Shown one piece after another: positions 1 to 35,442 of a stretch of 35,442 nt of DNA (positions within the stretch are counted from its first letter, which is position 1; the number at the start of each line of letters is the position of its first letter). Position numbers and translations under genes: made by a program. The notes below the pieces were generated by a model. The model saw only the letters and a program-made list of their open reading frames with translations. It was not told the DNA's origin and made no database searches. The stretch comes from Gemmataceae bacterium (lineage in GTDB: Bacteria; Planctomycetota; Planctomycetia; Gemmatales; Gemmataceae): positions 1 to 35,442 of the forward strand of contig JANWYO010000239.1 of NCBI GenBank assembly GCA_025055215.1, read 5' to 3'.

Positions 1-62
1 ACCCCCCGGCGGCGGCCGCCCCGGGGCCCCCCCCACGCCCCTGCTGCCGGCTTCTCGCTCGC

Positions 63-1406
63 TCAGACCAGTTCCCGAATCACGGGGTATTCAACCAGAT
101 GCTGCGGTCGCCCGGTCGGATCGAGAATGGTCGTGGTCGCCGGGTTGATCCCCAGGTTGTGATACAACGTGGCGAACACCTCCTGGAAATGGACAGGCCG
201 ATCCTTGGCGTATTCCCCCAGCCGGTTGGTAGCGCCGATGACCTGCCCGGTCTTCATGCCCCCGCCTGCGAGGATGGCGCAGCTGACCTGCGGCCAGTGA
301 TCGCGGCCAGCGTTCCGGTTGATCCGTGGCGTTCGGCCAAACTCACCCCAGGCAATCACCGTCACGTCCGACAACAGGCCGCGAACCTCCAGGTCTTCGA
401 TCAAGGCGCTCAACCCCTGGTCGAGCTTACTGCCGTGGTCCCTGACAAGGTCGAAATTCTTGCTGTGGCTATCCCAGCGGCCATACGACAGCGTGACCAC
501 CCGCACGCCCGCCTCCACCAGACGACGCGCCACCAACAGCTGATCGTTGACCGTCGGGGCCCCGTCGTATTGGTACTGGTACGGCTTGCCGTCGCCGTAG
601 CGGGCGCGGACTTTCTCTGGCTCCTGAGAAATGTCGAGGGCATCCAGCAGTTTGCTCGAGGTCAGCACGCCCAAGGCCCGCTCCGTGCTGGCGTCCATCC
701 CCGTCAGAACGCCGTTGTAATCAAGCTCCCGACGGAGCGCGTCGAAGCTCGACCGCAGGCGCCGGCGGTCGGCCAGCTGCTCGACGGTGATGGAGTTCAG
801 CTTCAGGTTCGCCAAGCCGGGACCGTCCGGTTTGAAGGCGGAGTACGCCGGACCAAGGAACCCTGGGCTGCCCGGATCGGACCAGGGCCGATGCTGCGTT
901 GGGGCTGCCAGCCCCACAAAGGCGGGCACCGACGGATCGACCGGGCCCTGAAGCTTAGTGACCACCGCGCCAAGGCTCGGTCGGCCACCTAAAGGCGCCA
1001 GGTCCTTCTCCGCCCAGCCAGTCATGCATTGGTAGGCATCGTGCCGGCCTGTGGCCCCGACGATCGACCGGATGATGGCGCACTTGTCCATCAGCTGGGC
1101 GATGCGTGGGAACACCTCCCCGATTTGAATGCCGGGCACATTCGTGGCAATCGGCTGAAATTCTCCGCGGATTTCGCTCGGCGCCTCCGTCTTGATGTCC
1201 CACATGTCCTGATGGGGCGGGCCACCACCGAGGAAAATATTAATGACCGACTTCGTGCCGGTGCTACTCCCCGCTCGAGCTTCTGCACGGAAGATGTCCG
1301 CCAAGTTCAGGCTGGCGGCCCCGATGCCCAAAGCCCCGATGCGGAGAAAACTCCGTCGCGTGACGCCGTCGCAATACCGATGGGGCCGACCGAGGATAGT
1401 AAGCAT
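63..1406 (-). CDS. DUF1501 family protein, Tat-exported
   Basis: The 447-residue product begins with a twin-arginine signal (RRSFLRIG at residues 17-24, then a hydrophobic stretch and an Ala-x-Ala-like site near residue 45). The body has the DUF1501 layout: a [11 protein letters not shown] block near the N-terminus, a DSHSKNFD block and a [11 protein letters not shown] block near the C-terminus. DUF1501 is a sulfatase/alkaline-phosphatase-like fold, abundant in planctomycetes and usually paired with DUF1549/DUF1553 cytochrome-like proteins. No such partner is in the window, but the strand downstream of this gene lies outside it. The ATG at 1406 is chosen over a TTG at 1421 because GAGGG sits 8 nt before it. 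The true substrate is unknown; export to the periplasm is inferred from the signal. Confidence 0.9.
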
Positions 1407-1935
1407 GGCAGGAACCCTCAACAGGTCGTGGTAGGCGGGAAGGCAGCGATTCAGTAGGACTCGCCCGCGCCCCCTTGGGTCGGCCGAGTTTCACTACCTG
1501 CTCGGAGCCTAAACCCCTCGGTCGCCCCTGTCAAGGGAAATTCACCCAGCCCGCCGCCGCGCTGCGATCGGCGGCGGCTGCGGGGCGGCGGCGGGGTCAA
1601 GGTTGAGGAGTCGAGGAATCCTTGGTTGGCTATGGCTCGCGGATGGCGGGGGCGGCGGGCCGGTTCTCCGGTTCTGCGCCGCACACGGCGAGGACGCGGT
1701 TTCGCGGCCGACTCGTCGATTCGCGCCTGTACCCGACTTGTCGATTGGCGCTCACTAAATGCCGCAGCAACGCGGAGCGAGCGCGAAACGATGAATTGGC
1801 GCGCTGGGGGTGGCGCAGCGGAGGATCGATCGTTTCACGCTTGCGGCGCGCCCAGCGAGCACGAAAAGACGAATCGTGAGCGCGGGACAATGGATCATCG
1901 GCGCGGACCCATGAAAGTTCCTTCCGACCCGACAG
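1407..1935. other. gene-free region with degenerate repeats
   Basis: I see no credible gene in these 529 bases: the open frames have no recognisable domains and no good ribosome sites. A GC-rich inverted repeat lies at 1553-1560/1571-1578 (8-bp arms, 10-nt loop). It falls downstream of the glycosyltransferase that ends at 1936 and could help end that transcript, but it lacks a T-run. From 1710 to about 1910 the sequence is rich in related short motifs, described separately. Confidence 0.6.
1710..1910. repeat. degenerate repeat cluster with about 25-bp periodicity
   Basis: Two 25-bp units at 1710-1734 and 1735-1759 share the core GACTYGTCGATTSGCGC. Related ATTGGCGC or ATCGGCGC cores recur near 1795 and 1897, so the starts at 1719, 1744, 1795 and 1897 are separated by 25, 51 and 102 bases. 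An 11-of-12 inverted match pairs 1781-1792 with 1829-1840 (GCGCGAAACGAT against ATCGTTTCACGC). Only the first two units are convincing by eye; the rest could be chance in GC-rich DNA. Confidence 0.35.
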
Positions 1936-3069
1936 TTACCGCGCCGCTTGCGCCTGTCGTGCCGCGTGGTGAGCCGGACGACGATCGCCAAGTAACGCCT
2001 GCTGTGGCGCACCGGCAGGGTCAGGCGTCTCGTCCTGCCCGGAGGGGCTTCCGACTGGATGCGACGAGGGGGCTTGGGAACGGGCGACATTACGGCGGCC
2101 CGCAGACGGCCGCCGCCTGACGCCGGGGTCGAGGTTCAGGGTGGACCGCACCGCGTAGGCCGTCTTGCCCTGGCTCTCGAAGTACGTCCGCGACAGCAAC
2201 TCGCCTAACAGCCCCATTGAGATCAGCTGCACGCCGACCAGCTCAAGCATGACACTGAGCAACAACAGCGGGTTCCCGGTCATGAACAGCCCATAGCGCG
2301 ACTTCATCCAGATCGTGGCGATCAGGCTGACGACGCCCAACGACATGGCGATCAACCCACCCAGTCCCATGATGTGCATCGGCCGAGTCAGGTAACTATC
2401 GAGGAATTTGATGGTAATCAGGTCGAGGATGACGCGGAAGGTGCGTGTCAGGTTGTACTTGGTCTTGCCCGATCGACGGGGATGGTGCCGCACCGGAATT
2501 TGTGCCAGGTGGCCTCCGGACTGTTGCGCCAGCACGGCCACGAAGCGATGCATTTCACCATAAAGCGGCAACGATTCGGCCAAGTCGCGGCGCATGGCCC
2601 GCAGGGTACAACCCAGGTCGCGGATCGGCACGCCGGTCACTTTGCGGATGAGCCAGTTGGCGATCAGGCTCGGGATTTTGCGGATGAGGAGGTTGTCCTG
2701 GCGCTGGGCCCGGAGGCCGAGGACGGCGTCGTAGCCCTCGTCCAGCTTCGCGAGCAAGCGCGGGATGTCAGCGGGGTCGTTTTGGAGGTCGCCGTCCATT
2801 GTGACGAGGACATCGCCCTTGGACCAGTCGATACCGGCTTGCAAGGCGGCAGTTTGGCCGAAATTCCGCCGCAGCCGCACCACCTTGACCAACGGATCGC
2901 CTTGGGCGAGCTGTTGCAAGACGGCGAACGAGCCGTCGCTGCTGCCATCGTCGACAAAGACAATCTCGTATCTCAGGCCGAGCGGATCGAGATGCTGCCG
3001 GAGTTGTTCATGCAGCGGTCGTAAGTTGTCGCGCTCGTCCTTGATGGGGATCACCACAGACAGGTTCAT
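1936..3069 (-). CDS. GT2 polyprenyl-phosphate glycosyltransferase
   Basis: A 377-residue family-2 glycosyltransferase of the DPM1/ArnC/GtrB type, which moves a sugar from a nucleotide donor to a polyprenyl phosphate on the cytoplasmic membrane face. Visible motifs are VIPIKDE at residues 6-12, VDDGSSDGS at 39-47, the metal-binding DGD at 92-94 and a basic RHHPRRSGKTKY block near 194-205. Two hydrophobic segments follow (about 232-255 and 266-292). Residues beyond about 315 form an Arg/Pro-rich tail that is unusually long for the family. The ATG at 3069 has GAGGTGA 9 nt upstream. Its start overlaps the end of the flippase gene by 62 bp, so the two are probably translated together. The acceptor and sugar are not known. 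Confidence 0.9.
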   Translation of the reverse strand: MNLSVVIPIKDERDNLRPLHEQLRQHLDPLGLRYEIVFVDDGSSDGSFAVLQQLAQGDPLVKVVRLRRNFGQTAALQAGIDWSKGDVLVTMDGDLQNDPADIPRLLAKLDEGYDAVLGLRAQRQDNLLIRKIPSLIANWLIRKVTGVPIRDLGCTLRAMRRDLAESLPLYGEMHRFVAVLAQQSGGHLAQIPVRHHPRRSGKTKYNLTRTFRVILDLITIKFLDSYLTRPMHIMGLGGLIAMSLGVVSLIATIWMKSRYGLFMTGNPLLLLSVMLELVGVQLISMGLLGELLSRTYFESQGKTAYAVRSTLNLDPGVRRRPSAGRRNVARSQAPSSHPVGSPSGQDETPDPAGAPQQALLGDRRPAHHAARQAQAAR

Positions 3070-3976
3070 GGCCAGTAGTCACCTCGGGTCGGGGAAAAGA
3101 ACCAAGCAGGTACACGAGGCCGCCCAAGCCGCCGGCGGCCAGGAAGACGGCGAACCATAACAACGACAGGCAGAGGGTCGTGCCGGTCGGCACGCCCAGA
3201 AACGCCAGGAAGCGCATCATCCCTTCTTCGCGGACGCCGATACCGTTGATACTGATCGGCAAGAGCGTCAGCAGGGAAACCATGGGGACCATGATCGCGT
3301 AGTACGCAGGGGGGACTTTCAGCCCCAGTCCCAGGCCGATGAACCAAACAATGGCGACGTTGGCGGCCTGGACGACGAGCGACAAAGCCGTGGTGATAAG
3401 GAGGAGGCGCGGCTGGCGGCGGAAAGCGCGGCCGGCCGCCGTCAGGCGGAGAGTCCACGGCCCGCGGCCCTTGCCGCGGGCCAGCAATGGCGCGACGGCC
3501 AGTCCCGCCAGGGCACAACTCGCCGTGCCCCATACCGACGCCGGCACCCAGCGGGGAAGCTCCAGCGGACAGAACACTACCGCCGCGCACGCCAGCGCCA
3601 ATAACACCAGCAAGCCGCTGAAGCGGTCAGCGAACACGCTGACGAAGGCGGCCAACCGGCGGCCGCTGCCTCCGTCCAGATACCACGCCCGCAGGACGTC
3701 GCCGCCCACCGAGGTGGGCAACAGCATGTTGAAGTACATGCCGATGAAATAAAAGCTCACAAAGCGAGCCAGCGACTCCTTGAACCCAAGCGGCCGGGCC
3801 AGGAGCTGCCAGCGCACGGCGCTGACCAACTGGGAGACGAGGTAGAGGAGGAAAGCCGCCCACCACCACTGCAACCGCAGCGAGGCAAAAGCCTCACCGA
3901 CCTGAGCCCAGTCGGTTCGCAGGATGAGTCCCGTCACCAGGACGCCGCTCACGGCGATCCGGAACCAGCGATTCAA
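3008..3976 (-). CDS. flippase-like UPF0104 membrane protein
   Basis: About 322 residues with seven or more hydrophobic segments, matching the lysylphosphatidylglycerol-synthase transmembrane / UPF0104 (AglD-like) family. The conserved features include an YFIGMYFNMLLPTSVGGDVLRAW block and a late PISINGIGVREEGMMRF block. Members are thought to help flip or position lipid-linked sugars. I place the start at a TTG at 3976: AAGGAGG lies 8 nt upstream, and the preceding gene's TGA ends 1 nt before it, which fits translational coupling. A more distal TTG at 4027 lies inside the phosphatase gene and has no better ribosome site. Neighbours are a phosphatase-like protein upstream and a GT2 downstream, so a role in envelope polysaccharide or lipid glycosylation is likely but inferred. 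Confidence 0.87.
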   Translation of the reverse strand: MNRWFRIAVSGVLVTGLILRTDWAQVGEAFASLRLQWWWAAFLLYLVSQLVSAVRWQLLARPLGFKESLARFVSFYFIGMYFNMLLPTSVGGDVLRAWYLDGGSGRRLAAFVSVFADRFSGLLVLLALACAAVVFCPLELPRWVPASVWGTASCALAGLAVAPLLARGKGRGPWTLRLTAAGRAFRRQPRLLLITTALSLVVQAANVAIVWFIGLGLGLKVPPAYYAIMVPMVSLLTLLPISINGIGVREEGMMRFLAFLGVPTGTTLCLSLLWFAVFLAAGGLGGLVYLLGSFPRPEVTTGHEPVCGDPHQGRARQLTTAA

Positions 3977-3977
3977 T

Positions 3978-5024
3978 TCAGCCGCCTCCTTGCGACGCTT
4001 GGCTGCCACCCGTTGGCTGGACCTCAAACTCCAGGTGCAGCGGGACCGATCCCATCTGGAAAAAGGTGCCGTGCTGCTCGTCGATCATGTCCACAAACAG
4101 CGAATAGCTTCCTGGGGGTAGCGCCGGCAGGGGAAGGAGCAGGTCGATGCTGCCACCCGGAGGTACGAGGCCGTCGAACAGACCGGCCCGCCGCGCCTTC
4201 ATCCGTTGCCCAGGCCAATTGCCGAAGCAGTAGACGACGTGGACGCCGGCGGTCGATCCCGCTCGGAATTGCCAAGTGCGATTCGAAGTGTTGTGGGAGC
4301 GGACGCGGAAACAGGTCGGCTCGAAGGCGCGAATCGGATTGGGAACATGGACCATTTCCAAATGGCAGCAATACGGCCGATATTCGTGACAGACCCAATG
4401 GCGCAGGCGTTCGGGGGAGTGTTCCGCCTGCTCGGTCATCAGCCACTCCTGATACTCCTTCAGCAGTCGGTCGAGATGGGCGGACCGGCCGATTGGGAGG
4501 TGGCCGTACCGTGGGCCGAGGTGGCGGTGGGCCTGCTCGAGCGTGGCATCGGTCCGCAAAAGAAGGGCCAGGGTGACCGCCAAGCCCGTGCGGTCAGCCC
4601 CGCGTCGGCAGTGGACCAGGATCGGATACTCGCTGCGGTCCAGCACCTCGACCAGGCGTCGCAACTCCGTCATGGAGGGGAACCGGCCGGCACAGAAGTT
4701 TAAGTCTTCCTGGGCGACGTTCAGCCGGTGGGTCGTGCGACATTCCTCCCGATACCAATCGAAGCAGTCGCAGACCCCACGGAGGTTGACCACGGTGCGG
4801 ATGCCGTATTGCCGAATGGCTTCTTCCAGCTGGGGGGCCGTCAGCTGGGCGGAACGATAAATCTTGCCGGCCACGACGGTGTGGAAATTTCGACCTCGAA
4901 GGACATACCGGGCCTCCACGCCAACGGCGACGGTCGCCCCGAAGGCGCTGCCCCAGAGGACCGCCGCCCACCAACACCATCGCGGCGGACGGCGTGGTTG
5001 GCCCCGAGTCTGGTCCGCTTCCAT
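3978..5024 (-). CDS. membrane-anchored dual-specificity phosphatase with C-terminal beta-sandwich
   Basis: A 348-residue protein in three parts. Residues 16-38 are a single membrane anchor. Residues 50-215 are a cysteine phosphatase of the DSP/SIW14-like type: KIYRSAQL at 54-61, VVNLRG at 78-83 and the CX5R loop HCRRGADRTG with nucleophile C139 and R145; D107 could be the general acid. Residues about 235-335 look like an Ig-like beta-sandwich with the pattern N-T-S..TW..., PPGGSI..., LPPGSYSLFVDM, then a final strand pair. Such C-terminal modules are common in carbohydrate-linked proteins. The ATG at 5024 has GGGAGG just upstream; a longer frame to 5228 would run through the tsf terminator, so it is rejected. 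The gene heads the phosphatase-flippase-GT2 operon. The substrate is unknown. Confidence 0.82.
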   Translation of the reverse strand: MEADQTRGQPRRPPRWCWWAAVLWGSAFGATVAVGVEARYVLRGRNFHTVVAGKIYRSAQLTAPQLEEAIRQYGIRTVVNLRGVCDCFDWYREECRTTHRLNVAQEDLNFCAGRFPSMTELRRLVEVLDRSEYPILVHCRRGADRTGLAVTLALLLRTDATLEQAHRHLGPRYGHLPIGRSAHLDRLLKEYQEWLMTEQAEHSPERLRHWVCHEYRPYCCHLEMVHVPNPIRAFEPTCFRVRSHNTSNRTWQFRAGSTAGVHVVYCFGNWPGQRMKARRAGLFDGLVPPGGSIDLLLPLPALPPGSYSLFVDMIDEQHGTFFQMGSVPLHLEFEVQPTGGSQASQGGG

Positions 5025-5180
5025 GCCCCCTCCCGCCTTTTGCCTCCACCAGTGCCTCCCTTCCGCCGACCCAAGCCGCCGACCGGCTCGGGCGGCGGCA
5101 TCATGCCAAAGGGCTCCGCCCTTGACTAGGCCGACCCACCAGAGACCGGACGACTCAACCAGAAATCGGCAGAGGAGGGG

Positions 5181-5224
5181 AAAAAGCAATGCGGCTTCCC
5201 AAACGGCACCGTTTGGGAAGCCGC
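5181..5224 (-). terminator. intrinsic terminator of rpsB-tsf
   Basis: A perfect 15-bp stem (5191-5205 against 5210-5224) closes on the 4-nt loop GCAC. Read on the minus strand it is followed by ATTGC and then five T residues (5185-5181). It begins 34 nt after the tsf stop codon. Confidence 0.88.
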
Positions 5225-5257
5225 GCAAACAGGCGACGAGGAAGGCGACCCGGCAAC

Positions 5258-6094
5258 TCAGCTCAGCTCGCCGACCTTCATGCGGACAAACCGGACCACT
5301 TTCAGCCCCGCGGCCCGGAGCAAGGCGCCGACTGTCTTGGTCTCGTCCTTGACAAACGGCTGCTCAACGAGAACGTTTTCCGCGAACCAGGTCTTCAGCT
5401 TCCCCTCAGCAATTTTCTCGACGATGTTGGCCGGCTTCCCGGTAGCTGCGGCCTGGGCCAGGGCAATGTCTTTCTCTTTGGCGACCACCGCCGGCGGCAC
5501 GTCCTCGGGACGAGCAGCCACCGGGTTCTTGGCGACGATGTGCATGCATACGTCGCGCAGCAGGGTGGGATCGGCCGACGCCCCCTCGACTTGCAGCAGC
5601 ACCCCGGTGGTCTGGTCGTGGTGGACATAACTCCCCAGCAGACCAGTCAGGCGGACAAACCGTTGCGGTTTCATGTTCTCCCGCACCAGGCCGACGACTT
5701 CGCTGATTCGTTCCGCCACGGTTTGGGCGGGGTTGTCCACAAACGGTTGCTTCAGGAGGTCGTCAACGTCGGCCGGCGCCTTCAGGGCGATGTGCCGCGC
5801 CAGGTCGTTCGCCAGCTGGGCGAAGAGTTCATTCTTCGCCGCCGGTGTCGTCTCGCAGCGCATCTCCAGGATCGCCCCCACCTGTTGCGCCGGGTCGATG
5901 AAGACGGCGATCCGGCCCTCGGCCGTCTCGCGATGGACGACCTTGTCCACGGCATCTTTGTTCTGTTTTCGGAGGATTTCGACCGCCTTTTCCATGTCGC
6001 CGTTCGCTTCGATCAAGGCGGCCTTGCACTTCATCATCTGCATGCCGGTGCGTTTGCGGAGTTGGTCAACCGCCGCAGCGGAAATGGTAGTCAT
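5258..6094 (-). CDS. tsf: translation elongation factor Ts
   Basis: A 278-residue EF-Ts, the guanine-nucleotide exchange factor that recycles EF-Tu during translation in the cytoplasm. The N-terminal UBA-like helix region reads LRKRTGMQMMKCKAAL (about 12-27) followed by the expected NGDMEKAVEILRK, then the exchange motif region and the core (GRIAVFIDPA, EMRCETTPAAKN, FAQLANDLARHIA). The usual TGAGM is TGMQM here. C-terminal features (KPANIVEKIAEGKLKTWF, VLVEQPFVKD) are those of the family. It follows rpsB by 57 bp, the classic order, and ends in a clear intrinsic terminator. AAGG about 7 nt before the ATG is the likely ribosome site. Confidence 0.97.
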   Translation of the reverse strand: MTTISAAAVDQLRKRTGMQMMKCKAALIEANGDMEKAVEILRKQNKDAVDKVVHRETAEGRIAVFIDPAQQVGAILEMRCETTPAAKNELFAQLANDLARHIALKAPADVDDLLKQPFVDNPAQTVAERISEVVGLVRENMKPQRFVRLTGLLGSYVHHDQTTGVLLQVEGASADPTLLRDVCMHIVAKNPVAARPEDVPPAVVAKEKDIALAQAAATGKPANIVEKIAEGKLKTWFAENVLVEQPFVKDETKTVGALLRAAGLKVVRFVRMKVGELS

Positions 6095-6111
6095 GTTGCC
6101 ACCTTCTGAAA

Positions 6112-6129
6112 CCGCCCGCAGCCGGGCGG
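6112..6129 (-). other. hairpin in the rpsB-tsf spacer
   Basis: CCGCCCG (6112-6118) pairs with CGGGCGG (6123-6129) around a 4-nt loop. It has no T-run, so it is more likely a processing or attenuation structure between the two genes than a terminator. Confidence 0.4.
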
Positions 6130-6151
6130 CACAAACCCCGAAATGGCGAAA

Positions 6152-7015
6152 TCACTGACCGACGGCGGAGACGGGCCGGATCGTCGGCGCCGGCACTGGC
6201 CGGGGCCGGGGCCCCGTTGGCGCCGCCTCAACGGGCAACGCCGCTTTCCCTTCCATCACCGCATCGGTCAGCTTGGACAAAATCAGCTCAATCGAGCGAA
6301 TGCTGTCGTCGTTGCCGGGGATCGGCAAATCGACCATGTCCGGATCGCTATCTGTGTCGATGAGGGCGACCGTCGTCACCCCCATCCGTTGCGCTTCCTT
6401 TACCGCGATGTGTTCCCGCTTGGGGTCGATGACCACCAAGGCGTCGGGCAACAAGTTCATCTGCCGGATGCCTTGAAGGTTGCGGGAAATCTTGGTCAGC
6501 TCGCGACTTAACGCGGCCACCATTTTCTTGCTGTATTGCCGGATCGGGGCGGTCTCCGGGGCCCGGGCGAGGTCGAATTTGCCCGCCTCGTTCCGCATGT
6601 TCCTCATGTAGGCAACCATGTCATAGTTGGCAGGGTTTTCGCCCTCGGGGAGCCACATCGCCTCCAATTCCTGGAGTCGCCGCAGCCGATCGCGGATAGT
6701 GCGGTAGTTCGTCAAGGTGCCGCCCAGCCACCGTTCGCTGACATACGGCATGCCGCACCGCGCCGCCTCCCGCTCGATCGCTTCCTTGGCCTGTCGTTTC
6801 GTGCCGACAAACAGCACCAAGCTCCCCTTGCTCGCCAGCTGCGACAGGTACCGATACGCCCGCAGGAGTCCGCGAACCGTCTCACGCAGGTCGATGATGT
6901 GAATCAGGTTCCGCTTCCCATAAATGAACGGACGCATCTTCGGGTTCCATCGGCTCGCCCGATGCCCGTAATGCACCCCCGCTTCGATCAAATCCTGGAC
7001 CTGCACGATGGCCAC
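6152..7015 (-). CDS. rpsB: 30S ribosomal protein S2
   Basis: A 287-residue S2 protein, part of the small ribosomal subunit. Signature blocks are [25 protein letters not shown], the NYRTI segment, RWLGGTLTN and [20 protein letters not shown] Pro-rich C-terminal tail (from about residue 262) extends past the usual fold. The start is taken as GTG at 7015, because AGGAGG lies 7 nt upstream and the protein then begins directly with the family N-terminus. The frame stays open to 7066 but the extra 17 residues look unrelated to S2. It is the first gene of the rpsB-tsf operon and is served by a good promoter at 7111-7139. Confidence 0.97.
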
Positions 7016-7110
7016 GCACGGCCCTCCTGCCCCTCGGCGTCTAAGGACTTTGGGACTTCGACACACCGACCCGCGGCCCCTTGCCAGGGCCTCTTGGCGT
7101 GAAGACCGTT

Positions 7111-7139
7111 ATGTTAGCAGGACGATACTAAAGGGTCAA
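7111..7139 (-). promoter_or_regulatory. sigma-70-type promoter of rpsB-tsf
   Basis: On the minus strand TTGACC (7139-7134) and TAACAT (7116-7111) are separated by 17 bp. The start of transcription should fall near 7104, giving a leader of about 90 nt before the rpsB GTG. The rest of 7140-7363 shows no gene. A weak 6-bp inverted repeat (GCAGCA...TGCTGC) lies near 7220-7247. Confidence 0.72.
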
Positions 7140-7363
7140 AGGATTTTGTCCGCAAAAAATCGTTATCTCGCTGTGCGTCGCTGTCTCCCTGCGAACCAGT
7201 CAGGTGGGGGTGAGTTCCGGCAGCATCCGTGCGACGGCCGTGCTGCTGGGCACCCTGCGGAACGGACATGCTCGCTGGCCGGCGCAGACCTTGGGGATGA
7301 CGGACATGCCTGGCATTGTTGGCTCTCCCCTCGGCGCGACACCGACTCCCGCTGATTGCCACG

Positions 7364-7579
7364 CTAGCGCCTTTGTTGGATGACTCCGATGGCAACTAAG
7401 ACTCCAAGTGTCACCAGCCCGGTTCCCAAGAGACCATAGAAAATCCTCGCTCCAAACCCGCCGAAGACGTTCCTCACGAAACGGGCTTTGCGATGATTCA
7501 TGAACCATTCCAAATTCAAGGCCGCGCCACAGATGGCGAACAAGCCAACAGCGACCAAGAGCAAGCCAAGAGGGTTCAT
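7364..7579 (-). CDS. small two-helix membrane protein, immunity-17-like
   Basis: A 71-residue protein with two hydrophobic segments (about 2-23 and 47-67) joined by a basic stretch containing FMNHRKARFV. The layout and the opening NPLGLLLVAVG resemble the Imm17 family (predicted immunity proteins of polymorphic toxin systems). That assignment is from memory of the family and not from a search. The ATG at 7579 has GGGGAG 5 nt upstream; a longer frame to 7669 has no such site. The DUF1963 gene ends 133 bp upstream on the same strand, so the two could be co-transcribed. No toxin gene is visible on either side. Confidence 0.65.
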   Translation of the reverse strand: MNPLGLLLVAVGLFAICGAALNLEWFMNHRKARFVRNVFGGFGARIFYGLLGTGLVTLGVLVAIGVIQQRR

Positions 7580-7712
7580 CACGGCTCCCCGCACCGACCG
7601 ATCATGCTGACTGCCCGGCGGCACACCGGCATCCGGCGGACCCCGAGACCCTGATGCGCCGCCGGGCAAGCCCGGCGATTATCACCCAGCCCCTCGTCAA
7701 GACGAGGCTCCT

Positions 7713-8753
7713 TTACGCGGCATAACCGTAAATCCGACGGAATTGGCCGCTTCGCAGGTCGTCTTCGTGGACGTACACGGCCAGGTGCCCTCCATCGCAC
7801 CAACTCCAGCCGAGGTTGTCGTCCGAATAGAGACAGAGGAGGTGCATCCATTCAGGCCCCGGAGAGGTATCTTCTGCGGCGGAAAGATGGACGGGATAGC
7901 CCATCAAATGGTGGCCGAGCGGGTGGCACCTTCGGCGGATGGACTTTAATCGCTCGCCCGACTCGTCCTCTCGAAGTTTTTTCAAGTCTGCCGCGTAGGC
8001 GGGGGCTACCTTGTCATCCAGGCCGGGGAGGTCCCAGGTCTCGCGGAGGGTCAATTGGCAGGCCGGGAGGATGGCGTTTCCCTCTTTGTTCAAGTCCTCG
8101 GGCGGCTTGCGCCGCTTTAGGTTTGCGGATGCAGGCGTGTAGAGGACTTGGGTGTCGTCAGGTATGCTGTCCACGATGCCGGGCTGGTAGCCCATTTCAA
8201 AGTCCTGGTACGCGAAGAACGACAGCAAGCCGACTTTCGGGAGACAATGGCTCACCTGCGCATTCTTCAAGTCCTGCACGGCGATTTGGTCCAGGAAACC
8301 TAGCGGCCCGTAGTCGCATCTCGGCCAATCAGCATCATCGGGCAGATCAGGATGTCCGCCGAACTTACTGACGCCGATGGGAATCGCATTTTCCCTGACT
8401 TGCTCCGTTTCGATCGTCACGATCGGACGTGCCAGGCGCAGAATAACGTCCTTCACCTCGCCAAGATTAAACCGGACGATCGACTCGAACAGGGGAAGGC
8501 CGAGCATATTCGTCCATGCCTTCGGAAAATGCTCGGAGTCCAGGGGCTTTGAGTGTCTGCTGAGAGAGCCTGTCAACGTGGCCAGCTCTCGCACGAACGA
8601 CGCCCGAGGGTCGCCACGCTCCTTGAGCCAGTCGGCATACGCCCGTTTGGGGCCATGGTTCCCGAGGTCGGCGGCGATGGCCGAGATGAACTCGAACTCG
8701 CCCGGCAGCGTCGCCGCTGCCGCGACCAAACGAGAGGCACTCTTTGATCCCAT
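7713..8753 (-). CDS. TIGR02996-DUF1963 (YwqG-like) protein
   Basis: A 346-residue cytoplasmic protein. Residues about 20-60 carry the TIGR02996 pattern (FISAIAADL...YADWLKERGDPRASFVREL), a short module found mainly in Gemmata relatives at the N-terminus of varied domains. From about residue 125 onward it matches DUF1963/YwqG: SKFGGHPDLPDDADWP, then GLLSFFAYQD, and a late LYSDDNLGWSWCDGGHLAVYV. DUF1963 proteins have no settled function; some lie beside toxin or immunity genes. The ATG at 8753 is chosen because GAGGAGG lies 5-6 nt upstream; the frame runs open to 8879 without a better site. Confidence 0.83.
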   Translation of the reverse strand: MGSKSASRLVAAAATLPGEFEFISAIAADLGNHGPKRAYADWLKERGDPRASFVRELATLTGSLSRHSKPLDSEHFPKAWTNMLGLPLFESIVRFNLGEVKDVILRLARPIVTIETEQVRENAIPIGVSKFGGHPDLPDDADWPRCDYGPLGFLDQIAVQDLKNAQVSHCLPKVGLLSFFAYQDFEMGYQPGIVDSIPDDTQVLYTPASANLKRRKPPEDLNKEGNAILPACQLTLRETWDLPGLDDKVAPAYAADLKKLREDESGERLKSIRRRCHPLGHHLMGYPVHLSAAEDTSPGPEWMHLLCLYSDDNLGWSWCDGGHLAVYVHEDDLRSGQFRRIYGYAA

Positions 8754-9054
8754 GCGATCCTCCTCTTGTTTTTGGGTTGCGTCGCGGATTCGGCCCAGAC
8801 GTAAGCCAGCCAGCGCCTGGCTGAACTTACGAAAGACAATGCCCTCTTTTGTCTGAAGGGCACCGCTCGGCCCGGTCAACCGCCGGGCGAATGGTACCGG
8901 GACCGGGCCGTGCTCCTGCTGAGCGACGATTGCCTGAGCGACGACGGCCGGGCCAAATCAACGCGGTGGTCCCAAGAGCCAAGCCAAACCCTTGGACACA
9001 ATGTAAGCCGTACTGCGATCTCTAACGATGTGGCCGGCGTGAATTTTGCATCGG
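8754..9054. other. gene-free region
   Basis: No convincing gene. A 90-codon plus-strand frame here has no domain, ribosome site or plausible composition. Interleaved short inverted repeats (AGACAA...TTGTCT and TGCCC...GGGCA, about 8838-8870) lie upstream of the DUF1963 gene, of unknown meaning. Confidence 0.5.
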
Positions 9055-9591
9055 TCAGCGTCTCGAGTCCTGCGATTCCGGGGGAGCGTTCGCTTCAGGA
9101 TTTTTTCCTCGGCGAATTAGCTCCCGCCAACGACGACACAGATCGGCCGCGGCTTCCGGCCACTCCGGAAACTGAAACGTAAATCCTCACTGCAAGAGCC
9201 GGCCGGGAACCACCCGCCGGCTCTTGAGGATGAGTTCGGTCTTCGTCCGCAGCAAGACCGCCCCGAGCTTCAGCATCCACCGAGTGGCCGGCAGTCCCAG
9301 CCGCGTGCCCCAGGCTTGTCGCAGGGCCCGCATGAACTCGCGGTGGGGCAGCGGGTTGGGCGACGCCAGGTTCACCGGCCCATCCGAGTCGTCGTCGATC
9401 AACCGGCGGACCGCCCGCAGGAAGTCGATGTCGTGAATCCACGACACATCTTGCCATCCGCCGTTGCTATTCGTGCCGCCCAACCCCCAGCCCACCAGCC
9501 CGAGGAGGCCATCAAATGAGGCCCGAGCCTCGAGAGAGCCGCGCGATTGGCCAATGTTGATCACGCAACCCTTACCTTTTGAGATTGGCAC
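9055..9591 (-). pseudogene. remnant of a TIGR01777-type (YfcH/SDR39U1) epimerase
   Basis: The frame reads as the C-terminal third of a TIGR01777 nucleotide-sugar-epimerase-like protein: GLGG, SWIHDIDFLRAVRRL, GPVNLASPNPLPHREFMRAL, then the DUF1731-type tail with RRVVPGRLLQ. There a TGA (9187-9189) interrupts, and translation past it continues with GFTFQFPEWPEAAADLCRRW, exactly the expected family ending, to a TGA at 9055-9057. The N-terminal Rossmann half is missing: nothing like GGTGFIG is readable between 9591 and the divergent gene at 9695. So it is both 5'-truncated and interrupted. A sequencing error could explain the stop but not the missing half. Confidence 0.8.
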
Positions 9592-9623
9592 GGATGGCTG
9601 CCGGACCGGATCTGGCCCGTTGG

Positions 9624-9652
9624 TTGGCCCGTTGGGTGCAGGGTGGTAAGAT
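9624..9652 (+). promoter_or_regulatory. promoter of the xdhC-like gene
   Basis: TTGGCC (9624-9629) and TAAGAT (9647-9652) are 17 bp apart, 43 bp before the ATG at 9695. The sequence GGCCCGTTGG occurs twice in tandem at about 9615-9637, overlapping the -35 box. Confidence 0.5.
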
Positions 9653-9694
9653 GAGCTTGGCCGATGGCGCGAGCGTTACAGTGAGACTGCGGCC

Positions 9695-10783
9695 ATGCTG
9701 CGCGAGTTGCTCAATGAACTGGACGGCCTGATCGACCAGCGCCGGCAGTGCGTGTGGTGTGCCGTGGTGGAGACACGTGGCTCTACCCCCCAAAAACCCG
9801 GAGCAGCGATGATCGTCCTGCCCGACGGCAGCCAGCGAGGGACGCTCGGGGGCGGCTGCGTTGAGGCCGAAGTCAAGCAGCGTGCCTTGCGGGTGCTGAG
9901 CGAGAAGGCTGGCCGGCCGGAAATCCTTACGGTCCACCTCGACGATAACTACGGCTGGGACGATGGCCTCATTTGCGGCGGACGGATGACCATCCTGGCC
10001 GATCCCCTGGTCGGCCCCAATGGCGAGGTCCTGGCGGACGGCCGCGCGAGCTACTACCGGACGTTCCGAGCGCTCGTGGAGGAAGGGCGGGGCTGTGTCG
10101 AGGCCGTAGTCTTGGCCGATGGCCGACGCTTTCTCTTCGATTCTCGCGGGGCCTTGGCGGCACGCATGGGGGAGGGGCCGGCCCCGGAGCTCGTGGCACG
10201 GCATCTGCCGCCGTTGGAGCAACGACCCCGGCCAGCTGTACACCAGGGCATCGCTTACTTGCCGATCCTGCCGCGAATCACGCTGCTGATCGTGGGAGGC
10301 GGGCACGTCGGCCAGGCGGTGGCCCGCCTGGCCGCCGAGGTTGATTTCGACATCTGGGTCCTCGACGACCGGGAAACCTATGCCAGTGCCGAGCGATTTC
10401 CGATGGCCCGACGCCGCTTTGTCGGTCCCATCGGACCCACGCTCCGCGACCTGGCGGCCCAACACATTGACTCGTCGGTCTATTGCGTGATCGTGACGCG
10501 CGGTCATCATCACGACGAGGAAGCCCTGTATCACTTGGCCGAAACCTCGGCTGGCTACGTCGGCATGATCGGCAGCAAGCGCAAAATCAAACTGATTTTC
10601 GACGATTTGATCGCCAAGGGAATTTCGGTTGAGGCCCTTCGCCGCGTTCATGCCCCACTCGGCTTCGCCATCGGATCGCAGACGGTGCCGGAGATTGCGA
10701 TCAGCATTGTGGCTGAGTTGATCGCTCGGCGCAATCTGGGGACCAGTATCCCCGCGGCACGCGAACACGTCACCGTGGGATGA
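9695..10783 (+). CDS. XdhC/CoxI family protein
   Basis: A 362-residue protein with the XdhC_CoxI N-terminal domain (ETRGSTPQKPGAAM at 26-39, RGTLGGGCVEAEV at 48-60, GLICGG at 91-96 with a conserved Cys94) and the C-terminal XdhC Rossmann domain (LLIVGGGHVGQAVA at 197-210, then VTRGHHHDEEAL, GYVGMIGSKRK and PLGFAIGSQTVPEIAISI). XdhC proteins bind molybdenum cofactor and help sulfurate and insert it into xanthine-dehydrogenase-type enzymes. No molybdoenzyme gene lies nearby, so the client is unknown. A promoter is readable upstream. The solute-binding gene follows after 3 nt, so both are probably one transcript. Confidence 0.9.
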   Translation: MLRELLNELDGLIDQRRQCVWCAVVETRGSTPQKPGAAMIVLPDGSQRGTLGGGCVEAEVKQRALRVLSEKAGRPEILTVHLDDNYGWDDGLICGGRMTILADPLVGPNGEVLADGRASYYRTFRALVEEGRGCVEAVVLADGRRFLFDSRGALAARMGEGPAPELVARHLPPLEQRPRPAVHQGIAYLPILPRITLLIVGGGHVGQAVARLAAEVDFDIWVLDDRETYASAERFPMARRRFVGPIGPTLRDLAAQHIDSSVYCVIVTRGHHHDEEALYHLAETSAGYVGMIGSKRKIKLIFDDLIAKGISVEALRRVHAPLGFAIGSQTVPEIAISIVAELIARRNLGTSIPAAREHVTVG

Positions 10784-10786
10784 GGC

Positions 10787-13492
10787 ATGGCCGGCGGTAG
10801 GGCGAACGTCGGGCGGAGTCGAATTCTGATGGTAGCCGACATGGCTCGGGTCGGATTCGAGCATTTGTGGCTGCGCTGGCTATTGATCCTGGTGCCTTTG
10901 GGTGGCGTGGTGCTGGGGTTGGCTGGCCAGGAGACGCCCAGGAAGCCGGTCAAGAAAGAGGAAGAGGAGGAGCCGGTTCGCCCTCGGCCCAAGGTAGTAG
11001 TGGTGCCGGACGACGATGGACCGGCGGCTCGGCCGCCGGTCGCCGCCCCCGCCGACTTGGCGGAAGAAGCCAAGCAGGCGTCGCATCCCGAAGTCCGCGA
11101 CCTGTACCGTAGCTTGGTGGAGCCGCTGGACGTCATCCACGAGAAGTCGAGCAGTTATTTCGTGCGACCGGTAGGGCCTTATCTCGGGCGGCGGATCGAG
11201 TTTCCGGGGCTCTTGCGGGTGTCGAAGGTGTTGGGCCCTGGGAAACCGGATGAAACGGCCCTCGTGGCCGCTCGAAGCATCGAGATGGTCGAGCACTACG
11301 AGGAGCGGGCGTTACAGAAAGTGGAGCGGTTTTTGAAGATGCCTCTTGACCGCGAGACACCCGACTCGCCCAAGTATCTCGCCCGGTCGGAGATGTTGGT
11401 CGCCGCTGAGCGGGCCTTAACGGTTGTCCTGCGGTTTCACGAGTCAGCGCGCGAACGAGGCGTTCGCGCCGGAGCGAGCTGGGAGGAGGTACACAAGGCG
11501 GTGCGGGCCCGGCTGCTGGCGGTGCAACTGGAGCAGCTCGACCGCTTGGCCGACGCCCACGATTGGCCGGCCGGTCTAGAGTTGGCGCATCGCCTGCAAG
11601 GGACATACCCCGGCGAAGCAACGGTTCGCGCGGCGGTGCTTCGGCTTCGGCTCCGCCAATTGGAACACGCCCTGCAAAGGGGCCAAGACGCCGATTTCGT
11701 CGGGGTTCGGCAGCAGCTTGACCGGTTGGAGAACGATTTGCTGAGCCTGGGCGGCGCGGACGCCGAGGGCGTCCGCCGCCGGGCGGACGCCCTCGGGCAG
11801 CGGTTGACCCACCGGGCCCGCGAGCTGTGGCAAGAGGCGGAGAGGCTCAGCCGCAGTGACCGTGCCCGGGCCGTCGTCCTGCTGCGCACCGCCGAGGCCA
11901 TCGATCCGCGGCTGCCCGGCTTGCGAGAAGCCTACGATCGGCTGAGCGAAACGTATCCGGTCGTATTGGTCGGCATGGCACAGCTGCCCGAGCATCTGTC
12001 GCCGGCGCTGGCCCGCACCGATGCCGACCGTTGGGCCAGCGATTTGATTTTCGAGGGTTTGGTCAAGCCGGTTCATGATCCGCTGGTGGGCCAACGATGG
12101 GAGCCCGCCTTGGCGGCGCGCCTCCCCGAGCCGCAGCCGCTGGCCCGGGAATTCCACGTGGTTGCTGGGGCTTGCTGGTCGGATGGCCAACCCGTGACCG
12201 CTCATGATGTCCGGCGAACGATCCAGATGCGGAAAAGCCCCAGCTGGCTGGGCCGTCCTCCCGAATGGTGCGACTGGCTCGGGGAGGCTCGCGTCCTCGA
12301 GCCCCTGCGCCTGGAAATTCGCTTCCAACGTGGCTTCATCGAGCCGCTGGCCCTGCTGACCTTTCCCATCCTGCCGGCCCATCGCATTCGGCAAATCGAC
12401 GACCATCGCCTCGACGACGAGCCCGTCGGCAGCGGCCCGTACCAGTTCGCGGGCCGGCGGAGCGAGACGAATCCGGTCCGTGAGTCAGCGGTCTTTCAAG
12501 CCAATCCGTACTACGCGGGGCGTGCCGGCAAACAGGGGCGACCGCGTCTCCGCGAAGTCCGCTTTGTCCGCTCACTCGATCCGCGGGCCGAGTTTCAGAC
12601 CGGTCGGCTGCACCTGCTTCTGGACATTCCAACCCAGAAGCTCCAGTCGCTCCTCAGTCCGGAAGCGGGGCTGGACAACGTCGCCATCCACACCCTGCGC
12701 CGCCGCCGGGTTTGGTTCCTGGCCGTCAACCACCGCCGGACGGTCCTCCAGAACCCTGACCTCCGCCGGGCCATCGCCTTGGCCATTGACCGGGAGAAGC
12801 TCTTGGCCGATTCGTTTCGTGCTCCCGACCAACCGGAGAAGTTCCATCGCTGGCTCAACGGGCCGTTTCCGCGCGGTTCGTGGCCGGCTCACCCGGACCT
12901 CGACCGCGACGATCCCAACAGCGCCTACTATCCCTATCAGCCGGCCCGAGCCAAGGCCCTGGCCCAACAGGCCCGGGCCGCTGGAACCCGGTTGTCCCTC
13001 CGCTTTCCCAGCGACGATGGTCGGGTCCGTCAGGCGATGGAATATCTCCGCTCCCAAGTCGAGACCCACACGGGGATCGAGTTGGAATTACGGCCGCGGA
13101 CGCCGCGGCAACTGCGGCAGGAAGTCGAGATGGAGCACGACTTCGACTTGGCCTACTGGTGGTGGGACTTCGAGGACGAAACGTATTCCCTCTGGCCGCT
13201 GTTCGATCCGCGGGCCACCGACCGAGGCGGCCGCAACGTTCTGGGATACACGGCCGACGACCAGCTTCAGGCGCTGTTCCGCCGGGCGCTGGAGCATCGG
13301 CAATTCAGCGTGGTGCGTGGGTTGATGCACGAGATCCACGCCCACCTTTTCGAGAAAATGCCACTAATCCCTCTGTGGGAACTCGATTTTCACCTGGCGA
13401 TGAGCAAAGATTTGCACACCGTCCCCGCCCCCGAACACCTCGATCCCCTACGGCCGTTCGCGCAAATTGACGAGTGGCGGCTGACGCGCTGA
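10787..13492 (+). CDS. membrane-anchored family-5 solute-binding-like protein
   Basis: A 901-residue protein. Residues about 28-46 form one hydrophobic anchor or uncleaved signal, followed by a charged linker (KKEEEEEP, then Arg/Pro/Val-rich). Residues 95-390 are mostly helical and rich in Arg, Leu and Glu, possibly TPR-like or coiled-coil. From about 393 to 895 it matches the extracellular solute-binding family 5 (SBP_bac_5): LIFEGLVKP, CWSDGQPVTAHDV near 460, PVGSGPYQF near 545, NPDLRRAIALAIDREKLL near 655 and a late EKMPLIPLWE. No ABC permease or ATPase genes adjoin it. The first ATG, 3 nt after the xdhC-like stop, is used here; ATG codons at 10829 or 10841 are possible. Its stop codon lies inside a 36-bp palindrome. 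Confidence 0.83.
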   Translation: MAGGRANVGRSRILMVADMARVGFEHLWLRWLLILVPLGGVVLGLAGQETPRKPVKKEEEEEPVRPRPKVVVVPDDDGPAARPPVAAPADLAEEAKQASHPEVRDLYRSLVEPLDVIHEKSSSYFVRPVGPYLGRRIEFPGLLRVSKVLGPGKPDETALVAARSIEMVEHYEERALQKVERFLKMPLDRETPDSPKYLARSEMLVAAERALTVVLRFHESARERGVRAGASWEEVHKAVRARLLAVQLEQLDRLADAHDWPAGLELAHRLQGTYPGEATVRAAVLRLRLRQLEHALQRGQDADFVGVRQQLDRLENDLLSLGGADAEGVRRRADALGQRLTHRARELWQEAERLSRSDRARAVVLLRTAEAIDPRLPGLREAYDRLSETYPVVLVGMAQLPEHLSPALARTDADRWASDLIFEGLVKPVHDPLVGQRWEPALAARLPEPQPLAREFHVVAGACWSDGQPVTAHDVRRTIQMRKSPSWLGRPPEWCDWLGEARVLEPLRLEIRFQRGFIEPLALLTFPILPAHRIRQIDDHRLDDEPVGSGPYQFAGRRSETNPVRESAVFQANPYYAGRAGKQGRPRLREVRFVRSLDPRAEFQTGRLHLLLDIPTQKLQSLLSPEAGLDNVAIHTLRRRRVWFLAVNHRRTVLQNPDLRRAIALAIDREKLLADSFRAPDQPEKFHRWLNGPFPRGSWPAHPDLDRDDPNSAYYPYQPARAKALAQQARAAGTRLSLRFPSDDGRVRQAMEYLRSQVETHTGIELELRPRTPRQLRQEVEMEHDFDLAYWWWDFEDETYSLWPLFDPRATDRGGRNVLGYTADDQLQALFRRALEHRQFSVVRGLMHEIHAHLFEKMPLIPLWELDFHLAMSKDLHTVPAPEHLDPLRPFAQIDEWRLTR

Positions 13493-13520
13493 GGCCCCGC
13501 GGCCGCGGGGCCTCAGCGCG
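13485..13520. terminator. 36-bp perfect palindrome between convergent genes
   Basis: The 36 bases 13485-13520 are fully self-complementary around the centre GGCC. The palindrome contains the TGA of the plus-strand gene (13490-13492) and, symmetrically, the TGA of the minus-strand gene (13513-13515). It has no T-run on either side, so a factor-independent terminator is uncertain. A bidirectional transcript-end or mRNA-stabilising hairpin is the simplest reading. Confidence 0.65.
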
Positions 13521-13905
13521 CTCGCCCTTGAGCGACCGTCGGCGACGGGGCATCCGCTCCCATCGATGGTCGGGGCGATTTGTCGGCAACCACCAGAGCG
13601 ACCGCCCCCACGATGAGTAGAAACGCCAGCCCAGAGCGCCAGCTGGGCATCTCTCCCAGGTAGAGCATGCTAAAAACCACGAAGACGGAAATGGAGATGA
13701 TCTCCTGGATGATCTTCAGCTGCGCCGCCGTGAACTGCCCGTAGCCCAGCCGATTGGCCGGCACTTGCAGGGCGTATTCCGGCAGGGCGATCAGCCAGCT
13801 GACGAGGACCGTCAGCACGATCGGGGCGTCGCGATGCTTCAGGTGGCCGTACCAGGCCACGGTCATGAAGGTGTTGGATAAGAGCAGCAGGATGACGGTG
13901 CGCAT
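13513..13905 (-). CDS. DMT family membrane protein (DUF486)
   Basis: A 130-residue protein with four hydrophobic segments that closely follows the DUF486 family of small DMT-superfamily membrane proteins: the opening TVILLLLSNTFMTVAWYGHLK, then EYALQVPANRLGYGQFTAAQLKIIQE and a C-terminal IVGAVALVV. The transported substrate of this family is not established. The last 20 residues or so are hydrophilic. The ATG at 13905 immediately follows the TGA of the parvulin gene with no gap, so translation is probably coupled, though I see no obvious functional link. The 3' end lies in the shared palindrome. Confidence 0.9.
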   Translation of the reverse strand: MRTVILLLLSNTFMTVAWYGHLKHRDAPIVLTVLVSWLIALPEYALQVPANRLGYGQFTAAQLKIIQEIISISVFVVFSMLYLGEMPSWRSGLAFLLIVGAVALVVADKSPRPSMGADAPSPTVAQGRAR

Positions 13906-14916
13906 TCAGGGCTTTGCAGTCGAATGAATAACGATCTTGGCCTTGGGGCGAACGTGATTGGCTACCGCCTCGCGGAGCTTGTCGAAATAGACCTCACGGA
14001 CTTCGTCCTTCGCCTTCTCGAACGTCACTTCCTTGCCCGGCTTGCGCTCCACCACCAGAATCAAGTGATGGCCGAATTGCGTCGTGACGACATCACTCAG
14101 CTGGTAAGGCTTGAGGGCGAAGGCGGCCCGGGCGAACGGCTCGACCATGCTGCCGGCCCGGGGGAAAAAGCCCACGTCGCCTCCCTGGTCTTTGGACGGG
14201 CAAATCGACTTCTCCTTGGCGAGGGCAGCAAATGCTTCCTCGGTCAGCCGGGCCCGTTCCTTTTCCCGTGTTAAGGCATCGGCGTTGGCCGGCAGCTTGG
14301 CCAGACCTTGGGAGACGGTGTTTTCAATCTGCTGGCGCATCTGCCGAAGCTGTGCCTTGACCTGCTCGTCGGCGGCGGCATCTTTGCCGGCCGCCAGAAG
14401 GATATGGCGGGCATGGACGGTGGAGCCGTCGAACATGTCCCGGTTCTTCTCGAAGTAGTCGCGGAGGTTCTTGTCGCTGGCCTGGGCCGTGGCGTATTTT
14501 TCCCACCGGAGGTCGGCGGCGACCTGGGTGCGCAATTCTTCCTCGCTCAGCATCATGTCGGCCATGAGCTTGGCGAAGTCGTGCCCCTCTTTTTTGACCT
14601 CCTCCTTGATCTGGTTGATGCGGGCATCAATCTCCTTAGGATCCACCGTCAGCTTTCCCTCGGTCAGGAACTGATCCACGAGGAGGTTGTCGATCAGGTA
14701 ATTGAGGATTTCCACCCGGGCCTGAGCGTGCTTGTCGGGAGGAACGCGCTTGAGGGCGCGTTGGACGGTGACCTCCAGAATCGGTTGGCCGTTGACCGTG
14801 GCCGCCACCGCCTTGGGGGCAGGCAGGGACGGGGTGGTTTGGCCCCAAGCGGGCAAGCCAAGCAAGGCCGACCCCACAACCACGACCCAGCACATCCGCC
14901 CCACTAGCTGCCTCAT
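13906..14916 (-). CDS. exported parvulin-type peptidyl-prolyl isomerase
   Basis: A 336-residue SurA/PrsA-like protein. Residues 1-25 are a signal peptide (MRQLVGRMCW, hydrophobic core, AWGQ). The chaperone-like N-domain spans about 35-160 (AATVNGQPILE, LIDNLLVDQ). The rotamase domain lies at about 165-290 with VHARHILL, GGDVGFFPRAGSMVEPFARAAFAL and VVTTQFGHHLILV. These proteins catalyse prolyl isomerisation and aid folding of exported proteins in the periplasm. The ATG at 14916 has AAGGAG close by; an upstream GTG at 14934 is possible. It is followed directly by the DUF486 gene. Confidence 0.92.
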   Translation of the reverse strand: MRQLVGRMCWVVVVGSALLGLPAWGQTTPSLPAPKAVAATVNGQPILEVTVQRALKRVPPDKHAQARVEILNYLIDNLLVDQFLTEGKLTVDPKEIDARINQIKEEVKKEGHDFAKLMADMMLSEEELRTQVAADLRWEKYATAQASDKNLRDYFEKNRDMFDGSTVHARHILLAAGKDAAADEQVKAQLRQMRQQIENTVSQGLAKLPANADALTREKERARLTEEAFAALAKEKSICPSKDQGGDVGFFPRAGSMVEPFARAAFALKPYQLSDVVTTQFGHHLILVVERKPGKEVTFEKAKDEVREVYFDKLREAVANHVRPKAKIVIHSTAKP

Positions 14917-15147
14917 GACTCCTTCTCCTCGCACGACTCAGCGCTGACCACGCCCCGGCGAACGACCCACCGCGGCGGCCGCATCCGCCCCAACGGCGTC
15001 GGCGGGTTCTAGCGAATACGCCGACGGGCGCCGAGGCGAATCGGCGGCGCCCCGCGGGATTACCTTAAAACCGCCACCGTTCGCTTGCCCGGTCTCGTAC
15101 AATATCGTCAGCGATCGTCCTCCGAGCCTTCGTGGGAGCGCCTGTTC

Positions 15148-15486
15148 ATGTCGCGCTTCTGGCAGCACTTCCTGTCCGATGGTTTGACCACGTTGCTGGA
15201 CCGGACCTTCGGCTTGGCCGTCGAGCTTGGTTCCGCTCCCGACGGCGGCATTCGCCTCACCACGGTACGCGAGCGAGGGCCTGCGGATGAAGCCGGGCTG
15301 AGGCCCGGCGACCGCCTCTTGGCCATCGACGGCGACAGGGTTCGCGATACCGAGGAGTTGCATTCGCTCTTGCGGCAACTCCCCGGCGGTCGCCCCGTTG
15401 TGGTGACGCTTGCCCGCAACGGTCGCGTGTTGGAACGACTCGTCGTGCCGACTGCGGGGCGGTCCCGGACCGCCCGGCCCCACTGA
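15148..15486 (+). CDS. small PDZ-domain protein
   Basis: A 112-residue protein that is almost entirely one PDZ domain: a short N-terminal helix (MSRFWQHFLSDGLTTLL), then GGIRLTTVRERGPADEAGLRPGDRLLAIDGDRV, a strand-helix segment with ELHSLLRQLPG, and a final VVVTLARNGRVLERLVV. No protease domain and no signal peptide or membrane segment are present. PDZ modules bind peptide C-termini; the partner is unknown. The ATG at 15148 has GGGAG 8-9 nt upstream and is preferred over an in-frame TTG at 15085. It converges on the secretin-like gene with a 41-bp gap. Confidence 0.82.
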   Translation: MSRFWQHFLSDGLTTLLDRTFGLAVELGSAPDGGIRLTTVRERGPADEAGLRPGDRLLAIDGDRVRDTEELHSLLRQLPGGRPVVVTLARNGRVLERLVVPTAGRSRTARPH

Positions 15487-15527
15487 GAAAAGGCGACGGC
15501 CCGGGCCACTCCCTTTCCCCCCATGCC

Positions 15528-16628
15528 TCAGCGCTTGCGGCGACTGAAGCATGTCGGGTCCAGGCGGATCGCCTCCAGTGCCAGCCGCCGGGCGTCGTCC
15601 AGCCGGCCCTCGCGGCAGGCCTCGTGGTATTGGCGGAGCAGGCTGCGGACCTGCTGCGGCCGCTCGTCCACCGGCCCAAACTGGGCGGGCACTACAGCCG
15701 AGCTGCTGGCCGAGGGGGATGGGCTAGCCGCGTCCAGGACGCGGATCGCGCGGTGCGGCACCGCCGGCGATGCCGGCCCCTCCACAATCCGCGGGGTCAC
15801 GGTCAGGAGCACGCAGTGGGTTTCGACGTCGCAATACTCCGTCGTGAACCAATGGCCGACCCACGGCAGGCTGCTCAGCAGCGGTACGCCGATGGTGTGG
15901 CAGACCTCCCTGTCCATGAGGTAGCCACCCAATACGGCCGTCTGGCCGTCGCGGACTTCGAGAGTGGTATCAAGCGTCAGGGTGGTAAAGAGCGGCTGCT
16001 CGATGACATGGCCGGCAACCTTGCGGGGGCGCAGATCGTCGACGGAGGTGATGGCCGTCGTCACTCCCACTTGGGGCACGTCGCCGGGTGCCAGCTGGGA
16101 GAAGGTGCCCCGCAATCGAATCTGGACCGTCTGACGATCCGCCGCCACCGTGGGGCGCAGCGACAGGTCGATCCCCACGGGGAAGATTTCCTCTTTGGGA
16201 AGATAGGCGATGCCGGTGCCAACGGCCCTGATCTCCAACCCCGTCGTAAACTTCACCCGGTCCACGAGCTGAAACTCCACCGGCTTTCCATCCTCCGCCG
16301 TCAATCGCGGTGTCTGTGTTAGAGCGGAGCGGCTATCTCGCCGCAACTGGTCCAGCAGGGCCGCGAACTCCTTCCGTGTCAGGATAGTCAAGGGAGCGGC
16401 CTGGCAGGGCTGCCCCGGCTCGACCACTTCCTTGCAGGGAATGCCAAATGTTTCGGTAAGACTTTCGGCCAACTCCGCCGAAACGCTCAAGAGGTGAACC
16501 TCGAGCAGGACGCGGCGTAAGGCAGTGCGATCGGAGACGGTCGCCTCGGGCGATCGCGCCGGAGCGGCCAGGGGGTGGAGTCCCAGGCACAGGAACAGGC
16601 AGCCGATAACGAGCAGTCTGCGGATCAT
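15528..16628 (-). CDS. short secretin-like (type II/III secretion) protein
   Basis: A 366-residue exported protein. Residues 1-25 are a signal peptide. The region about 130-290 matches the beta-domain of bacterial secretins: FTTGLEIRAVGTGI, DLSLRPTVAADRQTVQIRL, then LEVRDGQTAVLGGYLMDRE, and the gate-like ending VPLLSSLPWVGHWF followed by ETHCVLLTVTPRIVE. Typical secretins have several N-domains before this; here only about 100 residues of other sequence precede it. The C-terminal 40 residues (ARRLALEAIRLDP) look like a TPR-type helix pair. The ATG at 16628 has GGAGG 8 nt upstream, and a promoter lies at 16668-16695. It may form an outer-membrane ring or may have lost that role; no other secretion genes adjoin it. 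Confidence 0.78.
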   Translation of the reverse strand: MIRRLLVIGCLFLCLGLHPLAAPARSPEATVSDRTALRRVLLEVHLLSVSAELAESLTETFGIPCKEVVEPGQPCQAAPLTILTRKEFAALLDQLRRDSRSALTQTPRLTAEDGKPVEFQLVDRVKFTTGLEIRAVGTGIAYLPKEEIFPVGIDLSLRPTVAADRQTVQIRLRGTFSQLAPGDVPQVGVTTAITSVDDLRPRKVAGHVIEQPLFTTLTLDTTLEVRDGQTAVLGGYLMDREVCHTIGVPLLSSLPWVGHWFTTEYCDVETHCVLLTVTPRIVEGPASPAVPHRAIRVLDAASPSPSASSSAVVPAQFGPVDERPQQVRSLLRQYHEACREGRLDDARRLALEAIRLDPTCFSRRKR

Positions 16629-16667
16629 GGGCCGAGCCTCCGTTCCGGGAAGTGGGCGAGACACCTC

Positions 16668-16695
16668 TCTATACCCATCGACCCGCCGCAAACAA
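16668..16695 (-). promoter_or_regulatory. promoter of the secretin-like gene
   Basis: On the minus strand TTGTTT (16695-16690) and TATAGA (16673-16668) are separated by 16 bp, about 40 bp upstream of the ATG. Just upstream of the -35 box, GAGTTG-GAA-CAACTC (16699-16713) is a perfect 6-bp inverted repeat, a possible operator. Confidence 0.5.
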
Positions 16696-16805
16696 GACGA
16701 GTTGGAACAACTCCGCCCGCGCCTCGTCGTATGGCGCTCATCCACAGTTGGACGATCAGCGTCGAGGGCGGGATGAGAGATCGATCAGGAATCGATGACC
16801 CGTGC

Positions 16806-19394
16806 TCAACGACGGCCAGCCACGAAGGCGCCGAAAAGCCAAGACGGATCGAAGGCAAACATCTCGTCGAGCAGCGCGTATGTCAAGGGATTGAACGTGC
16901 GCACCAGCGGCGGTTGACCCCGCCCGGGCACCGTCACGAGCACCCAGTTACCTTGACCGTCGGTGTCGGCCGCTCCGACGCGGACGCCACTGGTGAACGG
17001 TGCGCCGCCGGGACTGAAGTAGAGCGAGTTACCGCTGGTCCCGTTGGGGGGATAAGCCATGAAACTGCCGATCAGGAAGACAATGGAGCTGGCCGGCGGC
17101 ACGACGCTGGTTCGGCCATTGAAAGTCTGGATGTGTGGCCCGCCGCCCTGCCCCGGACCGGTGACGACATCGAAAAAGCCGTCGCCGTTGAAATCGCCAC
17201 TGGCGACGAAGACGCCCCCGGTGAAGCGCGGGTCGTAGGCAAAAAAGCTGCCGATGGCACCCGGCATCTGCGTGGGCGGCCCGCCGGCGAGATTGAACAC
17301 GCGGACGTGCGGCCCGGCTCCCGGCCCGGCCCCGGCCACGACATCGAAGAAGCCGTCGCCGTTGATGTCGCCGGCCGCCACGCGGACACCGCCGCGGAAG
17401 GCCGGGTCAAACGCAAAGAAGCTGGCAAGGATAGAATTATCCTTGCCGCTGCGGACCATGACGTGCGGTCCACCACCGGCATCAGCACCGGTGATGATGT
17501 CGTCGAAGCCATCGTCATTCACGTCGCCGGAAGCCACGAAGAGCCCGCCGGTGAAGTTCGGTGCGTAGGCGAAGAAGCTGCGGAGAATCGACAGGTCGGC
17601 TCCGCTGTAGACGATGACGTGCGGCCCGCCCCCGGGGCCCGGGACGCAGATGATGTCTTGAGTGCCGTCGCCGTCGACGTCGCCACCCGCCACGCGGACG
17701 CCACCGCGGAAGTTGGCATCGTAAGCGAAGAATTCGTACATCAGTTGGCCCGGCACGTTCGGGCTGAAGACCCGGACCCACGGCGGCGCTCCGGCATCGG
17801 CGCCGACGGCATACGGCCGACCGATCGGCCCCTGGCTGCGGGGCACGACGGTGAAGTTCTGCGTTGCCGTCAGGCTCGGCCGAAGGGTGTCGGTGACGCG
17901 GACAAACTGGGAGCCGGGCGTATTCACGCGGATGTTGAACGTGCGCACACCCATGTCGGCGGGGACAAAGGTGTAATCTGGCGGCAAGCCGGCGAAGACG
18001 TCGGAGCTGTCGAAATGGACCGTGCCGGTGTAATTCGTGGCAATGCCGCCGCAGGGTGTCCGGGCTGTGACCGTGATTTGGAACGTCTGACCGGCAGTGA
18101 CCGTCACTGGAGCCGTGAGCTGGAGACTGGCCGCTGCCGGTTGGTCGTTGTTGATAAAAACCGTCACATTGTTCAGGTTGGTATTGGCGACGGCCACGTC
18201 CGGCGCGCAATCGTTGTTGAAATCGCCGATGGCGAACTGGGTAGCACCCGACCCACCAGGCAGGGCGATGGGCCCATCCGGGTTCGGGACGAACGTACCG
18301 TCTCCCTTGCCGTTCAGGATGGTCAGGTTGTTGCTGCCGGTGTTCAGCGACATGATGTCCAGGAAGCCGTCGCCGTTGAAGTCGGCCAGGCGCACCAGGA
18401 CCGGCGTGATCATGCTGCCGGTGAACATACCGTTGGTGGTGTAAGTCGTCATCGGGCCGAAGCTGGTGGCGTTGATGTTCGTGGTGGCTTTACCGAGCAA
18501 CACGCCGATGTTGTTGCTGCCGCTGTTGGCCACGATGATGTCGAGCAAGCCGTCCTGGTTGACGTCCACCAGCTGCAAGCCGCGCGGCCCCGAACCCACT
18601 GGGAAAGTGAAGGGGAAATTGATGATCGAGCCAGTCCCCTGGGCGACCGATACCGAGTTGTTGCTGAAGTTTGAGACGGCCACGTCGAGGAAACTATCCG
18701 GATTGACCCGGCCGACCGCCAAGCCGGCTGGTGTCGTGCCGAACGGCAGAATGATCGGGGTTCCACCGAATTTTCCCTTGCCGTCGTTCAGCAGCACAGA
18801 CGCGTTGTTGGAAACCGCGTTGGCCGTGATCAGGTCATCAAAACCGTCGTTATTGAAGTCGGCGGCCAAGACCACGAGAGGACCACTTCCGCCGGTCGGG
18901 TACGACGTTGGCGGTTGAAGCACCCCGGTGGGGGCGGCGAGGAGAACAGTAACCGTCGTGCCCGGAACGATGGTCATCCCGCTCTGCATTGAGCTGTTGG
19001 CCAGAGCGACGTCCGATTTGCCGTTCTTGTCCAAGTCCGCGACGACCATCCAACCCGGAAATTGATTGGCCGACCCCGGAAAGTTGGTCGGGCCGTTGAA
19101 GGTGACGACGCCGGGCGGATTGGGGAGGCCGCCGTTGCCCAGCAGGACACTGACGAAGCCTCCGCCAGCCGTGGCGATGTCCGTGGCCCCGTCGCCGTTG
19201 AAGTCCCCGACGCCGATGGCCACCGGACCGGTGGCCACGCCGAAATTCGGCAGGGCGGTGAAGGTCAGCAGCTCCCGCCCTTCCAGCACCTCAAAGCTCG
19301 GATGAAACGTCGGCCGGCGGACGACAGACCGCTGCGATCGTTTTCCGGCACGTCCCTTTCGGCTCAGCCACGACAGGCTCCAGCGACCCAGCAT
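16806..19394 (-). CDS. FG-GAP/VCBS repeat surface protein with LEPR-XLL-like motif
   Basis: An 862-residue protein. Its N-terminus is basic and ends with FEVLEGRELL (residues 34-43), a form of the planctomycete LEPR-XLL motif found on large surface or exported proteins. Residues about 50-400 hold FG-GAP/VCBS repeats with calcium-type loops (DFNGDG, DLDKNG, DFNNDG, DVNQDG), resembling half a beta-propeller. About 410-515 is an Ig-like domain (VTVTAGQTFQITVTA). From about 530 to the end, near-identical repeats of about 60 residues have the pattern FFAYDP.F.GGV.VA.GD.NGDG..D...G.G.GGGPHV. The ATG at 19394 (GGGAG 6 nt upstream) is preferred; ATG at 19451 and TTG at 19475 are upstream options. The function is likely surface or adhesion, but unknown. 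Confidence 0.85.
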   Translation of the reverse strand: MLGRWSLSWLSRKGRAGKRSQRSVVRRPTFHPSFEVLEGRELLTFTALPNFGVATGPVAIGVGDFNGDGATDIATAGGGFVSVLLGNGGLPNPPGVVTFNGPTNFPGSANQFPGWMVVADLDKNGKSDVALANSSMQSGMTIVPGTTVTVLLAAPTGVLQPPTSYPTGGSGPLVVLAADFNNDGFDDLITANAVSNNASVLLNDGKGKFGGTPIILPFGTTPAGLAVGRVNPDSFLDVAVSNFSNNSVSVAQGTGSIINFPFTFPVGSGPRGLQLVDVNQDGLLDIIVANSGSNNIGVLLGKATTNINATSFGPMTTYTTNGMFTGSMITPVLVRLADFNGDGFLDIMSLNTGSNNLTILNGKGDGTFVPNPDGPIALPGGSGATQFAIGDFNNDCAPDVAVANTNLNNVTVFINNDQPAAASLQLTAPVTVTAGQTFQITVTARTPCGGIATNYTGTVHFDSSDVFAGLPPDYTFVPADMGVRTFNIRVNTPGSQFVRVTDTLRPSLTATQNFTVVPRSQGPIGRPYAVGADAGAPPWVRVFSPNVPGQLMYEFFAYDANFRGGVRVAGGDVDGDGTQDIICVPGPGGGPHVIVYSGADLSILRSFFAYAPNFTGGLFVASGDVNDDGFDDIITGADAGGGPHVMVRSGKDNSILASFFAFDPAFRGGVRVAAGDINGDGFFDVVAGAGPGAGPHVRVFNLAGGPPTQMPGAIGSFFAYDPRFTGGVFVASGDFNGDGFFDVVTGPGQGGGPHIQTFNGRTSVVPPASSIVFLIGSFMAYPPNGTSGNSLYFSPGGAPFTSGVRVGAADTDGQGNWVLVTVPGRGQPPLVRTFNPLTYALLDEMFAFDPSWLFGAFVAGRR

Positions 19395-19729
19395 AGTCAG
19401 CTCCCGATGTCGGCTCCTTGTCCGGCTAGTCCCAGACTTTAATCCATTCATCCCCTTTTTTTGTGGCCCTGTCAACTCTGGAGTTCTGTTTCCGCCCGGC
19501 AGGTTGGGTAAAGTGGCCCCGCTATGCCAACGATGCCAGGAGGACCGAAATGGTCCACGCTCGGCCTGGTGGACACATCGTCTCCTTAACCGACGGAGAC
19601 CGGTGCGAAGCTTGCGCGGTTTTACGGGATTTTTCTCACTTGCCGCTTGTCCCCAGCGGGCGGAACGAGGGACAATGCAGCGGGACGAGGACCGATCCCG
19701 GCGGCGTTCGTCAGCATGGGAGTCGAGAC
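19395..19729. other. divergent intergenic region
   Basis: Between the FG-GAP gene (minus) and the Rieske gene (plus). A perfect TTGACA lies on the minus strand at 19475-19470, but the best -10 (ATGAAT, 18 bp away) is poor, so a promoter for the FG-GAP gene is only possible. An inverted repeat TTGTCCC/GGGACAA (19647-19653/19669-19675) lies 55 bp before the Rieske ATG and could bind a regulator. No gene is visible. Confidence 0.4.
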
Positions 19730-20836
19730 ATGGCGAGCCAAGCCCCTCAGCGGTTTGACGCTTCGTTACCTCTGGAAAGGGCCTGGGGATTGCCGAGCTG
19801 TTGCTATCTCGATCCGGCCTGGGCCGAGGCGGAACGGCGACACATCTTTGGTCAAACGTGGCAGGCAGTGGCTCGGGTGGATCAGCTGGCGTCCCCGGGA
19901 GATTTTGTCACCGTCGATCTGGCAGGCGAGCCGATCGTCCTGTGGCGGGACCACGAGGGGAGCTTACGGGCCTTTTACAACGTCTGCCGCCATCGGGCCG
20001 CCGTGCTGCTCAGTGAAGAAACCGGGAAGCTCGCCCATGTGCGCTGCCCGTATCACGGTTGGACCTACGACTTGGCCGGCAACTTGCGTGGTACCCCGGA
20101 GTTTGACGGCGTGGCCGACTTCCGCCGCGACGATTTCGGTTTGGTTCCCGTGGCGGTGGACGTGTGGGGCCCGATTGTCTGGGTCCATCTGGGCTTACCG
20201 GTGCCACTGCACGCATACCTGGCGCCGCTGCCGGAACAAAGCGCCAGATTGGGCCTGGAAACGCTGCGCTTCGTCGAACGGCGGACCTACCACTTGGCGT
20301 GCAACTGGAAGGTGTTCGTCGATAACTACCTCGACGGCGGGTACCACATCCCGCCTGTACATCCGGAACTGGCGGATTGCCTCGATTATCGCCACTATCA
20401 GACCACGGTGGCCGGCTTTACCAGCCTTCAGTGCGGGCCGTTGACTTCCGGGCAAGGGCTGCGCCCTGGCGACCGAGCCTACTATTGGTGGGTCTTCCCC
20501 AACTTCATGATTAACGCCTACCGCGGCGTCATGGACACGAACTGGGTGGTGCCACTCGATGCCGGCCGTTGTCGCGTGGTCATCGACTTTTATTTCGCCG
20601 AGACCGAGGGCGAGGCCGCACGAAGCTTCATGGCCGAGAGCATCGCCTTGGCGGAGCGAATCCAGCAAGAGGACATCGCCATCTGCGAAGCGGTGCAACG
20701 CGGCTTGGCTAGCCGCTCATACACCGCGGGCCGCTTCAGCGTCCGCCGTGAGGCAGCCGTGTACCACTTCCACCGCCTGGTTCACGAGCGTCTTACTGTC
20801 CAGCAGGCAGCGGAGGGGCCGACGTCCGCGGGATGA
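19730..20836 (+). CDS. Rieske non-heme iron oxygenase alpha subunit, choline-monooxygenase-like
   Basis: A 368-residue ring-hydroxylating-type oxygenase. The Rieske [2Fe-2S] ligands are C86-x-H88 and C106-x2-H109 (CRHRA... and CPYHGW). The mononuclear iron site is NWKVFVDNYLDGGYHIPPVH (192-211) with H206 and H211; the third ligand is probably D315 in QQEDIAICEAVQRGL. The NWKVF.DNYLDGGYH form is closer to choline monooxygenase and betaine demethylase than to aromatic dioxygenases. Such enzymes need a reductase and ferredoxin, and none lies nearby. The ATG at 19730 has GGGAG 7 nt upstream; the frame is open for 89 more codons upstream but those show no similarity to the family. It converges on the zinc-ribbon gene with a 13-bp gap. 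Confidence 0.9.
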   Translation: MASQAPQRFDASLPLERAWGLPSCCYLDPAWAEAERRHIFGQTWQAVARVDQLASPGDFVTVDLAGEPIVLWRDHEGSLRAFYNVCRHRAAVLLSEETGKLAHVRCPYHGWTYDLAGNLRGTPEFDGVADFRRDDFGLVPVAVDVWGPIVWVHLGLPVPLHAYLAPLPEQSARLGLETLRFVERRTYHLACNWKVFVDNYLDGGYHIPPVHPELADCLDYRHYQTTVAGFTSLQCGPLTSGQGLRPGDRAYYWWVFPNFMINAYRGVMDTNWVVPLDAGRCRVVIDFYFAETEGEAARSFMAESIALAERIQQEDIAICEAVQRGLASRSYTAGRFSVRREAAVYHFHRLVHERLTVQQAAEGPTSAG

Positions 20837-20849
20837 GGAGCGGCAGCGA

Positions 20850-21161
20850 TCAATTCTTGCTGAAGTCGAACTTGTGGGCCGCCTCTTTGCCGAGCGGGTC
20901 GCGGACGAACTTCTTGTGGCATTCCGGGCAGAGGTCGTAGCGAAAGGTCTTATAAGAAGGTGACACTGCGTCGGGATCGACGAGATTGGCTTCTTCGTCG
21001 CGGAGCAGCTGGCTTAGGGCTTCCATGTGGTCGTCGTCGAGGTCGTCCTCGGTGATTTCCGCGGGGTCGTCGGCGGCAAACACCTCCAGCTTGACGACAT
21101 AACGGCACTCGCTTCCGGGCGTGAGTTCCTTGCCACACAGATCACACGTGAAATGGACCAT
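20850..21161 (-). CDS. small zinc-ribbon-like protein
   Basis: A 103-residue protein with two cysteine pairs, CDLCGKEL near residue 6 and CPECHKKF near 83, which fit one zinc site closed by an acidic helix-rich middle (EITEDDLDDDHMEALSQLL). The sequence ends DFSKN. I do not recognise a named family; similar small ribbon proteins are common in planctomycetes. The ATG at 21161 is the only sensible start: the frame extends upstream to 21455 but that part has no similarity to the rest, and GGAGG lies 11 nt before this ATG (a rather long spacing). It could bind nucleic acid or another protein. Confidence 0.75.
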   Translation of the reverse strand: MVHFTCDLCGKELTPGSECRYVVKLEVFAADDPAEITEDDLDDDHMEALSQLLRDEEANLVDPDAVSPSYKTFRYDLCPECHKKFVRDPLGKEAAHKFDFSKN

Positions 21162-21374
21162 AGACGAGTGATCCTCCCCTAAACCCTCGGGCGCCACGAC
21201 GGGACTGGCGACCTGGGCGGAGCGTGCTCGTGTCCCCCGCCCTATCCATCCGTCGCAGGTTTGCCGCTTCGTGTCAAGCTGAATCTCTCCAAGACGAGGA
21301 AATTGTTCGGCTCTGAGGCTGGCCCCGGGATCGACGGGCTCTTCGACCCGTTGGGGGTGGACACGCGCGCCCGA

Positions 21375-21403
21375 TTGGACCACTTGGCGAGCAGCGGTAT
21401 CAT
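21375..21403 (+). promoter_or_regulatory. promoter of thiS-thiG
   Basis: TTGGAC (21375-21380) and TATCAT (21398-21403) are 17 bp apart, which puts the transcript start near 21410 and leaves a leader of only about 30 nt. That is too short for a thiamine-pyrophosphate riboswitch, and none of its conserved motifs is visible upstream. Confidence 0.65.
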
Positions 21404-21439
21404 GGTCAGAAACGCGCTTTCGATGCCGAGACCGAAGAC

Positions 21440-22474
21440 ATGCTCGAACTGACAATCAACGGCGAGCCGCAGACTTTGCCCGGGCCAGTCACCGTGGCCG
21501 AGCTGCTCGCTCGCCTGGGTTACGACCAACGGCGGATCGCGGTTGAGGTCAACCAGCAGGTCGTGCCGCGGGCGGAGCAGGAAAGCCGCACGCTCCGCTC
21601 GGGGGACGCGGTGGAAATCGTGACGCTCGTGGGCGGCGGCAGCGTGGCGGAGCCGGCGGACAAGCCGCTGGTCATCGGTTCCTTCCGCTTTCAGAGCCGA
21701 TTGATCACCGGCACGGGGAAGTATGCGTCTTACGAATTGATGCGGGACTGCCTGGAAGCCAGCGGCTGCGAAGTCACCACGGTGGCAGTACGCCGCGAGC
21801 GCCTCGTCGACCAGGCCGGCCGCAACATCCTCGACTTCCTCGACCTTCGGCGCTATACGATCCTGCCGAACACCGCCGGCTGCTTCAGCGCTGACGATGC
21901 CATCCGCCATGCCCGGCTGGCGCGAGAGCTTCTCAGCAATCTGGGAAATCCGGGTGCCTCGTGGGTGAAGCTGGAGTGTCTGGGTGATCCCAAGACCCTC
22001 CTGCCGGACCCGATTGCCACCCTCCAGGCAACCGAGCAACTGGTCAAGGAAGGGTTCCAAGTCCTGGTGTACACCACCGACGATCCGATCCTAGCCCGGC
22101 GGCTGAAGGCCGCCGGGGCCGTCAGCGTCATGCCCGCGGGCAGCCCCATCGGCAGTGGCCAGGGGATCCTCAACCCCAACAACATCCGCATCATCCTCGA
22201 ATACTTGAAGGATGGTGACCCCGACTACCCGGTGATCGTCGATGCCGGCGTCGGGACGGCCAGCGATGTCAGCGTGACGATGGAGCTAGGTTGCGACGGG
22301 GTGCTGCTCAACACGGCCATCGCCCACGCGCGCGACCCAGTGCGCATGGCCTGGGCCATGCGACACGCCTGCGTGGCGGGTCGGCTGGCGTACCTGGCTG
22401 GCCGCATCCCGCGTCGGCTTTATGCCCAAGCCTCCAGTCCCATGGAAGGTCGCATCGCCCCGGCGCGAGCCTAG
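21440..22474 (+). CDS. thiG: ThiS-ThiG fusion, sulfur carrier and thiazole synthase
   Basis: A 344-residue protein joining two steps of thiazole synthesis for thiamine. Residues 1-67 are ThiS ([33 protein letters not shown], ending VTLVGGG at 61-67). Residues about 77-335 are Thi[14 protein letters not shown], the Schiff-base lysine in WVKLECLGD (K177), [15 protein letters not shown] and [21 protein letters not shown]. In the usual arrangement ThiS ends in a free Gly-Gly that becomes a thiocarboxylate; here it is followed by SVAEPADK, so either cleavage or an altered chemistry is needed. Fusions of this kind are known. No other thi genes are in the window. The start has only a weak ribosome site. 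Confidence 0.93.
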
Positions 22475-22490
22475 CCGAAATCCCGAGACG

Positions 22491-22549
22491 TGGCCGGGCC
22501 AGACGACGGGCAGCCGTGGTCTGGGACGGGGCGCGGTCGCGCCCGGCCA
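22491..22549 (+). terminator. possible transcript-end structure after thiS-thiG
   Basis: TGGCCGGGC (22491-22499) pairs with GCCCGGCCA (22541-22549) around a 41-nt loop that itself contains a small GCGCGGTCGCGC hairpin. There is no T-run. It lies 17 bp after the stop codon. Confidence 0.3.
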
Positions 22550-22583
22550 TCAGCCCGAATGAAAGTTTCGAGAAAAAAGTTTT

Positions 22584-22612
22584 TTGACCCCCGGATGTTT
22601 CTGACCTATGCT
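22584..22612 (+). promoter_or_regulatory. promoter of the 60-residue membrane protein
   Basis: TTGACC (22584-22589) and TATGCT (22607-22612) are separated by 17 bp. An AT-rich run (22571-22585) precedes the -35 box, like an UP element. The transcript start falls near 22620, about 45 nt before the ATG. Confidence 0.7.
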
Positions 22613-22663
22613 TGATTGCGTTGGATCAACCCCTGCTGTTCTGTTCGGAGTCAGGGTCAGGCC

Positions 22664-22846
22664 ATGTTTTCCGTTCCCGTCCCGTTGGCGCAAGCCATGC
22701 CCACCCTGGCCGTGGCGGTGATTTATTGCATCTGGCACCGGGCCTCTGTGTACCTGCGTGCCCGCCGCGAACGGGTGCTGCGCGAACGCGTCACCTACAT
22801 GCTGTGGGTCATGGCGAACCAGATCGAGGATGACATCGAGGAATAA
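22664..22846 (+). CDS. small single-pass membrane protein (60 aa)
   Basis: A 60-residue protein with one hydrophobic segment (about 11-24, MPTLAVAVIYCIW), a strongly basic amphipathic stretch (RASVYLRARRERVLRERV) and an acidic C-terminus (NQIEDDIEE). AGGG lies 7 nt before the ATG. A promoter (22584-22612) and an intrinsic terminator (22875-22922) bracket it closely, so it forms its own transcription unit of about 300 bases. I do not recognise a family; the charge layout suggests a regulator or adaptor at the inner membrane, which is inference. Confidence 0.68.
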   Translation: MFSVPVPLAQAMPTLAVAVIYCIWHRASVYLRARRERVLRERVTYMLWVMANQIEDDIEE

Positions 22847-22874
22847 TCCTGGGTCGCCGAACGCACCTCCACCG

Positions 22875-22922
22875 AAACAGAGGTCTTCGTCGCGGCTAGT
22901 CCCGGCGAAACCTCTGTTTTTT
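22875..22922 (+). terminator. intrinsic terminator of the small membrane protein
   Basis: AAACAGAGGT (22875-22884) pairs perfectly with ACCTCTGTTT (22910-22919), with further pairing inside the loop (TTCGTCG against CGGCGAA, one G-U). Six T residues follow (22917-22922). Confidence 0.85.
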
Positions 22923-22946
22923 GCTTTCCCTTCGCCGGCGAAGCCG

Positions 22947-22975
22947 TTGACCGAGGCCGCCTGCCCCGTTAGATT
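22947..22975 (+). promoter_or_regulatory. promoter of hisF-pilT
   Basis: TTGACC (22947-22952) and TAGATT (22970-22975) are separated by 17 bp. Transcription should begin near 22982, leaving a leader of about 140 nt. That leader contains a stem of TCCTCC and GCGGCG paired with CGCCGC and GGAGGA (about 23018-23056) and an open frame continuous with hisF. Confidence 0.6.
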
Positions 22976-23124
22976 GAATGAGGTTGCTGCTTGATCTGCC
23001 TTGCTCGTCCGTGGTCCTCCCCTGGCGGCGCCAAGCCGGACGCCGCGGAGGAACCTGCGCGGCGGCAAGTCGCCACGAGTCCGTTCCTGAGCCAGCGTTC
23101 CGCGGCCATCCCGCGACGGGCCTG

Positions 23125-23898
23125 ATGCTGACTAAGCGAATCATTCCCTGTCTGGACGTCGATCGGGGGCGGGTGGTCAAGGGTACGAACTTCCTCAATC
23201 TCCGCGACGCTGGCGACCCCGTCGAAGTAGCGCGGCGCTACGAGGAAGAGGGCGCGGATGAGTTGGTGTTCCTCGACATCAGTGCCAGCCACGAGGGCCG
23301 GCAAATTCTGCTCGAGGTGGTCCGCCGGGTTTCGGAAGAGGTGTTCATGCCCTTCACCGTGGGCGGAGGCATTCGGACGCTTGAGGATGCTACCCGGCTG
23401 ATACAAGCCGGCGCCGAGAAGGTCAGCATTAACTCGGCAGCTGTCCGCACTCCGGAGTTGATCACCGCCGTGGCCCGGAAGTTTGGCCGCTGTGCCACGG
23501 TGGTCAACATCGACCCGCGGCGCGTCTGGCGGGATGGCCGCGAGGTCTGGGAAGTGCACATCAATGGCGGCCGGGTGCCGACCGGGCTGGAAGCGGTCGC
23601 CTGGGCCAAGCGGGTCGAGGAGCTGGGGGCCGGCGAGATCGTTCTGACCTCGATGGACGCCGACGGGACCAAGGCGGGGTATGACTTGCCGATGACCCAG
23701 GCCGTGGCGGCGGCGGTCAACATCCCAGTGGTTGCCAGCGGTGGGGCTGGCTGCCCGCAGCATCTGTATGATGTCCTGACTGTCGGCGGGGCCGATGCCG
23801 CCCTCGCCGCCAGCATCTTTCATTACCACGAATACAGCATCGCCGCCACCAAGCGCTACTTGGCCGAGCGCGGCGTGCCCGTGCGCCTGAGCACCTGA
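23125..23898 (+). CDS. hisF: imidazole glycerol phosphate synthase cyclase subunit
   Basis: A 257-residue (beta/alpha)8 enzyme that, with HisH, makes imidazole glycerol phosphate and AICAR in histidine synthesis. The two catalytic aspartates fall at the expected residues, D11 (IIPCLDVD) and D130 (VVNIDPRR; the family usually has AIDAKR). Phosphate-binding loops are visible as GGGIRT (80-85) and ASGGAG. The C-terminal [15 protein letters not shown] is typical. The ATG at 23125 matches the family start; the frame is open for 49 more codons upstream but they look unrelated. No other his genes are near. The gap to pilT is 43 bp, so the two may share a transcript despite different functions. Confidence 0.97.
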
Positions 23899-23941
23899 GA
23901 GCGTCGCCGGGACGGTACCGGCTCGATTTTGGAGAGAACCG

Positions 23942-25090
23942 ATGGCCGACATCGAACACGCTGCTCCACCCGTCAAGGCACCCGCTGAGGTCCGCCGGGA
24001 GCCGGAGATCAACAAACTCTTCCGGGCTGTCATGAAGTTGGAAGGCTCCGACCTGCACCTGAAGGTCGGACTGCCGCCGATGATGCGGCTCAAAGGGGTG
24101 ATTCGGCAGATGGAAAGCCCGCCCCTGAGCCAGGAGGACATGGAGCGCCTGGTGGCGCCGATCCTGACGCAGCGGGCGCGCGACTTGCTTGAAACCACGG
24201 GGGGGGCCGATTTTGCCCACGTCGTCGGTCAGGATGAATGCCGCTTCCGCGTCAACCTCTTTAAGCAGCGCGGCCGGCTCAGCCTGGTTGCCCGACGGGT
24301 GAACACGAAAATCCCGACCTTTGAAGCGTTGAACCTCCCACCGACCATTGAAAAGCTCTGCCACTTCGACCAGGGACTCATCATCCTCGCGGGCATCACC
24401 GGCAGCGGCAAAAGCACCACCATCGCCGCCATGCTCGACTACATCAACGAGCGCGAGCGGCTGCACATCCTCACCATCGAGGATCCCATCGAGTTCATGT
24501 TCACTGACAAGAAGTCGGTCGTGAACCAACGGGAAGTGGGCCTCGATGTCTGCGATTGGCACACCGCCTTGAAACATGCCGTCCGCCAGGATCCGGACAT
24601 CATCCTGGTCGGCGAAATGCGCGACCAAGACACATTCGAGGCCGGCATTCACGCCGCAGAGACCGGGCACCTTGTCTTCGGCACGATCCACGCCTCGGGG
24701 GCCGCCAGCACCATCGGCCGCATTCTCGACCTCTTCCCCGCCAACATGCACCATGCCGTGCGGCAGAGCCTGGCCTTCAACCTCAAGGCGGTCATCTGTC
24801 AGAAGCTGCTGCCGAGCATCAGGCCGGGCGTGCAGCGCGTGCCGACCAACGAGATCATGATCGTCAACCCGACGATCCGTGATCTGATCCTGAAGGGAGA
24901 GGACAAGAAGCTCCCCGACGCCATTCGCATCGGCTTCGCCGAAGGGATGCTCGACTTTACCGAAAGCCTGCGGCAGCTGGTGGAGCGAGGCGACATCACA
25001 AAGGAAACCGCGTTGGAGGTGGCACCCAACCCCGAGCAGTTGAAAATGGCCTTCAAGGGCATCACGGTTGCCACGCCGGGCATTCTGTGA
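23942..25090 (+). CDS. pilT: type IV pilus twitching ATPase, PilT family
   Basis: A 382-residue GSPII_E-type ATPase that powers pilus retraction at the cytoplasmic membrane. Motifs in order: an N-terminal PAS-like region with SDLHLKVG (36-43), Walker A GITGSGKST (151-159), the Asp box TIEDPIEF (178-185), Walker B DIILVGEMRD (219-228) and the His box TGHLVFGTIHASGA (241-254). The length and the ending ITKETALEVAPNPEQLKM fit PilT rather than the larger PilB. GGAGA precedes the ATG. No pilin or other pil genes are in the window; the secretin-like gene at 15.5 kb is too distant and divergent to count as its partner. A GC palindrome follows its stop. Confidence 0.96.
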   Translation: MADIEHAAPPVKAPAEVRREPEINKLFRAVMKLEGSDLHLKVGLPPMMRLKGVIRQMESPPLSQEDMERLVAPILTQRARDLLETTGGADFAHVVGQDECRFRVNLFKQRGRLSLVARRVNTKIPTFEALNLPPTIEKLCHFDQGLIILAGITGSGKSTTIAAMLDYINERERLHILTIEDPIEFMFTDKKSVVNQREVGLDVCDWHTALKHAVRQDPDIILVGEMRDQDTFEAGIHAAETGHLVFGTIHASGAASTIGRILDLFPANMHHAVRQSLAFNLKAVICQKLLPSIRPGVQRVPTNEIMIVNPTIRDLILKGEDKKLPDAIRIGFAEGMLDFTESLRQLVERGDITKETALEVAPNPEQLKMAFKGITVATPGIL

Positions 25091-25096
25091 CAGAGC

Positions 25097-25128
25097 CGCG
25101 CGGGGCGGCGGCACCGCCGCCCCGCGCG
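25097..25128. terminator. GC-rich hairpin between pilT and the hydrolase gene
   Basis: Perfect 15-bp arms (25097-25111 and 25114-25128) meet at a 2-base centre, starting 7 bp after the pilT stop. No T-run follows. It sits between convergent genes and may act in both directions. The next 105 bases to the hydrolase stop show nothing else. Confidence 0.55.
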
Positions 25129-25233
25129 CGATCGATGTTCTGGCAACTCCTGGCGGCACATTCTCTGGCAACTGCGGCACACCACCCACCCGAGGAGCAA
25201 GACCCATCCCCGCCCAAGCCAGCGGCGGACGAC

Positions 25234-27540
25234 TCACGGCCAACGCAAGTGCCGCTTGAGGAATGCGAAGGTGCCCTGCCCGTGGATGACGTGTCCGCCG
25301 TCGAAGAATTCAATCTCCGTTCGGTCGGCAATGCCGAGCTTGGTGTATAACCGCCGCACCCTGGCGTACTCGTAGGCGACCATCTCGTCCACGCCGACGG
25401 GATCGTCGTGGCCACGCTCGACCATGAAGGGCCTGGGGGCGATCAAGGCGGCCATCTCGGCATAATTGAAGGTGTTTCCCAGGTCGAACTCCGGCATCTC
25501 ATATTCGCCCGTAAACATGTAGCTGCCACGGAAATCGACCGACACGTTCTTGACGATCCATTCGTTGAAGTCGCCGGAGCAGATCGACAGGCAGTAGCCG
25601 GGCAACAGGGCGGGCACGCGCATGGCTGTCTTGCCGCCGTACGACAGGCCATAAAAAGCGATCCGCTCGCCGTCCACGAACGGCAGCGTGGCCAACCACT
25701 CAAGGAGGCGTTCGTGCTGGCGAACGATGAAGGAGAAGAGCGACAGCTTGAGCGGATTCGCCTTCCGTTGCAGGACGCGAAAGTGATCGCGGCCGATGTA
25801 AGGGTTCTGAGGCGCAAACACTACATAGCCTCGATCGGCCAGCTGCGAGCCGAAGGAATGGTACGCACGGGTCTTCTCTCTTGGATTGACCACGTCTTGC
25901 GGCCGACCTTCCAGCCCGTGCTGGCAGACGACCGCCGGCCGTTTTTCGCCCGGCTTCAGGTCCTTGGGCACGCAGAGGATGCCATAGGCGAATACATCGG
26001 AGTACACGTCCAACACCACTTCGTAGGCCCGCCACTTCGGCTCATCGTAGAGCAGCCGGCTACGCGGATTGGCCGGCATGGTCGGCGGTGGGAGCTTGCC
26101 GATGACCTCCTCCCAGAAGTAGCGGCGAAGCGGCTCGGTGGCTTGTTGATATTCCTCGAGGTGCGGCTTGGCCCCCAATCCCCGCAGCCGCGACCAGACA
26201 AACTCCTGCCGCCGGGCTTCTGACTCGCGCATCAGTTTCTGGGTAAAGGCGACGAGTTGGTCGAACTGTCGTTTCTGGCGCGGGGCGGGGTCGAACGCCC
26301 GACGGCGGTCCGCGGGCAGGACGGGGCGATTGGGCGGCCGATCGCCGCCGGCCAGGAATGCCGCCAGGAGCCGTGCCGTCCGCTGGGGTGGATCGGCGTC
26401 ATCGTCGGAGTTGATGAGGACGGGGCCTCCTTGACCCGCCAGATGCCGGGCCCGGTCGATTTCGCGTGCGATGGCATCGCGGCCCGGGTGGCGGAGGCCG
26501 CCCGGTGCCGCCCCGGAGCGTTGCTCCCGAACCGGCGGCGGTCCAGCGACCTGCGGGTAATCGGCAGCGTCGATCAACAGGCGCCGGCCGCCCCACGGGG
26601 GCGGGGCGGCGTGCGGCCAGCAGTAGGCCGCAAGCTCGGCGTCGCCGAACTCCGTCAACAGACCGAAGACGTTCCGGTAAATCGGCTCCTGCCAGATGGT
26701 TTCCCGCGGACCGAAGTAGCCGCTCACCAACGTCGTGTCGATGCGGTCGTCGAGCGCGCCGGCGTAGAAAGCGATCAGGGCCCCTTCGCCTTGGCCGAGG
26801 AGCTTGACGGGAACGCCGCCCCGGTCACGGTGGAACAGATCGACGGCCGCCAGCACCTTTTGCACTTCGTAGCCGATGATGTGCCGTCCCATTTCATAGG
26901 CCATGCGGTAGATGAACTCCCGATGCGGCTGGTTGGTCAGGCGGAAGCGCGGGTTCCCTGACCAGGAGTCGCGGCGATCGATGAGGACCGGGACGAGCAC
27001 GCGGCAGCCATGTTCGGCGAGCCTGCGGGCCAGCTGGCGGTCGGCGGGTACGCCGGCCGCCAGCCCGATGGCCATTTCGGGAGTCCAGTCGGCATCGGGA
27101 AGGGCGACGACGCAGGCGACCGGCTTGCCTTTCGGTTCCAACAACAACCCCTCGCCTTCGACGCCCTCGAGCACGGGCCAACGCACGGCCCAAACCTGGT
27201 AGCCATCGGTCTCGGCCACCAACGCGGGCTGCTCGATGGTGGCGACCAGTTGCCACTCGGTCGGCACCCGGGGATCGACGACACCGAGGATTTTCCGGAG
27301 GCGCTCGCGATTGGGCCGCAGCGATTGCGCGTAGGCATCCGGCGAGGAGAAGTCCGGCTTCCAAAAGGACCGTCGTCGGTCCACCGAGGCGGCCAATTCG
27401 CGCATCAGGAACTTGTCGATGCCGGCCACCATGAGGGCGGCCAGGTCGCCCTCCGTCCGGAGTGGTTGCGTTCCGGGAAGCGGCTGGGCGTTGGCTGAAA
27501 AGACCGGCAGGAGGAGGGCGAAAATGGCAAGCGGACGCAT
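25234..27540 (-). CDS. exported tandem alpha/beta hydrolase, N-terminal half degenerate
   Basis: A 768-residue protein with a signal peptide (MRPLAIFALLLPVFSANA). Two alpha/beta-hydrolase units are readable. The C-terminal one (about 500-768) is complete: YVVFAPQNPYIG, nucleophile S633 in FYGLSYGGKTA, acid probably D712 or D713 in ERGHDDPVG, and H750 in FFDGGHVIHG, similar to the acetyl-xylan-esterase/dienelactone hydrolase group. The N-terminal one (about 130-345) has the same order (VVALPDADW, CRVLVPVLIDRRD, LLGQGEGALIAFYAGALDDRI), but the elbow is G-Q-G-E-G: glycine 251 replaces the catalytic serine. The ATG at 27540 has GAGG 7 nt upstream. The substrate is probably a polysaccharide ester or similar, which is inferred. 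Confidence 0.85.
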   Translation of the reverse strand: MRPLAIFALLLPVFSANAQPLPGTQPLRTEGDLAALMVAGIDKFLMRELAASVDRRRSFWKPDFSSPDAYAQSLRPNRERLRKILGVVDPRVPTEWQLVATIEQPALVAETDGYQVWAVRWPVLEGVEGEGLLLEPKGKPVACVVALPDADWTPEMAIGLAAGVPADRQLARRLAEHGCRVLVPVLIDRRDSWSGNPRFRLTNQPHREFIYRMAYEMGRHIIGYEVQKVLAAVDLFHRDRGGVPVKLLGQGEGALIAFYAGALDDRIDTTLVSGYFGPRETIWQEPIYRNVFGLLTEFGDAELAAYCWPHAAPPPWGGRRLLIDAADYPQVAGPPPVREQRSGAAPGGLRHPGRDAIAREIDRARHLAGQGGPVLINSDDDADPPQRTARLLAAFLAGGDRPPNRPVLPADRRRAFDPAPRQKRQFDQLVAFTQKLMRESEARRQEFVWSRLRGLGAKPHLEEYQQATEPLRRYFWEEVIGKLPPPTMPANPRSRLLYDEPKWRAYEVVLDVYSDVFAYGILCVPKDLKPGEKRPAVVCQHGLEGRPQDVVNPREKTRAYHSFGSQLADRGYVVFAPQNPYIGRDHFRVLQRKANPLKLSLFSFIVRQHERLLEWLATLPFVDGERIAFYGLSYGGKTAMRVPALLPGYCLSICSGDFNEWIVKNVSVDFRGSYMFTGEYEMPEFDLGNTFNYAEMAALIAPRPFMVERGHDDPVGVDEMVAYEYARVRRLYTKLGIADRTEIEFFDGGHVIHGQGTFAFLKRHLRWP

Positions 27541-27639
27541 GGTTTGACCTCGGTAGGCGTCGACGGCCCCCTAGGCCTCGGGACGCGACAACCGATCAGC
27601 CCGGCCCAGGCGGCGCGGAGTGTCATGCAAATGGCGTGG

Positions 27640-29064
27640 TCAGGGGACCGACTCCCCAGGGAGTGGTCGGGACAAACCGCTCAACGGCGACGGTTCTGCG
27701 CGGTCGCCCAGGCCCCCGCGGAGTTCGTAGGTCCGCGGTTTCGGGGGCTTGACCGGCACTTCCTCCTCCGTCGTCTCCTCTGGCTCTTCCTCGGCCTCGG
27801 CAGCCATGCGGGCTGCCGCGGCCTTGAGAGACAGGGCGATGCGCCGCGAGGCGACGTCGATGTCCAGCACCATCGCTTGCACTTCCTGTTCGAGCTGCAC
27901 GACGTCGGTCACGCGGCGGACGCGCTGCGGAGCCAACTCGGAGATATGGATCAAACCCTCGACCCCGGGTTCCAATTCGACAAACGCCCCGAAATCGGTG
28001 ATCCGCGACACTTTGCCAGTGACGATGCTGTGGAAGGGATACTTGTCGATAATGTTGTCCCAAGGGCTGGGGGTCAGCTGCTTGAGACCCAGCGAAAGCT
28101 TCCGCGCCTCGCGGTCCACCTTGAGCACCGCGACCTTGACCCGCTGCCCTGGCTGCAACACCTCCGTGGCGTCCCGCACCCGTCCCCAACTCATCTCGCT
28201 GACGTGGATCAGCCCGTCGGCCCCGCCCAGATCCACAAAGGCCCCAAAATCCTTGACGGTGCGCACGGTTCCTTCGCGGACCTGTCCTTCCTGCACCTCG
28301 CGCCAGAACTGCTCGCGCTGCTCCTCCCGCTCCTTCTCCAATAAAGCCCGACGACTGACCACCAGGTTTCGCTCTTTCGGGTTCACCTCGACCACCAGGC
28401 AGCGCAGGCGCTCGTTGAGGTATTGCTCCGGCGTCTCCACCCGGAAGATGTCAATCTGACTGATGGGCATGAAGCCGCGAAGGCCGTTGACATCGACCTC
28501 CAGGCCACCTTTGTTCGTTGCGGTGACGCGGGCCTCGACGACCATGCCCACGGCGACGGTGGACCAATCGGCGTGGACGGCCGCTCCCCGACGGGTGAGG
28601 ATGAGCAGTCCGTTGGCCTCATCGTAGCCTTCGATGGAAATCTCCACCTCGGTCCCCAAGGCAGGCGGCCCTTCGGGGAACTGGTCAAGGGGGAGGACAC
28701 CGCAGCTGCGACCGCCGGGAACCTCGACGAAGACATCGGCACCGTGGACCCGGAGGACTTTGCCTTTCTTGCGACCGCCCTGGACGGCCGGCGCAGCCGG
28801 CGGCCGGGCCGGGGCGGTGAAAAAATCGTTGGCCGAAATCCCCTGGAGGGTGGCGCTCAACTCCTGCTCGATCTCCTGGTCCAGCTCGCGCAACTTGGGG
28901 GCGTGAACCGCGAAGGGTTCATCGGCCAACCGGGGCGCAATCGGCTCGGGCTTCGCCCTGGGCTTCGACCGCTCCCGCCTCGGCCGCGGCGGTTCGGCCG
29001 GCGGGCCGGGGCTCGGCTCGGGCGTCGCCGACGGCATTGGCTCGCGGTTGTCGCTGTCGCTCAT
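27640..29064 (-). CDS. multi-S1-domain RNA-binding protein (RpsA-like)
   Basis: A 474-residue protein with four S1 OB-folds: a degenerate one at about 97-158, then about 174-239, 261-329 (GTVRTVKDFGAFVDLGGADGLIHVSE) and 346-414 (GKVSRITDFGAFVELEPGVEGLIHISE). The first 95 residues are Pro/Glu/Arg-rich and disordered-looking, and the C-terminal 60 are acidic and then basic (EEPEETTEEE). Ribosomal protein S1 and its relatives bind mRNA and help initiation; a proper S1 usually has six repeats, so this is a shorter relative or the organism's S1 equivalent. The ATG at 29064 has GGAGG 8 nt upstream; a start at 29169 is not supported. A promoter lies at 29236-29265. Confidence 0.88.
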   Translation of the reverse strand: MSDSDNREPMPSATPEPSPGPPAEPPRPRRERSKPRAKPEPIAPRLADEPFAVHAPKLRELDQEIEQELSATLQGISANDFFTAPARPPAAPAVQGGRKKGKVLRVHGADVFVEVPGGRSCGVLPLDQFPEGPPALGTEVEISIEGYDEANGLLILTRRGAAVHADWSTVAVGMVVEARVTATNKGGLEVDVNGLRGFMPISQIDIFRVETPEQYLNERLRCLVVEVNPKERNLVVSRRALLEKEREEQREQFWREVQEGQVREGTVRTVKDFGAFVDLGGADGLIHVSEMSWGRVRDATEVLQPGQRVKVAVLKVDREARKLSLGLKQLTPSPWDNIIDKYPFHSIVTGKVSRITDFGAFVELEPGVEGLIHISELAPQRVRRVTDVVQLEQEVQAMVLDIDVASRRIALSLKAAAARMAAEAEEEPEETTEEEVPVKPPKPRTYELRGGLGDRAEPSPLSGLSRPLPGESVP

Positions 29065-29235
29065 GACCCAGTCCTCCAAGGAGGAGGCTGGCCTCGGACG
29101 GCCTGGCCCCGACCCGCCGCCGCGTGCTCGGCACGGCGACTCCGACTGGGCGGGCACACGTCGGGCCATTGCCCGTCCTTCCAGGATTGCCCGACCGGGT
29201 AAGGCAGCCCGCCTCCTTTCCTTTGCTGGGGTCTT

Positions 29236-29265
29236 ATTCTAGATGGTGGACCACGGGCGATCCAA
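29236..29265 (-). promoter_or_regulatory. possible promoter of the S1-domain gene
   Basis: On the minus strand TAGAAT (29241-29236) is a good -10. TTGGAT (29265-29260) 18 bp upstream is a fair -35. The predicted start near 29230 leaves a leader of about 165 nt. Confidence 0.45.
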
Positions 29266-29305
29266 CGAGGGACGAAGCGACCTCGGGGCAGGGCAGCGGC
29301 ATGCC

Positions 29306-29338
29306 CGGCCGCCGGGCCGCTAGGCGGCCCGGCGGCCG
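29306..29338. repeat. 15-bp-arm GC palindrome
   Basis: CGGCCGCCGGGCCGC (29306-29320) and its complement (29324-29338) flank a TAG loop. It lies between the divergent S1 and flippase promoters, 36 bp before the flippase start, so it is not a terminator of either gene. It could be a regulator site or a structural element. The remainder of 29065-29373 holds only the two promoters. Confidence 0.5.
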
Positions 29339-29361
29339 AGACGCGGGGCAGTTTCCTCCGC

Positions 29362-29367
29362 TAAAAT
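29362..29367 (+). promoter_or_regulatory. -10 box adjacent to a start codon (leaderless candidate)
   Basis: TAAAAT at 29362-29367 is 6 nt before the ATG at 29374, so transcription would begin at or next to the start codon. The -35 position is poor, and no ribosome site precedes this ATG, which fits a leaderless message but does not prove it. Confidence 0.35.
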
Positions 29368-29373
29368 GCACGA

Positions 29374-30384
29374 ATGCGTCTGTCGTGGCACCGCTGGTGG
29401 CCGGTCCTCAAGTCTCTCCTGGCCTTGGCCATCGTGCTGGGGGTGGGCTGGCATTTCGTGCGCGTCCTCGACGCCGCCAGCGCCATCGACGAGGCAGCCG
29501 GGACGTCGCGCATCGAGATCATTGGCCGCTGGCTGGCCGAGGCCCGGTCGAGCTGGCTGATGCTCTCCGCGGTGTTGTACCTGTCGGCCCTGGGGATGTT
29601 CGGCTCGTTCTGGGTGCTGTTGCTACGCTGGCTCGGTCAACGCCCTTCGCTGACAACGGCGGGGAGAGCGTATTACATCGGCCATCTGGGGAAATACGTC
29701 CCGGGCAAAGCGTGGGCCTTGATCCTGCGGACCGGCTGGGTGGCCGGTGACGGGGTGCGCCTCGGCGTGGCGGCGATGACAGCCACTTACGAAACGCTCA
29801 CGACCATGGCCGCCGGGGCCTTATTGGCCGGAATCACCTTCGCCTTGCTGCCACCGTCCCACGACGGGGCCGTGTGGCGCGCCTTCGGGCTGCTGGCCCT
29901 GGCTGGGGCCCCCATCCTCCCCGCGGTCTTCAACCGTCTGGTGCGTTGGGCGACGGCCCCCTTCGTCGATCCCGCCCTCCCCAGCTTGCCCCCACTGGGG
30001 ACCAGGACACTCGTGATTGGCTTGGCAATCGCCAGCATCGGATGGTGCCTGATGGGTACGGCGCTATGGACGGCCGTCCAGGGAATGCGGCCGGAAGTCC
30101 TTCCCTGGTCGTGGGGTGACTGGCTCCATTGCACGGCGGCGATGTCGTTCGCCTACGTCGCTGGATTTCTTACCCTGCCGGCCCCAGGCGGCCTGGGCGT
30201 GCGGGAGTTGTTGCTTCAGGAATCGCTCGCCTCGGAGTTGGGGCCCCGGGCCGTCGCCCTGGTCTTGCTGGTGCGTTTGCTGTGGACGGCCGCCGAGTTG
30301 CTGATGGCGGCGGCCGTCTGGTGCCTGCCACAGCGCCGGCGTTCCTTGGCCGGCGGCTTGACGCCCTCAATCTCGCAACCATGA
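29374..30384 (+). CDS. flippase-like UPF0104 membrane protein, second copy
   Basis: A 336-residue polytopic protein of the lysylphosphatidylglycerol-synthase transmembrane/UPF0104 family: a first membrane span (about 12-30), AYYIGHLGKYVPGKAWALILR, and a late LTLPAPGGLGVRELLLQESL that parallels the PISINGIGVREE block of the copy at 3008-3976. It is thought to act on lipid-linked sugars at the inner membrane. Its TGA overlaps the ATG of the next gene (ATGA), so it is coupled to a GT2, just as in the other locus. The ATG at 29374 is used; no ribosome site is visible and a leaderless start is likely. The two copies differ strongly in sequence, so any duplication is old. Confidence 0.87.
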   Translation: MRLSWHRWWPVLKSLLALAIVLGVGWHFVRVLDAASAIDEAAGTSRIEIIGRWLAEARSSWLMLSAVLYLSALGMFGSFWVLLLRWLGQRPSLTTAGRAYYIGHLGKYVPGKAWALILRTGWVAGDGVRLGVAAMTATYETLTTMAAGALLAGITFALLPPSHDGAVWRAFGLLALAGAPILPAVFNRLVRWATAPFVDPALPSLPPLGTRTLVIGLAIASIGWCLMGTALWTAVQGMRPEVLPWSWGDWLHCTAAMSFAYVAGFLTLPAPGGLGVRELLLQESLASELGPRAVALVLLVRLLWTAAELLMAAAVWCLPQRRRSLAGGLTPSISQP

Positions 30385-31421
30385 TCTCGCTCGTCATCCC
30401 TGTTTACAACGAACGCGACAGCCTCGCCGAGCTGCATGCGGAAATCGCCGAGACTGCCCAGCAACACGGCTTGACCCTCGAAGTGGTCTTCGTTGACGAC
30501 GGCAGCACCGACGGCTCCTGGGACGTCATCCGCCGATTAGCCGGGGAACATCCTTGGGTCCGCGGCATCCGCCTCCGCCGTAACTTCGGCAAAGCGGCCG
30601 CGCTCTCGGCCGGCTTCCGCGCCGTCCGCGGTGACGTGGTCCTGACCCTGGACGCCGACCTGCAAGATGACCCCAAGGAAATCGTCCGCTTCCTCGAAGC
30701 TCTCCAGTCCGGCCTCGATGTCGTCAGTGGCTGGAAGAAAAAACGCTACGACCCCTGGCACAAGGTTTGGCCGAGCCGAATCTTCAACCTCATGGTCAGC
30801 GCCCTTACCGGCGTCCGCCTCCACGACCACAACTGCGGCATGAAGTGCTACCGCACCCAGATTTTCCAGGAAATCCGGCTCTACGGCGAATTGCACCGCT
30901 TCATCCCCGTGCTGGCCCACGCCCGTGGCTACCGCGTCGGCGAGATCGTCGTCCGCCACCGACCGCGGAAATTCGGCCACTCGAAGTACGGCGTCCGCCG
31001 CTTCATCAAGGGTTTTCTCGATCTCTTGACGGTAAAGTTTCTGACCGGCTTCGGCCAACGACCGCAACACCTGCTGGGAAGCATCGGCCTGATCAGCTTT
31101 CTCGTCGGCAACCTGGTGATGATTTACCTGGCGGGAACCTGGGTCTTGCGGCTGTGGTATCCCGAGGCGTTCCGACCCTTGCACGAGCGACCAGCCCTGG
31201 TGTACGCCGTGGCGGCGTTGTTGCTCGGCGCGCAGATGATGTCCATCGGCTTCCTGGCGGAACTGATCACCGCATACCAGGGACGGGACGAAGACAGCTA
31301 CAGCATCGCCGAAGAAACCCCACGGATGGGGACGGCCCCGCAGGATCACGCGAGTGCGACGACGTCGGGAGACGGCGCCTCGGCGGGAGACGGCGCCTGG
31401 GCGGAGGTGACCAACCCATGA
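30381..31421 (+). CDS. GT2 polyprenyl-phosphate glycosyltransferase, second copy
   Basis: A 346-residue family-2 glycosyltransferase of the DPM1/ArnC/GtrB type. Motifs: VIPVYNERD (5-13), VDDGSTDGS (38-46), LRRNFGKAAALSAG, the DAD metal motif at 91-93 within LTLDADLQDDP, and the basic HRPRKFGHSKYG segment near 193-204. Two membrane spans near 230-255 and 265-295 follow, then a hydrophilic tail. It begins at the ATGA overlap with the flippase gene and ends in another ATGA overlap with the following membrane-protein gene. It shares motif order and membrane layout with the GT2 at 1936-3069. Confidence 0.92.
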   Translation: MISLVIPVYNERDSLAELHAEIAETAQQHGLTLEVVFVDDGSTDGSWDVIRRLAGEHPWVRGIRLRRNFGKAAALSAGFRAVRGDVVLTLDADLQDDPKEIVRFLEALQSGLDVVSGWKKKRYDPWHKVWPSRIFNLMVSALTGVRLHDHNCGMKCYRTQIFQEIRLYGELHRFIPVLAHARGYRVGEIVVRHRPRKFGHSKYGVRRFIKGFLDLLTVKFLTGFGQRPQHLLGSIGLISFLVGNLVMIYLAGTWVLRLWYPEAFRPLHERPALVYAVAALLLGAQMMSIGFLAELITAYQGRDEDSYSIAEETPRMGTAPQDHASATTSGDGASAGDGAWAEVTNP

Positions 31422-32917
31422 GCGAATTCGGCGACGGTGCCCCGCAGCGGTGGCGGGTCTACACGCTCCTGATCGTCGTGGTGGCCGGCATGGTCACGGG
31501 CCGCATCTTCAACACCCAGCGCGTCTACGAACCCGAACTGGCCCGCGACCCCAACGACCCCGCCGATTGGCGGAGCGCCTGGCCAAGCACTCGCCCCACG
31601 CCGATGCCGACGTTCGGCTCCAATGACCGCTCGCGGTGGGCGACCATCCGGGCCTTGGTCGATCATGGGACCTATGTGATCGGCCGCCGCGACCCCGCCG
31701 CCGCCAACGCTCAGAACCCCTACGGCGACAGCGGCATCGTCTTTGAGTCAGGGTGGGAGACCGTTGACAAGGTCCTCCATCCCGAGCGGCAGGAATTCTA
31801 TTCCAGCAAACCGCCGTTATTGCCGACGCTGGTAGCCGGTGAGTACGCCCTGCTGAAACACCTCTGCGGCTGGTCCATCACCGAGTATCCCCAGCGAGTG
31901 GTTCGCGTCATCCTCCTGACGGTCAACCTGATACCGTTTGTGCTGTATCTGGTACTGCTGGCCCGTCTGGTGGAGCGCTACTCAGTCACCGATTGGGGGC
32001 GGCTGTACGTCATGGGCGTGGCGTGCTTCGGCACCTTCCTGACCACCTTCGCCGTGACACTTAACAACCACACGGTGGCGGCCCATTGTGCCTTGTTCGC
32101 CCTCTACCTGGCCCTGCGCATCTGGAACGATGGTGAGCGCTCGCCGGCTCTCTTCCTGGGGGCGGGCTTTCTCACGGCGTTGACAGCAGCGGTCGAGCTG
32201 CCGGCGCTGGCCTTCGCGGCGGCGTTAACGGCGGCGCTGCTGTGGCGAAGCCCCCGCCCAACACTCTGCTATTTCCTGCCAGCCGCCCTGGTGCCGGCCG
32301 CGGCCTTTTTCCTCACCAACTACCTCGCCTTAGGCCGGTGGACGCCGGCTTACGGCGAATTCGGCGGCCCGTGGTACGAATATCCCGGCAGCCACTGGCT
32401 CAAGGCACGCGACGGCACGCCGCACGGCATCGACTGGGCCGGCGAGCGCGAATCCCGGGCCGCGTACGTGTTGCACTTCCTCGTCGGTCATCATGGCCTC
32501 CTGTCGCTGACCCCCGTCAATGTCCTGGCTTTGGTCGGCATGGTGTGGGCTAGCCACCGCGCGCTCCGCCAATGGCTGAGGGTGCGGTCGGCCAACGGGC
32601 CGGCCATCGGCCCGTTGGCCCCTTTGGGCGTCTTGACGCTCGTCCTCACCGTGGTGGTCACCGGCTTTTACCTGGTCCGCACCAGCAATTACGGCGGCAA
32701 CACCAGCGGCCCGCGCTGGCTTTTCTGGCTGACGCCGTTCTGGCTCCTGACCCTGCTTCCCGTGGCCGACTGGCTGGCTACGCGCCGCTGGGGACGGGGC
32801 CTGGGCCACGCCCTCCTCCTGATCTCGGTCGTCTCCGTCAGCTACCCGGCGTGGAACCCCTGGCGCCAGCCGTGGTTGTACCAATGGATGGAAATCATCG
32901 GCTGGATTCAGTACTGA
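31418..32917 (+). CDS. polytopic membrane protein, possibly GT-C type
   Basis: A 499-residue protein with one span near residues 16-30, a long hydrophilic loop to about 150, then roughly ten more spans. This layout recalls GT-C glycosyltransferases of the ArnT/PMT kind, which use the polyprenyl-phosphate sugars made by GT2 enzymes, but I see no clear catalytic motif and do not assign a family. It is translationally coupled to the GT2 gene (ATGA overlap) with an excellent GGAGGTGA 7 nt before the ATG. The open frame runs far upstream on the other reading frame of the GT2 gene, but those residues are not part of this protein. An internal perfect 13-bp inverted repeat lies at 32590-32602/32608-32620. 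Confidence 0.8.
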   Translation: MSEFGDGAPQRWRVYTLLIVVVAGMVTGRIFNTQRVYEPELARDPNDPADWRSAWPSTRPTPMPTFGSNDRSRWATIRALVDHGTYVIGRRDPAAANAQNPYGDSGIVFESGWETVDKVLHPERQEFYSSKPPLLPTLVAGEYALLKHLCGWSITEYPQRVVRVILLTVNLIPFVLYLVLLARLVERYSVTDWGRLYVMGVACFGTFLTTFAVTLNNHTVAAHCALFALYLALRIWNDGERSPALFLGAGFLTALTAAVELPALAFAAALTAALLWRSPRPTLCYFLPAALVPAAAFFLTNYLALGRWTPAYGEFGGPWYEYPGSHWLKARDGTPHGIDWAGERESRAAYVLHFLVGHHGLLSLTPVNVLALVGMVWASHRALRQWLRVRSANGPAIGPLAPLGVLTLVLTVVVTGFYLVRTSNYGGNTSGPRWLFWLTPFWLLTLLPVADWLATRRWGRGLGHALLLISVVSVSYPAWNPWRQPWLYQWMEIIGWIQY

Positions 32918-32950
32918 CCTCGGCCCCGCCTGCTGCTGGAAGGAACGCCT

Positions 32951-34087
32951 ATGTCCGCCGAAGCTTTTGCCTCCGACCCGTGGTCGCGGCTGCCCAACGA
33001 CGTTTTCCCCCACACCCCGGCGGAGCCGGCGGTGGACCGGTCGCCGCGCCCGGGTTTTTGGGGGAGCGTCCTGTGGTGCTTGGGAATTTTGCTCGTTCAG
33101 ATCGCGGGCGTGCTGCTCGGCTTCGGGGCCGTGGTGACGTTGGTGGCCGTGGAAGGTCTGCCCGCGGACGTACACGAGTTCCTCAAGATTTCCCCCCATC
33201 CGGGGTTGGAGTACCTCCTGCGAACGCCTGGGTTCCAGCGGTTGCTGCGGGTTTACATGGTGACCACCTTGGCCGGGGCGCAGTTGCTGACGCTCCTGCT
33301 GGCCTGGGGAGCCGTACGCAGTGTCCTCGGGGCTGATTGGCCGCGGATGCTGGCTCTCCGTCGCCCCAGCGGGCTGCACCTCGTTCTGGTTCTCCTGACC
33401 TTGCCCGGGGTGATGCTGCTCCCCGAGGGGGTTGACGCCTGCGTTCGCCAGCACCTCCCCGACTACCTCGGGCTGGACACGCTGATGGCCAGCCTGCGAA
33501 CCTGGCCGTTGGGATTGGCGATCCTCATTGTTGGCGTCCTCCCGGGGATCGCCGAGGAACTCTTTTTCCGCGGCTTCATCGGCCACGGGCTAGTCGGCCG
33601 GTATGGCGTCCTCAGAGGCGTGCTGCTGACGTCGCTTCTGTTCGGCCTGGTCCACCTGGAGCCGCGACAAATAATCTACGCTCCGGTAGTGGGTGTGCTG
33701 CTGCATTGGATTTACTGGACTACGCGCTCGCTCTGGATGCCGATGCTGCTGCACGTCTTGAACAACGCGCTGTCGGTCGCCGCTCCGCGTTTTGATGGGC
33801 TTGACTTTCTGAATGAACCGGGGAGCTGGCGCTGGTGGGCAATGCTGTCAGCCTCGTTGCTGCTCCTGGCGATTTGTCTTTGGGCGCTGCACCGCAGCCG
33901 GACGGTGGTTTGCCTTCTGACCGACGACCGGCCAGATTGGCTGCCGAGTTACCCCAACGTGGCCCATCCGCCGGTGCTGGCGGGGGCCGTGCTGGTACGG
34001 GCTTGGCCGGGCGAACTTGTTCTGGCGTGGGTAGGGGCGGGGGTGGTGGTGTTTGTCACCGCGGTCGGCTGCGTGGTCTGTCTGTGA
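32951..34087 (+). CDS. CPBP family intramembrane protease
   Basis: A 378-residue polytopic protein with the CPBP/Abi (CAAX-like) protease motifs: EELFFRG at 202-208 (E202, E203), FGLVHLEPRQ with H235 and a later HVLNNALS with H268. These glutamate/histidine residues form the intramembrane active site. Family members process peptides or are membrane-linked factors of immunity and secretion. A hydrophilic 30-residue start precedes the first span. AAGGA lies 6 nt upstream of the ATG. It follows the GT2/membrane-protein operon by 33 bp on the same strand and may be its last gene, though the role there is unknown. It converges on the next gene with an 18-bp gap. Confidence 0.88.
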   Translation: MSAEAFASDPWSRLPNDVFPHTPAEPAVDRSPRPGFWGSVLWCLGILLVQIAGVLLGFGAVVTLVAVEGLPADVHEFLKISPHPGLEYLLRTPGFQRLLRVYMVTTLAGAQLLTLLLAWGAVRSVLGADWPRMLALRRPSGLHLVLVLLTLPGVMLLPEGVDACVRQHLPDYLGLDTLMASLRTWPLGLAILIVGVLPGIAEELFFRGFIGHGLVGRYGVLRGVLLTSLLFGLVHLEPRQIIYAPVVGVLLHWIYWTTRSLWMPMLLHVLNNALSVAAPRFDGLDFLNEPGSWRWWAMLSASLLLLAICLWALHRSRTVVCLLTDDRPDWLPSYPNVAHPPVLAGAVLVRAWPGELVLAWVGAGVVVFVTAVGCVVCL

Positions 34088-34105
34088 TGCCCTGCCACCG
34101 AAGCG

Positions 34106-35442
34106 TCAATCGAGCACCTTGGCGCCGTGGTGCCGGTCGTACCAGGCCCGCAACTCCCGGTCGCATTGTTGCAGTCCGTGACGGGCCAGCAAAAGGGCGG
34201 CACCGGCCGCGAGGCAAGGGCCCAGCGCTGTGGCCGCGGTCGGCCCCGCGGCGGCAGCCCAATAGACGGCCCCCGGCGGCATCAAGGCCCCCCAGAACGT
34301 CCCTCCAACCCGAGTCAGCACAAATGCCAGCAGCGGCACACCCAAGGTGAGCAACGAGCCGAGACCGTTGGCGTGCAAGCCACGGGAGAAGGCCCGAAAG
34401 CCAAGGGCGAAATACAGCCCCCACAGGATCGTGGCCACTGCCATCGCGTGCCCGAATCGGAGTGCCTCGCGCCCGACGATGACGCCCACGTCGGGAGCGT
34501 GCGCGTCCAGTGCGGCGAGGATGCGGCTGAGGCCGTCCGCCAACCACAGCAGCGTCGCCACCAGGAAATAGCCCCGGCCGCGTCGCCACGCGGCGGCGGC
34601 GGCCGCGTCCCAGTAGTCGCGTGGCTCCAGCTGGGTCAGCAGAAGTAGCTCCAACCGTCGGCAACGGTCTTGGGTATTACTGTCCCACAAGCCGTATTGA
34701 AAGGCTGCGGGGACCGCGGCCAGGACCACCAGGGCGGCGGCCACGGCGGGGATACCGCCAGCCCTGTCGTTGAAGAGTTGGAAGACGGAGCGTCCCAGCC
34801 ACGGAGGCCAATGGGGACCGGCGAGGGTGAACAGGGCGTACAAAACGCCAAAGCCCCCTGCCAGCCAGAGATTGACTCGTCCCGAATACTCCATTACCCG
34901 CCGCACGGCCCACCACGACAGCGGCCGGTCGCCGACGGCGTCGCGGTCGGCTGCGGCGGCGATGCTCAGCGGTGCGTAGTGCAGTTCGCGGAAATGCGCC
35001 TTCAGGCGATGGGCCGCGCGATGGAGCAGCACCAGTGCCGTGGCCAGGGCCAGACCCTCAAGCCAGACCATGCGCTCCCACGCCGGCCATGCCTCGTGAG
35101 CGGCCATCCATCCCTGGACCGGTTCCAGCCAGAATTGCATGACGCTGAATGGGTTGTAGCGGTGGGCCAGCAACAGCCCACTGACCACCACCTCGCCGAT
35201 GGCCGGCGGCAGGGCCTGAAGCCATCCGATCAGCTTTTCCGCCGCCAGGACGCCGACAAACAGGTAAACCAGGATGAGAAACCCCAGGATGCGCTCGCCC
35301 CAACGGCGGATGGTCCGGCCTTCATAAGCCCAGGTGACCAGTCCCAGACCTGTCACTACCCCCCAGGTCCAGGGCATCACCAGCAGGGGGAGCAAATCGA
35401 CGACATCGAGCACCCCCGCCACACTGAGGAGGACGAGCAGCG
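34106..35442 (-). CDS. ABC-2-permease-like membrane protein, 5' end outside the window
   Basis: At least 440 residues with ten or so hydrophobic segments. The stretch WDSNTQDRCRRLELLLLTQLEPRDYW resembles the cytoplasmic coupling segment of ABC-2 type permeases in planctomycetes (LELLLLTPLSPRE pattern), which suggests a transport permease. The reading frame stays open to the window edge, with more hydrophobic residues (LLVLLSVAGVL) ahead of the first possible GTG at 35422, so the gene is treated as partial at its 5' end. A matching ATPase gene should lie outside the window if the assignment is right. It ends 18 bp from the CPBP gene. Confidence 0.65.
   Translation of the reverse strand, partial: LLVLLSVAGVLDVVDLLPLLVMPWTWGVVTGLGLVTWAYEGRTIRRWGERILGFLILVYLFVGVLAAEKLIGWLQALPPAIGEVVVSGLLLAHRYNPFSVMQFWLEPVQGWMAAHEAWPAWERMVWLEGLALATALVLLHRAAHRLKAHFRELHYAPLSIAAAADRDAVGDRPLSWWAVRRVMEYSGRVNLWLAGGFGVLYALFTLAGPHWPPWLGRSVFQLFNDRAGGIPAVAAALVVLAAVPAAFQYGLWDSNTQDRCRRLELLLLTQLEPRDYWDAAAAAAWRRGRGYFLVATLLWLADGLSRILAALDAHAPDVGVIVGREALRFGHAMAVATILWGLYFALGFRAFSRGLHANGLGSLLTLGVPLLAFVLTRVGGTFWGALMPPGAVYWAAAAGPTAATALGPCLAAGAALLLARHGLQQCDRELRAWYDRHHGAKVLD

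Follow-up and report, generated by a model that had tools for sequence, protein, structure and literature searches.

Rhizobia offer the closest described parallel to the locus reported here. Of the enzymes in question, RgtE resembles ArnC and the Rgt transferases are of the GT-C type. According to two sources, LpxE and LpxF together with RgtE, RgtD and RgtF exchange a phosphate for a sugar, and the lipid A of Aquifex implies the same exchange (PMC7663294, PMC6581854). In the plan described there a phosphatase is combined with a GT2 that loads sugar onto polyprenyl phosphate and with transferases that place the sugar where the phosphate was; the arrangement proposed below is alike. The phosphatases themselves differ, since LpxE and LpxF belong to the PAP2 type whereas the enzyme studied here is a cysteine phosphatase of the CX5R kind carrying a beta-sandwich. 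Because its catalytic domain has the PTP fold and not that of PAP2, it is not an LpxE or LpxF, although it may act like one.

Two further comparisons concern the phosphatase. TpbA of Pseudomonas aeruginosa, for which we know of no glycosyltransferase partner, shares with it a periplasmic dual-specificity-type fold (the location being predicted in our case) and an HCxxGxxR loop. Unlike the present enzyme TpbA lacks a C-terminal sandwich, and it acts on TpbB, a c-di-GMP enzyme. SEX4 and PTEN, which have non-protein substrates, also consist of a cysteine phosphatase followed by a beta-sandwich. Whole-chain superposition on them was poor (rmsd about 11-12), so the likeness is one of plan and does not imply homology. 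A search of the open-licence literature found no description of the combination of phosphatase, flippase and GT2.

Organisation of the locus

The window, i.e. the whole stretch of 35,442 nucleotides that was analysed, contained the following features:

1936-3069, minus strand: GT2 glycosyltransferase, ArnC/GtrB-like (polyprenyl-phosphate glycosyltransferase; Pfam, NCBIfam, alignment with solved ArnC)
3008-3976, minus strand: flippase-like protein of the LPG_synthase_TM / TIGR00374 type, TTG start (Pfam and NCBIfam)
3978-5024, minus strand: CX5R phosphatase of 348 amino acids with predicted membrane anchor and C-terminal Ig-like sandwich (reading frame, Pfam, AlphaFold2, alignment)
4005-4379, minus strand: sandwich domain of the phosphatase (separate structure prediction, pLDDT 93.8)
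5191-5224, minus strand: terminator-like hairpin of 15 bp with T-run, 3' of tsf (hairpin scan)
5258-6094, minus strand: tsf (named by eye from the translation)
6152-7066, minus strand: rpsB (named by eye from the translation)

In the direction of transcription the order is thus rpsB, tsf, hairpin with T-run, phosphatase, flippase-like gene and GT2. The phosphatase frame runs from an ATG at 5024, preceded by GGAGGGGG, to a TGA ending at 3978. As claimed in the earlier note, the flippase-like gene begins 1 nt past this stop codon, with a TTG at 3976 that is preceded by AAGGAGG, and is followed by the GT2. The start of the GT2 gene (3069) overlaps the end of the flippase-like gene (3008) by 62 nt, and an identical overlap was present in 9 of 19 loci possessing all three genes.

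Membership of the phosphatase in an rpsB-tsf operon was considered and is unlikely. A strong hairpin with a T-run separates the phosphatase unit from rpsB-tsf, and tsf adjoins the phosphatase gene in some loci only. The hairpin scan as a whole was not above shuffled sequences (6 hairpins found against a mean of 5.2).

Conservation of the phosphatase-GT2 pair in Gemmataceae

Among 95 Gemmataceae genomes the phosphatase was found in 84, the GT2 in 83 and both in 81. In 76 of these 81 the two genes shared a contig and strand and lay together; the remaining five had them at contig ends. Five genomes possessed only one of the genes: in G002, G007 and G031 it lay at a contig end, whereas G008 and G067 were real exceptions with unlinked enzymes. 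Both genes were missing from nine genomes, of which four are 90% complete or more. Phosphatase-lacking genomes of at least 90% completeness were G019, G033, G046 and G047, in which other phosphatase-like matches were present. For these counts six Gemmataceae matches of 129-152 bits without a sandwich were taken as a short paralog, hence G042 was scored as lacking the unit; GT2 matches of up to 251 bits were likewise taken as paralogs, except for a 251-bit fragment in G079 that stems from its own GT2. Relatedness among the genomes means that the counts are not independent, and gene calls in the neighbour analyses were mechanical.

The flippase-like gene was present in only 35 of the 76 intact loci and absent from 41. 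The spacing between the phosphatase and GT2 matches was -9 to 283 bp in the 41 genomes without it and 894 to 1372 bp in the 35 with it. When neighbours were counted in 44 loci (including L113, a duplicate of L050), the recurrent genes were the phosphatase (44), the GT2 (44) and the flippase-like gene (21), the next reaching at most 6 if antisense shadow frames are left aside. In a midpoint-rooted tree of phosphatase and GT2 with 40 tips, absence of the flippase corresponded to a single clade of 17 and a pair from one genus. The stable partner of the phosphatase is the GT2, and the flippase is optional. The pair persists whether or not a gene intervenes, and no other finding points as strongly to joint action of phosphatase and GT2.

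The earlier note had asked whether the order of the three genes is conserved across the family. The order is not peculiar to one genome, but it is the phosphatase-GT2 pair that is kept family-wide, and the flippase, given there as a main part of the system, is one that many loci lack.

The phosphatase and its sandwich domain

The phosphatase loop reads H138-C-R-R-G-A-D-R145-T-G, with C139 as the cysteine of the CX5R motif. The motif HC..G.DR[TS] was intact in all 34 orthologs aligned (34 of the 41 proteins available). H138, C139, G142, D144, R145 and T146 were invariant, as were, among others, N245, W251, G281, F321 and G325 of the sandwich, which indicates that both domains are under constraint. 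By position only, E106 (32/34) and D107 (33/34) are candidates for the general acid. Full-length relatives at 37-50% identity occur in most Gemmataceae genomes, so that the locus is more than a chance arrangement.

The AlphaFold2 model (mean pLDDT 91) comprised a helix (residues 18-43), a phosphatase fold (about 44-215) and a beta-sandwich (about 218-337), bearing out the membrane anchor and Ig-like C-terminal domain proposed in the earlier note. The HCX5R loop in a PTP fold places the enzyme in the cysteine-dependent PTP/DSP superfamily, in keeping with the CX5R phosphatase (C139, R145) named there. Pfam gave a match to Y_phosphatase3 above the cut-off (4.7e-11) and to further generic cysteine-phosphatase families, and no NCBIfam model matched; none of these hits, in other words, is to a family whose role is established and lies elsewhere. 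The best fold matches of the catalytic domain were SsoPTP (Z 15.8), TpbA (15.5), plant PFA-DSP (15.4), Siw14 (15.2) and PTPMT1 (14.3), most of them tied; RNA triphosphatases were also among the matches. In 32 of the 34 orthologs the charge before the helix was more positive than after it, a positive-inside bias that predicts an outward catalytic domain. The phosphatase therefore probably sits outside the cytoplasm, anchored in the membrane by one N-terminal helix.

Modelled alone, the sandwich was Ig-like. Its fold matches were nearly tied, namely the C-terminal domain of transglutaminase (Z 11.1), the FW domain of ILRUN (Z 10.6, 103 residues aligned, rmsd 2.4), CARDB (10.3) and the sugar-binding domain of Aquifex Wzt (Z 9.6, 108 residues, rmsd 2.6), and with Z values of 9.6-11.1 the label "carbohydrate-binding" is a guess. 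Binding of a glycan by the modelled domain is nevertheless plausible. Separate family searches, as suggested in the earlier note, succeeded for the phosphatase domain only: the sandwich copy of this window had no Pfam match and no convincing sequence match in the PDB. Wzt_C, N_BRCA1_IG and Transglut_C each matched a single one of 38 sandwich members (E 0.0065-0.039). A similar sandwich ends an acidobacterial frame (L223:1468-2751, minus strand) that reads by eye as a methyltransferase and adjoins a frame reading as membrane GT-C-like. The domain thus appears to move among proteins with a possible tie to glycans.

The glycosyltransferase and the flippase-like protein

The GT2 (PF00535, 1.4e-32) is like the polyprenyl-phosphate glycosyltransferases ArnC, GtrB and PgfS. 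Its residues 3-311 align with solved ArnC (1.9e-55) and residues 2-310 with sll0501/GtrB (4.5e-40), and this full-length match to a solved member assigns it, by sequence, to the polyprenyl-phosphate GT2 fold group. Unlike ArnC it falls far short of the NCBIfam ArnC equivalog cut-off (202.3 against 529 bits), and with scores so far below the equivalog cut-offs its sugar is not predictable. The flippase-like protein matched PF03706 (1.9e-39) and passed the curated cut-offs of LPG_synthase_TM (136.4 vs 33.4 bits) and TIGR00374 (65.4 vs 43.2 bits), remaining below that of the MprF equivalog (19.6 vs 600 bits).

The window contains a second module (29374-32917, plus strand) that consists of a flippase-like frame with a weak PF03706 match, a frame for an ArnC-like GT2, and a long membrane-type frame without a Pfam match. 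This GT2 is 41% identical to the first and starts inside the stop codon of the flippase-like frame. The module contains no phosphatase.

Relatives and GT-C neighbours

Short phosphatase paralogs were located directly downstream of a PMT_2-type GT-C gene in all five Gemmataceae loci in which this could be assessed (L193-L197); the sixth, in G042, was cut by a contig end. Another planctomycete (L091) paired a phosphatase relative with a PMT_2 gene. In one acidobacterium (L122/L204) a sandwich-bearing relative lies 16 nt before a PMT_2 gene and in a second (L205) it adjoins one; we take the Thermoanaerobaculia to be acidobacteria. A third acidobacterial genome with a full-length relative (L206) had no PMT_2 neighbour. 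In a member of the Desulfobacterales (L117) a relative with a different C-terminal extension is located 7 nt before a PMT_2 gene.

Among the genes flanking the Gemmataceae pair, counted two to each side, PMT_2 was also the commonest family, with 5 of 141 neighbours in 39 loci (141 of 145 neighbours used). The Poisson chance of this is 2.8e-5 for 12 PMT_2 genes in the genome and an assumed 5000 genes, a figure that ignores relatedness; 8-24 PMT_2 matches were counted per genome in the 15 Gemmataceae examined. In 56 loci outside Gemmataceae PMT_2 accounted for 3 of 106 neighbours (106 of 111 used), most loci had no GT-C neighbour, and the GT2 was not adjacent to the phosphatase. Other planctomycetes showed an epimerase gene (10 of the 106) and recA (8) recurring near the relatives. 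Among the neighbours of the rhizobial short forms there was no recurrent glycosyltransferase. In ten rhizobial loci a gene for a VTT-domain protein (DedA-like, below the Pfam cut-off) is located just upstream of the short phosphatase (e.g. L133, near 5114-5698). L177 (5385-7035, minus strand) carries tandem phosphatases of this family, one with and one without a sandwich, next to a gene resembling by eye an NAD-dependent epimerase. A PHROGs search found nothing.

Proposed function and alternatives

The linkage described above makes it probable that the phosphatase and its GT2 partner belong to a single polyprenyl-phosphate-sugar route. As the best overall explanation we propose an outward phosphatase in polyprenyl-phosphate-sugar glycosylation that takes a phosphate off the acceptor before a sugar is added, with a probability of roughly 0.5. 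The ArnC-like GT2 would make the polyprenyl-phosphate-sugar at the inner face of the membrane, from where it would be moved outward by the PF03706 protein or, in genomes that have lost this gene, by another flippase. The phosphatase, a bitopic, cysteine-dependent enzyme whose catalytic domain and sandwich are both predicted to lie on the outer face of the cytoplasmic membrane, would then remove a phosphomonoester from an acceptor lipid or glycan, e.g. lipid A, guided by the sandwich. Finally an ArnT-like GT-C would put the sugar on the acceptor.

It might be asked why the phosphatase should act on the acceptor. CX5R enzymes cut phosphomonoesters. The phosphate of a polyprenyl-phosphate sugar is in diester linkage, and once the sugar has been transferred polyprenyl phosphate is left; the carrier cycle itself therefore needs no phosphatase. 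The simplest coupling is at the acceptor, where the phosphate would come off and the sugar go on; taken by itself, this removal of phosphate from the acceptor is a tentative proposal. LpxK was present in 92 of 95 Gemmataceae genomes, hence these cells should make a phosphorylated precursor of lipid A. PAP2 was found in 12 of 18 genomes, and six of the 18 gave no match, four of these possessing the pair (G012, G027, G071, G074). Taken together these findings make lipid A a fair candidate for the acceptor; a different lipid, some glycan or a protein is also allowed. Against the proposed route stand the unlinked enzymes of G008 and G067 and, outside Gemmataceae, the position of the GT2 away from the phosphatase and the rarity of GT-C neighbours. 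The PAP2 enzymes of the 12 genomes could serve lipid A, and TpbA, to which sequence and fold point as the nearest periplasmic relative, is reported to be a phosphatase of proteins.

That last point leads to the possibility that the enzyme is a TpbA-like regulator, removing phosphate from tyrosine or serine of an extracytoplasmic protein and so controlling the glycosylation machinery. Such a role fits fold and location: TpbA gave 148 aligned residues at rmsd 3.1 with a profile match of 1.2e-6, and it is described as a periplasmic enzyme whose targets are periplasmic tyrosines of TpbB (PMC4409338). However, with TpbA, SsoPTP, PFA-DSP and Siw14 tied at Z 15.2-15.8 the fold gives no preference to TpbA, and the locus has no recurrent kinase or GGDEF gene, protein kinase domains accounting for 2 of 141 neighbours. 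We regard this role as unlikely. The preference of the earlier note for a lipid-linked-sugar or phospho-lipid substrate over protein phosphotyrosine gains from the linkage to polyprenyl-phosphate-sugar enzymes and from the predicted outward topology; it is weakened by a phosphotyrosine phosphatase, TpbA, being among the nearest characterised relatives.

Action on a phospholipid precursor or on the carrier itself was considered as well. Rhodopirellula baltica is said, by Teh et al. in 2013, to possess a mammalian-type PGP phosphatase, and PgpA (PF04608) was absent from all 95 Gemmataceae genomes as against its presence in 4 of 14 controls, which keeps alive the idea of a PTPMT1-type phosphatidylglycerophosphate phosphatase supplying phospholipid, its linkage with the GT2 being due to chance or to co-regulation. 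The fold of PTPMT1 matched over 148 residues (rmsd 3.0), but no sequence match was obtained at E 0.1 (phmmer) or 0.01 (profile search), and the same genome holds three other cysteine-phosphatase candidates. Since the gene is missing from four genomes at least 90% complete, albeit ones with other phosphatase-like matches, and the linkage to a glycosyltransferase would be left unexplained, this role is decidedly improbable. Even less credit can be given to an undecaprenyl-pyrophosphate phosphatase that recycles the carrier in place of UppP (BacA). BacA was missing from 37 of 95 genomes, including the source of the window, and RNA triphosphatases and Siw14, which share the fold, cut phosphoanhydrides. 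Replacement does not hold, since BacA is retained by 52 of the 86 genomes that possess the phosphatase or the GT2; moreover DPM/ArnC-type chemistry gives Und-P rather than Und-PP. The absence of BacA instead followed the presence of the flippase (28/40 vs 9/55, Fisher p 1.5e-7), a tie confounded by clade: by genus p was 0.05 and flippase absence amounts to one clade and one genus, so that it probably reflects shared ancestry.

Beyond the proposed removal of phosphate ahead of sugar addition, a broader reading is rather doubtful. It would make these proteins a previously undescribed class of outward cysteine phosphatases that use a sugar-binding sandwich and strip phosphate from lipid A, another lipid or a glycan, as dedicated partners of polyprenyl-phosphate-sugar transfer, both in planctomycetes and, as a separate case, in acidobacteria and Desulfobacterales. 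They would do the job of LpxE and LpxF with an unrelated fold.

Significance

The envelopes of planctomycetes are unusual and poorly understood, and lipid A genes are described as essential in one planctomycete (PMC10632474). The near-constant adjacency of phosphatase and GT2 suggests an undescribed phosphate-removing step in the decoration of the Gemmataceae envelope, and the conserved pair provides a concrete handle on envelope glycosylation. If the substrate is a lipid or a glycan, the roles of the PTP fold in bacteria would widen beyond protein phosphate, and the enzyme would account for those genomes which seemingly lack lipid phosphatases of the usual types.
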